A stretch of DNA of 64,000 bases, from positions 1-64,000 of the forward strand of contig CALWLJ010000002.1 of NCBI GenBank assembly GCA_944381495.1, written 5' to 3'. The notes under the pieces are model-generated. The model searched no databases and was not told the origin of the DNA. It saw only the letters and a program-made list of their open reading frames with translations. This document shows, in pieces, positions 1 through 64,000 of this stretch. The position numbers and the translations under genes were made by a program. The first letter of the stretch is position 1. Each line of letters opens with the position of its first letter. The stretch is from an uncultured Mediterraneibacter sp. GTDB lineage: Bacteria; Bacillota; Clostridia; Lachnospirales; Lachnospiraceae.

Positions 1-32
1 CGGACAATACAATTATACATATCTGGTTCTTA

Positions 33-335
33 TCAAAGAAGATTTTTCCCCATAGACACAGAAAATTTTACGCCCTCAACATAAAAGCCGATAAGCAGCC
101 AGTATCGGCGGACGTAACCATACATCCAGAGCAGTTCGGATATGAGCTGCTTTAATCTACCTTCTTTAATTCGTTGCATATAATGCATGATAGAAGCCAT
201 TTTCTTATGTAACGTCCCCTTACTATACTCTCTTCTTTTCTTAATTCTACATATATCATCTGCTTTCTGATACTGCCTCATTGAAAGGCAACTCATCAAC
301 AAGAAGAAAAGATCCCATTCCCCTATCCGCCGCAT
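33..335 (-). pseudogene. probable N-terminal remnant of an ABC exporter (frameshifted)
   Basis: The 100-codon frame ends in a run (ELLWMYGYVRRYWLLIGFY) that resembles the first transmembrane helix of Lachnospiraceae-type ABC exporters with fused permease and ATPase. Just before its stop, a shifted frame reads GEKSSLIRTRY, similar to the GSSLISKYLID stretch that normally follows that helix, but this frame also stops quickly. I infer a decayed or frameshifted exporter gene whose 5' end lies here and whose remainder, if any, is left of the window. It is the last gene of the RRE/radical SAM/kinase set, where an exporter would be expected. The similarity is from memory. It could instead be a short unrelated membrane protein. 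Its first codons overlap the right-hand part of a large inverted repeat. Confidence 0.4.
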
Positions 336-362
336 CCGCTGCGTGAATAGGGGAATAGGATC
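311..362. repeat. 18-bp inverted repeat with 16-nt loop
   Basis: The arms at 311-328 and 345-362 match at 16 of 18 positions around a 16-nt G+C-rich loop. On the minus strand the hairpin lies between the kinase stop codon and the ABC-like remnant, and it overlaps the start of that remnant. There is no U-run after it on the minus strand, so it is not a textbook terminator. It could be an mRNA stabiliser, a translation-blocking hairpin or the edge of an insertion. Confidence 0.6.
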
Positions 363-415
363 CCCCCTAAAATAACTGCGAATATGATCCGCAGATCATG
401 TCGGATAGAACTATA

Positions 416-1204
416 TCATTCTTTTCCAAAAATAGTCTCCTCTGTCAAGTGGACAGCATCTTCATCCGGGCGGCAGGAGAGCTCGTAAACAGGAACTGTT
501 CTAAGGAGCGCATCAAGAGTATCACATGCAGCCTTATACCCTTCCGTATACCATGAAGGCAGAAAAGCACTATTTATTACAGTTGAAACCATCTCAAATC
601 CACAAAGACGACGTATGGAATTCTGTTGACTCTGTTTCAAAACTATAAGTGCTGACAACGGAATCTGTCTGTTCAGGCAATAGGGAGATGAACCATGCCA
701 TGGGGAACCGCAGCCCAGAAAATAATCCGATTCGTGTTTTACAAAAACCATATCACCATTGATTATATCAGCTCCTCGATATTTCATCCATAATTCAGCT
801 TGGGTGGTCTTACCAATGCCGGACGGACCAAGGAATATGATACCCCGCTTATTTATCTCAATTAATGATGCATGAAGCTCAATTGCTTTACGTGTGGATA
901 GATGAGTTAGTAATACTGCATTTAGCAGTTTATATGTATCCTCTATTTGTCCACTAAACAGCGTAATCTTAACCTCTGTCCAATCAGAATTAGAGCAAAG
1001 AAGGCTATCGTTTGACTTTAATACAGGACTGCCTGGCTGTTGCTCCAAAACTTCAAGGCCATATTTTCTAAAAACCTGGAAAGATATATTTATATGCAAA
1101 TGACATAAATCAACTCTCTTGCACTGAAATTGTCTCCATTCAGGCCATAATTCCCTTTCCAAGTTTAAAAAAATATTTGTCACTACTCTATAATACATAA
1201 CCAT
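416..1204 (-). CDS. HPr kinase/PEPCK-fold-like ATPase of an RRE/radical SAM locus
   Basis: This is a HprK-like protein of about 262 residues. It has a Walker A motif (GPSGIGKTT, about residues 126-134), a preceding LHAS motif (about 110-113), an INGD acidic motif (about 148-151) and a GSPWHGSSP loop (about 166-174). These features fit the PEPCK-like fold of HPr kinase homologues found beside PqqD-like proteins. Some members in lasso-peptide loci phosphorylate the precursor peptide; the substrate here is unknown. No good ribosome site is visible. ATG codons at 1204 and 1198 and a GTG at 1228 (overlapping the previous gene) are all possible starts. It lies directly after the 119-residue protein gene, with little or no gap, so translational coupling is likely. 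It is more A+T rich than the genes to its right. Confidence 0.7.
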   Translation of the reverse strand: MVMYYRVVTNIFLNLERELWPEWRQFQCKRVDLCHLHINISFQVFRKYGLEVLEQQPGSPVLKSNDSLLCSNSDWTEVKITLFSGQIEDTYKLLNAVLLTHLSTRKAIELHASLIEINKRGIIFLGPSGIGKTTQAELWMKYRGADIINGDMVFVKHESDYFLGCGSPWHGSSPYCLNRQIPLSALIVLKQSQQNSIRRLCGFEMVSTVINSAFLPSWYTEGYKAACDTLDALLRTVPVYELSCRPDEDAVHLTEETIFGKE

Positions 1205-1209
1205 TAAAA

Positions 1210-1569
1210 TTAATAAATAACAATACACCCGGTTGGATCAACTGCAGTATTTCCATAATGATCACGGAAACTATTAAAATCCCCATGCATGATATAAGAG
1301 CCATAATTGTACACCATATCATTAATCTGCAATCTTTGTTGGTCTGTTGACAATCCGGTTTGACTCATAACACTTTCAACTTTTTCCTCTGTTAAAATAT
1401 CATTATCGACCGGCCATTCTCTATTAATTATTCCTCCAGGATACTTCCAATGGATTTCAAAACTTGCTGGTCTCTGTCCTTCTGGGCCTTCTATTGATGT
1501 CCCAGACATTCCAGCATCTAAATCATTATTCAATATCAATACTTCTGCATTCAAATTGTAATTACTCAT
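1210..1569 (-). CDS. unrecognised 119-residue protein, candidate substrate/precursor of the adjacent enzymes
   Basis: I do not recognise a family. The gene starts at an ATG 12 nt after the radical SAM stop codon, with a strong GGAGG site 5 nt upstream. It has no signal peptide or membrane helix. The N-terminal half is acidic and Asn-rich. The C-terminal part is rich in aromatic and Asn/Asp residues (YNYGSYIMHG, FNSFRDHYGN) and ends DPTGCIVIY with the protein's only Cys. Its position between a radical SAM-SPASM enzyme with an RRE partner and an HPr-kinase-like ATPase makes it the natural candidate for the peptide they act on. At 119 residues it would be long for a precursor, so an accessory protein is the main alternative. 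The substrate role is inference. Confidence 0.6.
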   Translation of the reverse strand: MSNYNLNAEVLILNNDLDAGMSGTSIEGPEGQRPASFEIHWKYPGGIINREWPVDNDILTEEKVESVMSQTGLSTDQQRLQINDMVYNYGSYIMHGDFNSFRDHYGNTAVDPTGCIVIY

Positions 1570-1581
1570 TTAATCCTCCAT

Positions 1582-2625
1582 CTATTTTATTGAATTCAGT
1601 AACAACCTCATATCTTCACAATATGTTTCTTCTACTTTTCCAATACCACCATTATTGCAAGCTAGACTTGCAATACATTTTCTACATCTATCCTGTACTG
1701 GACAACTATAACATTTTTTTGGCCAAGAGATACTCTCACTATATAGTTGAAGTGTCATCCAATTTTCTTCAAATGATCCATTGAAAACATCAATTTGGGG
1801 TTCATCTAAAAACAAACAGAACCTCATATATCCATCCCAAGTGATATCATATCCTGTTCTGTATATTGAGCAATACTCACATGGTTTTTTGTCTTTTCTA
1901 ATAAATGGCTTTTCATTCCACTCTTTGGATACGTCTTTGGTGCATCCCAAATCATATACACTCAAAGCACATTCTCTTGCATCAGTACTTGAGCCCCTTA
2001 GCGAAGGATAACAGGACGTACTGTAATACCAACGATATCGATTTACCATTGCATATTTCAGGATACTGCTTCTGTCTTCTATATTCTGTTTTACAAAAGT
2101 AGTTACGAGTTGGATAGGTATTTTCAATTTTCGTAGCCTTTGAATGCCTTCGTTCACTCTGCTAAAACCATTCTCTACCCGGCAGACGTCACGATATACA
2201 TCATTATTAGAACCATAAAGTGTAATCTTTGCCTCCTGAGGCGGATATTCATAAAAAAGCTGTTCCAACTTATCCGTAATTGAATATGCATTGGTCTGCA
2301 GTGTGATATAAAATCCCATTCCGGAAAGTGCTTTCCAAATCTTTTCGAATTCCGGATGGAGTACCGGATCACCTCCAGTTATACAGAGGGAAAACACTCC
2401 TGCGTCCTGAGCCTGTCTTCCCATCTCAATCCACTCCTCTGCGGTTAGTTCTCTTCCGCGTCCGCATGTCGGAATTTCCTCCGGATGAAGATGTACATAG
2501 CACATCTTACAGTTCAGAGCACAGCGGGGAGTCAATTCGAATGTTGCCTGAATCGGTCTGCATGCTTTATAGGCATCTTCCTTTATCCGACGGAAAATGT
2601 CCATACTTTCTTTCAGATCAGCCAT
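1582..2625 (-). CDS. radical SAM/SPASM peptide-modifying enzyme
   Basis: This 347-residue protein has the radical SAM cluster motif CX3CX2C (Cys35, Cys39, Cys42, in CALNCKMC), followed by the SAM-binding GGDP near residues 84-87. The C-terminal part is a SPASM region with Cys249, 252, 270, 305, 308, 314, 317, 323 and 336, including a GX4C segment (WDGYMRFC) and CX2CX5CX2C. Such enzymes place two auxiliary 4Fe-4S clusters and usually install C-C, thioether or similar bonds in ribosomally made peptides. The ATG overlaps the upstream RRE gene by 8 bp and has an AGGAG site inside it, so the two are translationally coupled. The chemistry and substrate cannot be read from sequence. Confidence 0.88.
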   Translation of the reverse strand: MADLKESMDIFRRIKEDAYKACRPIQATFELTPRCALNCKMCYVHLHPEEIPTCGRGRELTAEEWIEMGRQAQDAGVFSLCITGGDPVLHPEFEKIWKALSGMGFYITLQTNAYSITDKLEQLFYEYPPQEAKITLYGSNNDVYRDVCRVENGFSRVNEGIQRLRKLKIPIQLVTTFVKQNIEDRSSILKYAMVNRYRWYYSTSCYPSLRGSSTDARECALSVYDLGCTKDVSKEWNEKPFIRKDKKPCEYCSIYRTGYDITWDGYMRFCLFLDEPQIDVFNGSFEENWMTLQLYSESISWPKKCYSCPVQDRCRKCIASLACNNGGIGKVEETYCEDMRLLLNSIK

Positions 2626-2974
2626 TCTTATCCATCTCCTGAAGATGTTCCTTTTCTTTTTTACCTAGCTGAATCTTGGCAACTCCCATGACGGGCTCTG
2701 CTTTTCCGGAATCCAGCATGAAGTTATTGTCGAGAAGTTCCAAGAATTTACAAATATCTTCCCTGAGCCGCTCCTCCGTAACATCTGTATACTCTTTCAG
2801 TGCTGCTTCTACGAGAGAATCTAATGTAAATTCTCCTTCTTCCATAACTTTCCATATGTAAGCCGCTGTTCCACTAATATGCATAGGTTGACAGATTTGT
2901 GACAGCCGCCCTACCGGCATAACCATATAATATCCGGCAATTTGCCTCAATACGAGATTCTTTTTCAGCTTCAA
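2618..2974 (-). CDS. PqqD-like RRE (RiPP recognition element) protein
   Basis: This 118-residue protein has the PqqD-like pattern: a beta-rich N-terminus (LRQIAGYYMVMPVGR), the motif SGTAAYIWKVMEEG, then a helix with LVEAALKEY and a C-terminal LREDICKFLELL helix. PqqD-like proteins bind leader peptides and hand them to radical SAM-SPASM partners, which fits the adjacent gene. The start is a TTG at 2974 with an AAGGGAG site 9 nt upstream; the nearby ATG at 2981 is out of frame. About 40 residues at the C-terminus go beyond the usual domain and are charged (GKKEKEHLQEMDKNG). It is the first gene of the island, 142 bp after the response regulator. Confidence 0.8.
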   Translation of the reverse strand: MKLKKNLVLRQIAGYYMVMPVGRLSQICQPMHISGTAAYIWKVMEEGEFTLDSLVEAALKEYTDVTEERLREDICKFLELLDNNFMLDSGKAEPVMGVAKIQLGKKEKEHLQEMDKNG

Positions 2975-3087
2975 CTTCCATCACTCCCTTTAGTCCTGTA
3001 CCGCAACATAGCTTCCAGGTTTCCATTCCTCTCTCACTTGATACGTTCACAAGAAAAAAGAAACTTTGTTTTCCTCATATCGTGGTT

Positions 3088-3120
3088 AGTATATAATCCC
3101 AAGTGTTACCAAACCGTTAC
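3088..3120 (-). promoter_or_regulatory. candidate SARP-type operator and -10 box for the RRE/radical SAM island
   Basis: On the minus strand GTAACGG and GTAACAC start 11 bp apart (3114-3120 and 3103-3109), and a TATACT box follows 9 nt later (3088-3093). No good -35 hexamer is visible. Direct heptamers one helical turn apart, placed where a -35 box would be, are the usual site of SARP activators, and the gene just upstream encodes a SARP-type response regulator. That the regulator binds here is inference. Confidence 0.4.
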
Positions 3121-3926
3121 TCTTTGATCCTTCCGTCCGCCAGTTCCAGTCTGGCGCATGTTTCCTCTGCCCAGGAGTATTCCTGTAGATAATTTCCGGT
3201 CAGGCGCCATTCCCGAAGCGCCTCAGGATTTCCTTTCAGCAGTTCATAATAATCACAGTCGATTTTCAAAACATCGATCTGACAAGTCCCTCTGTTTCCT
3301 AAAAATATTTCCTCTGCATCATGTTCCGTCAGGATCTGCCGGATGTACATAACTGCTTTGCGGTAGAGATTTTTAACCTGGTTGTCATAGGCCCTGTCCT
3401 CCCACAGCTTGTCCGCCGCCTCTTCCATTGTTACCGTGCCGCCTCTGCGGTCCACACACAGAGCCAGCAGCTCTTTTGCTTTCGTATTGCCGAAATAGAC
3501 CGCTCTGCCATCTATAAACACATCAAATCTTCCGAATGTCCGGACAAACACTCGCTTTTTCTGCCGTGCCGACAGCAATTTTGCACGTTTCAGCACTTCT
3601 TTGATGTCACTTGTGTCGTAAGGTTTGGTCACATAGTAATCCGCCTTAACCTTCAAGGCGTCCAGCGTATATTGTTCATATCCTGTAATAAAGATAACCA
3701 CCAGATCCGGCTGTATTTCCCGCATCCTTTCTGCAAGAACAATTCCGTTCATTCCCGGCATCTCGATATCCAGGAACGCCGCCTCCACTTTGTTATTTCG
3801 GACATATTCCAACGCCTCCAGCGGATTGAAAAATGCTCCGGAAACCGTTACTCCCGGTATTTCCTCCGTCTCCATTTCAAACTGTCGCAGGGCCAGCCTC
3901 TCATCGTCCACAATAATAACCCGCAT
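3117..3926 (-). CDS. response regulator with SARP-like winged-helix output domain
   Basis: The receiver domain fills residues 1-120: acidic pocket in IIVDDER, phospho-acceptor Asp53 in FLDIEMPG, and KPYD near residue 104. A SARP/OmpR-like winged helix follows from about residue 130 (VRTFGRFDVFIDGRAV, then KAKELLALCVDRRGG), with a short BTAD-like tail. The start is placed at the ATG at 3926, which has GAGGAG 8 nt upstream; the GTG at 3935 and ATG at 3932 are badly spaced. It follows the sensor kinase gene by about 60 bp, so the two form a two-component system. The RRE/radical SAM island is the next gene set downstream, so control of that island is plausible. Confidence 0.85.
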   Translation of the reverse strand: MRVIIVDDERLALRQFEMETEEIPGVTVSGAFFNPLEALEYVRNNKVEAAFLDIEMPGMNGIVLAERMREIQPDLVVIFITGYEQYTLDALKVKADYYVTKPYDTSDIKEVLKRAKLLSARQKKRVFVRTFGRFDVFIDGRAVYFGNTKAKELLALCVDRRGGTVTMEEAADKLWEDRAYDNQVKNLYRKAVMYIRQILTEHDAEEIFLGNRGTCQIDVLKIDCDYYELLKGNPEALREWRLTGNYLQEYSWAEETCARLELADGRIKE

Positions 3927-3989
3927 CCACATCACTCCTCAAAAAAGTATATCAATTATTTTCCGTCACCTTCTCTTTTCCGGCTCAGT

Positions 3990-5840
3990 TCATCTTTTGC
4001 AACTTCGTTCACCTTCCGGCCTCTCTTTTGGAAAAGTAACCCTAACCTTTGTTCCTTTTCCCGGGCTGCTCTCTATTTTCAGTGAACCTCCTGAAATCTG
4101 GCGAACCCGAAATCGAATACTGACCAGACCGATATGATTTCCTTCTTCGGAAGGATGAAGGTGATCTCTGTCATGCTCTGTTTCGCTTTTGTCTTTTTCC
4201 CACTCTGGTCTGCCAATCTTTTTTCTCGCAGTTTCTTCCACCGCTGATACGTCAAAGCCTTCCCCGTCATCTTCGATTTCTACCACATAGTCATTCTTTT
4301 CTTCCCGGCTGCGGATGATTACTGTCCCGCCGCTCATTTTTCTGCATATCCCGTGCTTTACCGCATTTTCCACTAGAGGCTGTATAGACAGAGGAGGCAC
4401 AAGAAAGCTTCTGGCCTGTATGTCCTCAACCACATTCAGCCGGTCTTCAAATCGAATCTTCTCAATATTCAAATAGGCTCTGATATGCCGCAGTTCATCG
4501 GAGAAGGGGATCTCTTTGCTGCCGCCTATGCTTTCCAGATTGGACCGCAGATAGGTGGAGAAGTCATATACGGTCTTCCTTGCCGCCTCAGGATCCTCTC
4601 TGATCAGATACCGGATGGAGTTCAATGTATTATAGATAAAATGGGGCTTGATCTGACTGGTCACCAGCTCCACCCTGCTCTGCCACAGTTTCTTCTCCAG
4701 CTCCTGATTCTCTTTAATCTTCCGATACAACATAACGGAGCAGACACGGAACAGGTTCAGCGCATATAGCAGGATAGCCATTCTTATATATATTCCGACC
4801 ACACTGTCCGTCATATAGAAACGGACGATTTCCGCGACTCCTGCCGCAATGATCACACACAGGCATACCAGTTCCGAATGAATTGACTTTCCATCCTTTC
4901 GCCTTACAGCCCGGATATAGACCAGCGCCGTATATACCAGAGACAGAGCGATCAGTCCATGCGTCAGGGGAAGGAGCTTGATCAGATCCGGTCCTCCCAG
5001 GACTTCTGACAGCAGGCATCCCACAGCAGAAATCATATCAATCCCGAACAGTACGGATGTAGCTTTTCCCCAGATATCTCCCCATCGCTCATGCAGATAT
5101 GCCATCAGAAAAGCCGGACAGAACAGGAGCGACACAAGAGAAAGATAATGCCATCCTTCCAGTCCCACTTTCCCGGACGGCAGCTTGGATTCTCCGCACA
5201 GCCACATAGCCACCAGGATAAGAAGAATCCCCAGATTTCTATGCCAGGCGAACATCTGGTATCTGCTCTCGAAGAAAGACAACAGAACAATAGCCAGTCC
5301 TATAAATCCGATCAGCATACTCAGCCGGAATACCGGGAGCTGCCTGCTGAGCACATCCGAGACAAGCTCGCTGAAATCTCCGTAAGAGCACTCACTGATA
5401 CTTCCTGAGAATCCGGAATACGGTGAACTCAGACAGATCCGGATTTCTTTTCCCGCATCTGCTTCTGACAGCCGGACAAAATTCCAGGCGCTGGGCATGT
5501 CATTTCCTATCAGATCCTCTTCCGGATACTTATAGATCAATCTGTTCTCTACATAGACGCTGACTGTCTGCATTCTAGTACGGAAAGCAAATGCTGAATC
5601 GTCATCAGCATCTTCCGGCACGGTATTGTACAATGTAATCTCCGTATTTTTTGACACATTCAGGTAAGAAGGAAGTTCTGTTGTACCACGGACGTCGTCA
5701 TAGCTGTATTCCCATCCGTCATTATAATCATACACTTTTCTGCTGCTGAAGAGGTCCTGGCGATGAGAAAAGGCAATCAGGATCAGAAGTGACAGCATGA
5801 TCAGGACAGCGGTGATCTCAGAGATCTGTTTTATCTTCAT
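3990..5840 (-). CDS. LytS/YehU-type membrane sensor histidine kinase
   Basis: An N-terminal membrane helix (about residues 10-27) and an extracellular region to about residue 170 are followed by roughly seven transmembrane helices to about residue 370, the 7TMR-DISM arrangement. The kinase core has the H-box QIKPHFIYNTLNS (His about 400), N-box LVENAVKHG (about 489-497), and an ATP lid with DDGEGF and GNHIGL. This is the His_kinase/HATPase class of LytS, BaeS-unrelated. A charged insertion (KKIGRPEWEKDKSETEHDRDH) lies inside the ATPase domain. The ATG at 5840 has GAGG 8 nt upstream; the ATG at 5846 is only 2 nt from it. The ligand is unknown. Confidence 0.85.
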   Translation of the reverse strand: MKIKQISEITAVLIMLSLLILIAFSHRQDLFSSRKVYDYNDGWEYSYDDVRGTTELPSYLNVSKNTEITLYNTVPEDADDDSAFAFRTRMQTVSVYVENRLIYKYPEEDLIGNDMPSAWNFVRLSEADAGKEIRICLSSPYSGFSGSISECSYGDFSELVSDVLSRQLPVFRLSMLIGFIGLAIVLLSFFESRYQMFAWHRNLGILLILVAMWLCGESKLPSGKVGLEGWHYLSLVSLLFCPAFLMAYLHERWGDIWGKATSVLFGIDMISAVGCLLSEVLGGPDLIKLLPLTHGLIALSLVYTALVYIRAVRRKDGKSIHSELVCLCVIIAAGVAEIVRFYMTDSVVGIYIRMAILLYALNLFRVCSVMLYRKIKENQELEKKLWQSRVELVTSQIKPHFIYNTLNSIRYLIREDPEAARKTVYDFSTYLRSNLESIGGSKEIPFSDELRHIRAYLNIEKIRFEDRLNVVEDIQARSFLVPPLSIQPLVENAVKHGICRKMSGGTVIIRSREEKNDYVVEIEDDGEGFDVSAVEETARKKIGRPEWEKDKSETEHDRDHLHPSEEGNHIGLVSIRFRVRQISGGSLKIESSPGKGTKVRVTFPKERPEGERSCKR

Positions 5841-5895
5841 TTTCATATCCTCGTATATTGTAATGTTTTCATCATTAAAGTTTTCGTCCTATACA

Positions 5896-5929
5896 AAACG
5901 GCAGAAATCTCTGTCGGATTCTGCCGTTT
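5896..5929 (-). terminator. rho-independent terminator of alaS
   Basis: Arms AAACGGCAGAA and TTCTGCCGTTT pair perfectly over 11 bp, with a 12-nt loop and TTTTG on the minus-strand 3' side, just after the alaS stop codon. Confidence 0.85.
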
Positions 5930-5951
5930 CAATTAATGAATCATTTTATTT

Positions 5952-8591
5952 TCACTGAATCTGTCCTTCCAGCACTTCAGTAGCCTTGGCCAGTGCATCC
6001 GGAATGCCTGCCGGATTCTTTCCTCCGGCCTGTGCCATGTTCGGACGGCCGCCTCCGCCGCCTCCGACACATGCAGCAATTCCCTTGACCAGATTGCCGG
6101 CATGAGCGCCCTGCTTCACAGCGCCGTCTGTTGCAGTAACCATCAGGCTGACCTTTCCGTCATTTTCAGACGCAAGGACTACAACGCCTTCTCCCAGTTT
6201 CGCCTTAAGCTGGTCACCCAGATCTCTTAAGCCGTTCATATCCACGCCGTCTACCTGAGCTGCGAGTAGCTTCACGCCTTTGACTTCTTTCACCTGATCC
6301 ATGACGTCGCCAACAGCCTCCTGAGCCATCTTGCTCTTCAGACTTTCCACTTCAGAATATAGCGCTTTATTCTCTGACATCATGTGTGTGATCTTATCTG
6401 CCAGTGTATCCGGCGTTGCTTTCATAAGATGAGCCGCATTTTTCAGCTTCTCCTCTATCTCTTCGTAATATTTCATCAATCCTTCGGAAGTGAGGGCCTC
6501 AATCCTGCGCACGCCTGCAGCTACACCTGTCTCGGAAAGGATCTTGAACGCAGAGATTTCAGAAGTGTTGCCCACATGAGTACCGCCGCAGAATTCGATG
6601 GACCAGTCGCCCATATTAACAACGCGGACCACATCGCCGTATTTCTCTCCGAACAGAGCCTGTGCTCCGGTCTTCTTTGCCTCTTCAATGGGCATGTTTT
6701 TGATCACTACCGGAAGTGCCTCGCGGATCTTCTCATTGACCATATCTTCTACTTTCTTCAGTTCCTCCGGAGTCATGGCGGAGAAATGAGAGAAGTCGAA
6801 ACGGAGTCTGTTCTCATCCACGTAGGATCCTGCCTGCTCCACATGAGTTCCCAGCACGGTTCTCAGCGCTTTCTGAAGAAGGTGGGTAGCACTGTGATTT
6901 CTTGCGGAAAGAGCACGCTTCCTGCCGTCAACCTCGAGAGTCACCTTATCTCCGACTTTGATCATGCCTTTTGTCATGACGCCGATGTGGCCGATCTTGC
7001 CGCCCAGCATCTTCACCGTATCTTCCACACGGAATTCCCCTTCAGCGGTACGGATGTATCCGTTGTCGCCTTCCTGGCCGCCGCTGGTTGCATAGAACGG
7101 AGTCTCGTTTACAAAGATGGTTCCCTTCTGTCCCTCAGACAGGGCGTCCACAATCTCTGTTTCTGTGGTCAGAACTGTCACATCTGACTCATGAGTCAGA
7201 CGGTCATATCCGACAAATGTGCTTGTCACACTTGGATCGATGGACTGATATACTGTTACATCCGCGCCCATGTAGTTGGTCACTTCACGGGCCTCACGGG
7301 CTGTCTTTCTCTGGACTTCCATGCACTGCTGGAATCCTTCCTCATCCACATCCAGATCCTTCTCCTCCAGGATCTCTTTCGTCAGATCCAGCGGAAATCC
7401 GTATGTGTCATAGAGACGGAATGCATCCTCACCGTTCAGTGTCTTCTGTCCCTCTGCTTCCATCTTTCCGATCATATCAGACAGAATGCCAAGTCCCTGG
7501 TCGATGGTCTTGTTAAACTGCTCTTCCTCCTTGGCGATCACCTTAAGGATGAACTCCTTCTTTTCCTCCAGCTCCGGATATCCGTCCTTGGATCCTTCAA
7601 TGACAGTCTCCGCCAGCTCAGGGAGAAATCCTTTCTCGATTCCAAGCAGTCTTCCATGGCGGCAGGCACGTCTGAGCAGACGGCGGAGCACATAGCCTCT
7701 TCCCTCATTGGAAGGCATGATTCCGTCAGAAATCATAAATGTCACAGAACGGATATGGTCCGTGATCACACGGATAGATACATCTGTTTTGTACTCTTTT
7801 TCATATACTACACCGGCAAGGCGGCATACATGATCGCGAAGGGCCTTGATCGTATCCACATCAAAAATGGAATCCACGTCCTGTACAACCGAAGCCAGAC
7901 GCTCCAGACCCATTCCGGTATCGATATTCTTCTGCTTCAGTTCTGTATAATGGCCCTCGCCATCATTATTAAACTGGCTGAACACATCGTTCCAGATCTC
8001 CATATAGCGGTCGCAGTCGCATCCTACCGTACAGTCCGGTTTGCCGCAGCCGTACTTCTCGCCTCTGTCATAATATACTTCTGAGCAGGGGCCACAGGGA
8101 CCGGAGCCGTGCTCCCAGAAGTTATCTTCCTTGCCGAACTTAAAGATTCTCTCAGCCGGGATACCGATCTTTTTATTCCAGATCTCGAACGCCTCGTCAT
8201 CGTCCACATAAACAGACGGATAAAGGCGGTCCGGATCAAGTCCCACTACCTCTGTCAGAAACTCCCAGGTCCACTGGATCGCTTCCTCTTTGAAATAATC
8301 TCCGAAGGAAAAGTTTCCCAGCATCTCGAAGAAGGTACCGTGACGGGCTGTCTTGCCGACGTTCTCGATATCTCCGGTACGGATACACTTCTGACAGGTG
8401 GTAACTCTCCTCCTCGGCGGGATTTCCTGTCCGGTAAAATAGGGTTTCAGAGGAGCCATTCCTGAGTTGATCAGGAGAAGACTCTTGTCATTGTGGGGTA
8501 CTAAAGAAAAGCTCTTGAGCGCCAGATGTCCCTTGCTCTCAAAGAACTCCAAAAACATTTTTCTTAACTGGTTTACTCCATATGGCTTCAT
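5952..8591 (-). CDS. alaS: alanine--tRNA ligase
   Basis: Cytoplasmic class II synthetase that charges tRNA-Ala. It has 879 residues from an ATG with AGGAGG 7 nt upstream, the usual length for the family; an upstream in-frame extension of 11 codons lacks a ribosome site. The order is an N-terminal aminoacylation domain (SKGHLALKSFSLVP and the motif-2 region RTGDIENVG), a tRNA-recognition domain, an editing domain with the zinc motif HSATHLLQKAL and later CGGTHV, and a Gly-rich C-Ala domain (CVGGGGGGRPNMAQAGG). It is transcribed alone from a promoter just upstream and ends at a terminator. The leader is too short for a T-box. Confidence 0.97.
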   Translation of the reverse strand: MKPYGVNQLRKMFLEFFESKGHLALKSFSLVPHNDKSLLLINSGMAPLKPYFTGQEIPPRRRVTTCQKCIRTGDIENVGKTARHGTFFEMLGNFSFGDYFKEEAIQWTWEFLTEVVGLDPDRLYPSVYVDDDEAFEIWNKKIGIPAERIFKFGKEDNFWEHGSGPCGPCSEVYYDRGEKYGCGKPDCTVGCDCDRYMEIWNDVFSQFNNDGEGHYTELKQKNIDTGMGLERLASVVQDVDSIFDVDTIKALRDHVCRLAGVVYEKEYKTDVSIRVITDHIRSVTFMISDGIMPSNEGRGYVLRRLLRRACRHGRLLGIEKGFLPELAETVIEGSKDGYPELEEKKEFILKVIAKEEEQFNKTIDQGLGILSDMIGKMEAEGQKTLNGEDAFRLYDTYGFPLDLTKEILEEKDLDVDEEGFQQCMEVQRKTAREAREVTNYMGADVTVYQSIDPSVTSTFVGYDRLTHESDVTVLTTETEIVDALSEGQKGTIFVNETPFYATSGGQEGDNGYIRTAEGEFRVEDTVKMLGGKIGHIGVMTKGMIKVGDKVTLEVDGRKRALSARNHSATHLLQKALRTVLGTHVEQAGSYVDENRLRFDFSHFSAMTPEELKKVEDMVNEKIREALPVVIKNMPIEEAKKTGAQALFGEKYGDVVRVVNMGDWSIEFCGGTHVGNTSEISAFKILSETGVAAGVRRIEALTSEGLMKYYEEIEEKLKNAAHLMKATPDTLADKITHMMSENKALYSEVESLKSKMAQEAVGDVMDQVKEVKGVKLLAAQVDGVDMNGLRDLGDQLKAKLGEGVVVLASENDGKVSLMVTATDGAVKQGAHAGNLVKGIAACVGGGGGGRPNMAQAGGKNPAGIPDALAKATEVLEGQIQ

Positions 8592-8629
8592 ACCAAATCC
8601 TCCTCTTTCGCTCCAAAAAGCCATTTTTT

Positions 8630-8658
8630 AATATAACATACCCGGTATGATTTGTAAA
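8630..8658 (-). promoter_or_regulatory. sigma-A promoter of alaS with a palindrome in the spacer
   Basis: On the minus strand TTTACA (8653-8658), a 17-bp spacer and TATATT (8630-8635) stand about 40 bp before the alaS start. A 13-bp palindrome CATACCCGGTATG (8637-8649) fills most of the spacer and is a plausible operator. Confidence 0.7.
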
Positions 8659-8680
8659 GTTCGGATCGTTTCCAGTGTAC

Positions 8681-8767
8681 GGCGGAAAGCCCCTTGTTGT
8701 CACGGCGGCCGCACTTTCGCTCGGAATGGAGCGCAGAGGCCTTCGTGACAACAAGGGGCTTTCTGCC
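8681..8767. repeat. intergenic palindromic element, copy A
   Basis: Two 24-nt arms (8681-8704 and 8744-8767) match at 23 of 24 positions around a 39-nt core that includes a NotI-like GCGGCCGC. The core and inner arm parts recur in copy B at 37842-37971 on the opposite strand. It lies between the end of the hydrogenase gene and the alaS promoter. No U-run follows on the minus strand, so it is not a normal terminator, though it could stabilise the hydrogenase mRNA 3' end. Confidence 0.75.
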
Positions 8768-8829
8768 TGGTGACTGGGGATGCTGTACTTTATAATTCTG
8801 CAGGATATCCGTCAGCCAGGGTATTTATA

Positions 8830-10341
8830 TTAGTCGAGCTCGATTTCTTCCAGTTCTTTGGGCGGAACGGAGCGGCTGGAGTTCTTCACATATGCTGCCA
8901 GTTCTTTCTTAGCTTCATTTACAGGGATATTGGTTCCGGCGCCGGCGATGCAGCCGCCGGGACAGCCCATTCCCTCGATAAGACAGCCGTTCAGTTTTCC
9001 GGCTTTTGCAAGGGTCAGGATCTTCCGGCACTCGGCGAGTCCTTCCGCGTGTTCAATGTTCACCTGCACATCCGGATAGTACTCGTGGATACATTTCTCA
9101 ATGGCAGAAGCCACGCCGCCGGCACATCCATATCCTCGTCCTGCGCCGGTAGCGTCATGGAAGGAGGACTCCGCCTCATAGGACGTCAGGTCAATGCCTT
9201 TTGCGTCAAACATAGCCTGCATTTCTTCAAAGGTTACAACGAAGTCCACATCACTTCTCACGCTTCTCCGTGACGCTTCCAGTTTCTTGGATGCGCATGG
9301 TCCGATGAACACAACCTTTGCATTCGGGTGTTCCTGCTTAATCGTCCTTGCCGTAGCAACCATCGGAGTAAGCTCCTGGGAAATCTCATCAATCACATCC
9401 GGGAAGAACTTTTTCGCCATGACCGCCCAGGACGGACAGCAGGATGTAAGCAGGAAGGGAAGTTCCCCTGTAACTACCTTTTCCACGTAATGATGGGCCT
9501 CTGCGATAGCGCCGATGTCTGCTCCCAGAGCCACCTCATGTACCTCTGAGAATCCTATCTCCTTAAGAGCAGCCTTGATATTTCTCGGGTTTATGTTCTT
9601 TCCGAACTGACCTACAAATGCGGGAGCGATCTCAGCAATGATCTCCTCGCCTTCTGACAGTGCTCTTGCCAGCTGGAAGATCTGAGATTTATCAGAGATA
9701 GCGCCGAAAGGACAGTTCACCATACACATTCCGCAGGAAACGCATTTGTCATTATCAATAAAGGCTCTTCCATACTTGTCTGAAGTAATGGCGTTGACGC
9801 CGCAGGCCTTCTGGCAGGGACGCTCTTTCTTTGCAATGGCGTCATAAGGGCAGACAGATTTACACTTGCCGCACTTAATGCATTTTTCCTGATCGATAAA
9901 TGATTTTCCGTTTACCATGGAGATCGCTCCTCTGGGACAGACCTCCTGGCAGGGATGAGCCAGACATCCCTTACAGATATTGCTCACCTCATACTTGTTT
10001 TCCTCGCAGCTCTCACAGGCTGACGGGATCACCTGCATCAGCGGCGGCTCATAGTATTTCTCGGAAATATTGCTTGCCTCCACCCCTGCGGTCAGATGGA
10101 CCGGTTTGTTCTCCGGACGAAGGGAAAGTCCCATGGCAAGACGGAGTCTCTCTCTTACGATTGCCCGGGAACGGTAAGTACTCTCCCTGTATTTCTGGGT
10201 GTCGTCGTTAACGATCTCATAGGGGATTGCCTCCATATCGTCCAGCAGCGTGGACGCGTCCGCCTTGAAGCCCAGCTTTGCCACTTCTGTGAAAACACGC
10301 CGGCGGATATCTCTCACTGTTGTCTGTAATCCTCTCATCAT
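8830..10341 (-). CDS. [FeFe]-hydrogenase, group B type
   Basis: It catalyses proton/hydrogen interconversion on an H-cluster, in the cytoplasm. The 503-residue form starts at an ATG with CAGGAGG 8 nt upstream; a longer frame to 10419 lacks a site. Fe-S motifs precede the catalytic part: CKGCLAHPCQEVC (about 123-135), CIKCGKCKSVC (154-164), PCQKAC, CVSCGMCMVNC (200-210). The H-cluster signatures are TSCCPSW (299-305), GPCASKK (347-353) and MGCPGGC (458-464). These differ from the classical TSCSPGW and MPCxxKxxE of group A and match the poorly studied monomeric group B. It follows metH by 99 bp, so co-transcription is possible. No hydrogenase maturation genes are in the window. Partner and physiological direction are unknown. 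Confidence 0.9.
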   Translation of the reverse strand: MMRGLQTTVRDIRRRVFTEVAKLGFKADASTLLDDMEAIPYEIVNDDTQKYRESTYRSRAIVRERLRLAMGLSLRPENKPVHLTAGVEASNISEKYYEPPLMQVIPSACESCEENKYEVSNICKGCLAHPCQEVCPRGAISMVNGKSFIDQEKCIKCGKCKSVCPYDAIAKKERPCQKACGVNAITSDKYGRAFIDNDKCVSCGMCMVNCPFGAISDKSQIFQLARALSEGEEIIAEIAPAFVGQFGKNINPRNIKAALKEIGFSEVHEVALGADIGAIAEAHHYVEKVVTGELPFLLTSCCPSWAVMAKKFFPDVIDEISQELTPMVATARTIKQEHPNAKVVFIGPCASKKLEASRRSVRSDVDFVVTFEEMQAMFDAKGIDLTSYEAESSFHDATGAGRGYGCAGGVASAIEKCIHEYYPDVQVNIEHAEGLAECRKILTLAKAGKLNGCLIEGMGCPGGCIAGAGTNIPVNEAKKELAAYVKNSSRSVPPKELEEIELD

Positions 10342-10440
10342 AGATTTTTCCTCCTGAATAAAATTAGTAATGTATCTGAGCTGCCATTTTTCATATGGCT
10401 TATCTCTGTGTTTCGTCATGTCCCATCGGACAGATCCGTT

Positions 10441-12825
10441 TTAGCTCTCTGTACCGAACAGCTTCTGTGCGTAATGGACAGACTGCATGGCGTCTTTTCC
10501 GTAGAAATCTGCTCCGATCATATCCGCATAATCCTGGTTCAGCACAGCGCCTCCGACCATCACTTTACACCAGGGAGCTTTTTCCCTCAACTGACGGATC
10601 GTCTCCTCCATGCTGACCACTGTCGTCGTCATAAGAGCGCTCAGCCCTACCAGTCGGATTTCCCTCTCCAGAACTGTATCCACAATAGTCTCCGGTGGAA
10701 CATCCTTTCCCAGGTCAATGACATCGAAACTGTAGTTTTCCAACAGCACCTTCACAATATTTTTCCCGATATCATGGATATCTCCCTTTACTGTAGCCAG
10801 TACGATAGTGCCTTTCTTTTCCCTGACTTCTCCGCTCTTATCCATCTTTTCCTTCAGCACGGCAAATGCGCTCTTTGCCGCCTCTGCGCTCATGAGAAGC
10901 TGAGGAAGGAAAACGGTTCCCTTCTCAAATCCGTCGCCCACTGTATTGAGAGCGGGGATCAACTGGGAATTAATGATATCAAGGGGAGCCTGGGTCTGAA
11001 CCAGAACAGCGGTAATATTGTGCGCATCTTCTTTCAGCCCCCGCTCAATAGCCGCCTGCAGGCTCATGGTTCCGGCCGATGCCTTTGCCTCGCTCTGGAT
11101 CGGTGCATATTTCCCGATATATCTCTCGCAGTTGGCGTCCAGATTCATAAGAGCATGGAACGCATACCAGGCTTTCATCATATCCTCGGACGATGGATTG
11201 ATGATACCGGCGCTGAGACCGTTCATCATGGCCATTGTATAAAATGCAGCGTTGACCACAGGCCGGCAGGGCAGACCGAAAGAGATGTTGGACACGCCCA
11301 GGACCGTGCAGACTCCGATCTCATCCCGGAGCCTGCGCAGCGTCTCCAGCGTCACTTTGGCTCCTTCCGGTTCAGAACTGATCGTCATGGCAAGAGCGTC
11401 GATCACGATATCTTTTTTCCGGATGCCGTATTTTGCTGCCTCAGCGATGATCTTCTCCGCGATGCGCACCCTGCCGTCCGCGTCTGCAGGGATTCCATCC
11501 TCATCCAGGACCAGACCAATTACCACGCCGCCGTACTTCTGGATCAGAGGAAAGACTTTGTCCATAGATTCCTGTTTTCCGCTGACCGAATTCACCATGG
11601 CCTTGCCGTTATAGATGCGCAGCGCCCGCTCCATTGCCACCGCGTCTACCGTATCGATCTGCAACGGAAGACTTGTCACGCTCTGGAGCTCCTGCACCAC
11701 TTCCTTCATCAGGGCAGGTTCGTCAATATCCGGAAGTCCTACGTTTACATCCAGGATATGTGCGCCGTTATCCTGCTGGGTAATCCCTTCCCGGAGCACA
11801 TAGTCCAGATCATGCTCTTTCAGTGCCTGCTTGAACCGTTTCTTTCCCGTGGGATTGATCCGCTCTCCTATGATTTTTGATCCTTCTCCCAGGAACACAC
11901 TCTGGCCATAGGATGAAACTACCGTAAAATTCTTCTCTGTCACCGGCTGCAGTTTCATCCCCCGGCAGGACTCCGTCATCTTCCGGATATGGTCCGGTGT
12001 CGTCCCGCAGCAGCCGCCGGCCACACAGGCGCCCATCTCCACGATTCTTTGCATATCAAGAGCAAATTCCTCCGGCGACACATCATAAACCGTACGTCCG
12101 TCCCGCTGTTTGGGCAGCCCGGCATTCGGCTTGACGATTACAGGCAGAGATGTATAGTGAAGAAACTGTTCCAGTACCGGGAACATCTGATCCGGTCCCA
12201 TCCCGCAGTTAATGCCAAGCGCATCCACCCGGAGTCCTTCCAGAAGGGCCACCACAGATGGCACATCCGCTCCGGTGAGCAGCTTTCCTCTCTCGTCAAA
12301 GATCGTTGTCGCGAATACCGGCAGAGATGTATTCTCTTTTGCGGCAAGAACAGCTGCTTTCAGCTCGTAGGTATCACTCATGGTCTCGATGTGGATGAGA
12401 TCAGCGCCTGCCTGTTCTCCAAGGATCATTACTTCTTTAAATGCTTCATATGCATCTTCAAAATCCAGATCCCCCATAGGTTTCAGCAGCTTTCCCGTAG
12501 GGCCGATATCAAGAGCCGTGTAGATTTCTCTGCCGTTGCCGGCATCTCTGGATGCATTCTTCACATGCTGTATGGCAGATCTCACTACCTCTTCCAGAGA
12601 GAAGCCGTCATCATGAAACTTCAGCGCGTTGGCGCCGAATGTATTGGTCAGGATAATATCGCTTCCGGCCTGAATATATGCCCGGTGGATCTCTTCGATC
12701 TCATCCCCGTGAGTCAGGTTCCATGTCTCCGGCAGCTCGCCCGGCTCCAGCCCTTTCTCCTGGAGAAGTGTTCCCATTCCCCCGTCAAAAAATAACAGTT
12801 CTTTTCCCAGTCGTTCTAAAATCAT
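10441..12825 (-). CDS. metH: cobalamin-dependent methionine synthase, core without activation domain
   Basis: It transfers a methyl group from methyltetrahydrofolate to homocysteine through cobalamin. Domains in order: homocysteine methyltransferase (1-290; zinc Cys207, Cys272 and Cys273 in GINCGMG and GGCCGTT), pterin-binding barrel (about 315-560, with GERINPTGKKR and DVNVGLPD), B12-binding cap (about 580-660), and cobalamin domain (670-794) with the DxHxxG motif GDIHDIG, His684 being the lower axial ligand. At 794 residues it is shorter than the roughly 1200 of E. coli MetH because the reactivation domain is encoded by the next gene upstream. The operon order is metF, reactivation domain, metH. 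Confidence 0.93.
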   Translation of the reverse strand: MILERLGKELLFFDGGMGTLLQEKGLEPGELPETWNLTHGDEIEEIHRAYIQAGSDIILTNTFGANALKFHDDGFSLEEVVRSAIQHVKNASRDAGNGREIYTALDIGPTGKLLKPMGDLDFEDAYEAFKEVMILGEQAGADLIHIETMSDTYELKAAVLAAKENTSLPVFATTIFDERGKLLTGADVPSVVALLEGLRVDALGINCGMGPDQMFPVLEQFLHYTSLPVIVKPNAGLPKQRDGRTVYDVSPEEFALDMQRIVEMGACVAGGCCGTTPDHIRKMTESCRGMKLQPVTEKNFTVVSSYGQSVFLGEGSKIIGERINPTGKKRFKQALKEHDLDYVLREGITQQDNGAHILDVNVGLPDIDEPALMKEVVQELQSVTSLPLQIDTVDAVAMERALRIYNGKAMVNSVSGKQESMDKVFPLIQKYGGVVIGLVLDEDGIPADADGRVRIAEKIIAEAAKYGIRKKDIVIDALAMTISSEPEGAKVTLETLRRLRDEIGVCTVLGVSNISFGLPCRPVVNAAFYTMAMMNGLSAGIINPSSEDMMKAWYAFHALMNLDANCERYIGKYAPIQSEAKASAGTMSLQAAIERGLKEDAHNITAVLVQTQAPLDIINSQLIPALNTVGDGFEKGTVFLPQLLMSAEAAKSAFAVLKEKMDKSGEVREKKGTIVLATVKGDIHDIGKNIVKVLLENYSFDVIDLGKDVPPETIVDTVLEREIRLVGLSALMTTTVVSMEETIRQLREKAPWCKVMVGGAVLNQDYADMIGADFYGKDAMQSVHYAQKLFGTES

Positions 12826-12857
12826 GTCTTATCCTTTCTGTTTCTGATCCTTTCCAC

Positions 12858-13499
12858 TTATCTCCGGTAAGCGCAGTCCGTCTTATCACATGCCTCGCAG
12901 CCTTCCACCGGGCACCGGTCTTCAACCGGACTGATGCCGATGACCGCGGTCACTGATTTCGTCGGCGTCATCATATAGCTGTCTGTCATAGTAAGACCGA
13001 TCGTCTTCGCACAGTCAAGCATCCGCATCAATGGCTCCTGGTAGCTGATGTCAAAATCTCCGTATCCGGGACTGAACCTGGGTCTCAGATACAGATGTTC
13101 TTTTCGCAGCTCCTCTCCAATAGAAAGCTGACATTCGTCACAGTATTCCTCCAGCAGAGCCGCCGCGCACGCCTGGACAACAACGGCTTTCGCCATATCA
13201 GTCAGTGAAGTCCTGGTGATCAGGCGGTCCACCCCGGCCCCCAGCGTCGCTCCGAAGAGCACGATCTGACTGCATCCTGCCAGGTTACGGCTCAGACTTC
13301 TGCTCTCAATATTCATTTTCCCGATGAGGATCCTTCCGTCCTCTGTCCTTGACATATCAAAAATGCGGCTGACGGATCTGGGCCCAGCTTCTTTTTTCAG
13401 ATTTGCAAAAGCATCTTCAATCAGAGCATAAGTCCTGTCGTCTGCCGCATTTCTTCCATAGCCAAGATAACGGAGTGCCTCCCTTATCTTTTTCTCCAT
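12858..13499 (-). CDS. stand-alone methionine synthase reactivation domain
   Basis: This 213-residue protein corresponds to the SAM-binding C-terminal domain of MetH that re-methylates oxidised cobalamin. Supporting segments are LRPRFSPGYGDFDIS and TPTKSVTAVIGIS, matching the RPxPGYP and TxxxS motifs. The C-terminus adds a Cys-rich tail (CPVEGCEACDKTDC), which is typical of Clostridia versions and may bind a metal or cluster. It is 20 bp downstream of metF and 32 bp upstream of the metH core, so the split enzyme is made from one operon. An acidic, Cys-rich tail is the only unusual part. Confidence 0.88.
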   Translation of the reverse strand: MEKKIREALRYLGYGRNAADDRTYALIEDAFANLKKEAGPRSVSRIFDMSRTEDGRILIGKMNIESRSLSRNLAGCSQIVLFGATLGAGVDRLITRTSLTDMAKAVVVQACAAALLEEYCDECQLSIGEELRKEHLYLRPRFSPGYGDFDISYQEPLMRMLDCAKTIGLTMTDSYMMTPTKSVTAVIGISPVEDRCPVEGCEACDKTDCAYRR

Positions 13500-13519
13500 C
13501 TTCTTTCTCCAGTCTTCTC

Positions 13520-14389
13520 CTAAGCTTTTATGATTTCGGACAGGTTATTCATGATCGCAGCTGCAACATCCGGCTTGTTCATGGAATAAATGTGAATGTT
13601 CTTTACTCCATTTGCCAGAAGATCAATGATCTGATCTGTAGCATATGCGATTCCAGCCTGCTTCATCGCTTCCGGAGAGTTCCCGAACCGGTCCAGGATG
13701 GCGAGGAATCTTCGAGGGAAGACGGTTCCTGAGAGATCCTTGCTTTTCTTCATCTGAGACGCGCTTGTAATCGGCATGATGCCCGGCAGTACCGGAACTG
13801 TGATCCCGGCCTCCCGGATCCTGTACAGGAAGTTGTAGTGGATGTCATTATCAAAAAACATCTGAGTCGTCAGGAAATCCACGCCGCTGTCCACTTTCTG
13901 TTTTAAATAGCGGATGTCGTCCTCCTTGTGCTCGTTTTCCACATGTCCCTCCGGATAGCATGCGGCGCCAATACAGAAATCGCCGTGTTTCTTGATCTCT
14001 TCCACCAGCTCATAAGCATAGCGGAAACGGTCATCGCAGGGGAAGGTCATTCCCTCCGGAATATCCCCGCGCAGAGCAAGAATATTCTCGATTCCCAGGC
14101 TTTTCAGATTGGCGATCACCGTCCTGACCTCTTCCTTCGTGGAAGAGGCGCAGGTCAGATGAGCCAGACTCAGTACATGCAGATCGTCCTTGATATGGCT
14201 GGCGATCTTCGCCGTATTCTTGCTTGTTCCTCCGCCTGCTCCGTAGGTCACGCTGATAAAAGCGGGATTCAGCTTTGCAATGGCGTCGGTTGTTTCCATA
14301 ACTTTTTCAATTCCCGCATCTGTCTTGGGCGGGAATACCTCAAATGAAATATTTATTCTGTCTTCTCTCAGTCTGTCAATAATCTTCAT
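13520..14389 (-). CDS. metF: methylenetetrahydrofolate reductase
   Basis: It reduces methylenetetrahydrofolate to the methyl form used by the downstream methionine synthase. It has 289 residues with the family's beta-barrel signatures: FEVFPPKT near the N-terminus, FISVTYGAGGG, LRGDIPEG and GAACYPEGH, and FLTTQMFFDN. The enzyme is a flavoprotein; its electron donor in anaerobes can be ferredoxin rather than NAD(P)H and cannot be read here. The start is an ATG with AGGAG 12 nt upstream, a rather long spacing. It is the first gene of metF, reactivation domain, metH, and follows glgA by 85 bp. That gap contains an inverted repeat (CGGGCGG and CCGCCCG) without a U-run. Confidence 0.95.
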   Translation of the reverse strand: MKIIDRLREDRINISFEVFPPKTDAGIEKVMETTDAIAKLNPAFISVTYGAGGGTSKNTAKIASHIKDDLHVLSLAHLTCASSTKEEVRTVIANLKSLGIENILALRGDIPEGMTFPCDDRFRYAYELVEEIKKHGDFCIGAACYPEGHVENEHKEDDIRYLKQKVDSGVDFLTTQMFFDNDIHYNFLYRIREAGITVPVLPGIMPITSASQMKKSKDLSGTVFPRRFLAILDRFGNSPEAMKQAGIAYATDQIIDLLANGVKNIHIYSMNKPDVAAAIMNNLSEIIKA

Positions 14390-14474
14390 CCGGTATGTAT
14401 ACTCCTAACCTTTATATTATCGCGGGCGGCGTATATCTCAATGTCTATGTTTTCCGCCCGGAAGATTCTCTCTT

Positions 14475-15923
14475 TTATTCTCCGATCAGGCTCCTGTACA
14501 GATCCTCGTACTGTCTTGCAGAATTCTTCCAGGAGAAATCCTGCTGCATCGCTCTTTCGATGATCTTGTTCCAGTCTCTCTTTCTGTCGTAGTAGATCCG
14601 TTCCGCATAACGGACGGTGTTCAGCATCTCATCTGCATTATAGTTTGCAAAGCTGAATCCTGTTCCCGTCTTGTCAAATTCATTGAACGGCTCTACTGTA
14701 TCCTTCAGTCCGCCTGTCTCTCTGACGATCGGGATCGTTCCATAGCGAAGGCTCATCAGCTGGCTCAGGCCGCAGGGCTCGAAGAGCGACGGCATAAGGA
14801 ACGCATCGCAGGATGCATAGATCTTATGGGAGAGATCATCTGAATAGTAAATGTTGGCTGAAACTCTTCCCGAATATTTCCATGCAAAGTGGCGGAACAT
14901 ATTTTCATATTTTACATCGCCGGTTCCAAGGACAACAACCTGTACTGCATCCTGGCAGAGCTGATCCATCACATAATCGATCAGGTCGAATCCTTTCTGA
15001 TCTGTAAGACGGGAAACGATACCGATCATCATCACATGGGGATCCTTGTTAAGTCCCAGCTCTTCCTGCAGCGCAAGTTTGTTGAGCGGCTTATTCTTAC
15101 GGAAGGACTCCAGATCAAAGTTCTTTGCGATTCTATAGTCCGTCGCGGGATTCCAGTCGTCATAATCCAGTCCGTTAACGATACCTACAAGATCATTGGA
15201 TCTTGCGGACATCAGTCCGTCCAGTCCCTCGCCGTAGAACGGAGTCTTGATCTCTTCAGCATAGCTCTTGCTTACCGTGGTTACCTTGTCGGCATAAACG
15301 ATACCGCCCTTCAAAAGATTCGCATCCTTATATGCTTCCATCTTGTCCGGCACAAAGTAATATTCCGGAAGACCTGTGATTCCCCTTACAGTCTTCGTAT
15401 CCCATACGCCCTGGAATTTCAGATTGTGAATCGTCATGATTGTCTTAATGCCGCGGTAATACTCCCCAAGATATCTGAAATTGTCCAGATATACCGGAAT
15501 CAGACCTGTCTGCCAGTCATGGCAGTGGATCAGATCCGGGCGGAACCCGATCACCGGAAGGATACTTAACACTGCCTTTGAGAAAAATGCAAACTTCTCG
15601 ATCCCCCACTTCGGATCACCGTCATAGGGTGCAAAGCCGCTGAAATAGTGCTCGTTATCGATAAAGTAAAATGTAATGTCATTGTACACCGTCTTCAGGA
15701 TTCCCACGTACTGATCCTGGCCTGCAATGTTCATATAAAAATGGTTCACATACTCCATACGGTCTTTCCACTCCTGCTTCATACAGGAATACTTCGGGAG
15801 CACGACACGTACATCATATCTGGATTTGTCAAATTCCTTCGGGAGGGACCCCACAACGTCCGCGAGTCCTCCGGTCTTAATAAAAGGCACGCATTCTGAA
15901 GAAGCAAATAATATGTTTTTCAT
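14475..15923 (-). CDS. glgA: glycogen synthase (ADP-glucose type)
   Basis: It extends alpha-1,4-glucan chains from ADP-glucose. The 482-residue GT5 enzyme has the N-terminal KTGGLADVVGSLPK motif that binds the sugar nucleotide. The C-terminal GT-B half carries GIVSRLTDQKG, MPSLFEPCGLSQLMSLRYG and VRETGGLKDTV. The start is an ATG with GGAGG 8 nt upstream; the in-frame ATG 8 codons earlier has no site. It has its own sigma-A promoter. Unlike many bacteria, no other glg genes are beside it. Confidence 0.95.
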   Translation of the reverse strand: MKNILFASSECVPFIKTGGLADVVGSLPKEFDKSRYDVRVVLPKYSCMKQEWKDRMEYVNHFYMNIAGQDQYVGILKTVYNDITFYFIDNEHYFSGFAPYDGDPKWGIEKFAFFSKAVLSILPVIGFRPDLIHCHDWQTGLIPVYLDNFRYLGEYYRGIKTIMTIHNLKFQGVWDTKTVRGITGLPEYYFVPDKMEAYKDANLLKGGIVYADKVTTVSKSYAEEIKTPFYGEGLDGLMSARSNDLVGIVNGLDYDDWNPATDYRIAKNFDLESFRKNKPLNKLALQEELGLNKDPHVMMIGIVSRLTDQKGFDLIDYVMDQLCQDAVQVVVLGTGDVKYENMFRHFAWKYSGRVSANIYYSDDLSHKIYASCDAFLMPSLFEPCGLSQLMSLRYGTIPIVRETGGLKDTVEPFNEFDKTGTGFSFANYNADEMLNTVRYAERIYYDRKRDWNKIIERAMQQDFSWKNSARQYEDLYRSLIGE

Positions 15924-15978
15924 ACACCTATCCTCCGTTTTCTGCATTAATCCGCCCTTAGGGCACTAACTAAAGTAC

Positions 15979-16006
15979 ATTATAACTCATTTTTCGCCTA
16001 ATGCAA
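15979..16006 (-). promoter_or_regulatory. sigma-A promoter of glgA
   Basis: TTGCAT (16001-16006), a 16-bp spacer and a perfect TATAAT (15979-15984) on the minus strand, about 55 bp before the glgA start. A small palindrome GCCCTAAGGGC lies in the leader. Confidence 0.75.
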
Positions 16007-16070
16007 AGGATTTTATCTCTTTACTACAGTAAAATTCCCGTTAAGATATTTCATTTGCCTGCTGCTGTCT

Positions 16071-16862
16071 TCAGTTTCTGTGTTTGTACTCCAGCTGAAT
16101 CGTATCGGCAATCAGAGCAATAAACTCCGAATTTGTCGGCTTGCCTTTCCCCGTACTCACGGTGTAGCCGAAAAGCTCATCCAGCGTATCCAGTTTTCCT
16201 CTGCTCCATGCCACCTCGATGGCATGTCGAATCGCACGCTCTACACGGCTTGATGTAGTCTGGTATTTTTTTGCTACCGTAGGATAAAGGATCTTCGTTA
16301 TGGCATTCAGCACATCCATGTCATTGACAGCCATAATGATCGCATCCCTCAGGTAATGGTATCCTTTAATATGAGCAGGAATTCCAATCTCATGAAGCAT
16401 ATTGGTCACCCGTGTTTCCAGACTCTCTCCTCCTGCAGTATTGTCAATTTTTCCATCCTCATTTTTCCTCTCGCAATTTCGGAACATTTTTCTGACGGAT
16501 TTTATCCGTTCCAGCAGCATCTCGTTGTTGAACGGTTTCATGACATAGTAGTTTGCTCCTTTATTAAAGGCATCTTCCGTAATCCTTTCCTGTCCCACCG
16601 CCGTGATAACGATAAAGTAGGGGCGCTTACCGACAGATTCCTTCTGATTCACCTGTTCCATGACTGTCAGTCCGTCCATTTTCGGCATAATCAGGTCGAG
16701 GAGAACGACGTCAGGATGTTTGTTCTCGATAATCTGACACATCTCCTCACCATTTTTCGCTTTTCCTACCAGATTCAAGTCCTTATCCGTGCTGATAATA
16801 TTTTCCAGCAGATCGAGAATTCGTTGGTTATCATCAGCGATGGCTACGTTCAAATGTTCCAT
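16071..16862 (-). CDS. spo0A: sporulation master response regulator Spo0A
   Basis: It is the phosphorelay end point that switches on sporulation genes. The 263-residue protein has a receiver domain with IADDNQR near the N-terminus and phospho-acceptor Asp in [13 protein letters not shown], then a linker and the C-terminal DNA-binding domain. The recognition region [17 protein letters not shown] and the end segment [19 protein letters not shown] are diagnostic. The start ATG has AAGGAGAGA upstream. It lies directly after spoIVB, as in Bacillus. Two 0A boxes upstream of its promoter point to autoregulation. No phosphorelay kinase for it is in the window. Confidence 0.98.
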
Positions 16863-16918
16863 TCTCTTCTCTCCTTTAGCTGAGAATTGAGAACCTTCCC
16901 TGAAATCGCCACCTGCTT

Positions 16919-16985
16919 ATTATATCTGGGTGTTTTTGCAGAATCAAGGAGATTTTGTAGCACTAATTCGACAATTTTTTCGACA
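16919..16985 (-). promoter_or_regulatory. spo0A promoter with two upstream 0A boxes
   Basis: On the minus strand TTGATT (16942-16947), a 17-bp spacer and a perfect TATAAT (16919-16924). Two TGTCGAA sequences, the core of the Spo0A-binding 0A box, lie upstream at 16979-16985 and 16967-16973, 12 bp apart. Confidence 0.8.
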
Positions 16986-17014
16986 TTGCTGCATTTTTCT
17001 TTTTATTCTGTCTT

Positions 17015-18097
17015 TCACTGCTCCGCCGCATCCAGCATATTTTCGATAAATATGCCGTACCCCATCGTCGAGTCCTGTACGAAAACATGTGTAACCGCGC
17101 CGATCAGTTTTCCGTTCTGTATGATGGGACTTCCGCTCATTCCCTGGATGATTCCGCCCGTTTTTTCAAGGAGCTCGTCGTCCGTTACTTTTATAACCAG
17201 ACCTTTATTGACTTCTTTTTCAGATGTGTCGATATCTGTCACCTGAATTTCATATTCCCTCAGCTCATTGTCGACAAAACACCGGATCGTGGCCGGGCCG
17301 ATTTCGATCTCGTCTTTTCCCGCCGTCTCAATATGGATCTGTTCTCCCAGAAGTTCTTCCGGCCGGTCTATGGTTCCATATATTCCCGCTTCTGTGTTCT
17401 TATTGACCGTACCCAGTATATTACGACTGCTATATACAATAACTCCCTCCATACTGCCCGGGCTTCCGCTCTGTCCTTTGATAATATTCTGTATTGCGGT
17501 ACGATAGACCGCTCCGTCTGACACAGAGAGAAGCACGCTTGTGTCCGTATCGTGAATACCGTGCCCCAGGGCGCCAAAATGATTCTCATCATCTACAAAC
17601 GTAACTGTTCCGAGTCCCTGCACATTATCCCTGACCCAGATTCCAAGCTTGTATTCATCTGGTTCACACTCTACGGGATCGACCCGGATATCCATCGTCT
17701 CCCCGTCCCGGCGCAGGGTCAGCACTGCTTTATTTCGATCCAGTCCCTCAACTGCATCCAGCAGTTCGCCTTTTCCCTGTATTTCCCGGTGATTCACTGC
17801 AGTGATATAATCTCCTGGCCGGACCAGATCTGCTGCCGGTTCATGGATTTTCCCGTCAATTCCTTCCAGCTTCTCCGTCCCAAGTACCATGACTCCGTCG
17901 GTTTCCATATAGATTCCTACTGGCATTCCCCCCAGGAGAACGGTCTCGCCCGAGGAGGATCTTGCACTGGCCTCAGCCTGCCGCACTTCTCCCTCCTGCT
18001 CCCAAGACATGGCCCCGAGCCATGCGGCAAAAACTGCGGCAAAGACAAACAGTGCCGTGAGATATTTTTTTCTTCTGTATCCGCGGCTTTCCACCAC
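17015..18097 (-). CDS. spoIVB: SpoIVB serine peptidase
   Basis: It is the forespore signalling protease that triggers pro-sigma-K processing in Bacillus. The 360-residue protein has an N-terminal membrane anchor (about 10-28), a PDZ domain (about 90-150), and an S55 protease domain. The catalytic region shows GALGHGIHD (His) and QGMSGSPII (Ser), plus IKGQSGSPGS typical of SpoIVB. The start is a GTG (18097) with AAAGGA 9-10 nt upstream, adjacent to a second GTG. It sits between recN and spo0A as in Bacillus. A terminator separates it from recN, so it must have its own forespore promoter, which I could not identify with confidence. Confidence 0.93.
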   Translation of the reverse strand: MVESRGYRRKKYLTALFVFAAVFAAWLGAMSWEQEGEVRQAEASARSSSGETVLLGGMPVGIYMETDGVMVLGTEKLEGIDGKIHEPAADLVRPGDYITAVNHREIQGKGELLDAVEGLDRNKAVLTLRRDGETMDIRVDPVECEPDEYKLGIWVRDNVQGLGTVTFVDDENHFGALGHGIHDTDTSVLLSVSDGAVYRTAIQNIIKGQSGSPGSMEGVIVYSSRNILGTVNKNTEAGIYGTIDRPEELLGEQIHIETAGKDEIEIGPATIRCFVDNELREYEIQVTDIDTSEKEVNKGLVIKVTDDELLEKTGGIIQGMSGSPIIQNGKLIGAVTHVFVQDSTMGYGIFIENMLDAAEQ

Positions 18098-18131
18098 ACA
18101 TCCACATCCTTTCCATGATTAATAGCATAAG

Positions 18132-18160
18132 AAAACGGATACAGTTCCTGCATCCGTTTT
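18132..18160 (-). terminator. terminator of the argR-recN operon
   Basis: A 13-bp stem (AAAACGGATACAG / CTGCATCCGTTTT on the plus strand) with a 3-nt loop. T runs lie on both sides, so it may work in both directions. Confidence 0.8.
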
Positions 18161-18210
18161 TAGTATGTGTGGCTTTCTGCTTTTTCACACTGTATGTTCT
18201 TTCACTCTTT

Positions 18211-19890
18211 TCATCCGGCTTCCTTTTTTGCCAGTTCTTTCATCTCTCGCGCGCTGTCCAGGATCCGTTCCGTAATATTGGCGCCTCCCAGCATCCTTGC
18301 CAGCTCACGGACAGATGCATCATCATCCAGAGCAGTGATCCATGTCCTGACATGATCATCCTCTGCCGTTTTCTGTATAAGATAATGATAATCCGCCACT
18401 GCCGCGATCTGGGGAAGATGGGTAATACAGATCACCTGACGGCTCCTGCCGATCAGTCTCAGCCGCTCTCCTACTTTGCCGGCCGTGATCCCGCTTATGC
18501 CGGTGTCAATCTCATCAAAGATCAGTGTAGGCGTATCTTCCTCATCTGCCAGCACAGTCTTTATGGCAAGCATGACACGGGAAAGCTCTCCGCCGGATGC
18601 AATACTGCCCATGGGCTTCAGCGGCTCGCCCGGATTCGTAGACAAATAGAATTCCGCATCATCCCTTCCTGATCCGCTGTATCTGCCGGAATCCGTGATC
18701 CGCAGTTCCAGACGTGCGTCAAGAAAATTGAGCTCCGCCATCTGTTTCTGAATGTCATCGGCAAACAGAGCGGCATTTTTTTCTCTCAATTTGTGAAGTC
18801 TCTGAGAAACGTCCTCCACTTTCTTCAACGCTTTTTCTTTCTTTTCTTCCAGATCACGCATGAAAGCGTCATAATCATTGAGTTCTGTTATTCTCTGCTT
18901 CTTTTCCTCGCAGTATGCAAGGACATCTGCGGCGGTTTTTCCATATTTTGCCTTTAAATGATTCAGAAGGTTCAGCCTGTCTTCTGTCTCACGGAAGTCT
19001 TCCTCTGAAAATTCCAGGCTCTGGGCATACTCAGACAGTTCCCTGTTCAGGTCATTGAGCAGACTGTCTATCTCAAGCATCTGGCCGTACAGCTCCGATC
19101 CCTTCTCATCGAACTCTGCCGCCTCCTGAAAAGAACGGATCGCACGGCTCAAAAGGTCGCTTGCGTTTCCCCGCGAATCCTCACCGGTATACTGATACGC
19201 CTCTGCCACAGACTCCGTGATCTTCCTGCTCTCTGTCATATGCCGGTATGTTTCCTCCAGCTCTTCGTCTTCCCCCGGGAGGATCTGCGCTTCCTCAATC
19301 TCATTTACCTCGAACTCGGCAAGGGACAGTTCTTTCCGCCGGCTATCCTCGTCCAGAGAAGACTGCTCTGCCCTGCGGCAGATATCCTGATATTTCCGGA
19401 AGGCATCCGCCATTTCTCTTTTCAGAGGGCGGATCTCTTCTCCGGCATAGAGATCCAGAAGGGCGATATGGTTCTTCCGGTTCAACAGAGTCTGGCTGTC
19501 ATGCTGTCCGTGGATATCAATCAGCAGTCCCGCCGCCTGTTTCAGTATATTCATATTTACCGTCTCGCCATTGATCCGGCTGATGCTGCGGTTTCCCATG
19601 AGCCTTCTGCTCAGAGTGACCATTCCATCCTCGGGTATGATATCCAACGCGGCAAGCTGCTTTTCCAACTTTTCATCCTCGATAGAGAATGTCAGTTCCA
19701 CGAGTCCGTTTTTATCCTTTGAGCGGAGCATGTCCGCATTATATTTTCCGCCAAGCGCCAGATTGACAGAGCCAAGGAGGATTGATTTTCCGGCGCCGGT
19801 CTCACCTGTGAGGATATTGAGGCCCGGACCGAACTCAACCTCGGTCTCGTCGATCAGAGCAAGATTTTTCACATGAAGATTCTGAAGCAT
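18211..19890 (-). CDS. recN: DNA repair protein RecN
   Basis: SMC-like ATPase that acts early at double-strand breaks. The 559-residue protein starts MLQNLHVKNLALIDE, with the Walker A motif GETGAGKS near residue 35 and a coiled-coil middle (about 155-370) containing Glu/Lys/Arg repeats. The C-terminal ABC signature is SGGELSRVMLAIK, followed by Walker B TLIFDEIDTGISG. The ATG at 19890 lies 10 bp after the argR stop and has AGGTGG upstream. The longer open frame reaches back into argR and is not used. The argR-recN order matches Bacillus. Confidence 0.96.
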   Translation of the reverse strand: MLQNLHVKNLALIDETEVEFGPGLNILTGETGAGKSILLGSVNLALGGKYNADMLRSKDKNGLVELTFSIEDEKLEKQLAALDIIPEDGMVTLSRRLMGNRSISRINGETVNMNILKQAAGLLIDIHGQHDSQTLLNRKNHIALLDLYAGEEIRPLKREMADAFRKYQDICRRAEQSSLDEDSRRKELSLAEFEVNEIEEAQILPGEDEELEETYRHMTESRKITESVAEAYQYTGEDSRGNASDLLSRAIRSFQEAAEFDEKGSELYGQMLEIDSLLNDLNRELSEYAQSLEFSEEDFRETEDRLNLLNHLKAKYGKTAADVLAYCEEKKQRITELNDYDAFMRDLEEKKEKALKKVEDVSQRLHKLREKNAALFADDIQKQMAELNFLDARLELRITDSGRYSGSGRDDAEFYLSTNPGEPLKPMGSIASGGELSRVMLAIKTVLADEEDTPTLIFDEIDTGISGITAGKVGERLRLIGRSRQVICITHLPQIAAVADYHYLIQKTAEDDHVRTWITALDDDASVRELARMLGGANITERILDSAREMKELAKKEAG

Positions 19891-19900
19891 ATTCTTCCAC

Positions 19901-20359
19901 CTATATTCCTTTTGATACGATCTTCCTGATCTTTTCCATGACAGCTGCTGTATCTTCTGTCGTACGGATCGCGCACATGATCGTATCATCTCCTGCAATG
20001 CATCCTACGACTTCATTCCATTTCAAGGCGTCTACTGCAGCTGCCACTGCCATTGCCATGCCGGAAACGGTCTTGATGACAAGAATATTCTGGGCCATAT
20101 CCATGGATACATAACCATCTTTGAGGACCCGCATATACTTCTCATTCATGCCTGCCTCTTCCTGTCTATGCATCACGTATTTCTGCTTTCCGCCGCCCAC
20201 AGAGACTTTGGTAAGCTTCAGATCCCGGATATCACGGGATACTGTTGCCTGAGTAACCTTGAACCCTGCATTGTTCAGGTACTCCGCAAGTTCTTCCTGA
20301 GTCTCGATATCGTACTGGCTGATAAGTTCTATGATTTTTGCATGACGACTGACTTTCAT
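19901..20359 (-). CDS. argR: arginine repressor ArgR/AhrC
   Basis: Hexameric arginine-responsive repressor/activator. The 152-residue protein has a winged helix (1-70) with SQYDIETQEELAEYLNNAG and the recognition region TQATVSRDIRDLKL. Its C-terminal oligomerisation and arginine-binding domain contains GCIAGDDTIMCAIRTTEDT; GDDTI is the conserved ligand-contact stretch. It lies 5 bp downstream of nadK and 10 bp before recN, in a conserved block. No arg biosynthesis genes are nearby, so its targets lie elsewhere. Confidence 0.95.
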   Translation of the reverse strand: MKVSRHAKIIELISQYDIETQEELAEYLNNAGFKVTQATVSRDIRDLKLTKVSVGGGKQKYVMHRQEEAGMNEKYMRVLKDGYVSMDMAQNILVIKTVSGMAMAVAAAVDALKWNEVVGCIAGDDTIMCAIRTTEDTAAVMEKIRKIVSKGI

Positions 20360-20364
20360 ACTCC

Positions 20365-21198
20365 TTAATTTCCTTTCATCTTTTTCCGCATGGTCTTCAT
20401 AAAGCTTTCCCTGCTCAGTTTGATCAGACGGGCTGTCTCAGGCGCCCTTCTGATGCATACTCTCTCACCTGTAACCAGAGTGGTCTGTTCCGCTCCGTCA
20501 AAACACAGGGAAACCTGTTCCTGTCTTCCATACCGTCCCTCACAGACTTCTACCTCGATCATATCGTCGGCCGAAAGTACCACGCTGCTTGTATTAAGAG
20601 CATGGGAACAGATCGGCGTGATCACAATGATCCTGGCTGTGGGCTCCACCACCGGACCGCCTGCAGAGAGATTGTATCCCGTACTTCCGGTAGGTGTGGA
20701 GATGATCACCCCATCGGCAAGATAAGTGTTCAGCAGCGTGCCGTTCACATACAGATTGAACTGTACGATACGCACCTTTCCTTCTCTGGTCAGGACAATA
20801 TCATTGACCGCCAGATCTCTCCTGCCCCTGCCGAAAACGCCCTCGATCATCATCCTGTCCTCAACATCCGGGTCACCGGCAAACAGCTGGTCCAGCGCCT
20901 GACGGAAATCCTTCAGTTCCACCTCTGTCAGATACCCCAGTGTACCCAGGTTGATCCCGAGCAGAGGCATATTGCATTTTCCAAGATCACGGACCGCCCG
21001 GATAAGGGTTCCGTCTCCTCCCAGGACGAGACCGCACTGAGCGTCTTCCGGAACTGTCCCCGGGATAATATGGCCCTCGCTGTCCTTTTCAGACAGGATA
21101 CACTTCTTTCCATGTTCTTCAATATAAGTCCGGATCTCATTCGTAATTTTATAATCTCTGTCTTTCAACTTGTTGGTAATGATATAAAAGCAATCCAT
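20365..21198 (-). CDS. nadK: NAD kinase
   Basis: It phosphorylates NAD to NADP using ATP or polyphosphate. The 277-residue protein has the GGDGT motif (LVLGGDGTLIRAV) and NDIVLTRE, plus TPTGSTGYNLSAGGPVV, the Gly-rich family signature. The start is taken as ATG 21198 (MDCFYIITNK) with GGGACAGG upstream; it overlaps the end of tlyA by 13 bp. Insertion of nadK between tlyA and argR is common in Clostridia but differs from Bacillus subtilis. Confidence 0.94.
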   Translation of the reverse strand: MDCFYIITNKLKDRDYKITNEIRTYIEEHGKKCILSEKDSEGHIIPGTVPEDAQCGLVLGGDGTLIRAVRDLGKCNMPLLGINLGTLGYLTEVELKDFRQALDQLFAGDPDVEDRMMIEGVFGRGRRDLAVNDIVLTREGKVRIVQFNLYVNGTLLNTYLADGVIISTPTGSTGYNLSAGGPVVEPTARIIVITPICSHALNTSSVVLSADDMIEVEVCEGRYGRQEQVSLCFDGAEQTTLVTGERVCIRRAPETARLIKLSRESFMKTMRKKMKGN

Positions 21199-21211
21199 AT
21201 CCTGTCCCTTG

Positions 21212-22084
21212 TCATTTTGCAAGTGTTTCAAATGCCTTGTCTACAACAGATGCAATATCAATATGGGGAACATTTTCCCGTATGCCGGTCTGCTGTATGG
21301 CGCTCTGCTCAGCCGGTAACTCTTCCGCTGATGTTTCCGGCAAATCTGCGGACGGATTCTTTTTCAGGTGGACCAGATATTCGATATTTCCCTCCGGCCC
21401 TTTGATCGGGGAAAAGTCCAGTTCCAGAACATCGAATCCCACAGACCTTGCGTAATCCGTCACCTTCTCTATGACTTCTCTGTGGGTGCTCTTCTCGCGG
21501 ACCACACCCTTCTTTCCTACTTTTTCCCTGCCAGCCTCAAACTGAGGCTTGATCAGAGCTACGATCTCTCCGTCATCTTTCAGATAGTTTCGGATCGGTA
21601 CCAGCACCTTCGTAAGAGAAATAAAGGACACATCGATGGAAGAAAAATCAACAGGCTCCCCGATATCCTCCGGAGTCACGTAACGGATATTGGTTTTCTC
21701 CATACAGATGACTCTTGGATCCTGCCTCAGCTTCCAGTCCAGCTGTCCTCTGCCCACATCTATGGCATATACTTTCACTGCTCCGTTCTGAAGCATGCAG
21801 TCAGTAAACCCGCCGGTGGATGATCCTACATCTGTACAGATTTTTCCTTTTACATCTACATCAAAGTTAGCCAGCGCTTTCTCCAGTTTCAGGCCGCCGC
21901 GGCTCACATAGGGAAGAGTATGTCCCTTAATCTCTATATTTACATCTGGGGAAAATGTTGTTCCCGCTTTATCCTCTCTCTGTCCGTCTACAAATACGCA
22001 GCCGGCCATGATCACTGCCTTTGCCTTTTCTCTGGACTCCGCCAGATTTCTCTTTACAAGCAGTACATCCAAACGCTCTTTCAT
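21212..22084 (-). CDS. tlyA: TlyA-family rRNA 2'-O-methyltransferase
   Basis: The 290-residue protein joins an S4 RNA-binding domain (MKERLDVLLVKRNLAESREKA, 1-60) to an FtsJ-like methyltransferase domain. The SAM-binding motif is DVGSSTGGFTDC. The K-D-K-E-type catalytic set is suggested by DVSFISL and ALIKPQFE. Family members methylate cytidines in 16S and 23S rRNA; the old hemolysin name is not supported. A low-complexity Glu/Ala/Ser-rich stretch (about 245-270) near the C-terminus is unusual and probably disordered. It overlaps dxs by 4 bp (ATGA), so the two are translationally coupled. Confidence 0.93.
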   Translation of the reverse strand: MKERLDVLLVKRNLAESREKAKAVIMAGCVFVDGQREDKAGTTFSPDVNIEIKGHTLPYVSRGGLKLEKALANFDVDVKGKICTDVGSSTGGFTDCMLQNGAVKVYAIDVGRGQLDWKLRQDPRVICMEKTNIRYVTPEDIGEPVDFSSIDVSFISLTKVLVPIRNYLKDDGEIVALIKPQFEAGREKVGKKGVVREKSTHREVIEKVTDYARSVGFDVLELDFSPIKGPEGNIEYLVHLKKNPSADLPETSAEELPAEQSAIQQTGIRENVPHIDIASVVDKAFETLAK

Positions 22085-23958
22085 TCTGTCTGATCTCCTC
22101 CGGGATAAATATCTGTGATCTGCCTGAAGATTGTCTCCGCGCTCAATCCCACTTCCTTCCGGAGCACTTCCACATTACCGTGCTCCACATAATCATCAGA
22201 AATAGCAATATTGCACACCTTCACATTCAGATCCATTTTTTCTGTATATTCCAGCACATGTTCGCCGAATCCGCCGGCAAGCACGTTTTCCTCTATCGTT
22301 ACAAACAGACTGTGATCCTCAGCCAGTCTTTTCAGCAGTTTCTCGTCCAGCGGCTTCACGAACCGGGCATTGACCAGTGTACAGGAATATCCCCCTTCTT
22401 TCAGCATCTTCCACACCTGTTCCGCCGTCTCCGCCATGTGTCCCACGAAAATAAGAGCAATCTCCTTCTCCCGGCAGATCACTTCACTCTTTCCATACTC
22501 AACCGGCGCACGGAACTGCTTCATTCCCTGCCACGCCTCTCCTCTGGGATAACGGATCGCCACCGGATACGGAAAGTCTACGGCAAATCGGAGCATATCT
22601 GCCATTTCCCACCTGTTCTTTGGAGAAATAACCGTCATATTCGGGATCATAGACAAATAGGACAGATCAAAAACTCCCTGATGAGTCTCTCCGTCACTTC
22701 CAACCAGACCTGCACGGTCTACAGCGATCACAACCGGCAGGTTCTGGAGACAGACGTCGTGGATCATCTGATCAAAAGCCCTCTGAAGAAAGGAGGAATA
22801 TACCGCAAATACAGGCTTCATCCCCCCCGCGGCAAGACCTGCCGCAAAGGTCATGGCATGTTCCTCCGCAATCCCCACATCAAAAAAGCGGTCCGGATAA
22901 CGCCTCTCAAACCGGGACAGTCCGGTTCCGTCAGCCATAGCAGCCGTAATAGCTACCACGCGCTTATCACGGGCGGCAATATCTGACAGCACCTTTGAGA
23001 ATACATCGGTATATGTGTCTGCTTTTTTCTCTTCGCAGGGCTCTCCCGTCTTAATGTCAAACGGACCGGTTCCGTGAAATCTGGAAGGGTTCTCCTCTGC
23101 GGGAGTATAGCCTTTTCCCTTCCGGGTGATCACATGGACAAGAACCGCATGGTCCACCCGCTTCGCCTCCCGCAGAATCCGGGTCAGCTTCCGGATGTCA
23201 TGGCCGTCCACCGGTCCCAGATAGGTAATTCCCATATCCTCAAAAAACATTCCTGGAACAAACAGCTGCTTGATTCCACTCTTCGTCCGTTTCATCTGAC
23301 TAATGATACGGTCCCCTTTTCCCGGGATCCGCTTCAAAGTATCTTCCACGCCCTTTTTCAGCTCTGTATAAGCCTGAGCGGTGCGGAGTCCGTTGAGATA
23401 CTGGGACATTCCTCCCACATTTCTGGAAATGGACATCTCGTTATCATTTAATACAATAATAAAATTGCTTTTGATCCGGGAGGCGTTGTTCAGAGCCTCA
23501 TATGCCATGCCGCCAGTCATGGCGCCGTCCCCGATGACAGAAACCACATTATAGGAGCCGCCGGTCAGTTCTCTTGCAGCTACATATCCAAGTCCTGCCG
23601 AGATAGATGTGGAACTGTGTCCGGTATCAAATGCATCGCAGTCGCTCTCTTTGCGCTTGGGGAATCCGCTCATGCCGCCGTATTTTCGAAGCGCATCGAA
23701 CCCCGACTTCCGTCCTGTGAGAAGCTTGTGGGTATAGGACTGATGGCCTACATCCCAGATCAGCTTATCCTTGGGCAGATCGAACACCAGGTGAAGTGCC
23801 ATAGTCAGTTCAACCACACCCAGATTGCTGGCCAAATGACCGCCTGTCACACTGATCTTCTCGATCAGGAACCGCCTGATCTCTTCCGCCAGTACAGGCA
23901 GCTCTTCCGGCTTTAACTTTTTTATATCATTTTCTTTCTGAATCTTCTCAAGTGCCAT
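22081..23958 (-). CDS. dxs: 1-deoxy-D-xylulose-5-phosphate synthase
   Basis: It makes DXP from pyruvate and glyceraldehyde 3-phosphate, the first step of the MEP isoprenoid pathway, using thiamine diphosphate. The 625-residue protein has HLASNLGVVELTMALH, the substrate-site DTGHSSTSISA, TPP motif GDGAMTGGMAYEALNNA, and the transketolase central region VGIAEEHAMTFAAGLA. The ATG at 23958 has AAGGAGG 8 nt upstream, part of a short palindrome (AAGGAGGATCTCCTT). It follows ispA by 13 bp, so isoprenoid start and chain-elongation enzymes are made together. Confidence 0.97.
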   Translation of the reverse strand: MALEKIQKENDIKKLKPEELPVLAEEIRRFLIEKISVTGGHLASNLGVVELTMALHLVFDLPKDKLIWDVGHQSYTHKLLTGRKSGFDALRKYGGMSGFPKRKESDCDAFDTGHSSTSISAGLGYVAARELTGGSYNVVSVIGDGAMTGGMAYEALNNASRIKSNFIIVLNDNEMSISRNVGGMSQYLNGLRTAQAYTELKKGVEDTLKRIPGKGDRIISQMKRTKSGIKQLFVPGMFFEDMGITYLGPVDGHDIRKLTRILREAKRVDHAVLVHVITRKGKGYTPAEENPSRFHGTGPFDIKTGEPCEEKKADTYTDVFSKVLSDIAARDKRVVAITAAMADGTGLSRFERRYPDRFFDVGIAEEHAMTFAAGLAAGGMKPVFAVYSSFLQRAFDQMIHDVCLQNLPVVIAVDRAGLVGSDGETHQGVFDLSYLSMIPNMTVISPKNRWEMADMLRFAVDFPYPVAIRYPRGEAWQGMKQFRAPVEYGKSEVICREKEIALIFVGHMAETAEQVWKMLKEGGYSCTLVNARFVKPLDEKLLKRLAEDHSLFVTIEENVLAGGFGEHVLEYTEKMDLNVKVCNIAISDDYVEHGNVEVLRKEVGLSAETIFRQITDIYPGGDQTE

Positions 23959-23971
23959 AAGGAGATCCTCC

Positions 23972-24862
23972 TTATTTTTCTCTGTAGACAAGGGACTTCA
24001 GGAGCTGCTCGAGGAACTCATCCTGCGCCGGATATCTGTTCAGTTCACGGATCGCCTCAGCTGTCATCCTCTCCACGTCTTTCTTTGACTCCTCAATCCC
24101 TTTCAGCGTGACGTAAGTCGTCTTCTTATTTTTTTCATCACTGTGGACCGGCTTTCCAAGCACTTCGGTCGTGCTAGTCACATCCAGGATGTCATCCTGG
24201 ATCTGGAATGCCAGACCAATCTTCCTGGCAATCTGTTCTACTGTGCGGATATCCTCATCTTCCGCCCCTGCCATTACCGCGCCGATCATCATGGATGCCT
24301 CAATCAGCGCGCTGGTCTTCAGGCGGTAAATGAAGTCAAGAACATCTCCAGATACTTCATGTCCGGACTCCTTCACATCAACGACCTGTCCTCCGATCAT
24401 ACCGTAGATGCCGGCCTTTCCCGCCAGGATCTTCATCGCTTTTCCCGCACGTACAGCATACTCTCCGTCAAGATCAAAACTTCTGCATGCCGTCTCAAAT
24501 GCATAGTTCAAAAGTGCATCCCCTGCAAGGATTCCCATATCTTCTCCATAAATGATATGAGTTGTTTTTCTTCCTCTTCTGTACTCATCGTTATCCATGG
24601 CAGGGAGATCGTCATGGACCAGTGAATACGTATGGATCATCTCAATTGCCGCCATAAATGGAGCGATCATGCCGGGTTCGCCGCCGAACAGCCGGTAGGT
24701 TTCCAGCATCAGCATGGGCCGGATCCTCTTTCCGCCGGCCATCAGGCTATACTCCATGGCCTCCATGATCACCTTTTGATAACCTTCCTGTGCCGGAAGA
24801 TACCTGCGCAGGATCTTTTCAATATAGTCTATCCTTCTTGTATATTCCTCATTAAAATTCAT
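23972..24862 (-). CDS. ispA: farnesyl/geranyl diphosphate synthase
   Basis: A trans-prenyltransferase that condenses IPP with DMAPP or GPP. The 296-residue protein has GGKRIRPML, the first Asp-rich motif DDLPAMDND, and the second FQIQDDILD, in an all-alpha fold. The two residues before the first motif and small residues nearby suit a C15 product, but length cannot be fixed by eye. The ATG at 24862 overlaps the xseB stop by 11 bp. Gene order xseA-xseB-ispA-dxs is conserved in Firmicutes. Confidence 0.95.
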   Translation of the reverse strand: MNFNEEYTRRIDYIEKILRRYLPAQEGYQKVIMEAMEYSLMAGGKRIRPMLMLETYRLFGGEPGMIAPFMAAIEMIHTYSLVHDDLPAMDNDEYRRGRKTTHIIYGEDMGILAGDALLNYAFETACRSFDLDGEYAVRAGKAMKILAGKAGIYGMIGGQVVDVKESGHEVSGDVLDFIYRLKTSALIEASMMIGAVMAGAEDEDIRTVEQIARKIGLAFQIQDDILDVTSTTEVLGKPVHSDEKNKKTTYVTLKGIEESKKDVERMTAEAIRELNRYPAQDEFLEQLLKSLVYREK

Positions 24863-25067
24863 GGGTGCTACCATCCTCATCCAGGACGAGAACCTTTTTT
24901 TCTACTTCATCAATAGATTTCCCGCATTCTTTTAAAAGGTTCATGCCTTTATTATATAAATCAAATGACTTCTCCAGAGAAACATCATCTGCCTCCAGCT
25001 CGCCAATGATCGTCTCAAGCTGGCCGAACATCTCCTCCAGAGTCTGTTTTTTCTTTTTTTCTGCCAA
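24852..25067 (-). CDS. xseB: exodeoxyribonuclease VII small subunit
   Basis: The 71-residue helical-hairpin protein matches XseB throughout: LEEMFGQLETIIGELEADDVSLEKSFDLYNKGM, split as two helices, then LLKECGKSIDEVEKKV. It binds the large subunit and is needed for single-strand DNA cleavage. The start codon is TTG with GGAGG 8 nt upstream. It is 23 bp after xseA and overlaps ispA. Confidence 0.95.
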   Translation of the reverse strand: MAEKKKKQTLEEMFGQLETIIGELEADDVSLEKSFDLYNKGMNLLKECGKSIDEVEKKVLVLDEDGSTHEF

Positions 25068-25090
25068 AGCAAGCTCCTCCTCATCCCCTG

Positions 25091-26326
25091 TCAGGGTTCT
25101 TCTTTCTGCCTGTTTTCGGCGCCCGGATATGCGATCGGGGCAACCGACCTTACTTCCGTCCGGATCGTACCGTCTGCCACATAGATCGTCAAAGGATCTC
25201 CCGCGCCGACCTGTTCGATGCTTCTTACATTTCCCGACGGTCCCTGCACATAAGAATACCCCTGGCTCAATTTTTCCAGAGGAGAAAGTCTCTTCATCTT
25301 CTCAACATACAGAGCAAGTCTGTGCTTCCGGTCCGTCATACGCGTATCCATCAAAGCCCGCAGACGGCTCTCCAAATCTGCCGCATACTGCCGTTTCTCA
25401 TTCAATTTCTGCCGGGGATGGGCGAACTTCAGCCGCAGCGCCGTCCGCTCCAATGCGGCCCGCCAGGCAGTGGTCTTCATATACACTGCTTTCCGCATGG
25501 CCTGTACACAGGAAAGCATCCGCTCACGGACCTCCCGGTACTCATATACTGCCAGTTCAGCCGCCGCCGAGGGCGTAGGCGCTCTCAGATCTGCCACGAA
25601 ATCTGCAATCGTCGTATCTGTCTCATGCCCCACAGCTGAAATAACGGGGACCGCACAGTCAAAGATTGCCCTTGCAACACTCTCTTCATTAAATGCCCAC
25701 AAGTCTTCTATGCTTCCTCCGCCTCTTCCGACAATGATCACATCTACCTGTTTCTTCTCCAGCGCCCGGATCCCGCGGATGATGTTCTCCGCGGCTCCTT
25801 CTCCCTGAACCTGGGCAGGATAAAGGATCAGCTGCACATATGGATTTCTCCGTGAAGAGACATTGATAATATCACGGACCGCAGCTCCCGTGGGAGCAGT
25901 AACGATTCCCACAGTATTTACATATCTGGGAATCGGGCGCTTATATTCCGGAGCAAACATCCCCATCTCTCCCAGTTCCTTCTTCAGAGCTTCAAATCTT
26001 GCATAAAGAAGTCCTGCGCCGTCCAGAACGATCTCCCGCGCATAAAGCTGATATCTTCCGTCCCTTTCATAGACGTCTACATTTCCCAGGACAATCACCT
26101 GCTGTCCGTCCTGCATACGAAAAGAAAGCCCCGCCCTTGCCCCTGCAAACATAATGCAGGCAATCGTGCCGGACTCATCTTTCAGTGAAAAATAAATGTG
26201 TCCCGATGAATGATATTTACAGTTGGACACTTCTCCTTTTACATAGATCCGGTTCAGCATGAAGTCCTGCGTAAACATATTTTTGATATAGGAATTCACC
26301 TGCTTGACCGTATAAACACTGTTCAT
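25091..26326 (-). CDS. xseA: exodeoxyribonuclease VII large subunit
   Basis: The catalytic subunit of ExoVII, which degrades single-stranded DNA from both ends. The 411-residue protein has an N-terminal OB-fold (YVKGEVSNCKYHSSGHIYFSL, split by a helix), then the catalytic domain with GIVTAPTGAAVRDI and VGRGGGSIEDLWAFN, followed by a coiled-coil region and a C-terminal LSPLEKLSQGYSYV strand. The ATG follows the nusB stop by one base (TAAAATG), so expression is coupled to nusB. Confidence 0.95.
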   Translation of the reverse strand: MNSVYTVKQVNSYIKNMFTQDFMLNRIYVKGEVSNCKYHSSGHIYFSLKDESGTIACIMFAGARAGLSFRMQDGQQVIVLGNVDVYERDGRYQLYAREIVLDGAGLLYARFEALKKELGEMGMFAPEYKRPIPRYVNTVGIVTAPTGAAVRDIINVSSRRNPYVQLILYPAQVQGEGAAENIIRGIRALEKKQVDVIIVGRGGGSIEDLWAFNEESVARAIFDCAVPVISAVGHETDTTIADFVADLRAPTPSAAAELAVYEYREVRERMLSCVQAMRKAVYMKTTAWRAALERTALRLKFAHPRQKLNEKRQYAADLESRLRALMDTRMTDRKHRLALYVEKMKRLSPLEKLSQGYSYVQGPSGNVRSIEQVGAGDPLTIYVADGTIRTEVRSVAPIAYPGAENRQKEEP

Positions 26327-26327
26327 T

Positions 26328-26735
26328 TTATGACTCCAGTTTTGCCAGTTTCCCCAGCACACCGTTCACAAAGGACGGACTGTCTCCGCCACTGAACTTT
26401 TTGGCCAGTTCTACTGCTTCGTTAATGGCCACTCCCGTCGGAATCTCATCATCCCACTTCATCTCATAGACGCCAAGTCTGAGTATCGTCAGATCGACTT
26501 TATTCATCCTGGAAGTCTTCCATCCTTTTGTATTCTCATTGATAAGCGCGTCGATCTCCGGTACATGGGAGACAACCGCCTCATATTTCTTCCGTATGTA
26601 TTCTTTGTCTTTCTCGGCTGCATCCTCAAGCATCTCAAAATAATTCGTCAGATGCTCCGGCATCTCAGCCGCATCATTAAATTCTATCTGGAACAGCATC
26701 TTGAAAATGTGTTCACGAAGCTCCGTCCTTACCAT
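26328..26735 (-). CDS. nusB: transcription antitermination factor NusB
   Basis: An all-helical protein of 135 residues that binds boxA RNA with S10 and supports rRNA antitermination. RTELREHIFKMLFQIEF at the N-terminus and ILRLGVYEMKW, ATGVAINEAVELAKKF-like (here PTGVAINEAVELAKKF) near the C-terminus are characteristic. The ATG at 26735 has AGGAG 5 nt upstream; earlier ATGs lack a site. It follows the Asp23 gene but a terminator lies between, so it may be fed by read-through or a weak promoter in the short spacer. Confidence 0.95.
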   Translation of the reverse strand: MVRTELREHIFKMLFQIEFNDAAEMPEHLTNYFEMLEDAAEKDKEYIRKKYEAVVSHVPEIDALINENTKGWKTSRMNKVDLTILRLGVYEMKWDDEIPTGVAINEAVELAKKFSGGDSPSFVNGVLGKLAKLES

Positions 26736-26794
26736 ATCGTCTCCTCTCATGTAGTACACCGTTCGTCGAATAACAAGACCAGTCCCGTTTATAG

Positions 26795-26817
26795 AAAAAG
26801 GATGTCTTGCGACATCC
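26795..26817 (-). terminator. terminator after the Asp23-family gene
   Basis: A perfect 7-bp stem GGATGTC/GACATCC with a GCAA tetraloop and five U residues on the minus strand. Confidence 0.85.
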
Positions 26818-26855
26818 CTTATTATACAACACGTGACAGGATCTTTGCAATAAGA

Positions 26856-27239
26856 TCACTCCTGGTTTTCCATCTCAACTCCTGCAACTCTGATGTTGAC
26901 ATCTGCCACTTCCAGCCCGGTCATGTTCTCCACTGCGTTCTTCACTTTCTCCTGAACCTTTGCAGAGACATCTACAATACTGTAGTTGTATTTTATATTC
27001 AGCGCAAGAGAAACTGTGACCACACCTTCAAGCACATCTACCTTCACGCCCTTTGACAGGTTCTTCATCCCCAGCCGGCTGATCAGCTCGTTGGTAATGT
27101 TTCCCGCCATGGAAGCGACTCCTTCTACTTCCGTAGCAGCAAGAGCAGCAATGATCGCCACCACTTCATCCGCGATCTTCACCTCGCCCATGCTGGTCTC
27201 ATTCTGTATCGTATAAGCATTTCTTTCGTCCTTCGCCAT
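26856..27239 (-). CDS. Asp23/Gls24 family envelope stress protein
   Basis: The 127-residue protein has the family core: GEVKIADEVVAIIAALAATEVEGVASM, here in two parts, then GVKVDVLEGVVTVSLALNIKYNYSIVDV and VQEKVKNAVENMTGLEVADVNIRV. It is the counterpart of Bacillus YqhY, which also precedes nusB and is linked to fatty-acid synthesis control there. In Lachnospiraceae its role is not established, and accBC, the Bacillus neighbours, are absent here. The ATG at 27239 has GGGAGG 8 nt upstream. Confidence 0.9.
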   Translation of the reverse strand: MAKDERNAYTIQNETSMGEVKIADEVVAIIAALAATEVEGVASMAGNITNELISRLGMKNLSKGVKVDVLEGVVTVSLALNIKYNYSIVDVSAKVQEKVKNAVENMTGLEVADVNIRVAGVEMENQE

Positions 27240-27273
27240 GTTCAAAACCTCCCGTTTTGTCTAATCTTTTTAC

Positions 27274-27301
27274 ATTATAACAAATATCCCGGAATTTGCA
27301 A
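27274..27301 (-). promoter_or_regulatory. sigma-A promoter of the Asp23-family gene
   Basis: TTGCAA (27296-27301), a 16-bp spacer and a perfect TATAAT (27274-27279) on the minus strand, directly after prfC. Confidence 0.8.
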
Positions 27302-27315
27302 AGGGATTCGTCTTC

Positions 27316-28908
27316 TTATGAACGACCGAACTCAGAGAGCTGAAGCCCCTCGTTCCGCTCCAGTGTCATACGGATGCTCCACTCATGGATAAAGAGAAGG
27401 AGAGGACGTCCTTTCAGGTCTTTGATCTTCTTCATATCTGATGTGCCGCTCAGACGGTCCATATCCACATCCGGTGTCTCGATCCACCGGATATATTCAT
27501 AAGGAAGATTCTCCAGTATGATCTCTACATTATATTCATTCTTCAGCCGGTATTTCAGCACGTCGAACTGCAGGACTCCTACAACGCCTACTATGATCTC
27601 TTCCATGCCGGTATTGTATTCCTGGAAGATCTGGATCGCGCCTTCCTGAGCGATCTGGTTAATGCCTTTTACAAACTGTTTCCGCTTCATGGTATCCACC
27701 TGGCGCACTCTGGCGAAATGCTCCGGGGCGAATGTGGGGATTCCCTCATAGGCGAACTTCTCTTTTGATGTGGTCAGCGTATCGCCGATGGAAAAAATCC
27801 CGGGATCAAAAACGCCGATAATATCGCCGCCGTAGGCTTTATCAATAATCTTCCTCTCACTTGCCATCATCTGCTGCGGCTGAGAAAGACGGACCTCCTT
27901 CTGTCCCTGTACATGATACACTGTCATTCCCGCATCGAACTCACCGGAACAGATCCTCATAAAGGCGATCCTGTCTCTGTGAGCCTTGTTCATGTTTGCC
28001 TGGATCTTGAACACAAATGCTGAGAAATCCTTTTCTGTCATCGGATCGATTTCCCCGTGATCAGACATTCTCGGCAGGGGAGATGTGGTCATCCTTATGA
28101 AATGTTCCAGGAATGTCTGCACGCCAAAATTGGTCAGAGCGGAGCCGAAGAACACCGGGGAAAGCTTTCCCTGATTTACCAGTTCCTGGTCAAACTCCGC
28201 GGAAGCCCCGTCCAGAAGCTCAATCTCCTCCTCCAGATTGATCTTGGCTTCCGTTCCGATCAGCCAGTCGATCTCCGGATTATTGATCTGTACTTTCTTC
28301 ACTTCTCCTACTGTTGTTCCCTTCTTCGTATCGGAGAAAAGTTCAACTTCTTTCTCTGTCCTGTCATAGACGCCCTTGAACTCCTTTCCGGAACCGATAG
28401 GCCAGTTTACCGGACAGGTGGGGATCCCCAGCTCCTTCTCAATATCATCCAGCAGATCAAAGGTGTCCTTTGCATCCCGGTCCATCTTGTTGATAAATGT
28501 AAAGATGGGGATGTGGCGCATGGCGCAGACCTTGAAAAGCTTTCTTGTCTGCGCCTCCACTCCCTTGGACGCATCAATGACCATGACTGCCGAATCCGCC
28601 GCCATCAGTGTACGATAGGTGTCCTCCGAGAAATCCTGATGTCCCGGCGTATCAAGGATATTAATGCAGAATCCCTCGTAATTAAACTGAAGGACAGAGG
28701 ATGTAACCGAAATACCTCTCTCCTTTTCGATCTCCATCCAGTCTGAGACCGCATGTTTTGCCGTTGCCTTTCCTTTGACTGACCCCGCCTGATTGATAAC
28801 TCCGCCGTAGAGCAGGAACTTCTCTGTCAGAGTCGTCTTTCCCGCATCCGGGTGGGAAATAATGGCAAAGGTTCTTCTCTTTTTTATCTCATTGGTAATA
28901 TCCGACAT
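27316..28908 (-). CDS. prfC: peptide chain release factor 3
   Basis: A translational GTPase that recycles RF1/RF2 from the ribosome. It has 530 residues, the normal RF3 length. The G motifs are SHPDAGKTTLTEK, the effector loop KERGISVTSSV, DTPGHQDFSEDTY and FINKMDRD. The C-terminal RF3 domain follows (IVGVVGVLQFDVLKYRL). The start ATG has AGGAG upstream. It follows cysK by 77 bp of spacer in which I see no promoter or terminator. Confidence 0.96.
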   Translation of the reverse strand: MSDITNEIKKRRTFAIISHPDAGKTTLTEKFLLYGGVINQAGSVKGKATAKHAVSDWMEIEKERGISVTSSVLQFNYEGFCINILDTPGHQDFSEDTYRTLMAADSAVMVIDASKGVEAQTRKLFKVCAMRHIPIFTFINKMDRDAKDTFDLLDDIEKELGIPTCPVNWPIGSGKEFKGVYDRTEKEVELFSDTKKGTTVGEVKKVQINNPEIDWLIGTEAKINLEEEIELLDGASAEFDQELVNQGKLSPVFFGSALTNFGVQTFLEHFIRMTTSPLPRMSDHGEIDPMTEKDFSAFVFKIQANMNKAHRDRIAFMRICSGEFDAGMTVYHVQGQKEVRLSQPQQMMASERKIIDKAYGGDIIGVFDPGIFSIGDTLTTSKEKFAYEGIPTFAPEHFARVRQVDTMKRKQFVKGINQIAQEGAIQIFQEYNTGMEEIIVGVVGVLQFDVLKYRLKNEYNVEIILENLPYEYIRWIETPDVDMDRLSGTSDMKKIKDLKGRPLLLFIHEWSIRMTLERNEGLQLSEFGRS

Positions 28909-28985
28909 AATTATCTTCTCCTGATTCTTCTTCCTTATCCTGCAAATCTGCTTTTTCCATTGCCCCAGGCCGCGCCGGCAGACTG

Positions 28986-29927
28986 CTATTCGTCAAAAAG
29001 AGGCGTGGAAAAATATCTTTCCGCAGTGTCAGGCAGTACAGTTACAACTGTTTTGCCCGGTCCCAGTTTCCGTGCAAGCTTCAGAGCTGCTGCCACATTT
29101 GTTCCGGAAGAGATGCCGCACATGATGCCTTCCTTCGAAGCCAGCTCCTGGGAGGTACGGATTGCCTCCTCATCTGTAACGATGCAGATCTCATCGTAAA
29201 TATTCCTATTTAATATAGCCGGGATCACTCCGTCTCCGATTCCCATCTGCAGATGAGTTCCGATGGACCCGCCGGACAGGATTGCCGCATGTTCCGGCTC
29301 CACCGCCCAGATCTCCATATCCGGATTCTTCTCCTTCAGGACTTCGCCGATACCGGTGATTGTTCCTCCTGTTCCAATTCCCGAACAGAATCCGTCGATG
29401 GGACAGTCTGCCTGTTCCAGTATCTCTACCGCAGTCTGATCTCTGTGTACCGCCGGATTCGCCGGATTTTCAAACTGCTGGGGAACAAAGACTCTCGGAT
29501 CCTCCTCAGCCATGCGAAGCGCCGTGTTCAGACACTCTTCAATACATGCTCCGATGTTTCCCGCATCATGGATCAGGATTACTTCCGCGCCATAGTGTTT
29601 CACCAGTTTTCTGCGTTCCTCGCTGACAGAATCAGGCATGATGATCTTCGTCTTATATCCCCGCACAGCACCTACAAGTGCAAGGCCGATTCCCTGATTT
29701 CCGCTGGTCGGCTCCACAATAATGGTGTCTTCTTTGATCAAACCTCTGTCCTCTGCATCTTTGATCATATTGTATGCCGTTCTCGTCTTGATAGAGCCCC
29801 CTACATTCAGGCCCTCGAATTTTACAAGAATCTGTGCGCTGCCTTCCTCCGCCATCCGGCCCAGCCGGATCAGAGGTGTATGGCCCATTGCTTCCAGTAT
29901 ATTATTATAAATCATTGCTGTTTCCAT
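28986..29927 (-). CDS. cysK: cysteine synthase (O-acetylserine sulfhydrylase family)
   Basis: A PLP-dependent enzyme that forms cysteine from O-acetylserine and sulfide. The 313-residue protein has NVGGSIKTRTAYNM with the PLP-binding Lys, the substrate loop PTSGNQGIGLAL (classical CysK has TSGNTG), and GIGTGGTITGIGEVL for the phosphate. The TSGNQG variant occurs in Clostridia cysteine synthases, and a related PLP function cannot be excluded. The start is either the ATG at 29927 or the one at 29915; neither has an ideal site. Its promoter carries a palindrome over the -35 box. Confidence 0.88.
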   Translation of the reverse strand: METAMIYNNILEAMGHTPLIRLGRMAEEGSAQILVKFEGLNVGGSIKTRTAYNMIKDAEDRGLIKEDTIIVEPTSGNQGIGLALVGAVRGYKTKIIMPDSVSEERRKLVKHYGAEVILIHDAGNIGACIEECLNTALRMAEEDPRVFVPQQFENPANPAVHRDQTAVEILEQADCPIDGFCSGIGTGGTITGIGEVLKEKNPDMEIWAVEPEHAAILSGGSIGTHLQMGIGDGVIPAILNRNIYDEICIVTDEEAIRTSQELASKEGIMCGISSGTNVAAALKLARKLGPGKTVVTVLPDTAERYFSTPLFDE

Positions 29928-29969
29928 ACCTTTCCGATAAACTATTTTCTGATATACCCTAACTTTATT

Positions 29970-29999
29970 ATTATATTACGGAAGGGTTGAGAACTCAAC
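29970..29999 (-). promoter_or_regulatory. sigma-A promoter of cysK with overlapping palindrome
   Basis: TTGAGT (29993-29998), a 17-bp spacer and a perfect TATAAT (29970-29975) on the minus strand. The dyad GTTGAG-AA-CTCAAC (29986-29999) overlaps the -35 box, as a repressor operator would. A sulfur regulator such as CymR is a guess only. Confidence 0.75.
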
Positions 30000-30049
30000 T
30001 AATTTCTGTTCCATATCAATACATTTTCTTTTTTACAGCAGACTTACTG

Positions 30050-30103
30050 AAAAAAAATCAGAACACCTGTCTGCTTTATATGCAGATCATGCAGGTGTTC
30101 TGA
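30050..30103 (-). terminator. terminator of the spoIIIA operon
   Basis: Perfect 12-bp arms (30058-30069 and 30092-30103) with a 22-nt loop, followed on the minus strand by eight U residues, 70 bp after spoIIIAH. Confidence 0.9.
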
Positions 30104-30171
30104 CTGCTTCTGATCCCGGCTTTGACGGACTGTTTTCTGTTGGCAGCGCTTCCCGCCCCGTCTGAACGCCT

Positions 30172-30789
30172 TTATTCGTGTATCGGTGTAATCACGATAT
30201 TTTCCGGCGCAATATCTGTCTGCCTTGTAACGATATCCTCGATCTGCGCCCGGTTCGCATCTGTCAACTCAGATGCATTGACAACCACATCTGCAGAATC
30301 TTCTGTCAGACTGACTACAGCCTCTGAAAATCCCTTTGCCGCCATCAGAGTCTCAATCGCCACTTCTTTTTCGGAAATTTCTGTAATCTCTACCATCTGG
30401 GCTACCGCATCTTTTTTCTCTTCATCGCTCAGATTTGTATTGTCAATAATCGCCTGCAATGTTTCCTTATTCTGAGCCCGAACCTGTTCTCGGGACACCT
30501 TTGCCTGAGCTACCGTGGCGGCAGCTTCTCCGCTGGTAAGCACCGCTTCTCCCGGTGTTCCTTCTACTTCTGAATCATTGCTGACAATATCATCTGTAGA
30601 ACTCTCAATATCTTCCTGTGAGATATCAAGAAGCTCCTGGCTGGCAAGATCTGCATTCGCTTCTGTAGTACTGTCCGTGTCCGCCGCTCCGTCAAACAGT
30701 CTTCCCGAATAGTTCAGATATCCCGCTACAGCAATCATAACGGCAAGAGTGGCGATGATGATCTGGTTTTTCTTGAACAAACGTTTCAC
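30172..30789 (-). CDS. spoIIIAH: SpoIIIAH, ring component of the mother cell-forespore channel
   Basis: It forms the mother-cell side of the A-Q channel with forespore SpoIIQ. The 205-residue protein has one N-terminal membrane helix (about 9-24), a disordered acidic Ser/Thr/Glu linker (about 35-95), and a C-terminal YscJ/FliF-like ring domain with KETLQAIIDNTNLSDEEKKD and KGFSEAVVSLTEDSADVVV. It is the last gene of the operon, 15 bp after spoIIIAG, and is followed by a strong terminator. Confidence 0.95.
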   Translation of the reverse strand: MKRLFKKNQIIIATLAVMIAVAGYLNYSGRLFDGAADTDSTTEANADLASQELLDISQEDIESSTDDIVSNDSEVEGTPGEAVLTSGEAAATVAQAKVSREQVRAQNKETLQAIIDNTNLSDEEKKDAVAQMVEITEISEKEVAIETLMAAKGFSEAVVSLTEDSADVVVNASELTDANRAQIEDIVTRQTDIAPENIVITPIHE

Positions 30790-30804
30790 TTAACAATCCT
30801 CCTT

Positions 30805-31410
30805 TTATGTATCAGCCCGTTTCATTATTTTAATCTTATGCGCCTCTACACCGAATAATGCCTGAACGGCCTCCGTAATATTCCGAACCACGACTGCATT
30901 GTCTCCCCCATCAGCGATTACTACCACTCCCTCGATTTCCGGCGACAATTCCTTGCTTATATAAGGAGATTGGGAACCGTCCGAGTTCTGTTCGTATACA
31001 CTTGTCTGATCCGATGAGCTGTCCTCTGTCACCCGGGTTCCGCCGCTGCTGTCCTCCTCATCTGTTGTCTGGTTTGTGCTGGACCGGTCTTTCTCAACCA
31101 CTTTCTGTCCGCTTGATTTCAGGGTGATCATCACTGTCACCTTACCTACGCCTTCCACATTTTCCAGCGTCTGCGCTGTCTTCTGCTCCAGATATGCTCC
31201 GTACGCATCGGCGTCTGATGAGGCCAGATCCTGATCATTGCCGGATGAAGTGCTCTTATCACCACCTCCTTCTTCCGGAACCGGAAATACAGCTACCAGC
31301 AGGAGGAGTCCCACAAGAAGCAGGATCACAAGCTGGTTTTTCTTCGGGAGCTTTTCGCCGCTTCTGACGCCGGCAAGCCATGTCTTCCATTTATTTTGCT
31401 TACTCTCCAA
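30805..31410 (-). CDS. spoIIIAG: SpoIIIAG
   Basis: Second ring-forming protein of the SpoIIIA-SpoIIQ channel. The 201-residue protein has a membrane helix (about 26-44), an acidic Ser/Asp linker, and a ring domain with ENVEGVGKVTVMITLKSSG and YISKELSPEIEGVVVIADGG. It overlaps spoIIIAF by 11 bp. The long Ser/Thr/Asp stretch inside the ring domain (about 112-150) is the usual beta-insertion of this protein. Confidence 0.93.
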   Translation of the reverse strand: MESKQNKWKTWLAGVRSGEKLPKKNQLVILLLVGLLLLVAVFPVPEEGGGDKSTSSGNDQDLASSDADAYGAYLEQKTAQTLENVEGVGKVTVMITLKSSGQKVVEKDRSSTNQTTDEEDSSGGTRVTEDSSSDQTSVYEQNSDGSQSPYISKELSPEIEGVVVIADGGDNAVVVRNITEAVQALFGVEAHKIKIMKRADT

Positions 31411-31822
31411 TTCTGATCTCCTCCACTTCTATGAGGTTCTCATCTCTGCTCTCTGCTCCGGTTTCTGTCTGCGTTTCTCTGTTTTCGCCGGATACACCTC
31501 CTTCTGTTTCTCCGCCTCCTGTGCCGCCCATGTATTCCTCCGGAACAAAATCCAGGATATCCGCATCTTCCAGCCTTTTGCTTGCCTCTCTCATCTCTCT
31601 TGTCTCCTGTTCGTATTCCCGGCTGTGATACAGATCAAGAAAACTTTCCTCGATTCCCGCGACTCTGAACACAGGACTGATCAGCAGCAGGATCAGTACA
31701 AGTCCGGAAAAGAAACGGATATATTTTGTATACTGCTTTCCCGGGACAGCATGCAGTACAGCGGCTGAAACAACCAGATATGCGGCAATATTCTGGATCC
31801 ACCCATATAGTTCATCCAGCAT
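31400..31822 (-). CDS. spoIIIAF: SpoIIIAF
   Basis: A 140-residue membrane protein with two N-terminal helices (about 9-27 and 36-52) separated by PGKQYTKYIRFFSG, which is typical of SpoIIIAF. A soluble ring-like domain is followed by a Gly/Glu/Thr-rich tail. It is part of the SpoIIIA export-like machine and sits 55 bp after spoIIIAE; the spacing is the longest within the operon. Confidence 0.92.
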   Translation of the reverse strand: MLDELYGWIQNIAAYLVVSAAVLHAVPGKQYTKYIRFFSGLVLILLLISPVFRVAGIEESFLDLYHSREYEQETREMREASKRLEDADILDFVPEEYMGGTGGGETEGGVSGENRETQTETGAESRDENLIEVEEIRIGE

Positions 31823-31877
31823 GTTCTTTCCTCCTTTCCTTCTGCATGAATCCCGTGAAATTCCCCCGCCTCATTCA

Positions 31878-33071
31878 TTATGAAGTTGATGCCGCCACCA
31901 CTGCGATTGTCAGGAGGAAAAGTACTCCTACAGAAAAAAGCACCTGAACAAGCATCTCATAGCCTTCACTGATACCGCCGATACAGCCCGTGATCCGTTT
32001 ATCAGACACCGGCTGTACAAGGGCTGAGGCCAGCTTATACATAAAGGCCATGATCAGCATCTGTATCAGGGGTACCGCACACACCGCAACAGCGATGACT
32101 GCTCCGGCCATACCGATCCCGTTTTTGATCAGTACGGCAGTCCCCAGCACGACCTCCGTTACGCCGCCCATTACATTTCCAACCCAGGGCAGCGCCTCCG
32201 CAGTCCTTGTCAGCGTGCTCCGTTTCAGCGTGTCAATAGCCGGAGCCAGCAGTCCCTGTACCACATTGATCCCGATCACGCAGGTCAAAAGTGTCTTGAG
32301 CACCCAGGAAACCAGCTTTCGCAGCAGTTCGGCGAATTCCGACAGGAAATCTTCTCCTGTCAGATTGCCCATGACCCGCACCATAATATAAATATTTACA
32401 ACCGGCAGAAGAAACCGGACGATCAGGATCTCCACCACATAGATCAGAAACAGGATCACATTATAAAAAAAGAGTGCCGTCACGCTGCCGGAGGCAAATG
32501 CCACTGCCAGGAAATAACTGGGACAGAGCACACGCATGAATTCCACCAGTGAATCCAGCCTTTCCTCCAGCCCGCTCATAGCAGTCCGGAAGGCAGTCAG
32601 GCAGAGGGTGATCAGAAGCATATAAAGCACATAGAAACTGATCTCCGAGATCTGTCTGTTCTGGAAAGCACCGGAAAAATTGGTAAACACGGCGGCGATC
32701 AGGGCAACCAGCAGCACATAGACCAGATTATGCCGGTTATAACGGAACTCATAAGATATCTGATCTCCCAGGAAATTCAGAAGCATTTTGCCTGTTTCTT
32801 CTATGTTTCCTGAAATAAGAGCGCTCACCACATCCGTGAACCGGATCTTATCATCCGGAAACATGGAATGCAGACTGTCTTCAATCTCGTTAAAATCGAA
32901 TTCCCCCAGCATTGCATCCTCCACCTGTGTCTGCAGTTCATCCGCCTCCTCATCACTCAGCTGTTTTCCCTCTCCCTGGCCCGGTTCCTCCGCTCCTACG
33001 ATCCGTGTTCCTGCCCCAAAAAGCAGAAGAACCAGGATAAAAGTGACCAGGAACTGATAAAGCCGCCTCAT
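31878..33071 (-). CDS. spoIIIAE: SpoIIIAE, polytopic membrane protein
   Basis: The 397-residue protein has a signal peptide (about 1-27, ending near GAGTRIVGAEE), an extracytoplasmic helical part (about 30-110), and about seven transmembrane helices to the C-terminus. Conserved stretches include PALPWVGNVMGG-like EALPWVGNVMGGVTEVV and GNLTGEDFLSEFAELL. It is the largest membrane component of the SpoIIIA complex. It overlaps spoIIIAD by 4 bp. Confidence 0.95.
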   Translation of the reverse strand: MRRLYQFLVTFILVLLLFGAGTRIVGAEEPGQGEGKQLSDEEADELQTQVEDAMLGEFDFNEIEDSLHSMFPDDKIRFTDVVSALISGNIEETGKMLLNFLGDQISYEFRYNRHNLVYVLLVALIAAVFTNFSGAFQNRQISEISFYVLYMLLITLCLTAFRTAMSGLEERLDSLVEFMRVLCPSYFLAVAFASGSVTALFFYNVILFLIYVVEILIVRFLLPVVNIYIMVRVMGNLTGEDFLSEFAELLRKLVSWVLKTLLTCVIGINVVQGLLAPAIDTLKRSTLTRTAEALPWVGNVMGGVTEVVLGTAVLIKNGIGMAGAVIAVAVCAVPLIQMLIMAFMYKLASALVQPVSDKRITGCIGGISEGYEMLVQVLFSVGVLFLLTIAVVAASTS

Positions 33072-33454
33072 GACAGAAACTCCTTTATCGTCTCAAGAAG
33101 CGCCAGCATCACCGGAAGCCCCAGCGTCAGGATGGTCAGCTTACTGAATATCTCGATCTGCGAAGCAATCGTCTGATTCCCTGCATCACGGCAGATCCCG
33201 GAGGCGAATTCCGCAATGTAGGTCACTCCGATCATTTTAAGCATGGTGGACAGATAACCTGCGTCCATGTCAATAAAAGAACTGATCTCCCGCACCGTTT
33301 CCACAAAAATTCCAAGCCGGTCTACGATACAGGCAAAAAGGAAGATTCCTGCCGCAGCACTCATGTAAATTCCAAATTCCGCCTTGCCTCCTCTGAGCTG
33401 GACTGCCAGAAGAGCGCCTGTCACGCCGATGATGCCGATCTGCATCACACTCAT
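33068..33454 (-). CDS. spoIIIAD: SpoIIIAD
   Basis: A 128-residue membrane protein with about four helices, including MQIGIIGVTGALLAVQLRG and AAAGIFLFACIVDRLGIFV, and the conserved YIAEFASGICRDAGN. The ATG at 33454 is used with GGAGG 12 nt upstream; the ATG at 33445 is possible. It is part of the spoIIIA operon between AC and AE. Confidence 0.93.
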   Translation of the reverse strand: MSVMQIGIIGVTGALLAVQLRGGKAEFGIYMSAAAGIFLFACIVDRLGIFVETVREISSFIDMDAGYLSTMLKMIGVTYIAEFASGICRDAGNQTIASQIEIFSKLTILTLGLPVMLALLETIKEFLS

Positions 33455-33531
33455 ATCCGGACCGCACCTCCTTTTGTGCTCCATTTGTACTCCACTTTGC
33501 CTCCCGTCTCCTGTCTGTCCCGCCAGCCTTC

Positions 33532-33726
33532 CTACAGAGAGAACAGCTGTCTGATAGAAAGGAACAGATCATAAATATAGGGAAGAACCCAGGACAGGAC
33601 CAGGATCAGTCCTGCCAGGCTGGTGAGAAAGGCCTGCTCTTCTCTTCCGCTGTGCTTCAGGACCTGACTCAGTATGGAAACAAGGATCCCCACTGCCGCG
33701 ATTCTAAATATCAGATTAATGCTCAT
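33532..33726 (-). CDS. spoIIIAC: SpoIIIAC
   Basis: A 64-residue protein of two membrane helices (IFRIAAVGILVSILSQVL and FLTSLAGLILVLSWVLPYI) linked by KHSGREEQA, the SpoIIIAC signature. It is similar in layout to half of SpoIIIAD. It is 13 bp after spoIIIAB. Confidence 0.95.
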   Translation of the reverse strand: MSINLIFRIAAVGILVSILSQVLKHSGREEQAFLTSLAGLILVLSWVLPYIYDLFLSIRQLFSL

Positions 33727-33739
33727 ATTTCCTCCCTTG

Positions 33740-34258
33740 TCAGAGCAGGACCACTACAAGGAAAATACCGCTCATCACACCGAGACAGTTTCCTATCTTC
33801 CTCTTTGAAGCCATCCCTTCCCTCAGCTTTTCTATTTCCAGATCCATACGGTTCAGATACAGCTGCATGGACCGGTCTGATGTTTCTCTGTCCAGCTGCC
33901 CTATGAAAGTTCCCAGTTCCTTGATCAGCAGAGAATGCTCCTGCTTCAGGTTCAGTCCGGCCAGATACCGGTCAGCACACCGGTTCCAGATCCGTGCGAA
34001 AGCGCTCTCCTCCCTCCTCTCCGTTTCGCCTGCTGTCTTCACCAGCCATGTCCGATACGGCTCTTTCACACGTTTCCCCACTTCATAAAATATTTCTGCC
34101 AGCGGCGCCGCCGTATAACCCATCTCGCCGCGGATCAGTCCTGCAATATACCGCAGGTACTGCATGACAGACAGATAGCGTTTCAGCTCCTGCCCATACA
34201 TGTAACCGGCTCCCGTCGTCGCTGTGATGATAAGAATACTGCCGATCACTCTCTGCAC
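33740..34258 (-). CDS. spoIIIAB: SpoIIIAB
   Basis: A 172-residue helical protein with an N-terminal membrane helix (RVIGSILIITATTGAGYMYG) and a C-terminal one (CLGVMSGIFLVVVLL). The cytoplasmic part has LRYIAGLIRGEMGYTAAPLAEIF and a GTFIGQLDRETSDRSMQLY stretch, resembling type II secretion GspF. It works with the SpoIIIAA ATPase and overlaps that gene by 13 bp. Confidence 0.94.
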   Translation of the reverse strand: MQRVIGSILIITATTGAGYMYGQELKRYLSVMQYLRYIAGLIRGEMGYTAAPLAEIFYEVGKRVKEPYRTWLVKTAGETERREESAFARIWNRCADRYLAGLNLKQEHSLLIKELGTFIGQLDRETSDRSMQLYLNRMDLEIEKLREGMASKRKIGNCLGVMSGIFLVVVLL

Positions 34259-35184
34259 AACACACTCCCCCGCTCATCATAGATTCCCCTGATCTCTCCC
34301 GGATGCTCCCCGTTTCCCAGGACCACATACCGTTCAAACATCCTTCTTCGAATAAGTTCCCCCAGGACTGGTTTCTTCTTCGCCTCCTCCATGTCCAGGC
34401 CATGTACACTGGCGATCAGTCTGCATCCACAGTGCATGGCATATTCTATGGCGTGGATATCCTCCACCGTGCCGATCTCATCTACAGCGATCACCTGGGG
34501 CGACATAGAGCGTATCAGCATGATCATACCCTCTGCCTTTGGACAGCAGTCCAGAATATCTGTCCGGGTACCCAGATGATTCTGCGCGATTCCCAGATAA
34601 CATCCGCCCAGCTCCGAGCGTTCATCCACTACTCCTACAGAGCATCCCTTTACATACCTGTTTCCATCCGATATCTGACGGATCAGATCCCTGATCAGCG
34701 TAGTCTTCCCGCAGCAGGGCGGAGAGATGATCAGCGTATGGCATACCTGCCTGTTCTTCGTAATATATGGCAGAAGACTGTCCGCGCAGCCTATGACCTC
34801 ATGGGAAACCCTGATATTTACGGATGATATGTACTGTATATTTTTTACCTTTTCCTGCTCCATGATCACTTTTCCTGCCACGCCCACTCTGTGACCTCCT
34901 TCCACTGTAAGAAATCCCTGTCTTAGTTCATTTTCAAATGCATATAGAGAATAGTGACTGATATAGTCCATTGTCTCTCTGAGCTCCTCTTTTGTGACCG
35001 TATGCCGTTTCCCGCCTTCCCTCGGCTCAATTTCCTGATTCGCCGCCAGAATCCGCAGGGGCTGTCCCGTCCGCAGCCTGATCTCCTGAAGACTGTCAAA
35101 ATCCGGCGTTTCCGCTTCGATCACTCTGCGGATACTTTTTGCAAGGATATTCAATATCTGTGATTTTCTGTCTTTTCCCTCCAT
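34246..35184 (-). CDS. spoIIIAA: SpoIIIAA ATPase
   Basis: The motor ATPase of the SpoIIIA complex, related to secretion ATPases. The 312-residue protein has Walker A SPPCCGKTTLIRDL, in which CC replaces the more usual GC or GV, Walker B VIAVDEIG, and GVVDERSELGGCYLG. The ATG at 35184 has AGGTGG upstream; an earlier in-frame ATG at 35205 overlaps the sigma-E -10 box and is not used. It is the first gene of the eight-gene operon. Confidence 0.95.
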   Translation of the reverse strand: MEGKDRKSQILNILAKSIRRVIEAETPDFDSLQEIRLRTGQPLRILAANQEIEPREGGKRHTVTKEELRETMDYISHYSLYAFENELRQGFLTVEGGHRVGVAGKVIMEQEKVKNIQYISSVNIRVSHEVIGCADSLLPYITKNRQVCHTLIISPPCCGKTTLIRDLIRQISDGNRYVKGCSVGVVDERSELGGCYLGIAQNHLGTRTDILDCCPKAEGMIMLIRSMSPQVIAVDEIGTVEDIHAIEYAMHCGCRLIASVHGLDMEEAKKKPVLGELIRRRMFERYVVLGNGEHPGEIRGIYDERGSVLCRE

Positions 35185-35203
35185 CTTGTCCACCTCTTTA
35201 CAC

Positions 35204-35231
35204 AATATATGAGACGGAGCGGAAAATATGA
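35204..35231 (-). promoter_or_regulatory. sigma-E promoter of the spoIIIA operon
   Basis: On the minus strand TCATATT (35225-35231), a 13-bp spacer and CATATATT (35204-35211), about 20 bp before the spoIIIAA start. This closely matches the mother-cell sigma-E consensus and is where Bacillus also uses sigma-E. Confidence 0.8.
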
Positions 35232-35238
35232 CGGGATT

Positions 35239-35266
35239 TTGTTTCCCTGACGGCCTGGATTATGAT
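35239..35266 (+). promoter_or_regulatory. sigma-A-like promoter of sstT
   Basis: TTGTTT (35239-35244), a 16-bp spacer and TATGAT (35261-35266), about 58 bp before the sstT start. It is divergent from the spoIIIA promoter in a 140-bp intergenic region. Confidence 0.55.
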
Positions 35267-35323
35267 ATACTACTCCTGTTGACCAAACGGAAAGAAAGAT
35301 AAATCAGACAAAGGATGAGATGA

Positions 35324-36547
35324 ATGAAACAAATCATTAAGAAATGGAATCAGATCAGTCTGGTAAAGCGGATCATCTGCGGACTGATCATCGGTATTAT
35401 ACTTGGGCTGGGATTTCCCCGGCTGACTGTATTATCCCTTCTGGGCGATCTGTTCGTAGGAGCCCTTCGGGCAATCGCTCCGTTGCTGGTCCTCTTCCTC
35501 GTAATGGGAGCTCTGGCCAGTCAGAAGGAAGGGAAGCAGAGCAATATGAAACGGGTCATATTCCTGTATCTCCTCGGCACGTTCCTGGCAGGATGCGTGG
35601 CTGTAGCAGCAAGCTTTATCTTCCCCATCACTATTACACTGTCGGAGAGCGCTTCTGACGCGGCGGCGCCCAGCGGCATCGGCGAGGTGCTGAACAGCCT
35701 GTTGATGAGCGTCGTATCCAATCCGGTAGATGCTCTGGCAAATGCAAACTATATCGGCATCCTTGCATGGGCCGTCCTGCTTGGCATCGCTCTCAGAAAG
35801 GCAGGCGAAGGAACGAAGACTGCCATCATGCAGATATCTGACGCTCTGTCACAGATCGTGCGCTGGGTTATCAACTGCGCTCCTTTCGGCGTCATGGGTC
35901 TTGTGTTTACAACCATCTCCGAGCAGGGGCTGGAATCCCTCTTGAGCTACGGGCAGCTGATCCTTCTCCTGGTGGGAAGCATGGCCTTCGTAGCACTGGT
36001 GGTCAATCCGCTGATCACCTTCATCGGGATCCGCCGCAATCCCTATCCGCTGGTGCTGAAATGTCTGAAGGACAGCGGGATCACTGCTTTCTTCACCCGC
36101 AGCTCTGCAGCCAATATCCCGGTGAACATGAAGCTGTGTGAAGAACTGGGACTGGACCGTGACACCTACGCCGTATCCATTCCCCTGGGATCTACGATCA
36201 ATATGGGAGGGGCCGCTGTCACCATCTCGGTGCTGACACTTGCCGCAGTACACACTCTTGGAATATCCGTTGATATACCAACCGCACTTGTGCTCTGTAT
36301 CCTCTCCGCCATCAGCGCCTGCGGGGCGTCCGGCGTGGCAGGCGGCTCACTTCTGCTGGTGCCGCTGGCCTGCAGCCTGTTCGGCATCTCCGACGCCATC
36401 GCCATGCAGGTGGTAGGCGTGGGATTTATCGTAGGTGTGATCCAGGATTCCTGCGAGACCGCTATCAACTCCTCCACAGACGTGCTGTACACGGCAGTGG
36501 CGGAGCTGTCAAAGAAGAGAAAAGAGAACGCTGGAAAACAGGCGTAA
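35324..36547 (+). CDS. sstT: serine/threonine:sodium symporter
   Basis: A 407-residue member of the dicarboxylate/amino acid:cation symporter family. It has the fold's repeated hairpins and the Ser-rich tip [12 protein letters not shown], followed by [23 protein letters not shown] and [20 protein letters not shown], which match SstT rather than GltP/DctA. It imports serine and threonine with Na+ across the cytoplasmic membrane. The ATG has AAGGATGAG upstream. It is a single-gene unit between its own promoter and a strong terminator. Confidence 0.94.
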
Positions 36548-36549
36548 AA

Positions 36550-36595
36550 AACCGGACGGTATGCTTCCACCAAGAGATGCATACCGTCCGGTTTT
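36550..36595 (+). terminator. terminator of sstT
   Basis: Perfect 15-bp arms (36550-36564 and 36579-36593) with a 14-nt loop and a short T-run. A-rich sequence on the other side could let it work in both directions. Confidence 0.9.
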
Positions 36596-36838
36596 ATCTG
36601 TTACACGTCAATGTTAAATTTGTCATAGCTGATCATTCTCCGTTAACTTTCCAGCCAGCTCAATCCATTTTGGCTCAGCAAGGAAAATGTATAAGATTAA
36701 TAATAAATCATCAACTTTTTCTGGTATTTTTCATTTATATGTGTTACTATAAGTAAAAGTATTATATTTTCAGCGTGTTTTATTCTTAAGTGGCGTCATA
36801 TCCGCATCAAAAGTTCTATGACATTCAAGGAAATCTCA

Positions 36839-36958
36839 ATGCTTTTAATTCCAATTAATCGCAGAGAGATCCTGAATGCATTGGCAGGAGGAGGACAAGT
36901 GCCGGTTTATCGCAGCATACCATCGGTCTCTTTGCAGCACAATTCAAAAGGAGGCTGA
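36839..36958 (+). CDS. possible small ORF (39 residues) coupled to the Rpn-type gene
   Basis: An ATG with AAGGA 7 nt upstream opens a 39-codon frame whose peptide includes PINRREILNALAGGGQ and VPVYRSIPSVSL. It ends TGA 3 bp before the start of the next gene, and the AAGGAGG site of that gene lies in its last codons, so the two could be translationally coupled. The frame also extends upstream (an in-frame ATG at 36818) without a stop, so it could be a remnant of a longer gene. The rest of the 414-bp gap between sstT and the Rpn gene is A+T rich, and I see nothing else in it besides the sstT terminator. No family is recognised. Confidence 0.3.
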   Translation: MLLIPINRREILNALAGGGQVPVYRSIPSVSLQHNSKGG

Positions 36959-36961
36959 GAT

Positions 36962-37777
36962 ATGATAAACGAAGCAAACACAACTATGGTAACCACAGCG
37001 GACGCAGGAGGATCAGCAAAATCTATGTCCACCGGGCTGACAGCAAACTGGACATATAAGTCCACGATGTTCATCATGCTGTTTGAGGATAAGAAGAACC
37101 TGTTGGAATTATATAACGCAATAAGCGGGAAAAACTATACGGATTCGGAAATGCTGGAGATCAACACACTGGAGAACGCGATCTATATGACGACGAGAAA
37201 TGAGAACCTGTATGGGACCAGGATCGTACAGATCCCACCACCGGAATTTGTCGTTTTTTATAATGGGAAGGATGAACTGCCAGACCGGATGGAAAGGAAG
37301 ATATCGGATATGTATGCAGTTAGTGATCCTCATGCCGGGCTAGAACTTACGGCAGTCATGCTGAACATTGCGGGAGAGCATAACCGTGAATTGAAAGATG
37401 CCTGCCGGACGCTCGGGGAATATGCTGTCTACACGGATAAGATCCGAAGATATGTGGATGAGATGGAACTTGCGGATGCAGTGGAGTGCGCAATCCAGGA
37501 GTGTATCTCGGAAGGCGTGCTAAAGGATTTCCTGGAGAAACACAGAGCGGAGGCGAAGGAAATGAGTATATTCGAATATGACCAGGAGAAGCATATGAGG
37601 CAGGAGCGGGAAGCTGCCTGGGAAGACGGTCACCGCACCGGAATCGAGGAAGGCCTTAATAATGGAATAATGCTCACTAAACAGGTTTTGCAGCTTTCTG
37701 CCAGAGGAAAATCGATAGAAGAGATAGCCCAGGAGTGCTCTATATCAGCAGAACAGGTAAGAAGGATACTTGAATAG
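36962..37777 (+). CDS. Rpn/PD-(D/E)XK family nuclease-transposase with internal deletion
   Basis: The 271-residue protein begins with LTANWTYKSTMFIMLFEDKKNLLELYNAISG, in two parts, and has PPEFVVFYNGKDELPDRM, LELTAVMLNIAGEHNRELKDACR and a C-terminal LSARGKSIEEIAQECSISAEQV helix pair. These mark the Rpn family of recombination-promoting nucleases common in Lachnospiraceae. In the relatives I remember, about 40 residues with a YEHQST-NPNMPLRD segment and the catalytic core separate ENAIYM from NLYGTRIV. Here ENAIYMTTRNENLYGTRIV joins them directly, an apparent in-frame deletion, so the protein is probably catalytically dead. The start ATG has AAGGAGG upstream. Confidence 0.75.
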   Translation: MINEANTTMVTTADAGGSAKSMSTGLTANWTYKSTMFIMLFEDKKNLLELYNAISGKNYTDSEMLEINTLENAIYMTTRNENLYGTRIVQIPPPEFVVFYNGKDELPDRMERKISDMYAVSDPHAGLELTAVMLNIAGEHNRELKDACRTLGEYAVYTDKIRRYVDEMELADAVECAIQECISEGVLKDFLEKHRAEAKEMSIFEYDQEKHMRQEREAAWEDGHRTGIEEGLNNGIMLTKQVLQLSARGKSIEEIAQECSISAEQVRRILE

Positions 37778-37841
37778 TAAGTTTTCCAAGCCGCGCCGAT
37801 TTGTGTTTCGGCATGTTCAGGCCTGTTTCGGTATCCAGCTG

Positions 37842-37971
37842 GCAAGGCGGTGTGTTGTCACGAAGGCCCGTAGCAGAGCGCCGGCACTTAGGCCGCGTCC
37901 TTTGCGGCCTTACGTGTCCACTGCGCTATGCTCCGAGCGAGAGCGCGGCCGCCGGGATAACACACCGCCTT
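37842..37971. repeat. intergenic palindromic element, copy B
   Basis: Outer arms 37842-37861 and 37952-37971 match at 18 of 20 positions. On the minus strand it shares with copy A the left block GCGGCCGC(A/G)CT(T/C)TCGCTCGGA, a GCGCAG block, and the right block GGCCTTCGTGACAACA. It differs by about 50 extra nt in the core, containing a second small hairpin (GGCCGC/GCGGCC). It lies between the convergent ends of the Rpn gene and the anti-sigma gene. Confidence 0.75.
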
Positions 37972-38010
37972 GACAGCGGACCCCCGAGAACAACTGAACA
38001 AAATCTATTA

Positions 38011-38748
38011 TCATTCCATGGAATCCACAACATCCTTCAGCCGATACAGTGGAGCCCCTCCATACAAATGATACCGGATGCCATCGGCGGTAAACATCAG
38101 ATGATAGGATTCTGCGCCCACACTGCCGATCACATTGACCTTCCACCCCTGAACGGAAGTGTACTGTTCCACGAATTCATAATATCCCAGAAAGTCATAG
38201 GAAAAGCCGTTCAGCTGCTCCGGGCTAATTGCAATATCAATCTCCAGATTCACCGGTGTATTCCATGCATAATTTACAATATAAGAAGTAATTTTAATCT
38301 GCTCGTTCGTCTCGGCATCTGTCGTATACAGGATCGCTTCCGGTTTCTTGTCTGCATAAGGGGTATCAAGAAGATCTTTTCCGATATCTGCCTGAAGCTC
38401 CTCATAATCTGTATACTCCTTTTCATATTCTGTGAAATCGCCATTACCTGTATTAATCAGCCCGCCAGCCAGTTGAAAAGGCTGAACCGTCATGGGATCG
38501 ATATCGGGCATTGCATCCTGATTCACATGAAGATCCTGTGTGCGGTAGTAACCTGCAGCCGCGGTAAGGCCTGCCAGCAGAACAACCGCAAGACATGCCG
38601 AAGCAAACTGGATTCTGGGCAAAAGCAGTTTGCGGCCTGTTCTTCCTTTTTCTTTTTTCTTCGCCAGTTCCAGAGTCTGTTCAATAAACGTATCCGAAAT
38701 ACGGATATCAGCCATTTCTTCATTTATTTTTTTCCGAAGATCTGTCAT
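38011..38748 (-). CDS. putative membrane anti-sigma factor
   Basis: The 245-residue protein has a cytoplasmic N-terminus (about 1-45, with DLRKKINEEMADIRISDTF), one membrane helix (about 47-66, ASACLAVVLLAGLTAAAGYY) and a roughly 175-residue extracytoplasmic domain of unknown fold. It overlaps the upstream ECF sigma gene by 29 bp, the standard layout of a sigma/anti-sigma pair. The outer domain includes NLEIDIAISPEQLNGFSYD and TADGIRYHLYGGA, as in DUF4367-like proteins. The sensing signal is unknown. The ATG has GGAGG 9 nt upstream. Confidence 0.7.
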   Translation of the reverse strand: MTDLRKKINEEMADIRISDTFIEQTLELAKKKEKGRTGRKLLLPRIQFASACLAVVLLAGLTAAAGYYRTQDLHVNQDAMPDIDPMTVQPFQLAGGLINTGNGDFTEYEKEYTDYEELQADIGKDLLDTPYADKKPEAILYTTDAETNEQIKITSYIVNYAWNTPVNLEIDIAISPEQLNGFSYDFLGYYEFVEQYTSVQGWKVNVIGSVGAESYHLMFTADGIRYHLYGGAPLYRLKDVVDSME

Positions 38749-39238
38749 CTGAAAACTCCTCCTTTAACACATCACGCAGCCTTTCCCGCCCCCGTTTCAT
38801 ACGCTGCAGAACCGCGCCTTCCTTTATCTGCAGAATCTGGGATATCTCGCGTACAGAAAATCCCTCAAAGTAATATAACAGAATAACCTCTCTCAGCCTG
38901 ACCGGCAGGCTGCTTACAGCTGAATGTACGTCTGTTCTCTGTTCCATATCCTGTAAAGGGTCATGCACTGTTTCCGGCAGCTCCTGTCTTTCCATCCGGA
39001 ACCATCTTGTACGGATAATATTCTTGCACGTATTAACTGCGATCCGAATGATCCATGTCTTTACAGGTGCGTCACCGCGGAACTGGTCCAGTCCTCTGTA
39101 TACCTTTATAAATGTATCCTGGACTGCATCTTCTGCAAGCTGATAATCTCTCAGATACATGCAGCAAAGGCGGAGCAGATCAGTACCGTATCGTTCCATC
39201 AGTTCCCGAAGGATTTTATCTTTGCTGTCGGTCGGCAT
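38720..39238 (-). CDS. ECF-type RNA polymerase sigma factor
   Basis: The 172-residue protein has sigma region 2 (LLRLCCMYLRDYQLAEDAVQDTF, in two parts, and VKTWIIRIAVNTCKNI) and region 4 (LPVRLREVILLYYFEGFSVREIS, with the helix-turn-helix IAQILQIKEGAV-like EISQILQIKEGAVLQRMKRG). There is no region 1 or 3, as expected for group IV sigmas. It is first in an operon with its putative anti-sigma factor. The 250 bp upstream hold the vanZ terminator and no promoter I can name; autoregulation is likely but not shown. Confidence 0.93.
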   Translation of the reverse strand: MPTDSKDKILRELMERYGTDLLRLCCMYLRDYQLAEDAVQDTFIKVYRGLDQFRGDAPVKTWIIRIAVNTCKNIIRTRWFRMERQELPETVHDPLQDMEQRTDVHSAVSSLPVRLREVILLYYFEGFSVREISQILQIKEGAVLQRMKRGRERLRDVLKEEFSDDRSSEKNK

Positions 39239-39305
39239 TATCGTTACTTCCCCCTTTCAAAAAAACAGACACAGAAATCCGCAAAAATATTACAAAGTAC
39301 TTTAC

Positions 39306-39355
39306 AAAAATACCCTCTATACAGAACGCGGTATATTCATCCTGTAAGAGGGTAT
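39306..39355 (-). terminator. terminator of the VanZ-domain gene
   Basis: ATACCCTCT and AGAGGGTAT arms (39347-39355, 39310-39318) continue into a TACAG/CTGTA inner stem with one bulge; five U residues follow on the minus strand. It lies 135 bp after the gene, and no ORF with a ribosome site is seen between. Confidence 0.75.
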
Positions 39356-39490
39356 CCAATATTCTCAGATATCTGAAATATAACTCTGTCTATGTGCAAA
39401 ATGCAGCAGAACGTCATTTCCTGTCAGCGAAGTCTGCCGCTTCTTTCACCCACGCCATAAGTTCATCATCGATCTCCGACACCTCTGATT

Positions 39491-40936
39491 TTACTGCTCT
39501 ACGGCTGGAATATAGATTTCGCAGTCTTCCTGCCCGTCTATAGACGTTGTGAAGGCATATACCGGCTGATAATAGCCTTTGGAATCCGTCATATATTTCA
39601 TAGTCACCGGTCCCGTGGTCAGCTCACGGATCTGCCTGCCTTCCTCCAGATAAACCTGAAAATATCCCTCCCGGATCTGCTCCCAGGCCGCTTCTTCGGA
39701 TATGACCGGGAAATCTTTATATTTTTCACAAGTGATGATGTTGTTGCTGATATCTCCCAGTTTGCCGTCTTCATAAAGGGTGCAGGTCAGCGTTCCATCA
39801 TAAAGCCGATCACCTTCCCTCTGCTGAGAAACGGTAAACGTATATCCGCCTGCCTGTCCTTCCATCTCCTGAAACTCCGCATTCTCCGGAAGATCGATCC
39901 CATATGTCAGAAGAGCCTCCCTCACAGTTGCCTCATCAGCTCCCGATATAGCCTGAGAGATGGTCTCGGCCTCCGGATCGTCACCATATATGGCAGAAAA
40001 ATCTGTATAATCCATGGTCCCGCCTGAATAATTGATCCACAGAGAGTTCTGTTCTGTGCTGTAATAGATGGCAGTCTCCTCATAAAGATCCGTCCGGGTC
40101 TCATCCAGGGTCTGTCCCAATCCCGCAAAGAACTTTTCCGCCATATTTCGTGTCTCTTCTTCCGTATATACAGGAACCTTATAAACTGCTGCTGTTCCAG
40201 ACTCACTGCTGTATGTCTCTTCTGTCGTCACCTGAGCCGAAGACAGATCGATCCTGTTGACAAACCCCACATTTAGATTGCCAAGCTCCTGATGATCATA
40301 CATAAGGACGATTCCTGCAAACGCCAGCCCCACTGCGACCAGCGGGATCTGAGCGGCAGCCATGCGGAACACGTTGAATTTTCTTCTCTGCACAGCCGAC
40401 AGGATTCCCTGAAAAAGCATATAGCAGCCATACCCGATCATGGTGCCAAGAAAATTATTCAGGATGTCATCCGCTTCCACCACGCCCCGTCTCAGGATCA
40501 GCTGAGCAGATTCGATCAGCACTGTTACAGCGAATCCGATCAGATAGGTCACCCAGAACCGGCGGCATCTGCGGATCCCCAGCGGCAGAAGAAATCCCAG
40601 GGGCACAAAGAGCAGGATGTTCAGGACGATATTTCTCCAGTCTGCACCGGAAAAGCTGTACCATGCCTCCCGGTAGGAATAAAACAGAGGAATGATCCTG
40701 CCGGAGGTCCATCCGGAGAACCGGTCCAGCAGAGTAGCCGAAAGCATCACGATAAGATAGCAGAGAAAGACGCCTGCCCACACCGCAGTCAGAGGACGGA
40801 TCCTCTTCTGCCCTTTCATCACCTTTTTGTACACGATAAAGTACCCCGCCGCAGCGATCACCCCTGCCACGACTACCAGGATGATTCCCATGATAAGATA
40901 CTGTTTCGCCAGTTCGATAATTGTTGATAATCTCAT
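39491..40936 (-). CDS. VanZ-domain membrane protein with large C-terminal extracytoplasmic domain
   Basis: The 481-residue protein has an N-terminal VanZ-like region of about five membrane helices (to about residue 215) with the segments NIVLNILLFVPLGFLLPLG and ILNNFLGTMIGYG that define the family. About 260 residues outside the membrane follow, rich in Glu/Tyr, with VSQQREGDRLYDGTLTCTLYEDG and PVISEEAAWEQI repeats resembling two-domain YycI/PepSY-type modules. VanZ proteins are linked to low-level teicoplanin resistance but most are uncharacterised. The ATG has AGGGG 6 nt upstream. It is upstream of the ECF operon, separated by a terminator. Confidence 0.8.
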   Translation of the reverse strand: MRLSTIIELAKQYLIMGIILVVVAGVIAAAGYFIVYKKVMKGQKRIRPLTAVWAGVFLCYLIVMLSATLLDRFSGWTSGRIIPLFYSYREAWYSFSGADWRNIVLNILLFVPLGFLLPLGIRRCRRFWVTYLIGFAVTVLIESAQLILRRGVVEADDILNNFLGTMIGYGCYMLFQGILSAVQRRKFNVFRMAAAQIPLVAVGLAFAGIVLMYDHQELGNLNVGFVNRIDLSSAQVTTEETYSSESGTAAVYKVPVYTEEETRNMAEKFFAGLGQTLDETRTDLYEETAIYYSTEQNSLWINYSGGTMDYTDFSAIYGDDPEAETISQAISGADEATVREALLTYGIDLPENAEFQEMEGQAGGYTFTVSQQREGDRLYDGTLTCTLYEDGKLGDISNNIITCEKYKDFPVISEEAAWEQIREGYFQVYLEEGRQIRELTTGPVTMKYMTDSKGYYQPVYAFTTSIDGQEDCEIYIPAVEQ

Positions 40937-41118
40937 AATTTACCCCTTATTCTTTTATTGATGTGGACGCCAAAAGGTCCCGTGACGCCTGTGATACACG
41001 GATCATTCCGCACGGAATCACTCCCACGATCCTAAACTGCCTCAGATCTTTGCTCATAGAGAGCAAAAATCCCTGATATATAACAGACACAGGAAATACG
41101 GGAAATATGACATGTTTT

Positions 41119-42432
41119 TCATGATTCCCGGAATTTCCGTATCTCTTCCAGACGCTCCGCCGTTTTCTTCTCATCCCCCTGATCCGTTGGATGATAATAT
41201 GTCCGGTCCTTCAGACTGTCCGGCATGCACTGCATATGGGTCAGCTTTTCTTCTGTGTCATGGGCATACTCATAACCCTTTCCGTATCCAAGATCCTTCA
41301 TCAGACCGGTGACGCCGTTTCGGATCTGCAGAGGCACCGGTTCCGCCCGAAGAGTGCGCACATCCTTTTTGCATGCCTCGCAGGCCGTATAGAGGGCATT
41401 GGACTTGGGCGCCATGGACAGATAGACCACAGCATGAGTCAGATGCACATCACACTCCGGCATTCCAAGGAAATGACAGGCCTGATAAGCGGCCACTGCC
41501 ACCTGCAGTGCATTGCTGTCTGCCATCCCCACGTCCTCGCTGGCGAAACGGATCAGCCGTCTGGCAATGTACAGAGGATTCTCCCCTCCTTCCAGCATAC
41601 GCATCATCCAGTAGATGGCAGCGTCCGGATCGCTGTTCCGCATGGACTTATGGAGAGCTGAGATCAGATTATAATGCTCCTCCCCGGTCTTGTCATACAG
41701 CAGCGACTTCCGGCTGATGCACTGCTCCAGTCCCTCCTCCGTTACCGTGATCCCTTCGGCACTGATCTCTCCGTTCAATACCGCCATCTCCAGCGTATTC
41801 AGAGCAGTCCTTGCGTCTCCATTTGCAAAGGCAGCAATAGCCCGGATGGCATCATCAGAGATTTGCACATTCTGCCCGCCGAATCCGGCGGGATCTGTCA
41901 GGGCATGGTTCAGCAGTCTGACCAGATCCTTCTCCTCCAGAGCTTTCAGGACAAACACTCTGCATCGGGACAGGAGCGCCGCATTGATCTCAAAGGAAGG
42001 ATTCTCTGTTGTGGCCCCGATGAGAATAATGCTTCCCCGCTCCACGTACGGAAGAAATGCGTCCTGCTGGGCCTTATTAAAACGATGGATCTCGTCTACA
42101 AAGAGAACGGTCCGCAGTCCCATTCTCCTGCTCTGTTCCGCCCGGTTCATTACTTCCTTTATCTCCTTGATCCCGCTGGTGACCGCACTGAAATTAATAA
42201 ACTCAGATCTCGTCTTTCCGGCGATAATACTGGCCAGTGTAGTCTTTCCTACCCCCGGAGGTCCCCAGAATATCATAGATGAGATCTGATCCCTCTCGAT
42301 CAGCTGCCGGAGTATCTTCCCCTTTCCGATCAGATGCTCCTGCCCCACGAAATTCTCCAGAGAGTCCGGCCGCAGTCTGCTTGCCAGAGGAGCCATCGCC
42401 CTGCTGTCGCCAAACAAAGTCATTTGTTCCAT
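41119..42432 (-). CDS. rarA: replication-associated recombination protein RarA
   Basis: A AAA+ ATPase (MgsA/RarA, WRNIP1 homologue) acting at stalled forks. The 437-residue protein has Walker A GPPGVGKTTLASIIAG, Walker B FVDEIHRFNKAQQDAFLP, sensor 1 IGATTENPSFEIN and a helical C-terminal domain with DVGMADSNALQVAVAAYQA. The start ATG has AGGA upstream. In the 182 bp after it, before the VanZ gene, I see only a short ATTCC/GGAAT palindrome and no gene with a ribosome site. Confidence 0.95.
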   Translation of the reverse strand: MEQMTLFGDSRAMAPLASRLRPDSLENFVGQEHLIGKGKILRQLIERDQISSMIFWGPPGVGKTTLASIIAGKTRSEFINFSAVTSGIKEIKEVMNRAEQSRRMGLRTVLFVDEIHRFNKAQQDAFLPYVERGSIILIGATTENPSFEINAALLSRCRVFVLKALEEKDLVRLLNHALTDPAGFGGQNVQISDDAIRAIAAFANGDARTALNTLEMAVLNGEISAEGITVTEEGLEQCISRKSLLYDKTGEEHYNLISALHKSMRNSDPDAAIYWMMRMLEGGENPLYIARRLIRFASEDVGMADSNALQVAVAAYQACHFLGMPECDVHLTHAVVYLSMAPKSNALYTACEACKKDVRTLRAEPVPLQIRNGVTGLMKDLGYGKGYEYAHDTEEKLTHMQCMPDSLKDRTYYHPTDQGDEKKTAERLEEIRKFRES

Positions 42433-42530
42433 ACAAACACTTCCTCTCTTCTACGCCCATTATAAAAGCCGGAAGCAGATTCCGCAACCACGAATCCCTC
42501 CCGGCCTTTGTCATATACTCTATATTCGTT

Positions 42531-44618
42531 TTATTCTGCTACGTCTCTCATACTGAAGCTGAATCTTCCCATCTTATCCTTGCCCAGGCATACGACCTTG
42601 ACAACATCGCCGATGGAGAGCACATCCTCCACCTTGTCGATCCTCTTCTTGGAGATCTTGGAGATGTGGACCATACCTTCCTTGCCCGGAGCAAATTCGA
42701 GGAACGCGCCGAAATCTTTGATGCTGACAACCTTTCCTTCGAATACCTGTCCTGCCTCGAAGTCAGTCACGATCGTATGGATCATTTTTGCAGCCTTATC
42801 CATATTTTCCTGCTCTGTTCCACAGATAGATACGGAACCGTCATCTTCAATATCAATCTTAACTCCCGTCTGCTCGATGATCGCATTGATGGTCTTTCCT
42901 CTCTGTCCGACTACATCGCCGATCTTCTGAGGATCGATCTGCATCTGAATGATCTTCGGAGCGTAAGGACCTACCTGCGGTCTCGGCTCTGCGATGGCCT
43001 TGTTCATTACCTCGTCGATGATATAAGTCCTTGCCTTCTTCGTTGCGGCAATGGCCTCTTCGATGATCGGTCTTGTCAGGCCGTGGATCTTGATATCCAT
43101 CTGGATCGCTGTGATTCCTTTATGCGTACCTGCCACCTTGAAGTCCATATCGCCGAAGAAATCTTCCAGGCCCTGGATATCAGTCAGGACAATGTAGTCA
43201 TCATCTGTATCACCGGTTACCAGACCTGCTGAGATACCTGCTACAGCAGACTTGATCGGCACACCAGCAGCCATCAGTGACATACTGGATGCACATACAC
43301 TTGCCTGAGAAGTCGAACCGTTGGACTCAAATGTCTCGGATACAGTACGGATCGCATATGGGAACTCTGCCTCGTTGGGCAGTACCGGAACCAGCGCTCT
43401 CTCAGCCAGAGCTCCGTGGCCGATCTCGCGGCGTCCCGGTCCTCTGGAGGGCTTCGTCTCACCAACAGAGTAAGACGGGAAATTATAGTGGTGCATATAT
43501 CTCTTGGACGTCTCGTTCTCATCCAGTCCGTCCAGTCTCTGCGCCTCGGAAAGAGGAGCCAGTGTGGTAATATTGCAGATCTGTGTCTGTCCTCTTGTAA
43601 ACATAGCGGAGCCGTGTACTCTCGGGATCAGGTCAACTTCCGCTGCCAGCGGACGGATCTGATCAATGGCACGTCCGTCGGGACGCTTGTGGTCTTTCAG
43701 GATCATCTTTCTGACTGTCTTCTTCTGATACTGGTATACAGCCTCCCCGAGAACTGCAAGCCATTCCTCATTGTCAGCGAAAGCCTCTTCCAGCTTCTCT
43801 GTGATCACACGGATATTTTCTTCTCTTGTCTGCTTGTCATCGGTGAATACCGCTTCCTCCATCTCAGCCGGCGGAACGATCTCTTTGATCGCGTCAAACA
43901 GTTCCTCGGGAACGGAGAAATGCTCGTAATCATGTTTCGGTTTTCCGCACTCTGCCACAATGGTCTCGATAAATGCGATCACCTTCTGGTTCAGCTCATG
44001 AGCGGCAAAGATCGCGTCGATCATCTGCGCCTCCGGCACTTCATTGGCGCCGGCCTCGATCATGATAACCTTCTCCTTTGTGGAAGCCACTGTAAGAGCA
44101 AGATCAGACACCTCTCTCTGAGCGGATGTCGGATTGAATACAAATTCGCCGTCCACAAGTCCTACCTGTGTGGTAGAGATGGGGCCGTCAAAAGGAATAT
44201 CTGAGATGCATGTCGCAATGGCTGCTCCAAGCATGGCTGTCAGCTCCGGACTGCAGTCCTGGTCAACGGAAAGCACGAGATTTTCCAGTGTCACGTCATT
44301 TCTGTAATCCTTCGGGAAGAGCGGACGCATCGGACGGTCGATGACACGGTCTGTCAGGATCGCGTTTTCAGAAGCCTTACCCTCTCTCTTATTGAATCCC
44401 CCGGGGATCTTGCCTACTGCATACATTCTCTCATTGTACTCTACACTTAACGGAAAGAAATCAATCCCGTCTCTCGGCTTCTCGGACGCTGTAGCAGTAC
44501 AAAGTACTGTTGTATCGCCGTAATGCATGAGGACTGCGCCGTTGGCCTGCTTGGCAACTCTGTCTACGTCAACGCGCAGCGTTCTGCCTGCCAGTTCCAT
44601 TTCATATTTTTTGTACAT
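42531..44618 (-). CDS. pnp: polyribonucleotide nucleotidyltransferase (PNPase)
   Basis: A trimeric 3'-5' phosphorolytic exoribonuclease. The 695-residue protein has two RNase PH domains (GKIPGGFNKREGKASENAIL in the first; EVGFTRGQTQ-like AMFTRGQTQICNITTLAP and RREIGHGALAERAL in the second), a linker helix domain, a KH domain with VVGQRGKTINAIIEQTG, and a C-terminal S1 domain (VFEGKVVSIKDFGAFLEFAPG). The C-terminus is short, without an acidic tail. It has its own promoter and a long structured leader. It is separated from rpsO upstream by a terminator. Confidence 0.97.
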   Translation of the reverse strand: MYKKYEMELAGRTLRVDVDRVAKQANGAVLMHYGDTTVLCTATASEKPRDGIDFFPLSVEYNERMYAVGKIPGGFNKREGKASENAILTDRVIDRPMRPLFPKDYRNDVTLENLVLSVDQDCSPELTAMLGAAIATCISDIPFDGPISTTQVGLVDGEFVFNPTSAQREVSDLALTVASTKEKVIMIEAGANEVPEAQMIDAIFAAHELNQKVIAFIETIVAECGKPKHDYEHFSVPEELFDAIKEIVPPAEMEEAVFTDDKQTREENIRVITEKLEEAFADNEEWLAVLGEAVYQYQKKTVRKMILKDHKRPDGRAIDQIRPLAAEVDLIPRVHGSAMFTRGQTQICNITTLAPLSEAQRLDGLDENETSKRYMHHYNFPSYSVGETKPSRGPGRREIGHGALAERALVPVLPNEAEFPYAIRTVSETFESNGSTSQASVCASSMSLMAAGVPIKSAVAGISAGLVTGDTDDDYIVLTDIQGLEDFFGDMDFKVAGTHKGITAIQMDIKIHGLTRPIIEEAIAATKKARTYIIDEVMNKAIAEPRPQVGPYAPKIIQMQIDPQKIGDVVGQRGKTINAIIEQTGVKIDIEDDGSVSICGTEQENMDKAAKMIHTIVTDFEAGQVFEGKVVSIKDFGAFLEFAPGKEGMVHISKISKKRIDKVEDVLSIGDVVKVVCLGKDKMGRFSFSMRDVAE

Positions 44619-44665
44619 ATTATTCTCCTTTTTCTTAAATCATAATCCTGCGGGCAGACGTCAGC

Positions 44666-44721
44666 CGAAACTACTGAAAAACATATCCGTTCAATAATTG
44701 ATATGCTTTTCAGTGGTCTCG
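44666..44721 (-). promoter_or_regulatory. 22-bp hairpin in the pnp 5' leader
   Basis: Minus-strand arms 44721-44700 and 44687-44666 pair over 22 positions with 19 Watson-Crick pairs, two G-U pairs and one mismatch, and a 12-nt loop. It begins about 23 nt after the predicted start point and ends 47 nt before the ATG. A long leader hairpin cut by RNase III is how E. coli pnp is autoregulated; similarity here is in form only. Confidence 0.75.
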
Positions 44722-44750
44722 GGCACATACAACTGCTCACAATCCAGAAT

Positions 44751-44779
44751 ATTATATCATAACATATCTGGATAAGCAA
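44751..44779 (-). promoter_or_regulatory. sigma-A promoter of pnp
   Basis: TTGCTT (44774-44779), a 17-bp spacer and a perfect TATAAT (44751-44756) on the minus strand. Confidence 0.85.
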
Positions 44780-44802
44780 TTATTTTCAGACGGAAAGCAT
44801 AA

Positions 44803-44829
44803 GAAAAGCGGGACAGATATCTGCCCCGC
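44803..44829 (-). terminator. terminator after rpsO
   Basis: A GCGGG-CAGAT/ATCTG-CCCGC stem (44808-44829) with one internal G/U pair and a minus-strand T-run just before the pnp promoter. Confidence 0.8.
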
Positions 44830-44842
44830 CGGTAATACCATA

Positions 44843-45109
44843 TTATTTTCTCAGACCAAGTCTCTCGATCAGTGTACGATATCTCTCGATATCAACTTTC
44901 TTCAGGTATGCAAGAAGTCCTCTTCTCTGACCTACCATCTTCAGAAGTCCTCTTCTGGAGTGGTGATCCTTCGGGTTAGCCTTGAAGTGCTCTGTCAGCT
45001 CGTTGATTCTTGCTGTCAGGATAGCAACCTGTACCTCCGGAGATCCTGTGTCTCCCTCACTTCTTCCATACTCTTTGATGATAGCCTGTTTCTTGTCTTT
45101 TGCGATCAT
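44843..45109 (-). CDS. rpsO: 30S ribosomal protein S15
   Basis: An 88-residue primary rRNA-binding protein of the small subunit. [27 protein letters not shown], read in two parts, and [20 protein letters not shown] are the S15 signatures, ending RLGLRK. It has its own promoter and a terminator; the rpsO-pnp order is the same as in most bacteria. The ATG has AAGGAGG upstream. Confidence 0.98.
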
Positions 45110-45208
45110 TTCTGTATCCTCCTTAAAAATCTTTTATAAACCGCCAGATATTAAGTAAAGGTAGGAGTAAATCCTGTTACCGAACATCGGCTGATTTCAT
45201 ACTTGGAC

Positions 45209-45237
45209 AGTATAGCATACGGATTCCCTCATGTAAA
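45209..45237 (-). promoter_or_regulatory. sigma-A promoter of rpsO
   Basis: TTTACA (45232-45237), a 17-bp spacer and TATACT (45209-45214) on the minus strand, leaving a leader of about 95 nt that could hold an S15-binding site. Confidence 0.8.
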
Positions 45238-45246
45238 GAGGAAATT

Positions 45247-46149
45247 TTACCGTTTTTCCCCGGATTCAAAATACGTCTCTCCGAACTTCATATCCCGCAT
45301 GACCTGTTCCTTCAATTCTTCTACTGACCCGAATTTTGTCTCCGGGCGTTCGAACTCCAGGAACTGTGCGGTGATCTCCTGTCCGTAGGCGTCGCCTTCA
45401 TAGCCGTATACGAAGACCTCAAGAAGTCTTTTGTGTTCGTCCGTCACTGTGGGCTTGATCCCGGCATTTCCAATCCCGTTATACCATTTTCCGTCTATCT
45501 TTACTCTGCATGCGTAAACGCCGAAGCGGGGCATGATCTTTCCGGGAGCCGGTTCAATGTTCATTGTGGGAAATCCCAGCGTCCGGCCCAGACGCTTTCC
45601 ATGCTCCACAATGCCTGTCATCTCATAAGGATATCCAAGGAGATTTTCCGCAAGTTTCACATTTCCCTGGGTCAATGCCTCCCGGACATAACTGCTGCTG
45701 ATAATGCGGCCCTGATACTTCTTTTTCTCGATCACATCCAGAGTATATCCGCACTGGTCAGCAAATTTCCTGAGCATTTCGATATTTCCTCTTTTCTGAT
45801 AACCAAAGGAGAAATCTGTACCCACAACAATATGAGAGGCATGCAATGTATCTTTCAGGATCTTCTGTATGAAGTCCTCCGCCTGCATTTCCCGAAGTTC
45901 ATCTGTAAACGGATATTCCACAAGATAATCAATCTTACCCTCCAGATGACGTCTGCGCTCATCTTTCGTCATCAGACAGTCTCTCTGCATATCAAACGCA
46001 CACAGAACACTCTCGCAGCCGTTTACGCCGTATTCCCTGATCTTGTCCACCAGCATCTGATGCCCCCGGTGAAGCCCGTCAAATTTTCCCAGCGTTACTG
46101 CTGTGCTTTTTCCCCACTGATATGAGGAGATTCCCTTAATGTAGCGCAT
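45247..46149 (-). CDS. ribF: bifunctional riboflavin kinase/FAD synthetase
   Basis: It converts riboflavin to FMN and FAD. The 300-residue protein has an N-terminal nucleotidyltransferase domain with LGKFDGLHRGHQ and VGTDFSFGYQKRGN and ISSSYVREAL, and a C-terminal flavokinase domain with GRTLGFPTMNIEP and YGIGNAGIKPTV (start of each quoted segment approximate). The ATG follows truB by 3 bp. It ends just upstream of the rpsO promoter. Confidence 0.95.
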   Translation of the reverse strand: MRYIKGISSYQWGKSTAVTLGKFDGLHRGHQMLVDKIREYGVNGCESVLCAFDMQRDCLMTKDERRRHLEGKIDYLVEYPFTDELREMQAEDFIQKILKDTLHASHIVVGTDFSFGYQKRGNIEMLRKFADQCGYTLDVIEKKKYQGRIISSSYVREALTQGNVKLAENLLGYPYEMTGIVEHGKRLGRTLGFPTMNIEPAPGKIMPRFGVYACRVKIDGKWYNGIGNAGIKPTVTDEHKRLLEVFVYGYEGDAYGQEITAQFLEFERPETKFGSVEELKEQVMRDMKFGETYFESGEKR

Positions 46150-46152
46150 CTA

Positions 46153-47088
46153 TTATTCAGCCCTTTCTCCCTGTATCTTAAGTTCATCCGGATCCAGAAA
46201 CATCTTTTCCAGAGAATAGCGTCCGCTTCCCCTGTACTGATATATGCCTATAAAACGGCCTTTGCTGTCATACAGACGGCACCGGCTGCCCGATGTTCTC
46301 ACCGGGCTTTCCTGCAGATTTTTTTCAAAGACCGGATTGCCGTTATAGGCCAGAGACGCGTAGCGGTCTGCGATCACCGCCCGGTCCAGATCGGCGAAGA
46401 CAGCGTCCAGGGGAATCAGGATCTCGTTCAGACGGCCGCTGTGAACTTTCTCCTCTACTTCATCCAGACGGATACTCCCACTGATGTCAAAATGGCCGAC
46501 ACGTGTTCTCAGCAACGTTTTCATACATCCGCCCACACCCAGTCTGTCTCCGATATCCTGGCAAAGTGTCCGGATATAGGTTCCCTTTGAGCAGTTTACC
46601 TCCATAGAAATCTCCGGAATATTTACATCTGTGATCTGTATATCATAAATCGTGACCCGGCGGCTCTTCCGCTCTACCGTCTTTCCCTCCCGGGCAAGTT
46701 CATAAAGCTTTTTCCCGTTGATCTTCAAAGCAGAATACATGGGCGGGACCTGATCATAGTCTCCGACAAAATCCATGATGCATTTCTCAGCCTCTTCCGG
46801 CCTCACATGTGCGGCATCGTGCTCTTCCAGCACCTTTCCGGATATATCCTGCGTATCTGTAGATCGTCCAAGAAGAAGCACGGTCCGGTAAGTCTTGTCA
46901 TGGTCGGTCAGCATATCGCAGAGCCGGGTGGCTCTTCCCAGACAGACCGGCAGGACTCCTTCCGCATCCGGATCCAGCGTTCCGGTATGTCCGATCTTCT
47001 TCTGTCCTACGATCTTCCTCAGCCGGGCCACCACATCATGGGAAGTATACCCTTTTTCCTTATATATATTCAATATCCCGTTGATCAT
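46153..47088 (-). CDS. truB: tRNA pseudouridine-55 synthase
   Basis: It forms pseudouridine 55 in the T-loop of tRNAs. The 311-residue protein has GILNIYKEKGYTSHDVV, the KxIGHTGTLDPDAEGVLPVCLG catalytic segment with the active-site Asp, PPMYSALKINGKKLYELAREG, and a C-terminal PUA-like domain. It lies between nrnA (3 bp away) and ribF (3 bp away) in the conserved infB-rbfA-nrnA-truB-ribF order. Confidence 0.96.
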   Translation of the reverse strand: MINGILNIYKEKGYTSHDVVARLRKIVGQKKIGHTGTLDPDAEGVLPVCLGRATRLCDMLTDHDKTYRTVLLLGRSTDTQDISGKVLEEHDAAHVRPEEAEKCIMDFVGDYDQVPPMYSALKINGKKLYELAREGKTVERKSRRVTIYDIQITDVNIPEISMEVNCSKGTYIRTLCQDIGDRLGVGGCMKTLLRTRVGHFDISGSIRLDEVEEKVHSGRLNEILIPLDAVFADLDRAVIADRYASLAYNGNPVFEKNLQESPVRTSGSRCRLYDSKGRFIGIYQYRGSGRYSLEKMFLDPDELKIQGERAE

Positions 47089-47091
47089 GGA

Positions 47092-48069
47092 CTATGCTTC
47101 TTTCCCGGCTTCTTTTGGATCAAGCTGGTGTATCAGCCGACCTGTAATATTATTGATCACATCATGACTGGACCCTTTCATGGTTACTCCTGCCGCCCGG
47201 ACATGGCCGCCGCCGCCGAAATATTTTGCCACCGCGCTTACATCCACATTTCCTTTGGAACGCAGGCTTACCTTGAACTGCTGAGGCGCAGTCTCGTGTA
47301 GGAACATGGCAACCTCAACGCCTTTTGTCTGTCTCAGCTGACTGACGATTCCCTCCAGGTCTGCCGGAACTGCCTGGAAGAACTCCATCTCCTTCTGTCT
47401 AACAACAGATACAATACACCGCTTGTCAAGAATAAGCATACTCTCAAGGAGAGCTCTTCCCAGGATCTGATTCTGTATGTATGTCTTCTCATAATAGGTC
47501 TTGTCGATGATCTCCGGTCCGTTGATCCCCCTGCGCATCAGATCAGCCGCTATCTCCATCGTCTCCGGAGATGTGCAGGAATACTGGAATACCCCCGTAT
47601 CATGAGCGATGCCCATGTAAAGAGCCTCTGCCACAGCCTTGCTGATCTTTTCTCTGTCCAGCAGTGTATATACAAGCTCCGATGTTGAACTTGCGTCCGG
47701 CACGATATAGTTGGTATCGGCGAACGAGTCATTACTGATATGATGATCGATGCACAGCGTCTCCTTCGCACTCTCAAAAAGAGGCCTGGAGAATCCAAGT
47801 CTTTCTGCATCGCCGCAGTCCAGGCAGATAAACAGATCGTAGGTCTTATCCTCCGGAACCTGCTGCTTCGCGTCAGCCGTCCCCTGGATCATGGTATAGG
47901 CATCCGGAATCGTTTCCAGATATACATCCACGGTAAGGCCGGCATGATTTTCTTTCAGATAATTATACAGTCCCATACAGGAACCGATGCAGTCCCCGTC
48001 CGGGCGGACATGGCCGCCCAGAGCAATGCACTGCTTTCCATTTAAAATATCTTCTAACACAATTTTCAT
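47092..48069 (-). CDS. nrnA: NanoRNase/pAp phosphatase, DHH family
   Basis: It degrades 2-5-nt RNAs and dephosphorylates pAp. The 325-residue protein has HVRPDGDCIGSCMGLYNYL, the DHH motif LCIDHHISNDSFAD, LYMGIAHDTGVFQYS and the DHHA1 domain with FGGGGHVRAAG. Start is uncertain: ATGs at 48087, 48078 and 48069 all overlap or touch the end of rbfA, and the shorter one is given. It is in the infB operon. Confidence 0.92.
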   Translation of the reverse strand: MKIVLEDILNGKQCIALGGHVRPDGDCIGSCMGLYNYLKENHAGLTVDVYLETIPDAYTMIQGTADAKQQVPEDKTYDLFICLDCGDAERLGFSRPLFESAKETLCIDHHISNDSFADTNYIVPDASSTSELVYTLLDREKISKAVAEALYMGIAHDTGVFQYSCTSPETMEIAADLMRRGINGPEIIDKTYYEKTYIQNQILGRALLESMLILDKRCIVSVVRQKEMEFFQAVPADLEGIVSQLRQTKGVEVAMFLHETAPQQFKVSLRSKGNVDVSAVAKYFGGGGHVRAAGVTMKGSSHDVINNITGRLIHQLDPKEAGKEA

Positions 48070-48070
48070 T

Positions 48071-48445
48071 TTATTCATCAGCCTCATCTTTCAAATCTCT
48101 GGTCACTTCATCAATCTTTCTGCTGATATTTACGCCATATTCAATAGACTGGTCCACAATAAACCGAATCTCAGGTGTATTTCTCAGGTTTACTCTGTGC
48201 GCCAGTTCCCGGCGGATATAACCTTCCGCGCTCTGCAGCCCCGTGATCGTGTCCTTCTGAGCCTTTTCATCTCCCAGGACACTGATATAGGCCTTACATG
48301 TTTTCAGGTCCGGAGCCACTTCGACAGCTACTACGGAAGTCATGGGCGCCACGCGGGGATCTTTGATCCCATCCCGGAGAATGTTGCTCAGTTCCCTCTG
48401 TACTTCGGCGTTTACCCTTGTATTCTTGATACTGTTCTTTCTCAT
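48071..48445 (-). CDS. rbfA: 30S ribosome-binding factor A
   Basis: A 124-residue KH-like protein needed for maturation of the 16S rRNA 5' end and cold growth. RINAEVQRELSNILRDGIKDPR, read in parts, and VEVAPDLKTCKAYISVLGDE and RRELAHRVNLRNTPEIRFIVD mark the family. It follows infB by 82 bp, a gap that contains a G+C-rich hairpin. Confidence 0.95.
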   Translation of the reverse strand: MRKNSIKNTRVNAEVQRELSNILRDGIKDPRVAPMTSVVAVEVAPDLKTCKAYISVLGDEKAQKDTITGLQSAEGYIRRELAHRVNLRNTPEIRFIVDQSIEYGVNISRKIDEVTRDLKDEADE

Positions 48446-48474
48446 AACTGCTCCTTCTTTACCGCCGCCTTTTC

Positions 48475-48511
48475 CGCGGGCCCTGTAACACTGTGATGTG
48501 CAGGGTCCGCG
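48475..48511 (-). promoter_or_regulatory. G+C-rich hairpin between infB and rbfA
   Basis: CGCGGACCCTG and CAGGGCCCGCG on the minus strand pair at 10 of 11 positions with a 15-nt loop that can form a smaller CAC/GTG stem. No U-run follows, so it is more likely a processing or stability element than a terminator. Confidence 0.5.
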
Positions 48512-48527
48512 TTCCTTCCGGCATGAT

Positions 48528-51377
48528 TTATTTTCTCTCGACCTCGACCATCTTATAGGCCTCTACCTGGTCGCCTTCTTTTACATCATTATAGTTCTGG
48601 AATACAAATCCACATTCATATCCCGCTCTTACTTCTTTCACATCGTCCTTAAATCTCTTCAGAGACGCGAGCGGACCGTCAAACATAACGATACCGTCGC
48701 GGATCAGACGGGTAGAACAATTTCTCTCAAACACTCCGTCCTGTACATATGCACCGGCAATGGTACCAACACCGGACGCCTTGAATGTCTGACGAACTTC
48801 TGCATGACCCAGGATCTGCTCTTCGAATACCGGATCCAGCATTCCCTTCATAGCCGCCTCTACGTCTTCGATCGCATTGTAAATGACTCTGTAAAGTCTC
48901 AGATCAACGCCTTCACGCTCTGCAATATCTTTTGCTGTGGCGTCCGGACGCACGTTAAATCCGATGATGATGGCATTAGACGCGGATGCAAGGATCACGT
49001 CAGATTCATTGATCGCGCCAACGCCGCCATGGATGATCTTGACGACTACTTCATCATTGCTCAGCTTGAGCAGGCTCTGCTTGATAGCTTCCACGGAGCC
49101 CTGCACATCTGCCTTGACAACGATATTAAGTTCCTTAAGGTTTCCTTCCTGGATCTGGTTGAACAGGTCATCCAGAGACATTTTGGACTTCGTCTCCTCC
49201 AGCAGCCTCACTTTGTTCTGTGCGATAAATGTCTCGGCAAAATGTCTTGCCTCTTTTTCATTCTCACATCCGACAAAGACTTCACCTGCATTAGGCACAT
49301 CGTTCAGTCCGAGGATCTCTACCGGCTGGGACGGACCCGCCTCTTTTACTCTTCTTCCCCGGTCGTCCATCATTGCTCTCACACGTCCATGAGCGCTTCC
49401 TGCCGCAATGGCGTCTCCCACGTGCAGTGTACCTTTCTGCACAAGTACAGTAGCCACGGAACCTTTTCCTTTATCCAGCTCTGCCTCGATCACAAGACCA
49501 CGTGCGGCACGGTTCGGATTTGCCTTCAGCTCCATCACTTCTGCTGTCAGAAGGATCATCTCAAGAAGTTCCGGTATTCCTTCTCCAGTATGAGCGGATA
49601 CCGGTACAAATACCGTGCTTCCGCCCCAGTCTTCGGGGATCAGCTCGTATTCGGTCAGCTCCTGTTTTACACGCTCAACATTTGCTCCGGGTTTATCGAT
49701 CTTGTTGATCGCAACAATGATCTCAACTCCGGCAGCTTTCGCGTGATTGATCGCTTCTACGGTCTGAGGCATAACTCCATCGTCTGCCGCTACAACCAGG
49801 ATGGCAATATCTGTTGAGTTGGCGCCTCTCATACGCATAGCGGTAAATGCCTCATGTCCCGGTGTATCCAGGAATGTGATCTTCTCTCCGTTGATCTCAA
49901 CCACATAAGCACCAATGTGCTGGGTGATACCGCCGGCCTCACGGTCTGTCACATTTGTATGACGGATGGCGTCAAGAAGAGAAGTCTTTCCATGGTCGAC
50001 ATGACCCATAACGCAGACAACCGGAGGACGTTTCACCATCAGGCTTTCGTCTTCTTCGTCTTCTTTCAGAAGTTCTTCTATTACATCTACGACTTCCTCT
50101 TTCTCACAGAGAACGTCGAACTCCATTGCGATTTCTTCCGCAGTATCATAGTCGATCTCCTGGTTCACTGTCACGACCTTGCCCTGAAGGAACAGTTTCT
50201 TCACGATCACAGACGGAACAACCTTCATCTTATCAGCCAGCTCTTTAATCGTAAGGACTTCCGGAATCACGATCTGTTTGATCTGCTCTTCCTTCTTTTC
50301 CTCTTTCTGCTGTGGTTTCTTCACTTCAGAGGAGGCCTTCTGTTTTCTGCCTTTCTTTGCAGCCTTTTCTTCGAAAGCTTCATCTCTGTATTCTTTCTTC
50401 TTATTATCTCTCTCTTTATCTTTCGCCTTATTTCTCTGGCTCTTCTGCTGCTCCATTACAGAGGATCCCAGTGTTTCCCTGTCGTCTCTGCGTGAATCCT
50501 GACGACGGTCGCCTCTCGGGCCCTGGCCGCCTCTCTGATCGCGGCCGCCGAAGCGCTGGTCGCGGTCGCGGCCTCCTCTTTCTCCTCTGTTATTGTCAGG
50601 CCGTGAAGCTCTGCCCTCGCCCGGGCGTCCTTCGCCGTAGGAACGTCCGCCCTGACGGTCACGATCCTGACGTGCGGGACGTCCGTCTCTTCCTTCACCA
50701 GATGGCCGATTTCCCCTCTCTGTTCTGGGATTTCTGCCGTCACCGGCATTTCTCCGCTCTCCGGAAGGTCTTCCGTTCTGAGTGCCTCTGTCAGTGCGCG
50801 GCTGTCTGCCTTCTGCAGAACGATTCTCACCTGCCATCTTCTCCGGACGGGAAGCACGGTTCTCGCTTTCTGCTCTCTCTGGACGGGAAGCACGGTTCTC
50901 CGCCGAACGTGTTTCTCCTGATGTTCTTTCCGGACGCGGCTGTCTGCCTTCTGCAGAGCGGTTCTCAGCCGAGCTTCTCTCCGGACGCGCCGGGCGTCCT
51001 TCTCCGGCTGCTCTTTCCGGACGGGAAGTTCTGCCTTCTCCCTGACGGGCTCCGCCGGATCTGGCCGGCTTCTGTCCCTGGCGGCTGCCCTGGATCCGGC
51101 TGCTGTTTCTGGAATTCTGGGGACGGATCACAAAAGCCAGATTTTTCTTCTTTGGCGCCGCTCCCTCTTTTCCATCCTGTTTTTCCTCTGTATTCTTTCC
51201 GGCAACATCCGCGTTTTTCCCTGCCCCGTACTGTCTGCGGATCTCGTCTGCAACACTTTCCTCTATCATACCTGTACCGTTTTTGACATCCGCATCCTTT
51301 TTCTGCACAATGTCAAGAAGTTCTTTATTGTCCATGCCGAGCTCTTTTGCAAGCTCCTGCACCCTCACTTTCGTCAT
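48528..51377 (-). CDS. infB: translation initiation factor IF-2
   Basis: A GTPase that places fMet-tRNA on the 30S subunit. It has 949 residues: N-terminal helix domain (1-60), a low-complexity linker (about 95-310) of Arg/Gly/Glu/Ser/Pro repeats (units like [16 protein letters not shown]), a Lys/Glu-rich helix, an IF2-N domain ([13 protein letters not shown]), the G domain with [27 protein letters not shown] and [10 protein letters not shown], and C-terminal domains. The linker is longer and more repetitive than in Bacillus. It is central in the rimP-nusA-ylxR-ylxQ-infB-rbfA order. Confidence 0.97.
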
Positions 51378-51399
51378 ATCAACTACCTCCTTTATGCAA

Positions 51400-51705
51400 T
51401 CAACGTTTCATTTCTCTCTGAATTCCTTCTGCAAATCCTTCGTCCAATATCGCCAGAGATGCACGGAATTCCTTTCCCATTGCATGCCCTAAGGTATCTT
51501 TATCTCCGTAAAAGCAAATTGGAACCTGGTAAAATTTACACATATCCCGAAACTTTTTCTTTGTATTTTCTGATGCGTCCGAAGCGACGATCACAAGCTT
51601 CGCCCTGCCGGACTTTGTCTCGCTCTCTGTCATTGCCTCCCCGCTGGCGCATCTTCCCGCTTTTGTCGCAAGCCCGATCAGAGATAAGACTTTATCATGT
51701 TTCAA
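51400..51705 (-). CDS. ylxQ: L7Ae-like RNA-binding protein YlxQ
   Basis: A 101-residue member of the L7Ae/L30e/S12e family that binds kink-turn-type RNA in relatives; its role in bacteria is unclear. [37 protein letters not shown] and [17 protein letters not shown] fit the family. The start is a TTG at 51705 with AGGAG 10 nt upstream, overlapping the end of ylxR by 11 bp. It sits between ylxR and infB, as in Bacillus. Confidence 0.9.
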
Positions 51706-51970
51706 TTTCGTCCATCTCCTTTTCCAGCTTTTCATATACCTCCGGAGGTATTGCCTGTTTAAAAGATCTCTCAAGTCCTTTATTCTTCACAGCCATCCGG
51801 AAACACTCTGTAGACCGGCACAGATAAGCGCCGCGTCCGTTCTTCTTTCCGGTAGCGTCCACAACAAATTCATTTTCTTCCGTTCTCAGTATACGCATCA
51901 GCTCTTTTTTCGGTTTCATTTCGCCGCACCCCACGCATTTCCGCATGGGGATCTTCTTCTTTACCGCCAA
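51695..51970 (-). CDS. ylxR: YlxR/RnpM RNA-binding protein
   Basis: A 91-residue DUF448 protein. PMRKCVGCGEMKPKKELMRI is the YlxR signature with its CxxC, followed by GKKNGRGAYLCRSTECF. In Bacillus it is proposed to modulate RNase P and transcription. The TTG at 51970 has AAGGAG 7 nt upstream; the GTG at 51979 is directly on the site and is unlikely. It follows nusA by about 20 bp. Confidence 0.93.
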   Translation of the reverse strand: MAVKKKIPMRKCVGCGEMKPKKELMRILRTEENEFVVDATGKKNGRGAYLCRSTECFRMAVKNKGLERSFKQAIPPEVYEKLEKEMDEIET

Positions 51971-51991
51971 ATATTTCACTCCTTCAGCTGT

Positions 51992-53272
51992 TTACTCTTT
52001 ATCCGTCTCAATGAATTCTATCTCTTCGGCGTCATCCTGAGGAGATTCTCCATTCTCCCCGTCATCTGCATGGGTATCCTCTTCGTACGCGCCGTCGGCA
52101 TAACCGTCTTCATATGTTTCATTGTCGTAAGCGTCGTCGTATCCATCCTCATCATAGGACTCGTCAAAGTCTCCTGTATATCCTTCCTCTTCCGTCAGGC
52201 CCATCTGCTCCATATAATTCTCCGGAAGATCGCCGGACTCGATCGCCTGCGTCTCACTCTTGATATCAATCTTATATCCGGTAAGACGGGCTGCCAGCCT
52301 TGCGTTCTGTCCTTCCTTTCCGATGGCAAGGGAGAGCTGGTAATCCGGTACGATCACGTTGGCAATCTTCTCCTCCGGATCAGCCATAACGGAAATCACC
52401 TTCGCCGGGCTGAGAGCATTCTCAATCAGAAGCGCCGGGTTCTCATCCCAGTTGATGATATCGATCTTCTCTCCACGGAGCTCATTGACAACAGCGTTGA
52501 CTCTCGCTCCATTCATTCCGACACAGGCGCCTACCGGATCCACATTGGGATCATTGGACCAGACAGCCATCTTCGTTCTGGATCCCGCCTCACGGGCGAT
52601 GCTCTTAATCTCTACCGTTCCGTCTCTTACCTCTGCCACTTCCGCCTCAAACAGACGCTTCACAAGCTCCGGATGGGTACGTGACACAAGGATCTTCGGT
52701 CCCTTCGGCGTGTTCTTCACTTCTACAACGTACAGCTTAATCCGCTCTGTCGGTTTGAACACTTCGCCCTTGACCTGCTCGTTTTCAGTCAGCATCGCAT
52801 CCGCTCTGCCCAGGTTGATGCTGATATTCTTGCCTACATAACGCTGTACAATACCTGTGACAATATCCTTTTCTTTCTCAAAATACTGATCAAAGACTAC
52901 TTTTCTCTCTTCTTCTCTGATTTTCTGCAGGATCAGGTTCTTTGCGTTCTGCGTTGCGATCCGTCCGAATTCCTTGGAGTGTACCGGCACCTGCGCGATG
53001 TCTCCCAGGTGCAGGGAAGAGTCCAGTTTTTCCGCATCTTCCAGACTGATCTCCAGAGCCGGATCCATCACTTCCTCAACCACTTCTTTTTCTGCATAAA
53101 CAGCATAATCGCATGTTTCCCGGTTCATGATCACTTTGATATTTTCTGCCGTACCGAAATGGTTCTTACATGCGCTGAGAAGGGAATTTTCAATAGCGTC
53201 CATCATGACATCCTTGCTTATATTTTTTTCTTTTTCAAGAATGTTCAGCGCTTCCATTAATTCTGTGTTCAT
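51992..53272 (-). CDS. nusA: transcription termination/antitermination factor NusA
   Basis: It binds RNA polymerase and nascent RNA, affecting pausing and termination. The 426-residue protein has an N-terminal polymerase-binding domain (1-125), S1 domain (GIVQRYVGKNISINLGRADAML), and two KH domains (DPVGACVGMNGARVNAVVNEL and LAIGKEGQNARLAARLTGYKIDI). About 80 acidic residues follow at the C-terminus (many Asp/Glu/Tyr, ending EEIEFIETDKE), beyond the usual Gram-positive length. The ATG has TAGGAGG upstream. A hairpin lies between rimP and this gene. Confidence 0.96.
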   Translation of the reverse strand: MNTELMEALNILEKEKNISKDVMMDAIENSLLSACKNHFGTAENIKVIMNRETCDYAVYAEKEVVEEVMDPALEISLEDAEKLDSSLHLGDIAQVPVHSKEFGRIATQNAKNLILQKIREEERKVVFDQYFEKEKDIVTGIVQRYVGKNISINLGRADAMLTENEQVKGEVFKPTERIKLYVVEVKNTPKGPKILVSRTHPELVKRLFEAEVAEVRDGTVEIKSIAREAGSRTKMAVWSNDPNVDPVGACVGMNGARVNAVVNELRGEKIDIINWDENPALLIENALSPAKVISVMADPEEKIANVIVPDYQLSLAIGKEGQNARLAARLTGYKIDIKSETQAIESGDLPENYMEQMGLTEEEGYTGDFDESYDEDGYDDAYDNETYEDGYADGAYEEDTHADDGENGESPQDDAEEIEFIETDKE

Positions 53273-53332
53273 TATTATTTCCTCCTAAATTAAATTAAAG
53301 ATATAAATCGTGATTCTTCTTTTCGAAAACCC

Positions 53333-53394
53333 CAGCAGCTCAGCCGCGCCATTCGTAAAACCGCACTTCGTGCTGATCGTGGCCTGAGCTGTTG
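53333..53394 (-). promoter_or_regulatory. structured hairpin between rimP and nusA
   Basis: Directly after the rimP stop codon, CAACAGCTCAG and CTGAGCTGCTG pair at 11 positions (one G-U), extend through GCCACG/CGCGGC-type pairs with a bulge, and enclose a GCAC-GAA-GTGC mini-hairpin. The minus strand continues GGGGTTTTCG, a weak U-run, so it may act as a leaky attenuator before nusA or as a processing site. Confidence 0.55.
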
Positions 53395-53862
53395 CTAGAA
53401 ATCAAGGGCAAGACGGATCAGGGCAATATCTTCCAGATTGAATGTCTGCTTCTCCCCGTCCTCATATGCGATCGTCACCGAGGCGCCGTCATAGCTGTCC
53501 AGGATACCGGTAAATTCCTTCTGTCTGTCTATGGCACGATATGTTCGTATCTCTACTTCTTCTCCGATGTTCCGCCTGAAGTCTTTCTCTTTCTTCAGCG
53601 GTCTTCCCAGTCCAGGCGAACTCACTTCGAACACGTAGGAATCTTCAATATAATCCTTCTCATCAAGAATATCTGAAAATCTTCTGCTGACCACCTCGCA
53701 GTCATCCACAGTGATCCCGCCGGGTTTATCGATATAAGCCCGCAGATACCAGGTGCCGCCTTCTTTTACATATTCCACATCTACAAGCTCGAAGCCATAC
53801 TCTGTTACGATGGGCTCCAGGAGCTCTTCCGTCATCTTTTCATACTCTTCTCTTCTGGACAC
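53395..53862 (-). CDS. rimP: ribosome maturation factor RimP
   Basis: A 155-residue protein for 30S assembly. It shows LVDVEYVKEGGTWYLRAYID in the N-terminal domain, CEVVSRRFSDILDEKDYIED and SYVFEVSSPGLGRPLKKEKDF, the family's most conserved stretch, and an SH3-like C-terminal domain. The start is GTG with GGGAG 6 nt upstream. It is first in the rimP-nusA-ylxR-ylxQ-infB operon, preceded by a promoter and a structured leader. Confidence 0.95.
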   Translation of the reverse strand: MSRREEYEKMTEELLEPIVTEYGFELVDVEYVKEGGTWYLRAYIDKPGGITVDDCEVVSRRFSDILDEKDYIEDSYVFEVSSPGLGRPLKKEKDFRRNIGEEVEIRTYRAIDRQKEFTGILDSYDGASVTIAYEDGEKQTFNLEDIALIRLALDF

Positions 53863-53893
53863 GCTAAACTCCCTTTCTGTATCTGATTCTTCG

Positions 53894-53960
53894 CATAAGG
53901 ATATTCCTTTTCAGCAAAGAAGAGTGAACTTTCGTCCACTCTTCTGCCGGAAACCTTATG
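53894..53960 (-). promoter_or_regulatory. structured 5' leader of the rimP-nusA-infB operon
   Basis: On the minus strand CATAAGG (53954-53960) pairs with CCTTATG (53894-53900), closing a two-stem structure. Inside, TTCC/GGAA and a GAAGAGTG/CACTCTTC hairpin (53937-53944, 53919-53926; 10-nt loop) can form; the hairpin is followed by TTTG. The structure starts within about 6-10 nt of the predicted start point. Confidence 0.55.
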
Positions 53961-53971
53961 TAACTAAAAAA

Positions 53972-54000
53972 ACTTTAACACCTTTTTCCATAGAAATCAA
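53972..54000 (-). promoter_or_regulatory. sigma-A promoter of the rimP-nusA-infB operon
   Basis: TTGATT (53995-54000), a 17-bp spacer and TAAAGT (53972-53977) on the minus strand, just after the topoisomerase A-subunit gene. Confidence 0.75.
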
Positions 54001-54035
54001 GACCTTTTTTGTTAAAAGTACGCTATCTTCCCATT

Positions 54036-56276
54036 TCAGCGGTTTTTCGTTCCTGCGCCGTCCCTTTTCGCCAACTTCAGTCTGTTCAGTGTCACTTCTT
54101 TCTCTCCAAACGGAACTTTCGTCTCTGTTCCTTCTTCGAACAGCCATACATTTTCAAGCTCGTCCTTCTTCTGCAGACGGATGCCACGCACACCTACGGC
54201 AGCTTTTTTCTTGACCGGGACCTCGGAAGCCGGGAACCTGAGGAAGTATCCGTTCCGTGTCTGAAGGACCACATTCTGGTTCTCATTGATCACTTTCACG
54301 CTGACCAGGTGATCTCCCTCCTGCAGTTTCGTCGCCGCGATGGTCCTCTTCGATACCTGGAACTCGGATCCGTCCACTTTCTTCACCATACCCTGGGCCG
54401 TGGCGAAAAGCAGCCTTGCAAACCGCATCTGCTCCGAGTCGAAGACCATGATGATCTGCTCTTCACTGCTGGAGTAGTTGCTTACATTATCAATGGGGGT
54501 TCCCTTATCCCGGAACCGCCCGTAAGGAAGATCCATCACTTTCACCTGATGCATCCGTCCGGTGTCTGTAAAGAGACAGAGCTTTCCTGTGTTCATGCAG
54601 TGGACGACATACCGGTTCTCACTGTCGGCCGCCTCCCTGTTTCTCTCATAGACGGAAGGATCCACAGTTTTGGCATAGCCGAACCGGTCCATCAGGAAGA
54701 CGACTTCCTGCTCCTCCACCTTCTTTTCTTCAAACACAGCCGCTTCTGCATTTTCAATAACCGTTCTCCGCTTCCGCGCATATTCCTTCTTAATGGCATC
54801 CAGATCATCCGTGATCACTCCCGCCATGGAATCATAGTTATTCAGAATATCTTCATAGCGGGCGATGTTTTTCAGTGTCTGCTCGTGTTCTTTCTGAAGA
54901 GCTTCGATCTCCAGTCCGATGAGGCGGTACAGCCGCATTTCCAGGATAGCCGTAGCCTGCCGTTCTGTAAAACGGAGCATGGCAGCCATCTTTTTGGAAA
55001 TAGAAGACTTGAATCGGATGTTATCTGTCACACCGTTTACGAGACAGGCCCTTGCATCTTTTACGGACTGGCTTCCTCTCAGGATCTCGATGATCAGGTC
55101 GATCACGTCGCACGCCTTGATCAGCCCCTCCTGGATCTCGCTTTTTTCCTTCTCCTTCTCCAGAAGCGTCGTATACTTCCTTGTAGCCAGCTCAAACTGG
55201 AAGTCCACATGGTGCTCGATGATCTTCTTGAGCCCCAGAGTCTCCGGACGACCGTCCGCCACTGCCAGCATGTTTACCCCGAAAGTATCCTCCAGACGCG
55301 TCTTCTTGTAGAGCATGTTCTTCAGATTCTCAGCGTCCGCTCCCCTCTTAAGCTCCAGTACGATCCGGATGCCCTCTTTGGAGGACTGGTTGGAAATGTC
55401 AACGATATCCGTTGTCTTCTTAGACTCTACCAGACCTGCCACATCGTTCAGGAACTTTCCGATACCGGATCCGATCATGGTGTAGGGGATCTCGGTGATC
55501 ACGAGCTGTTTCTTACCGCCTTTCAGCTCCTCTACTTCTACCTTTCCGCGGATCTTGATCTTGCCCTGTCCGGTCTCATAGATCTCCGGCAGGTCGTCTT
55601 TGTTCACCACGATCCCGCCGGTCGGGAAGTCCGGACCTTTCACATATTTCATCAGCTGCTTTGTAGTGATGTCATTGTTCTTCATGTATGCCTTGACCGC
55701 ATCAATTACTTCGCCCAGATTGTGGGTGGGGATGCTTGTCGCCATTCCTACTGCGATACCTTCGGCTCCGTTTACAAGAAGATTCGGCACACGCATGGGA
55801 AGGACCTGTGGTTCCTTCTCCGTCTCATCGAAGTTTGGCCCAAATTCAATGACATTCTTGTCCAGATCGGCCAGGCACACCTCCTGGGTAAATTTGGTCA
55901 GTCTGGCTTCCGTATAACGCATGGCGGCAGCGCCGTCCCCCTCGATGGATCCGAAGTTTCCGTGGCCGTCTACCAGTACCATTCCCTTTTTGAAGTCCTG
56001 TGCCATGACAACCAGGGCTTCATAGATAGAACTGTCGCCGTGAGGATGATACTTACCCATGGTATCGCCCACGATACGTGCGCATTTTCTGTATGGCCGG
56101 TCATAGCGGATCCCCAGTTCATACATATCATACAGGGTACGTCTCTGAACCGGTTTGAGCCCGTCCCTCACATCAGGAAGGGCTCTGGAAATGATAACGC
56201 TCATAGCGTAATCGATATATGATTTCTTCATAAGATCCGAATACTCGGTCCTTATGATCTGTGATTCTCCGTTCAT
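54036..56276 (-). CDS. parC: type IIA DNA topoisomerase subunit A (ParC/GyrA-like)
   Basis: The DNA-cutting subunit of a type IIA topoisomerase. The 746-residue protein has RALPDVRDGLKPVQRR, HPHGDSSIYEAL (quinolone-region Ser82 and Glu86), and catalytic Tyr121 in AAMRYTEARLTK. The C-terminal beta-pinwheel is short and no GyrA-box (QRRGGxG-like) was seen; VKKKAAVGVRGIRL stands in its place, so I prefer a topoisomerase IV role. It follows the B subunit by 16 bp. Gyrase genes are usually beside dnaA in Clostridia, which is not in the window. Which name is right cannot be settled here. Confidence 0.85.
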   Translation of the reverse strand: MNGESQIIRTEYSDLMKKSYIDYAMSVIISRALPDVRDGLKPVQRRTLYDMYELGIRYDRPYRKCARIVGDTMGKYHPHGDSSIYEALVVMAQDFKKGMVLVDGHGNFGSIEGDGAAAMRYTEARLTKFTQEVCLADLDKNVIEFGPNFDETEKEPQVLPMRVPNLLVNGAEGIAVGMATSIPTHNLGEVIDAVKAYMKNNDITTKQLMKYVKGPDFPTGGIVVNKDDLPEIYETGQGKIKIRGKVEVEELKGGKKQLVITEIPYTMIGSGIGKFLNDVAGLVESKKTTDIVDISNQSSKEGIRIVLELKRGADAENLKNMLYKKTRLEDTFGVNMLAVADGRPETLGLKKIIEHHVDFQFELATRKYTTLLEKEKEKSEIQEGLIKACDVIDLIIEILRGSQSVKDARACLVNGVTDNIRFKSSISKKMAAMLRFTERQATAILEMRLYRLIGLEIEALQKEHEQTLKNIARYEDILNNYDSMAGVITDDLDAIKKEYARKRRTVIENAEAAVFEEKKVEEQEVVFLMDRFGYAKTVDPSVYERNREAADSENRYVVHCMNTGKLCLFTDTGRMHQVKVMDLPYGRFRDKGTPIDNVSNYSSSEEQIIMVFDSEQMRFARLLFATAQGMVKKVDGSEFQVSKRTIAATKLQEGDHLVSVKVINENQNVVLQTRNGYFLRFPASEVPVKKKAAVGVRGIRLQKKDELENVWLFEEGTETKVPFGEKEVTLNRLKLAKRDGAGTKNR

Positions 56277-56292
56277 TCTTCACCCTCCTCTG

Positions 56293-58215
56293 TCATATGT
56301 CAAGCTCTGCTTCTCGTGCATTTTCATAAATAAATGCCCTTCTCGGCGGAACTTCTGTTCCCATCAGCATTTCCGTCACGCCGGAAGCCATCCTGGCATC
56401 CTCGATCTCCACCAGCTTAAGCAGCCGGCGTTCCGGATCCAAAGTGGTCTCCCAGAGCTGTTCCGCATCCATCTCGCCAAGACCTTTGTATCGCTGAAGG
56501 GTAAAGGGACCTTTATGTGTCTTCCGATATTCCTCCAGAGCCTTGTCATCGTACAGATATTCCTCTTCGCCGTTCTTCGGCATAGCCTTGTACAGAGGCG
56601 GCATGGCGATATAAACATGTCCCTCGTAGATCAATTCCGGCATAAAACGATAGAACAATGTAAGCAGCAGTGTGGAAATGTGCGCGCCGTCCACATCTGC
56701 ATCGGCCATGATAATGATTTTGTCATAGCGCAGTTTACTGATATCAAAATCATTGCCGTATCCCTCAGAAAAACCGCAGCCAAAAGCATTGATCATCGTC
56801 TTGATCTCCGCATTTGCCAGAACTTTGTCAATGCTCGCCTTTTCCACGTTCAGAATCTTCCCGCGGATAGGAAGGATTGCCTGGTAATTCCGGTCTCTTG
56901 CAGTCTTCGCCGAGCCGCCGGCCGAATCTCCCTCCACGATAAAAATCTCACACTTCTTTGGATCCCTGCTTTCACAGTTAGCCAGCTTGCCGTTGCTGTC
57001 AAAGGAATATTTCTGTTTTGTGAGCAGGTTTGTCTTTGCCTTCTCCTCTGTCTTCCGTATCTTTGCCGCCTTCTCCGCACTGGAGAGCACTGTCTTCAGG
57101 GTATCCAGGTTCCGGTCAAAATAGCGGACGATTTCTTCTCCTGTCACCTTTCCTACTGCCTTGGAGGCATCCGGATTATCCAGTTTTGTCTTGGTCTGTC
57201 CCTCGAACCGTGGATCCGGATGCTTGATAGAAATAATAGCAGTCATCCCGTTCCGGATATCCGCACCTGTGAAATTGGCGTCTTTTTCCTTCAAAATCCC
57301 CAGCTCTCTGGCGTACTGATTCATCACTGTAGTAAATGTCGTCTTAAATCCGGTCAGATGAGTACCGCCCTCCGCATTATAGATATTGTTACAGAATCCC
57401 AGCACATTTTCATGAAATTCATTCACATACTGAAACGCGCACTCCACTTCTATACCGTCTGACTCGCCTTTGAAATACACTGGTTCGTGGAGTACTTCTT
57501 TCTTCTTGTTCAGATCACGGATAAAGCCGATGATCCCTTCCGGTTCATGATACTCGATATGTTCCGGGGATTCCGGTCTCTTATCGTCAAAAATAATGGT
57601 AAGCTCCGGGTTCAGATAAGCCGTCTCATGAAGTCTGCTCTTTACTTCCTCTGCCCGGAACCGAGTCTTCTCGAAAATGGTGTCGTCCGGAAGGAAATTC
57701 ACCGTGGTGCCTGTCTTCCTTGTCTTCCCGATCTTCGGCAGGAGCCCGTTCTCCAGCTCGATCACCGGGACCCCCTTCTCGTAACGGTCATGGTGAATGT
57801 ATCCGTCCCGGCTGATCTTCACATCCATATAAGTCGAAAGTGCGTTTACGACAGAAGAACCGACTCCGTGAAGTCCGCCGCTGGTCTTGTACGCTGAATC
57901 ATCAAATTTGCCTCCTGCGTGAAGGGTAGTGAATACCAGTCTGGCCGCTGAAACGCCTTTCTGGTGCATATCCACCGGGATTCCCCTTCCGTTATCAGAA
58001 ACTGTAGCCGAGCCGTCTTTTTCCAGTGTAACATGAATCTCCGTACAGTAACCGGCAAGATGCTCGTCCACAGAGTTGTCCACGATCTCATAGATCAGAT
58101 GGTTCAGTCCCTTGGTAGATACGCTGCCGATATACATACCGGGCCGTTTCCGGACCGCCTCCAGTCCCTCCAGTACCGCGATGCTCCCGGCATCATATGT
58201 ATTTTTTTCTGCCAT
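56293..58215 (-). CDS. parE: type IIA DNA topoisomerase subunit B (ParE/GyrB-like)
   Basis: The ATPase subunit that pairs with the following A subunit. The 640-residue protein has the GHKL ATP site (EIVDNSVDEHLAG, DNGRGIPVDMH, GGLHGVGSSVVNALS), the transducer domain, and the TOPRIM domain with EGDSAGGSAK and DADVDGAHI. The segment PIRGKILNVEKA is typical for the family. It ends with the usual CTD for ParE/GyrB without an insertion. It has its own promoter downstream of spoIIP, with a leader of about 90 nt. Confidence 0.87.
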   Translation of the reverse strand: MAEKNTYDAGSIAVLEGLEAVRKRPGMYIGSVSTKGLNHLIYEIVDNSVDEHLAGYCTEIHVTLEKDGSATVSDNGRGIPVDMHQKGVSAARLVFTTLHAGGKFDDSAYKTSGGLHGVGSSVVNALSTYMDVKISRDGYIHHDRYEKGVPVIELENGLLPKIGKTRKTGTTVNFLPDDTIFEKTRFRAEEVKSRLHETAYLNPELTIIFDDKRPESPEHIEYHEPEGIIGFIRDLNKKKEVLHEPVYFKGESDGIEVECAFQYVNEFHENVLGFCNNIYNAEGGTHLTGFKTTFTTVMNQYARELGILKEKDANFTGADIRNGMTAIISIKHPDPRFEGQTKTKLDNPDASKAVGKVTGEEIVRYFDRNLDTLKTVLSSAEKAAKIRKTEEKAKTNLLTKQKYSFDSNGKLANCESRDPKKCEIFIVEGDSAGGSAKTARDRNYQAILPIRGKILNVEKASIDKVLANAEIKTMINAFGCGFSEGYGNDFDISKLRYDKIIIMADADVDGAHISTLLLTLFYRFMPELIYEGHVYIAMPPLYKAMPKNGEEEYLYDDKALEEYRKTHKGPFTLQRYKGLGEMDAEQLWETTLDPERRLLKLVEIEDARMASGVTEMLMGTEVPPRRAFIYENAREAELDI

Positions 58216-58279
58216 TTACATTCTCCCTTTCGGTCTGCAGACAAGCCTTGCAGCCCGCCTGCAGATACTATTTCGTCCT

Positions 58280-58390
58280 CTATCCTGCGATGGCGCAGAA
58301 CAATCCAGTAAATACTATATCACCAGTCTTTTTGATTTTCAACGGATTTTTTGGTCTCGGGTTTCCGCGTACGAAAGTTGTTCTTTTCAT
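58280..58390 (-). CDS. possible 36-residue ORF after spoIIP
   Basis: An ATG directly follows the spoIIP stop codon (TAAATG), with a GGAGG 7 nt upstream that is also the end of the spoIIP coding sequence (Gly-Gly-Glu). The peptide is basic at the N-terminus (RGNPRPKNPLKIKKTGD) and ends in a hydrophobic IVFTGLFCAIAG. No family is recognised. The parE promoter lies inside it, which argues that part of this sequence is kept for other reasons, so coding is uncertain. Confidence 0.3.
   Translation of the reverse strand: MKRTTFVRGNPRPKNPLKIKKTGDIVFTGLFCAIAG
58314..58342 (-). promoter_or_regulatory. sigma-A promoter of parE
   Basis: TTGAAA (58337-58342), a 17-bp spacer and TATAGT (58314-58319) on the minus strand. 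Confidence 0.8.
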
Positions 58391-59596
58391 TTATTCTCCT
58401 CCCAAGAGAACTGTACATAATGTATCGGAGAGTACTTCCATGGCGTTCATCATTTCTTCGACGGTGTTGGTCTGGGCGCCGGCTTCTACAAGCAGGGACT
58501 TGGGGAGGAGATGCAGATTATAGCGGTAGGCTCTCAGATAAATGTGTCTGGTAAAGCCGGGGTACTTTGCTTCCGAGGCGAGCTGCATCTGAAGGGAGAA
58601 GGCGAGATTATCCTGGATGTAGGGATTGTAGAGGTATTCGATATCCCCGTTGGTCCTTGAGCGGCTCAGCCCGTTGAAGTACATGATCTTGGCAGTGGGC
58701 TTCCCGTTGATTTCTGTAACAAGATGGGTCCCGGATGCCACGCCGTCCCGGTGAAGGTCAATGGCGACTTCGATGGTCGGGTTCTCCTTCAATATTTTCT
58801 CTACGGCTTCTCCTGCATATTCATAGGCTTTGCTCCGGTCCAGCTTTCCATTGATCTTGTCATAGACACCGGTGTCGTGGATCGTCTCAATTCCTTTTTC
58901 ATTTAACAGCTGAACAAGATATGTACCCACTCCGACAATACTGGTGGACGAATCCCCCGGCGTGGAATCTGCGAATTCTTCCTGAGAATGGGTATGATAA
59001 ACAAGGACTTTCGGCCCTTCAGATGAAGAATCAATGGTCATATCTTTTCCGAGCAGTTCGTCTGCGTTCAACTCATCCCTGTTTATCATAGTGGAGCTGT
59101 CTACTGTATAAAAATGACTGAGAAGATAGTCAAAATCCCTCAGTTTCTCAATCGACATATCAATTGAAGAAGATACGCGGACCGCCTCCTGATCATCTTC
59201 CGGCTGCTCCGATTCATCCGGCTTCCCGATCAGCTTTCCGTTTTCATCTACAGCATTTTCGTCGTTTGCCTGGCTTTCCAGTATCCTGGCGATCGTCTCT
59301 TCGTCCTCCATAACCGTCTCATCCACACTGTGATCCTCGACATAACTGATAAGGGGAAGCCATGCCAGTACTTTTTCTCTGATCCATCCAGCCGCATCTT
59401 CTGACGGTTTCCGGTTCATATATACAAGCCCCGGCATGTACATTTCTTCCGCACTCCGGAATATCCCGCGCTGCAGCTCATATTCCCATTCTCCTGCAGC
59501 TCCCCGGAATCCTGTCCAGATCAATCCTGTCACTGTCAGCACGACGGCTGCCGCCGTTCCTGCACGCATCAGCCATTTTCTTCCTGTCCTGTTCAT
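58391..59596 (-). CDS. spoIIP: SpoIIP, peptidoglycan hydrolase of engulfment
   Basis: An endopeptidase/amidase that thins septal peptidoglycan with SpoIID and SpoIIM. The 401-residue protein has an N-terminal membrane helix (about 10-27), an acidic linker, and the amidase-3-like domain with KVLVYHTHSQEEF (zinc-binding His), VGVGTYLVQLLNEKGIETIHDTG and EVAIDLHRDGV. The C-terminal LLVEAGAQTNTVEEMMNAME carries the conserved Glu. It follows gpr by about 60 bp, as in Bacillus, where the pair is also found. Confidence 0.93.
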   Translation of the reverse strand: MNRTGRKWLMRAGTAAAVVLTVTGLIWTGFRGAAGEWEYELQRGIFRSAEEMYMPGLVYMNRKPSEDAAGWIREKVLAWLPLISYVEDHSVDETVMEDEETIARILESQANDENAVDENGKLIGKPDESEQPEDDQEAVRVSSSIDMSIEKLRDFDYLLSHFYTVDSSTMINRDELNADELLGKDMTIDSSSEGPKVLVYHTHSQEEFADSTPGDSSTSIVGVGTYLVQLLNEKGIETIHDTGVYDKINGKLDRSKAYEYAGEAVEKILKENPTIEVAIDLHRDGVASGTHLVTEINGKPTAKIMYFNGLSRSRTNGDIEYLYNPYIQDNLAFSLQMQLASEAKYPGFTRHIYLRAYRYNLHLLPKSLLVEAGAQTNTVEEMMNAMEVLSDTLCTVLLGGE

Positions 59597-59655
59597 TTTC
59601 CGGCAGTCTTCCCTTTCCTGTGTTCTCCTGCCATTGTATGACGTTTCTGGTCAGG

Positions 59656-60630
59656 TTATTCCCTTTTTGTAAAAAGCATGTTGACCGCCTCCGAAATGGT
59701 ATGGCTGATGTGATGGATCATCTCATCCACATCCTTCGGGGTTACAAACATTCCGTTCAGATGAGGCGCGATCAGTTCTTTTATAAACTCCAGCTTTTCT
59801 CCTGGACTGTAGGAGCGCAGCGTCTCTCCCACACCTTTCAGTGACTGAGATCCTTCCAGAGCCCGGATAAAGTTCTCCATTGTATCATTTACGATCGTTG
59901 CAGCATCGACTACTGTGGGGACTCCAATGCCGATCACAGGCACTCCCAGCGATTCCCGGGTCATGCCGCACCGGTGATTTCCCACTCCGGAGCCGGGATG
60001 GATCCCAGTATCCGCAATCTGTACCGTCCGGTTCAGCCGCCTGCTGTTTCTCGCTGCCAGTGCATCTACCGCGATCACGATATCCGGATGAGTCTCGTTT
60101 ACAATTCCCCTGACGATCTCTGCAGACTCCATTCCAGTCTGCCCGGTCACCCCGGGAACAACAGCGCTTACCAGATTTGCATGATCCATCCCCATAGCAT
60201 ATTTCCCGTACTCTTTTACAATATGCCTGGTTACATGAAGATGGTCTGCCACATAGGGCCCCAATGCGTCCGGCGTCACCTCCCGGTTTCCCAGGCCTAC
60301 CACCAGAACAGAGATTTCCTCCTTTCTTTCCGGCACATTCTGCTCCACAAGTTCCCGGATATACCGGCACAGCTCACCTGCAACCGTCATCTGGCTTTCC
60401 TCGTCCGGCATGGCAAGTCCCGGCGCTTCAAGAGTCAGATACGTTCCCACAGGCTTGCCCATAGCTTTTGCACCGTTCTCCGTCTCGATCCGCACTCTGG
60501 TCACCCGGATCTCATTTTCCTCATCATAATGCTCTTCCAGAACTACACCGGATATCTCCACATTGTCCGACTCAAAACGTTCTTTCTCCTCCAGAGCAAG
60601 ATCCGTTCTCACACTATAATTCCTCAACAT
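59656..60630 (-). CDS. gpr: germination protease GPR
   Basis: It degrades small acid-soluble spore proteins at germination. The 324-residue zymogen has the N-terminal propeptide and VRTDLALEEKE, the region where activation cleavage occurs in Bacillus GPR, then VVGLGNREVTPDALGP and GVTGQTGMESAEIVRG and DALAARNSRRLNRTVQIADTG, read in parts. HPGSGVGNHR is the family's most conserved stretch. The ATG is preceded by GAGGGTGAG. Its promoter, divergent from rpsT, should be forespore-specific, but I cannot pick it confidently. Confidence 0.95.
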   Translation of the reverse strand: MLRNYSVRTDLALEEKERFESDNVEISGVVLEEHYDEENEIRVTRVRIETENGAKAMGKPVGTYLTLEAPGLAMPDEESQMTVAGELCRYIRELVEQNVPERKEEISVLVVGLGNREVTPDALGPYVADHLHVTRHIVKEYGKYAMGMDHANLVSAVVPGVTGQTGMESAEIVRGIVNETHPDIVIAVDALAARNSRRLNRTVQIADTGIHPGSGVGNHRCGMTRESLGVPVIGIGVPTVVDAATIVNDTMENFIRALEGSQSLKGVGETLRSYSPGEKLEFIKELIAPHLNGMFVTPKDVDEMIHHISHTISEAVNMLFTKRE

Positions 60631-60692
60631 GTCTCACCCTCACTTTTCTTACAGGATGACAGTATTTTTTGTAATATTTCTTAAAATATGTA

Positions 60693-60721
60693 TTGACATC
60701 CCATTCCGGTTGGCATAAAAT
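60693..60721 (+). promoter_or_regulatory. sigma-A promoter of rpsT
   Basis: A perfect TTGACA (60693-60698), 17-bp spacer and TAAAAT (60716-60721), about 95 bp before the rpsT start. Confidence 0.9.
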
Positions 60722-60816
60722 GAATGAGTATGTTTCAGAGGGATCGTCCGTGTCCGGGACCGCTGAGACAGGATTTCACATTTGAAAATTTCAAGTATAA
60801 TTTGGAGGTGTACAGA

Positions 60817-61080
60817 TTGGCTAACATTAAGTCTGCTAAAAAAAGAATTTTAGTAAACGAGACAAAGGCTGCAAGAAATAAAGCGATCAAATCCAGAGTG
60901 AAAACAGCTGTTAAAAAAGTAGAGGCTGCAGTTGCTCAGAAGGATGTAGAGGCTGCTAAGGCTGCTCTTCACACAGCGATCGTTGAGGTTTCCAAGGCAG
61001 GAAGCAAGGGTGTTTATCACAAGAAGACTGTTTCCAGAAAGATCTCACGTTTATCTAAGGCTGTAGATTCTATCGCTTAA
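60817..61080 (+). CDS. rpsT: 30S ribosomal protein S20
   Basis: An 87-residue helical protein that binds 16S rRNA. It begins ANIKSAKKRILVNE after a TTG start at 60817 with GGAGG 8 nt upstream; the longer frame starting at 60724 includes leader sequence without S20 similarity. The Lys-rich helices RNKAIKSRVKTAVKKVE and YHKKTVSRKISRLSKAVDS fit the family. A non-ATG start is common for rpsT. It is monocistronic between its own promoter and a terminator. Confidence 0.97.
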   Translation: MANIKSAKKRILVNETKAARNKAIKSRVKTAVKKVEAAVAQKDVEAAKAALHTAIVEVSKAGSKGVYHKKTVSRKISRLSKAVDSIA

Positions 61081-61110
61081 TTATATTGCTTATATTATAG
61101 AAATGAACAT

Positions 61111-61151
61111 AAAGAGAGATGTCCGTTACCGTCAGACGGACATCTCTCTTT
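61111..61151. terminator. bidirectional terminator between rpsT and the phosphoribosyltransferase gene
   Basis: A 16-bp stem (AAAGAGAGATGTCCGT / ACGGACATCTCTCTTT) with a 9-nt loop and T/A runs on both sides serves the two convergent genes. Confidence 0.9.
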
Positions 61152-61157
61152 TCCATT

Positions 61158-61799
61158 TTAAAGCTTAACATATCCGAAACTGTTGACCAGCCCGTCCAGT
61201 TTCTTCCCCTCTTTACACATCTGGCACTCATGAGCATTGTATACATGATAATCCGGAAGATCGGAAGAAGTGAAAATAGATTTTACCTCCATGCCGGCCA
61301 CTCTGGAGATCGCGCTGAATACCGCACAAATCCCGCATACCCTTCCGCCGTAATAGATCACCGACTCAATCGCCTGCATAGTCAGCGTACCCGTTGCCAT
61401 GGAATCGGTAAGAATCAGCACCTGTTTTCCCTGGATCATTCTCTGATTATTGTCCCGGAAAAGGATCTGTCCGGAGGAATCGAATTCCGGAGTCACAACA
61501 GAAATATTATTTCCCGCACTCATGGATATATTGGAACTGTCCGCCAGCTCCTGCGCCATAAAAGCAGCGATCACTTCCGTGTTCTTCATGCACACGATCG
61601 TATCTACCATTGTATTGGTCAAGTACTCTGCCGCAAGTGTCTTCGCCGTCTCTCTCGCATTATTGTGTCTGGTCTTCACTGTGGACATATCAATATATGT
61701 GTTCACATGTGAATTCTTCGTTGCAAAATGACCGCTCAGCATCTTGATGCGTGCCTTCGGGTTCTTCGTTGACCGAAGATTGACAAATCTTTCATCCAT
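61158..61799 (-). CDS. phosphoribosyltransferase, orotate-type fold
   Basis: The 213-residue protein has a type I PRTase fold with the PRPP-loop-like VLILTDSMATGTLTMQAI. The usual motif has two adjacent acidic residues (DD or ED); here the second is Ser (TDS), so activity may differ from true OPRT. It begins MDERFVNLRSTKNPKARIK and contains YIDMSTVKTRHNNARETA and a Cys pair near the end (ECQMC). The ATG at 61799 has AAGGAG 8 nt upstream. Annotation pipelines would call it orotate phosphoribosyltransferase; the substrate is not established. It is not beside other pyr genes. Confidence 0.75.
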   Translation of the reverse strand: MDERFVNLRSTKNPKARIKMLSGHFATKNSHVNTYIDMSTVKTRHNNARETAKTLAAEYLTNTMVDTIVCMKNTEVIAAFMAQELADSSNISMSAGNNISVVTPEFDSSGQILFRDNNQRMIQGKQVLILTDSMATGTLTMQAIESVIYYGGRVCGICAVFSAISRVAGMEVKSIFTSSDLPDYHVYNAHECQMCKEGKKLDGLVNSFGYVKL

Positions 61800-61847
61800 A
61801 TTCTTCTCTCCTTTCCATTCATCTGTCCGCTCAGGATCAGCCTGGCC

Positions 61848-61896
61848 GGAACACAGCACGATTCTCCGCTCCGGAGCTTTCCGTCCGCTGTGTTCC
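61848..61896 (-). promoter_or_regulatory. 10-bp hairpin before the phosphoribosyltransferase gene
   Basis: GGAACACAGC and GCTGTGTTCC (perfect 10 bp) enclose a 29-nt loop that contains an inner GCTCCGGAGC palindrome. On the plus strand it is followed by TTTT but no plus-strand gene ends here, so it is better read as a leader or spacer element of the phosphoribosyltransferase mRNA, or as a terminator of the MATE gene without a good U-run. Confidence 0.4.
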
Positions 61897-61940
61897 TTTT
61901 ACAGTTATTTTATCATACAGAGAGAAAAAATACAGCAAAT

Positions 61941-63314
61941 TTATTTATTGTCTTTCAGCGAAGGCCAGACCGTAATAAGCATGGTCACAAAGCTTGCTGT
62001 TCCCCCGATCACATTGGATACAGGCTCAGCCAGAAAGACGCCGTTTGTTCCCAGGCCTCCAATATAAGGGAGCAGAAGCGTCAGAGGAACCACAATGATC
62101 ACCTTGCGGAACAGAGAAAAGAATACTGCCTGTTTCGGACGGTTCAGAGCTGTATAGGTAGACTGGCCGGCAAACTGCAGCGCCATCATAAATATACCGC
62201 AGAAATAAATCCTCATAGCCGGGATCCCCTTCTCTATCAGCTCAGCCTCCTGGGTAAACAGTCTCATGAAGAATGCCGGTTCCAGCGTGATCACTGCCCA
62301 CATCACTCCTGTAAAGACAATACATCCCACCGTCATGAACTTGACAGCAGACTTCACCCGTTTATAGCATTTTGCTCCGTAATTATAGCTGATCACCGGC
62401 TGAGACCCGGATGTAAGACCGGTAACAGGCATGGTAATAATCTCACGGACAGAGTTTACAACTGTCATAATTCCCACGTAGATATCCCCGCCCTGTCTGG
62501 CAAGGACTGCATTGCATACGATCTGTACAATTCCATTTGTCACTGACATGACAAAGCCTGACGTTCCCAGAAGAGTAATCTCACGTGCCAGCCCCGGATC
62601 AAGACGCATAGACTTCCGGGTCAGTTTCAGCAGCACTTTCTTTCCAGTCAGGAACTTCAGTACCCACACTGCGGAAGCGCCCTGGGATATTACTGTAGCA
62701 ATCGCAGCTCCCCTTACTCCCATATTCATTCCGAAGATAAGGACCGGATCCAGAATAATATTAAGCACGGCTCCCAGAAGTACTGTCAGCATCCCCATTC
62801 TTCCGAATCCCTGGGCATTGATAAAATTGTTCATTCCCAGGCTTGTCATGACAAACAAAGTGCCGCACAGATAAATAGATATGTATTGATCTGCATAGGG
62901 ATACGTGGCGTCACTGGCGCCGAAAAGAAACAGGATCGGCCGCCGGAAAGCCAGACAGAGTATCATAAGGATCACGCCAGCAGCCAGCAGCATGGTAAAT
63001 GAATTTCCCATAACTTTCCGGGCTCGCTCCTCCTCATGTCCGCCCCTGGCAATGGAACACAGCGGCGCTCCGCCCATGCCGAACAGATTGGAAAAAGCCG
63101 TGATCACCGTAATGATGGGAAGGGCAAGCCCCACCCCGGTCAGCGCATCCGCAGACACATGGGGAATATGACCGATATAAATCCGGTCAACCACACTGTA
63201 GAGGACATTAATCAGCTGGGCAAGGGTCATGGGAAGAGCCAGGCTTAAAATATTCCGGGCAATACTGCCCTTACTAAAATCGTTATCCGGTGTTTTTTCC
63301 GCAGACCTCTGCAA
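61941..63314 (-). CDS. MATE-family multidrug/cation antiporter
   Basis: A 457-residue protein with about 12 membrane helices in two similar halves. Family segments are ILSLALPMTLAQLINVLYSVVDRIYIG and, in the second half, VTGLTSGSQPVISYNYGA, typical of Clostridia MATE transporters. It probably exports organic cations using Na+ or H+. The start is TTG at 63314 with GGAG 7 nt upstream. The 200-bp gap before it, after ilvC, has the ilvC terminator, a GGGAC/GTCCC hairpin and a possible TATAAC -10 box. Confidence 0.92.
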   Translation of the reverse strand: MQRSAEKTPDNDFSKGSIARNILSLALPMTLAQLINVLYSVVDRIYIGHIPHVSADALTGVGLALPIITVITAFSNLFGMGGAPLCSIARGGHEEERARKVMGNSFTMLLAAGVILMILCLAFRRPILFLFGASDATYPYADQYISIYLCGTLFVMTSLGMNNFINAQGFGRMGMLTVLLGAVLNIILDPVLIFGMNMGVRGAAIATVISQGASAVWVLKFLTGKKVLLKLTRKSMRLDPGLAREITLLGTSGFVMSVTNGIVQIVCNAVLARQGGDIYVGIMTVVNSVREIITMPVTGLTSGSQPVISYNYGAKCYKRVKSAVKFMTVGCIVFTGVMWAVITLEPAFFMRLFTQEAELIEKGIPAMRIYFCGIFMMALQFAGQSTYTALNRPKQAVFFSLFRKVIIVVPLTLLLPYIGGLGTNGVFLAEPVSNVIGGTASFVTMLITVWPSLKDNK

Positions 63315-63433
63315 AAAATCACTCCTTCCTTTTTTCTGTCTGTTATACCATACAACTCACGCAGTTCGCCGTATCAATCAGCCCGGGACTGCGTCCCTCG
63401 CTGTCTCCGCTTCGCTTCCGGTCGTATCGCGCA

Positions 63434-63476
63434 AAAAGAATACACACCCATCTGATGAAATGGCTGTGTATTCTTT
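63434..63476 (-). terminator. terminator of ilvC
   Basis: AAAGAATACACA and TGTGTATTCTTT arms with GCC/GGG-type inner pairs and a T-run on the minus strand, 38 bp after the ilvC stop codon. Confidence 0.85.
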
Positions 63477-63514
63477 CTTGTCTGTATCTATCAACGAATC
63501 GTATACAAAGATTA

Positions 63515-64000
<486 letters not shown>

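Follow-up and report, generated by a model that had tools for sequence, protein, structure and literature searches.

A compact minus-strand cassette at the start of this contig probably specifies an RRE-dependent radical-SAM RiPP (we put the probability at about 0.62), whose small protein would be modified, probably also phosphorylated, and exported, in the manner of capsule-linked phospho-RiPPs such as paeninodin and LPP. Within the window, that is, the whole 64,000-nucleotide stretch analysed here, an RRE gene, a radical SAM/SPASM gene, a small gene of 119 codons and an HprK-like ATPase gene stand in tandem. All five minus-strand features of the original prediction, these four and an ABC-exporter-like fragment, lie where it placed them, and Pfam bears out its RRE and radical SAM assignments. 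Its statement that no described class has exactly this gene set holds among the literature matches listed, but it missed the LPP and paeninodin phospho-RiPP relatives. The features are as follows.

1..77: terminal part of a repeat with several copies in the genome, probably an insertion element; it abuts the exporter start and the contig end
78..200, minus strand: start of a gene for an MsbA-type ABC exporter (41 codons), with 81% DNA identity to relative L012 up to base 79; the full gene is present in relatives
416..1198, minus strand: HprK-like P-loop ATPase, probable peptide kinase; the ORF is open from 1228, but translation is likely to begin at 1198
893..1198 (approximate limits), minus strand: hypervariable, A+T-rich N-terminal domain of the HprK-like protein
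935..1609: region in which BLAST aligns nothing to L012, covering the end of the radical SAM gene, the small gene and the 5′ part of the HprK gene; flanking matches are 71-72% identical
1210..1569, minus strand: hypervariable small protein of 119 aa, probable precursor, with an N-terminal leader, a W41..G45-G46..W52 motif, and C115 followed by four residues
1582..2625, minus strand: radical SAM/SPASM peptide maturase, 347 aa (PF04055, E 2e-22)
2618..2974, minus strand: discrete PqqD-like RRE with a TTG start, overlapping the radical SAM start (PF05402, E 6e-11)
3117..3935, minus strand: response regulator upstream of the cassette (PF00072, E 3e-21), with a counterpart upstream of the L012 cassette
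3990..5846, minus strand: sensor histidine kinase upstream of the cassette (PF06580, E 3e-24), with a counterpart in L012

The island is indeed richer in A+T than its surroundings, as had been predicted: GC ranges from 0.35 to 0.43 across the four genes (RRE 0.42, radical SAM 0.39, small gene 0.35, HprK N-terminal domain 0.35 and C-terminal domain 0.43) as against 0.49 for the whole window. The predicted ABC-exporter-like fragment, an ORF at 33-335, is exporter sequence only at positions 78-200, and bases 1-77 belong to a repeat with copies of 95-100% identity at the ends of contigs C28, C38, C29, C31, C21 and C16 of the same genome. The window makes up the first 64 kb of contig C2, so the operon is cut off where the assembled sequence ends; a paralogue in the same genome, L113, has a full-length exporter ORF. 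Since a promoter scan gave 9 hits against 10.4 expected, we claim no promoters.

The 119-aa protein varies too much to be a useful query, and the HprK-like protein was used in its place. A first scan with the small protein alone found nothing, and against 99 genomes it matched only its own genome and one sequence at 25%. The HprK query returned 73 loci, mostly in gut Clostridia; culturable commensals among the hosts are Blautia sp. An81 (L024) and Drancourtella massiliensis An770 (L063). The original prediction had named co-occurrence of the four genes elsewhere as its own check, and the order RRE, radical SAM, small gene, HprK is kept at 50 of the 63 testable loci, those with at least 1.9 kb of upstream sequence; the gene set is therefore not a chance assembly. 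L001 and L003-L008 (own-genome duplicates or paralogues), L009 (the same locus as L012) and L068 were dropped before counts; in the order count L068, a copy of L067, scored as a miss for the sole reason that its small protein was absent from the set. RRE relatives also sit upstream of a radical SAM gene at other loci, and at L042 and L046 an RRE, the small gene and HprK occur with no radical SAM gene nearby. A search of plasmids gave three partial matches at 27-30% identity.

Beyond the cassette, an exporter cluster lies on the same strand in 56 of 69 loci and a capsule/EPS cluster is present in 52 of 61, both rough counts because gene calling was crude (longest ORFs, single-linkage clusters, and a cluster c0 that lumps several EPS families). 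The exporter's NCBIfam matches are MsbA-type and below cut-off, and of this exporter/EPS region the window itself shows only the exporter start. An NTP_transf_5 cluster (8/8 members scanned match PF14907) occurs on either strand in 28 of 75 loci, many of which are cut short, and the window contig ends before this region. An S24-like peptidase cluster was found in 7/75 loci, six of them of the MKKxY type, and no macrolactam synthetase or B2 peptidase appeared among the Pfam-annotated genes, which are a subset of the neighbours. The repeat in the exporter, the EPS operon context and a hypervariable, apparently exchanged segment did not figure in the original prediction.

That the 119-aa protein is the putative precursor is well supported by its position, by the YxxP leader in one group of relatives, by a constant motif and terminal Cys, and by change much faster than that of the enzymes. 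It matches no Pfam, NCBIfam or PADLOC family, and its family profile searched against the PDB gave chance-level matches only (antibody chains, E 0.28 and 0.41). Small proteins of the main group have a common W..GGxTGxGW motif. In an alignment of 51 of them (A5), G46 and C115 are invariant (51/51), W41 is kept in 48 and W52 in 49, and a Ser or Thr stands in the core motif in 45, where the window copy has Ile. A Cys lies within 11 residues of the C-terminus in 58 of 58 counted proteins, as compared to about 11% expected from composition; it is the only Cys in 41 of the 58, and lengths run from 85 to 150 aa. All eight MKKxY-type relatives carry a YxxP leader, which belongs to the motif class bound by discrete RREs according to an excerpt of PMC13381572. 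A looser leader regex matched 46/60 proteins, a count that has no chance control, and in the window protein, whose leader fits the consensus poorly, the match fell outside the leader.

The count of 58 excludes L010 (partial), L044 (168 aa), L038 (a fragment), L041 (wrong first ORF picked; the right one is in A5), one of the two L050 ORFs, and L078 and L082, whose ORFs look unrelated. L017, L049, L062, L065, L073, L079 and L080 have no ORF of 70-170 aa, and L030, L040 and L052 had no small-protein ORF. Alignment A5 omits the MKKxY-type group, L010, L038, L044 and L074.

The radical SAM protein has a CX3CX2C motif (C35, C39, C42), an extra conserved C148, and seven SPASM-type cysteines (C252, C270, C305, C308, C314, C317, C336); all of these cysteines are kept in 57-58 of 58 sequences. 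No Pfam SPASM match was obtained at E 1, and the top PDB match of its profile is the sactisynthase SkfB (6efn, E 2e-14). The RRE profile retrieved no RRE from the PDB. Identification as viperin (pVip) was rejected on an NCBIfam viperin score of 39.6 of 180 bits; a PADLOC viperin match (2e-12), which reflects the shared radical SAM core, was set aside as well, as were other defence labels for the cassette in the NCBIfam and PADLOC comparison.

The Hpr_kinase_C match of the predicted HprK-fold ATPase has an E of 1e-5 and falls under Pfam's own cut-off, and translation probably begins at 1198 rather than at 1228, where the ORF opens, residue 11 being a Met at the position where both relatives begin. 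The window protein retains H119, Walker A and D159, but reads N-G-D in place of the D-D of HPr and lasso-peptide kinases, so that the DD pair becomes GD; among 66 HprK sequences, the His, Walker A and second Asp are each retained by 95% or more. NCBIfam kinase equivalogs gave no match above cut-off, the HprK profile also matched a dynein, which we put down to the P-loop common to both, and seven N-terminal pieces searched against Pfam yielded no convincing family (best E 0.045). This N-terminal domain is lower in GC than the C-terminal one in 49 of 54 loci.

These features suggest a pathway in which the RRE would hold the N-terminal leader and present the small protein to the radical SAM/SPASM enzyme. 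The enzyme may then target the W..GG[FI]TGxGW region, the conserved Cys near the C-terminus, or both, and a thioether or C-C crosslink closing a large loop would be the most likely chemistry. The HprK-like ATPase would subsequently phosphorylate a Ser/Thr: the variable N-domain would recognise the variable core, and the constant C-domain would bind ATP. At loci with an NTP_transf_5 gene the phosphate may receive a further decoration, as has been suggested for paeninodins and LPPs. It is plausible that the product would bear a phosphate in addition to a radical crosslink, as the original prediction had it. Export would fall to the MsbA-type exporter. Capsule/EPS assembly genes usually follow in the same operon, so the cell surface or the extracellular matrix is the most likely place of action.

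The precursor body and the HprK N-domain vary far more than the rest of the cassette. Over 28 pairs with radical SAM proteins at least 75% identical, mean identities (over two bins) are about 79% for radical SAM, 82% for the RRE and 88% for the HprK C-domain, as compared to 37% for the small-protein body, 39% for the HprK N-domain and 39% for the first 20 residues of the small protein, taken as the leader. For example, L113 and L025 are 96% identical over 7.1 kb upstream, histidine kinase included, then have 670 bases without a BLAST match (32-48% identity per 100 bp), and then return to 93-98%. This A+T-rich stretch comprises the small-protein body and the HprK N-terminal domain, and the same loss of similarity is seen in more diverged pairs. 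Between L011 and L012 the first 30 small-gene codons are identical and the rest has a dN of 0.111 (core dN/dS 0.111/0.119 vs 0.021/0.157 for radical SAM); L033/L043 similarly combine a conserved leader with a variable rest. In L035/L045 the small gene is hardly faster (dN 0.27 vs 0.23 for radical SAM), and in L053/L056 dS is saturated for both genes.

A precursor allele group of five loci is scattered on the radical SAM tree, requiring five changes, and a single clade is rejected (AU p 0.00046). These are the five most alike of the nine loci in small-protein BLAST cluster c14, four at 60-67% and L023 at 57% to L002 over the whole length; L034, L053, L056 and L060 were left out. The four loci sharing the allele at 60-67% have HprK N-domains only 18-28% identical, and across loci the coupling of small body and HprK N-domain is partial (partial r 0.28); strict co-exchange of the two is thereby weakened and we claim only partial coupling. 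Recombination between otherwise near-identical operons may replace the precursor body and HprK N-domain as an A+T-rich segment of about 600 bp. As a tentative extension, which we hold to be possible and somewhat doubtful, capsule operons that are otherwise fixed would trade the segment encoding the radical-SAM-modified exported protein body and the kinase recognition domain, as a block or at times only a part of it. Strains would thereby change surface or matrix peptide identity much like serotype, with one constant RRE/radical SAM/ATPase/exporter backbone processing every allele.

The cassette has what RRE-radical SAM RiPP systems have, namely a discrete RRE adjoining maturase and precursor, and CX3CX2C plus SPASM cysteines. 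Sactipeptide and ranthipeptide maturases (SkfB, AlbA, StsB) share with the pathway proposed here radical SAM/SPASM chemistry that is guided by an RRE and directed at a precursor with Cys; the cassette differs in its mostly single-Cys precursors of 85-150 aa, its extra HprK and its EPS context. The SynChlorMet cassette also unites an HprK-like protein, ScmC, with radical SAM/SPASM enzymes, ScmE and ScmF, but it has two such enzymes to the one here and occurs in other organisms, and our proteins score far below its NCBIfam cut-offs (ScmC 16 of 125 bits, ScmE 59 of 400, ScmF 53 of 400).

The closest relatives are the LPP and paeninodin phospho-RiPPs in capsule loci, with which the cassette shares the capsule/EPS location and MsbA-like exporter. 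LPPs are linear polyphosphorylated peptides of Bacilli (LppA/B/K/S/D/N) which, in the excerpt of PMC13381572, likewise have a discrete RRE, an HprK-like kinase, an MsbA-like exporter, a Y-containing leader motif, capsular polysaccharide loci, and precursors of 35-200 aa with conserved N- and variable C-termini, a pattern seen here in L011/L012 and L033/L043. Their NTP_transf_5 gene has counterparts at 28 of 75 of our loci. A word search of that excerpt shows no mention of a radical SAM enzyme; compared with LPPs as described there, the cassette is distinguished by its radical SAM/SPASM enzyme, W..GGxTGxGW motif, terminal Cys and replaced segment, and by the rarity of an S24-like peptidase cluster at its loci, whereas in LPPs a leader peptidase of signal-peptidase-like type belongs to the core genes. 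Paeninodin/Bsf-type phosphorylated lasso peptides share the RRE and an HprK-like kinase acting on the precursor (excerpt of PMC10368454) as well as capsule linkage (excerpt of PMC13381572), but, judged from annotated neighbours, the cassette has a radical SAM enzyme instead of macrolactam synthetase and B2 peptidase, and a larger precursor. Neither the LPP-type peptidase nor the lasso macrolactam synthetase is in the cassette, and the His, Walker A and DD signature of LPP and paeninodin kinases is altered here at DD.

Other functions would fit parts of these data. Hypervariable alleles are typical of signalling groups, and the matured small protein might be a secreted signal, released by the exporter and sensed by the adjacent two-component system, which would switch on the EPS operon. 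Of the 45 loci with enough sequence, 22 do have a two-component-system cluster upstream in the same orientation, and L026 and L113 have a LytTR regulator with a GHKL kinase, but 23 of the 45 showed none under the test used, and the proteins are long for a pheromone. Moreover, because the 7.1 kb upstream of L113 and L025, histidine kinase included, is 96% identical and the precursor bodies differ, the sensor does not follow the allele there; we mark down quorum sensing through this kinase and consider a signalling role improbable. Allele replacement and fast core evolution, both seen here, are typical of conflict systems, and together with the SkfB match they could point to a narrow-spectrum bacteriocin with the hypervariable HprK N-domain providing immunity or neutralisation. 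The replaced segment shows no separate immunity gene, and loci sharing an allele have unlike N-domains, which leaves this reading an outside chance.

The changed first Asp and the kinase equivalogs without a match above cut-off would also suit a protein that, driven by ATP, acts on the modification complex as chaperone or regulator, with a product that is radical-modified only. The retained Walker A, His and second Asp argue against it, as do the precursor phosphorylation by HprK-like proteins of related RiPP systems (excerpts of PMC10368454 and PMC13381572) and the recurrence of NTP_transf_5, partner of such kinases there; we regard it as unlikely, if less so than the two preceding readings. 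The balance is even on whether the window copy is a decaying remnant, its exporter cut by a mobile element so that no product is exported any more: the repeat end adjoins the exporter start and recurs at six other contig ends, but the four upstream frames are intact, the L113 exporter might serve in trans, and the junction, lying at a contig end, could be an assembly effect.

If the cassette does make a radical-modified, phosphorylated RiPP, it would bring radical SAM RiPP chemistry together with HprK-type phosphorylation and with capsule operons in commensals that are common in the gut, and would represent a natural way to swap cores of about 100 residues in RiPPs that a single, tolerant set of enzymes processes. 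Loci whose flanks match but whose cores differ would then amount to a natural experiment on the tolerance of RRE, radical SAM enzyme and kinase for new substrates, and would also bear on the selection that drives surface-peptide diversity in the gut.

The cassette in the window lies on the minus strand near the start of contig C2, in a genome of 3.19 Mb and 39 contigs from which the window takes the first 64 kb of that contig. It is preceded by a histidine kinase and a response regulator; cassette and preceding genes are placed as follows:

3990-5846, histidine kinase, preceding the cassette
3117-3935, response regulator, preceding the cassette
2618-2974, minus strand, RRE
1582-2625, minus strand, radical SAM/SPASM enzyme
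1210-1569, minus strand, 119-residue protein
likely start 1198, minus strand, HprK-like protein

The 119-residue protein proved too divergent to reach its relatives as a direct query. An HprK alignment searched against genome contigs matched 73 loci (a single genome for each species, in many cases a metagenome bin), mostly in Lachnospiraceae and other gut Clostridia but also in Thomasclavelia, Faecalitalea, Faecalicoccus and one Olsenella. Among the 63 loci whose sequence extends 1.9 kb or more upstream of HprK, 50 show the order RRE, radical SAM, small protein, HprK, counting as small proteins those of 70-170 residues with a terminal Cys. Ignoring the small gene and leaving out the duplicate L068, 56 of 62 loci had radical SAM and 54 had RRE; 52 had the two together. 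Exceptions to the full set include the distant HprK relatives L078-L080 and L082, the fragment L038, and L042 and L046, which have an RRE, a small gene and HprK with no radical SAM gene nearby. A complete set, L051, shares a contig with L042, and therefore a radical SAM enzyme may serve L042 in trans; by eye, a resolvase-like ORF lies upstream of L042 (5951-6559). L038 (7800-8100), a second, partial cassette on the contig of L011, retains only the core half of the small gene directly 5′ of HprK, followed by exporter and EPS genes; neither RRE nor radical SAM was found at this locus, which resembles a silent copy or a donor. At L050 (2995-8774) two cassettes with unlike small proteins stand in tandem. 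HprK matches, most of them distant, occurred in 26 of 58 genomes of the genus (E 1e-20), and the small-protein profile matched 2 of 118 sampled genomes of the class (E 1e-6), the window's own included; the system is therefore patchy. In the radical SAM tree, L059 of Olsenella sp. An285 (Actinomycetota) shares a starred branch with a copy from Gemmiger (Bacillota), suggesting transfer between phyla.

The small proteins share a few fixed positions. In the main-group alignment of 51 rows, Gly46 and Cys115 are invariant, Trp52 is kept in 49 and Trp41 in 48, and Ser/Thr48 in 45, with Ile there in the window protein. All 58 small proteins counted have a Cys among the last 11 residues, where composition predicts about 11%, and in 41 it is the sole Cys. 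A second group typically starts MKKxYVxPESKL, with YxxP in 8/8; passages of PMC13381572 describe YxxP as the leader motif to which discrete RREs bind in lasso and linear polyphosphorylated peptide (LPP) systems. The same genome also carries a sister system on contig C30 (L114, 7324-10613; same genus), with a YxxP precursor (MKKxYxKP...IAxC), an HprK-like protein and a radical SAM/SPASM enzyme; the genes are arranged differently there, and a 309-residue protein without a Pfam match lies between the latter two. Similar YxxP precursors occur at L095, L098-L101 and L111.

Variation is concentrated in one segment. Where the radical SAM enzymes were 75% or more identical (28 pairs), mean identity (over two bins) was about 82% for RRE, 79% for radical SAM and 88% for the C-terminal HprK domain (HprK-C). 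The small protein reached about 39% in its first 20 residues and 37% beyond them, and the N-terminal HprK domain (HprK-N) about 39%. The contrast is clearest between L113, a paralogue on contig C1 of the window's own genome, and L025 of Candidatus Mediterraneibacter stercoripullorum: their DNA is 96% identical over 7.1 kb ending 35 bases inside the small gene, has no BLAST match over the next 670 bases, and returns to 93-98% identity near codon 103 of HprK, a level kept on into the exporter and through the EPS genes. Per 100 bp, upstream windows gave 86-100%, six inner windows 32-48% with borders of 68 and 70%, and downstream windows 83-100% except at an L025 insertion in the HprK-exporter gap and in the last two windows. 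Similarity is lost over the same stretch in more diverged pairs (L028/L063, L047/L076, L026/L027 and the window with its relative L012). GC content shifts within a single reading frame, from 0.28 in HprK-N to 0.53 in HprK-C of L113 and from 0.25 to 0.55 in L025; it is lower in HprK-N than in HprK-C in 49/54 loci, and lower in the small gene than in radical SAM in 45/54. In the close pair L011/L012 the small gene is identical over its first 30 codons, after which dN is 0.111 and dS 0.119, against 0.021 and 0.157 for radical SAM. L033/L043 is similar (0.277/0.369 against 0.058/0.480); dN is raised in L059/L077 (0.44 against 0.16, dS saturated) and differs slightly in L035/L045 (0.27 against 0.23).

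Alike small proteins also occur on unlike backgrounds. Five loci (L002, L023, L026, L039, L051), picked from a nine-locus cluster by small-protein similarity before tree building, fall on five separate branches of the radical SAM tree, and their single grouping was rejected (p-AU 0.00046; quick tree, 51 rows). Over 48 loci, similarity of the small-protein body tracked that of HprK-N (partial r 0.28; 0/999 permutations as high) and radical SAM (partial r 0.22) but not HprK-C (r -0.11). However, L002, L026, L039 and L051 share a small allele at 60-67% identity with HprK-N at just 18-28%, which counts against a strict link.

The two enzymes keep their key residues. Radical SAM keeps CX3CX2C in 58/58 sequences, seven SPASM-type Cys in 57-58/58 and C148, outside the cluster motifs, in 58/58; SkfB is the nearest solved structure to its profile. 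H119, GxSGIGKTT and N157-G158-D159 are kept in at least 95% of 66 HprK-like sequences. In alignment with L. casei HprK, G-D stands opposite D-D, and both Asp matter in the lasso-peptide kinase BsfK according to passages of PMC10368454, so that kinase function is plausible, not assured.

By crude gene calling, same-strand exporter genes accompany 56/69 loci and same-strand EPS genes 52/61, an NTP_transf_5 cluster 28/75 on either strand, and a two-component system within 5.5 kb upstream 22/45. PF14907 matched all eight scanned NTP_transf_5 members, and selected cluster members matched, in Pfam, Wzz with AAA_31, CpsB/CapC, Ig-like surface protein and LytR_cpsA_psr. The window copy shows no EPS genes because the contig ends. 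Its originally predicted exporter fragment held for 41 codons (78-200), whereas bases 1-77 are a multicopy repeat end, starting GAGGGCGTAAAATTTTCTGTGTC (minus strand), that lies at contig ends genome-wide, six other contigs included, in two variants (95-100% identity). The repeat looks like an insertion element inside the exporter gene, or an assembly break caused by one, and the exporter of this copy may be non-working.

The gene set is undescribed among the literature matches listed, a scope outside which the original SynChlorMet description falls, and word searches of RRE papers and a Bacteroidales RiPP paper did not find it. The cassette shares an exporter and capsule context, often with an NTP transferase, with the LPP and paeninodin phospho-RiPPs, but lacks two of their defining features, the DD motif and the SpI or macrolactam synthetase. 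It would work like these systems, and the reading that fits best is a radical SAM RiPP guided by the RRE, with a long precursor, an HprK-type ATPase and an MsbA-type exporter, heading a capsule/EPS operon. RRE guidance would hand the long precursor to a constant enzyme set, the HprK-type ATPase may recognise and phosphorylate the variable core, and the product would leave through the MsbA-type exporter.
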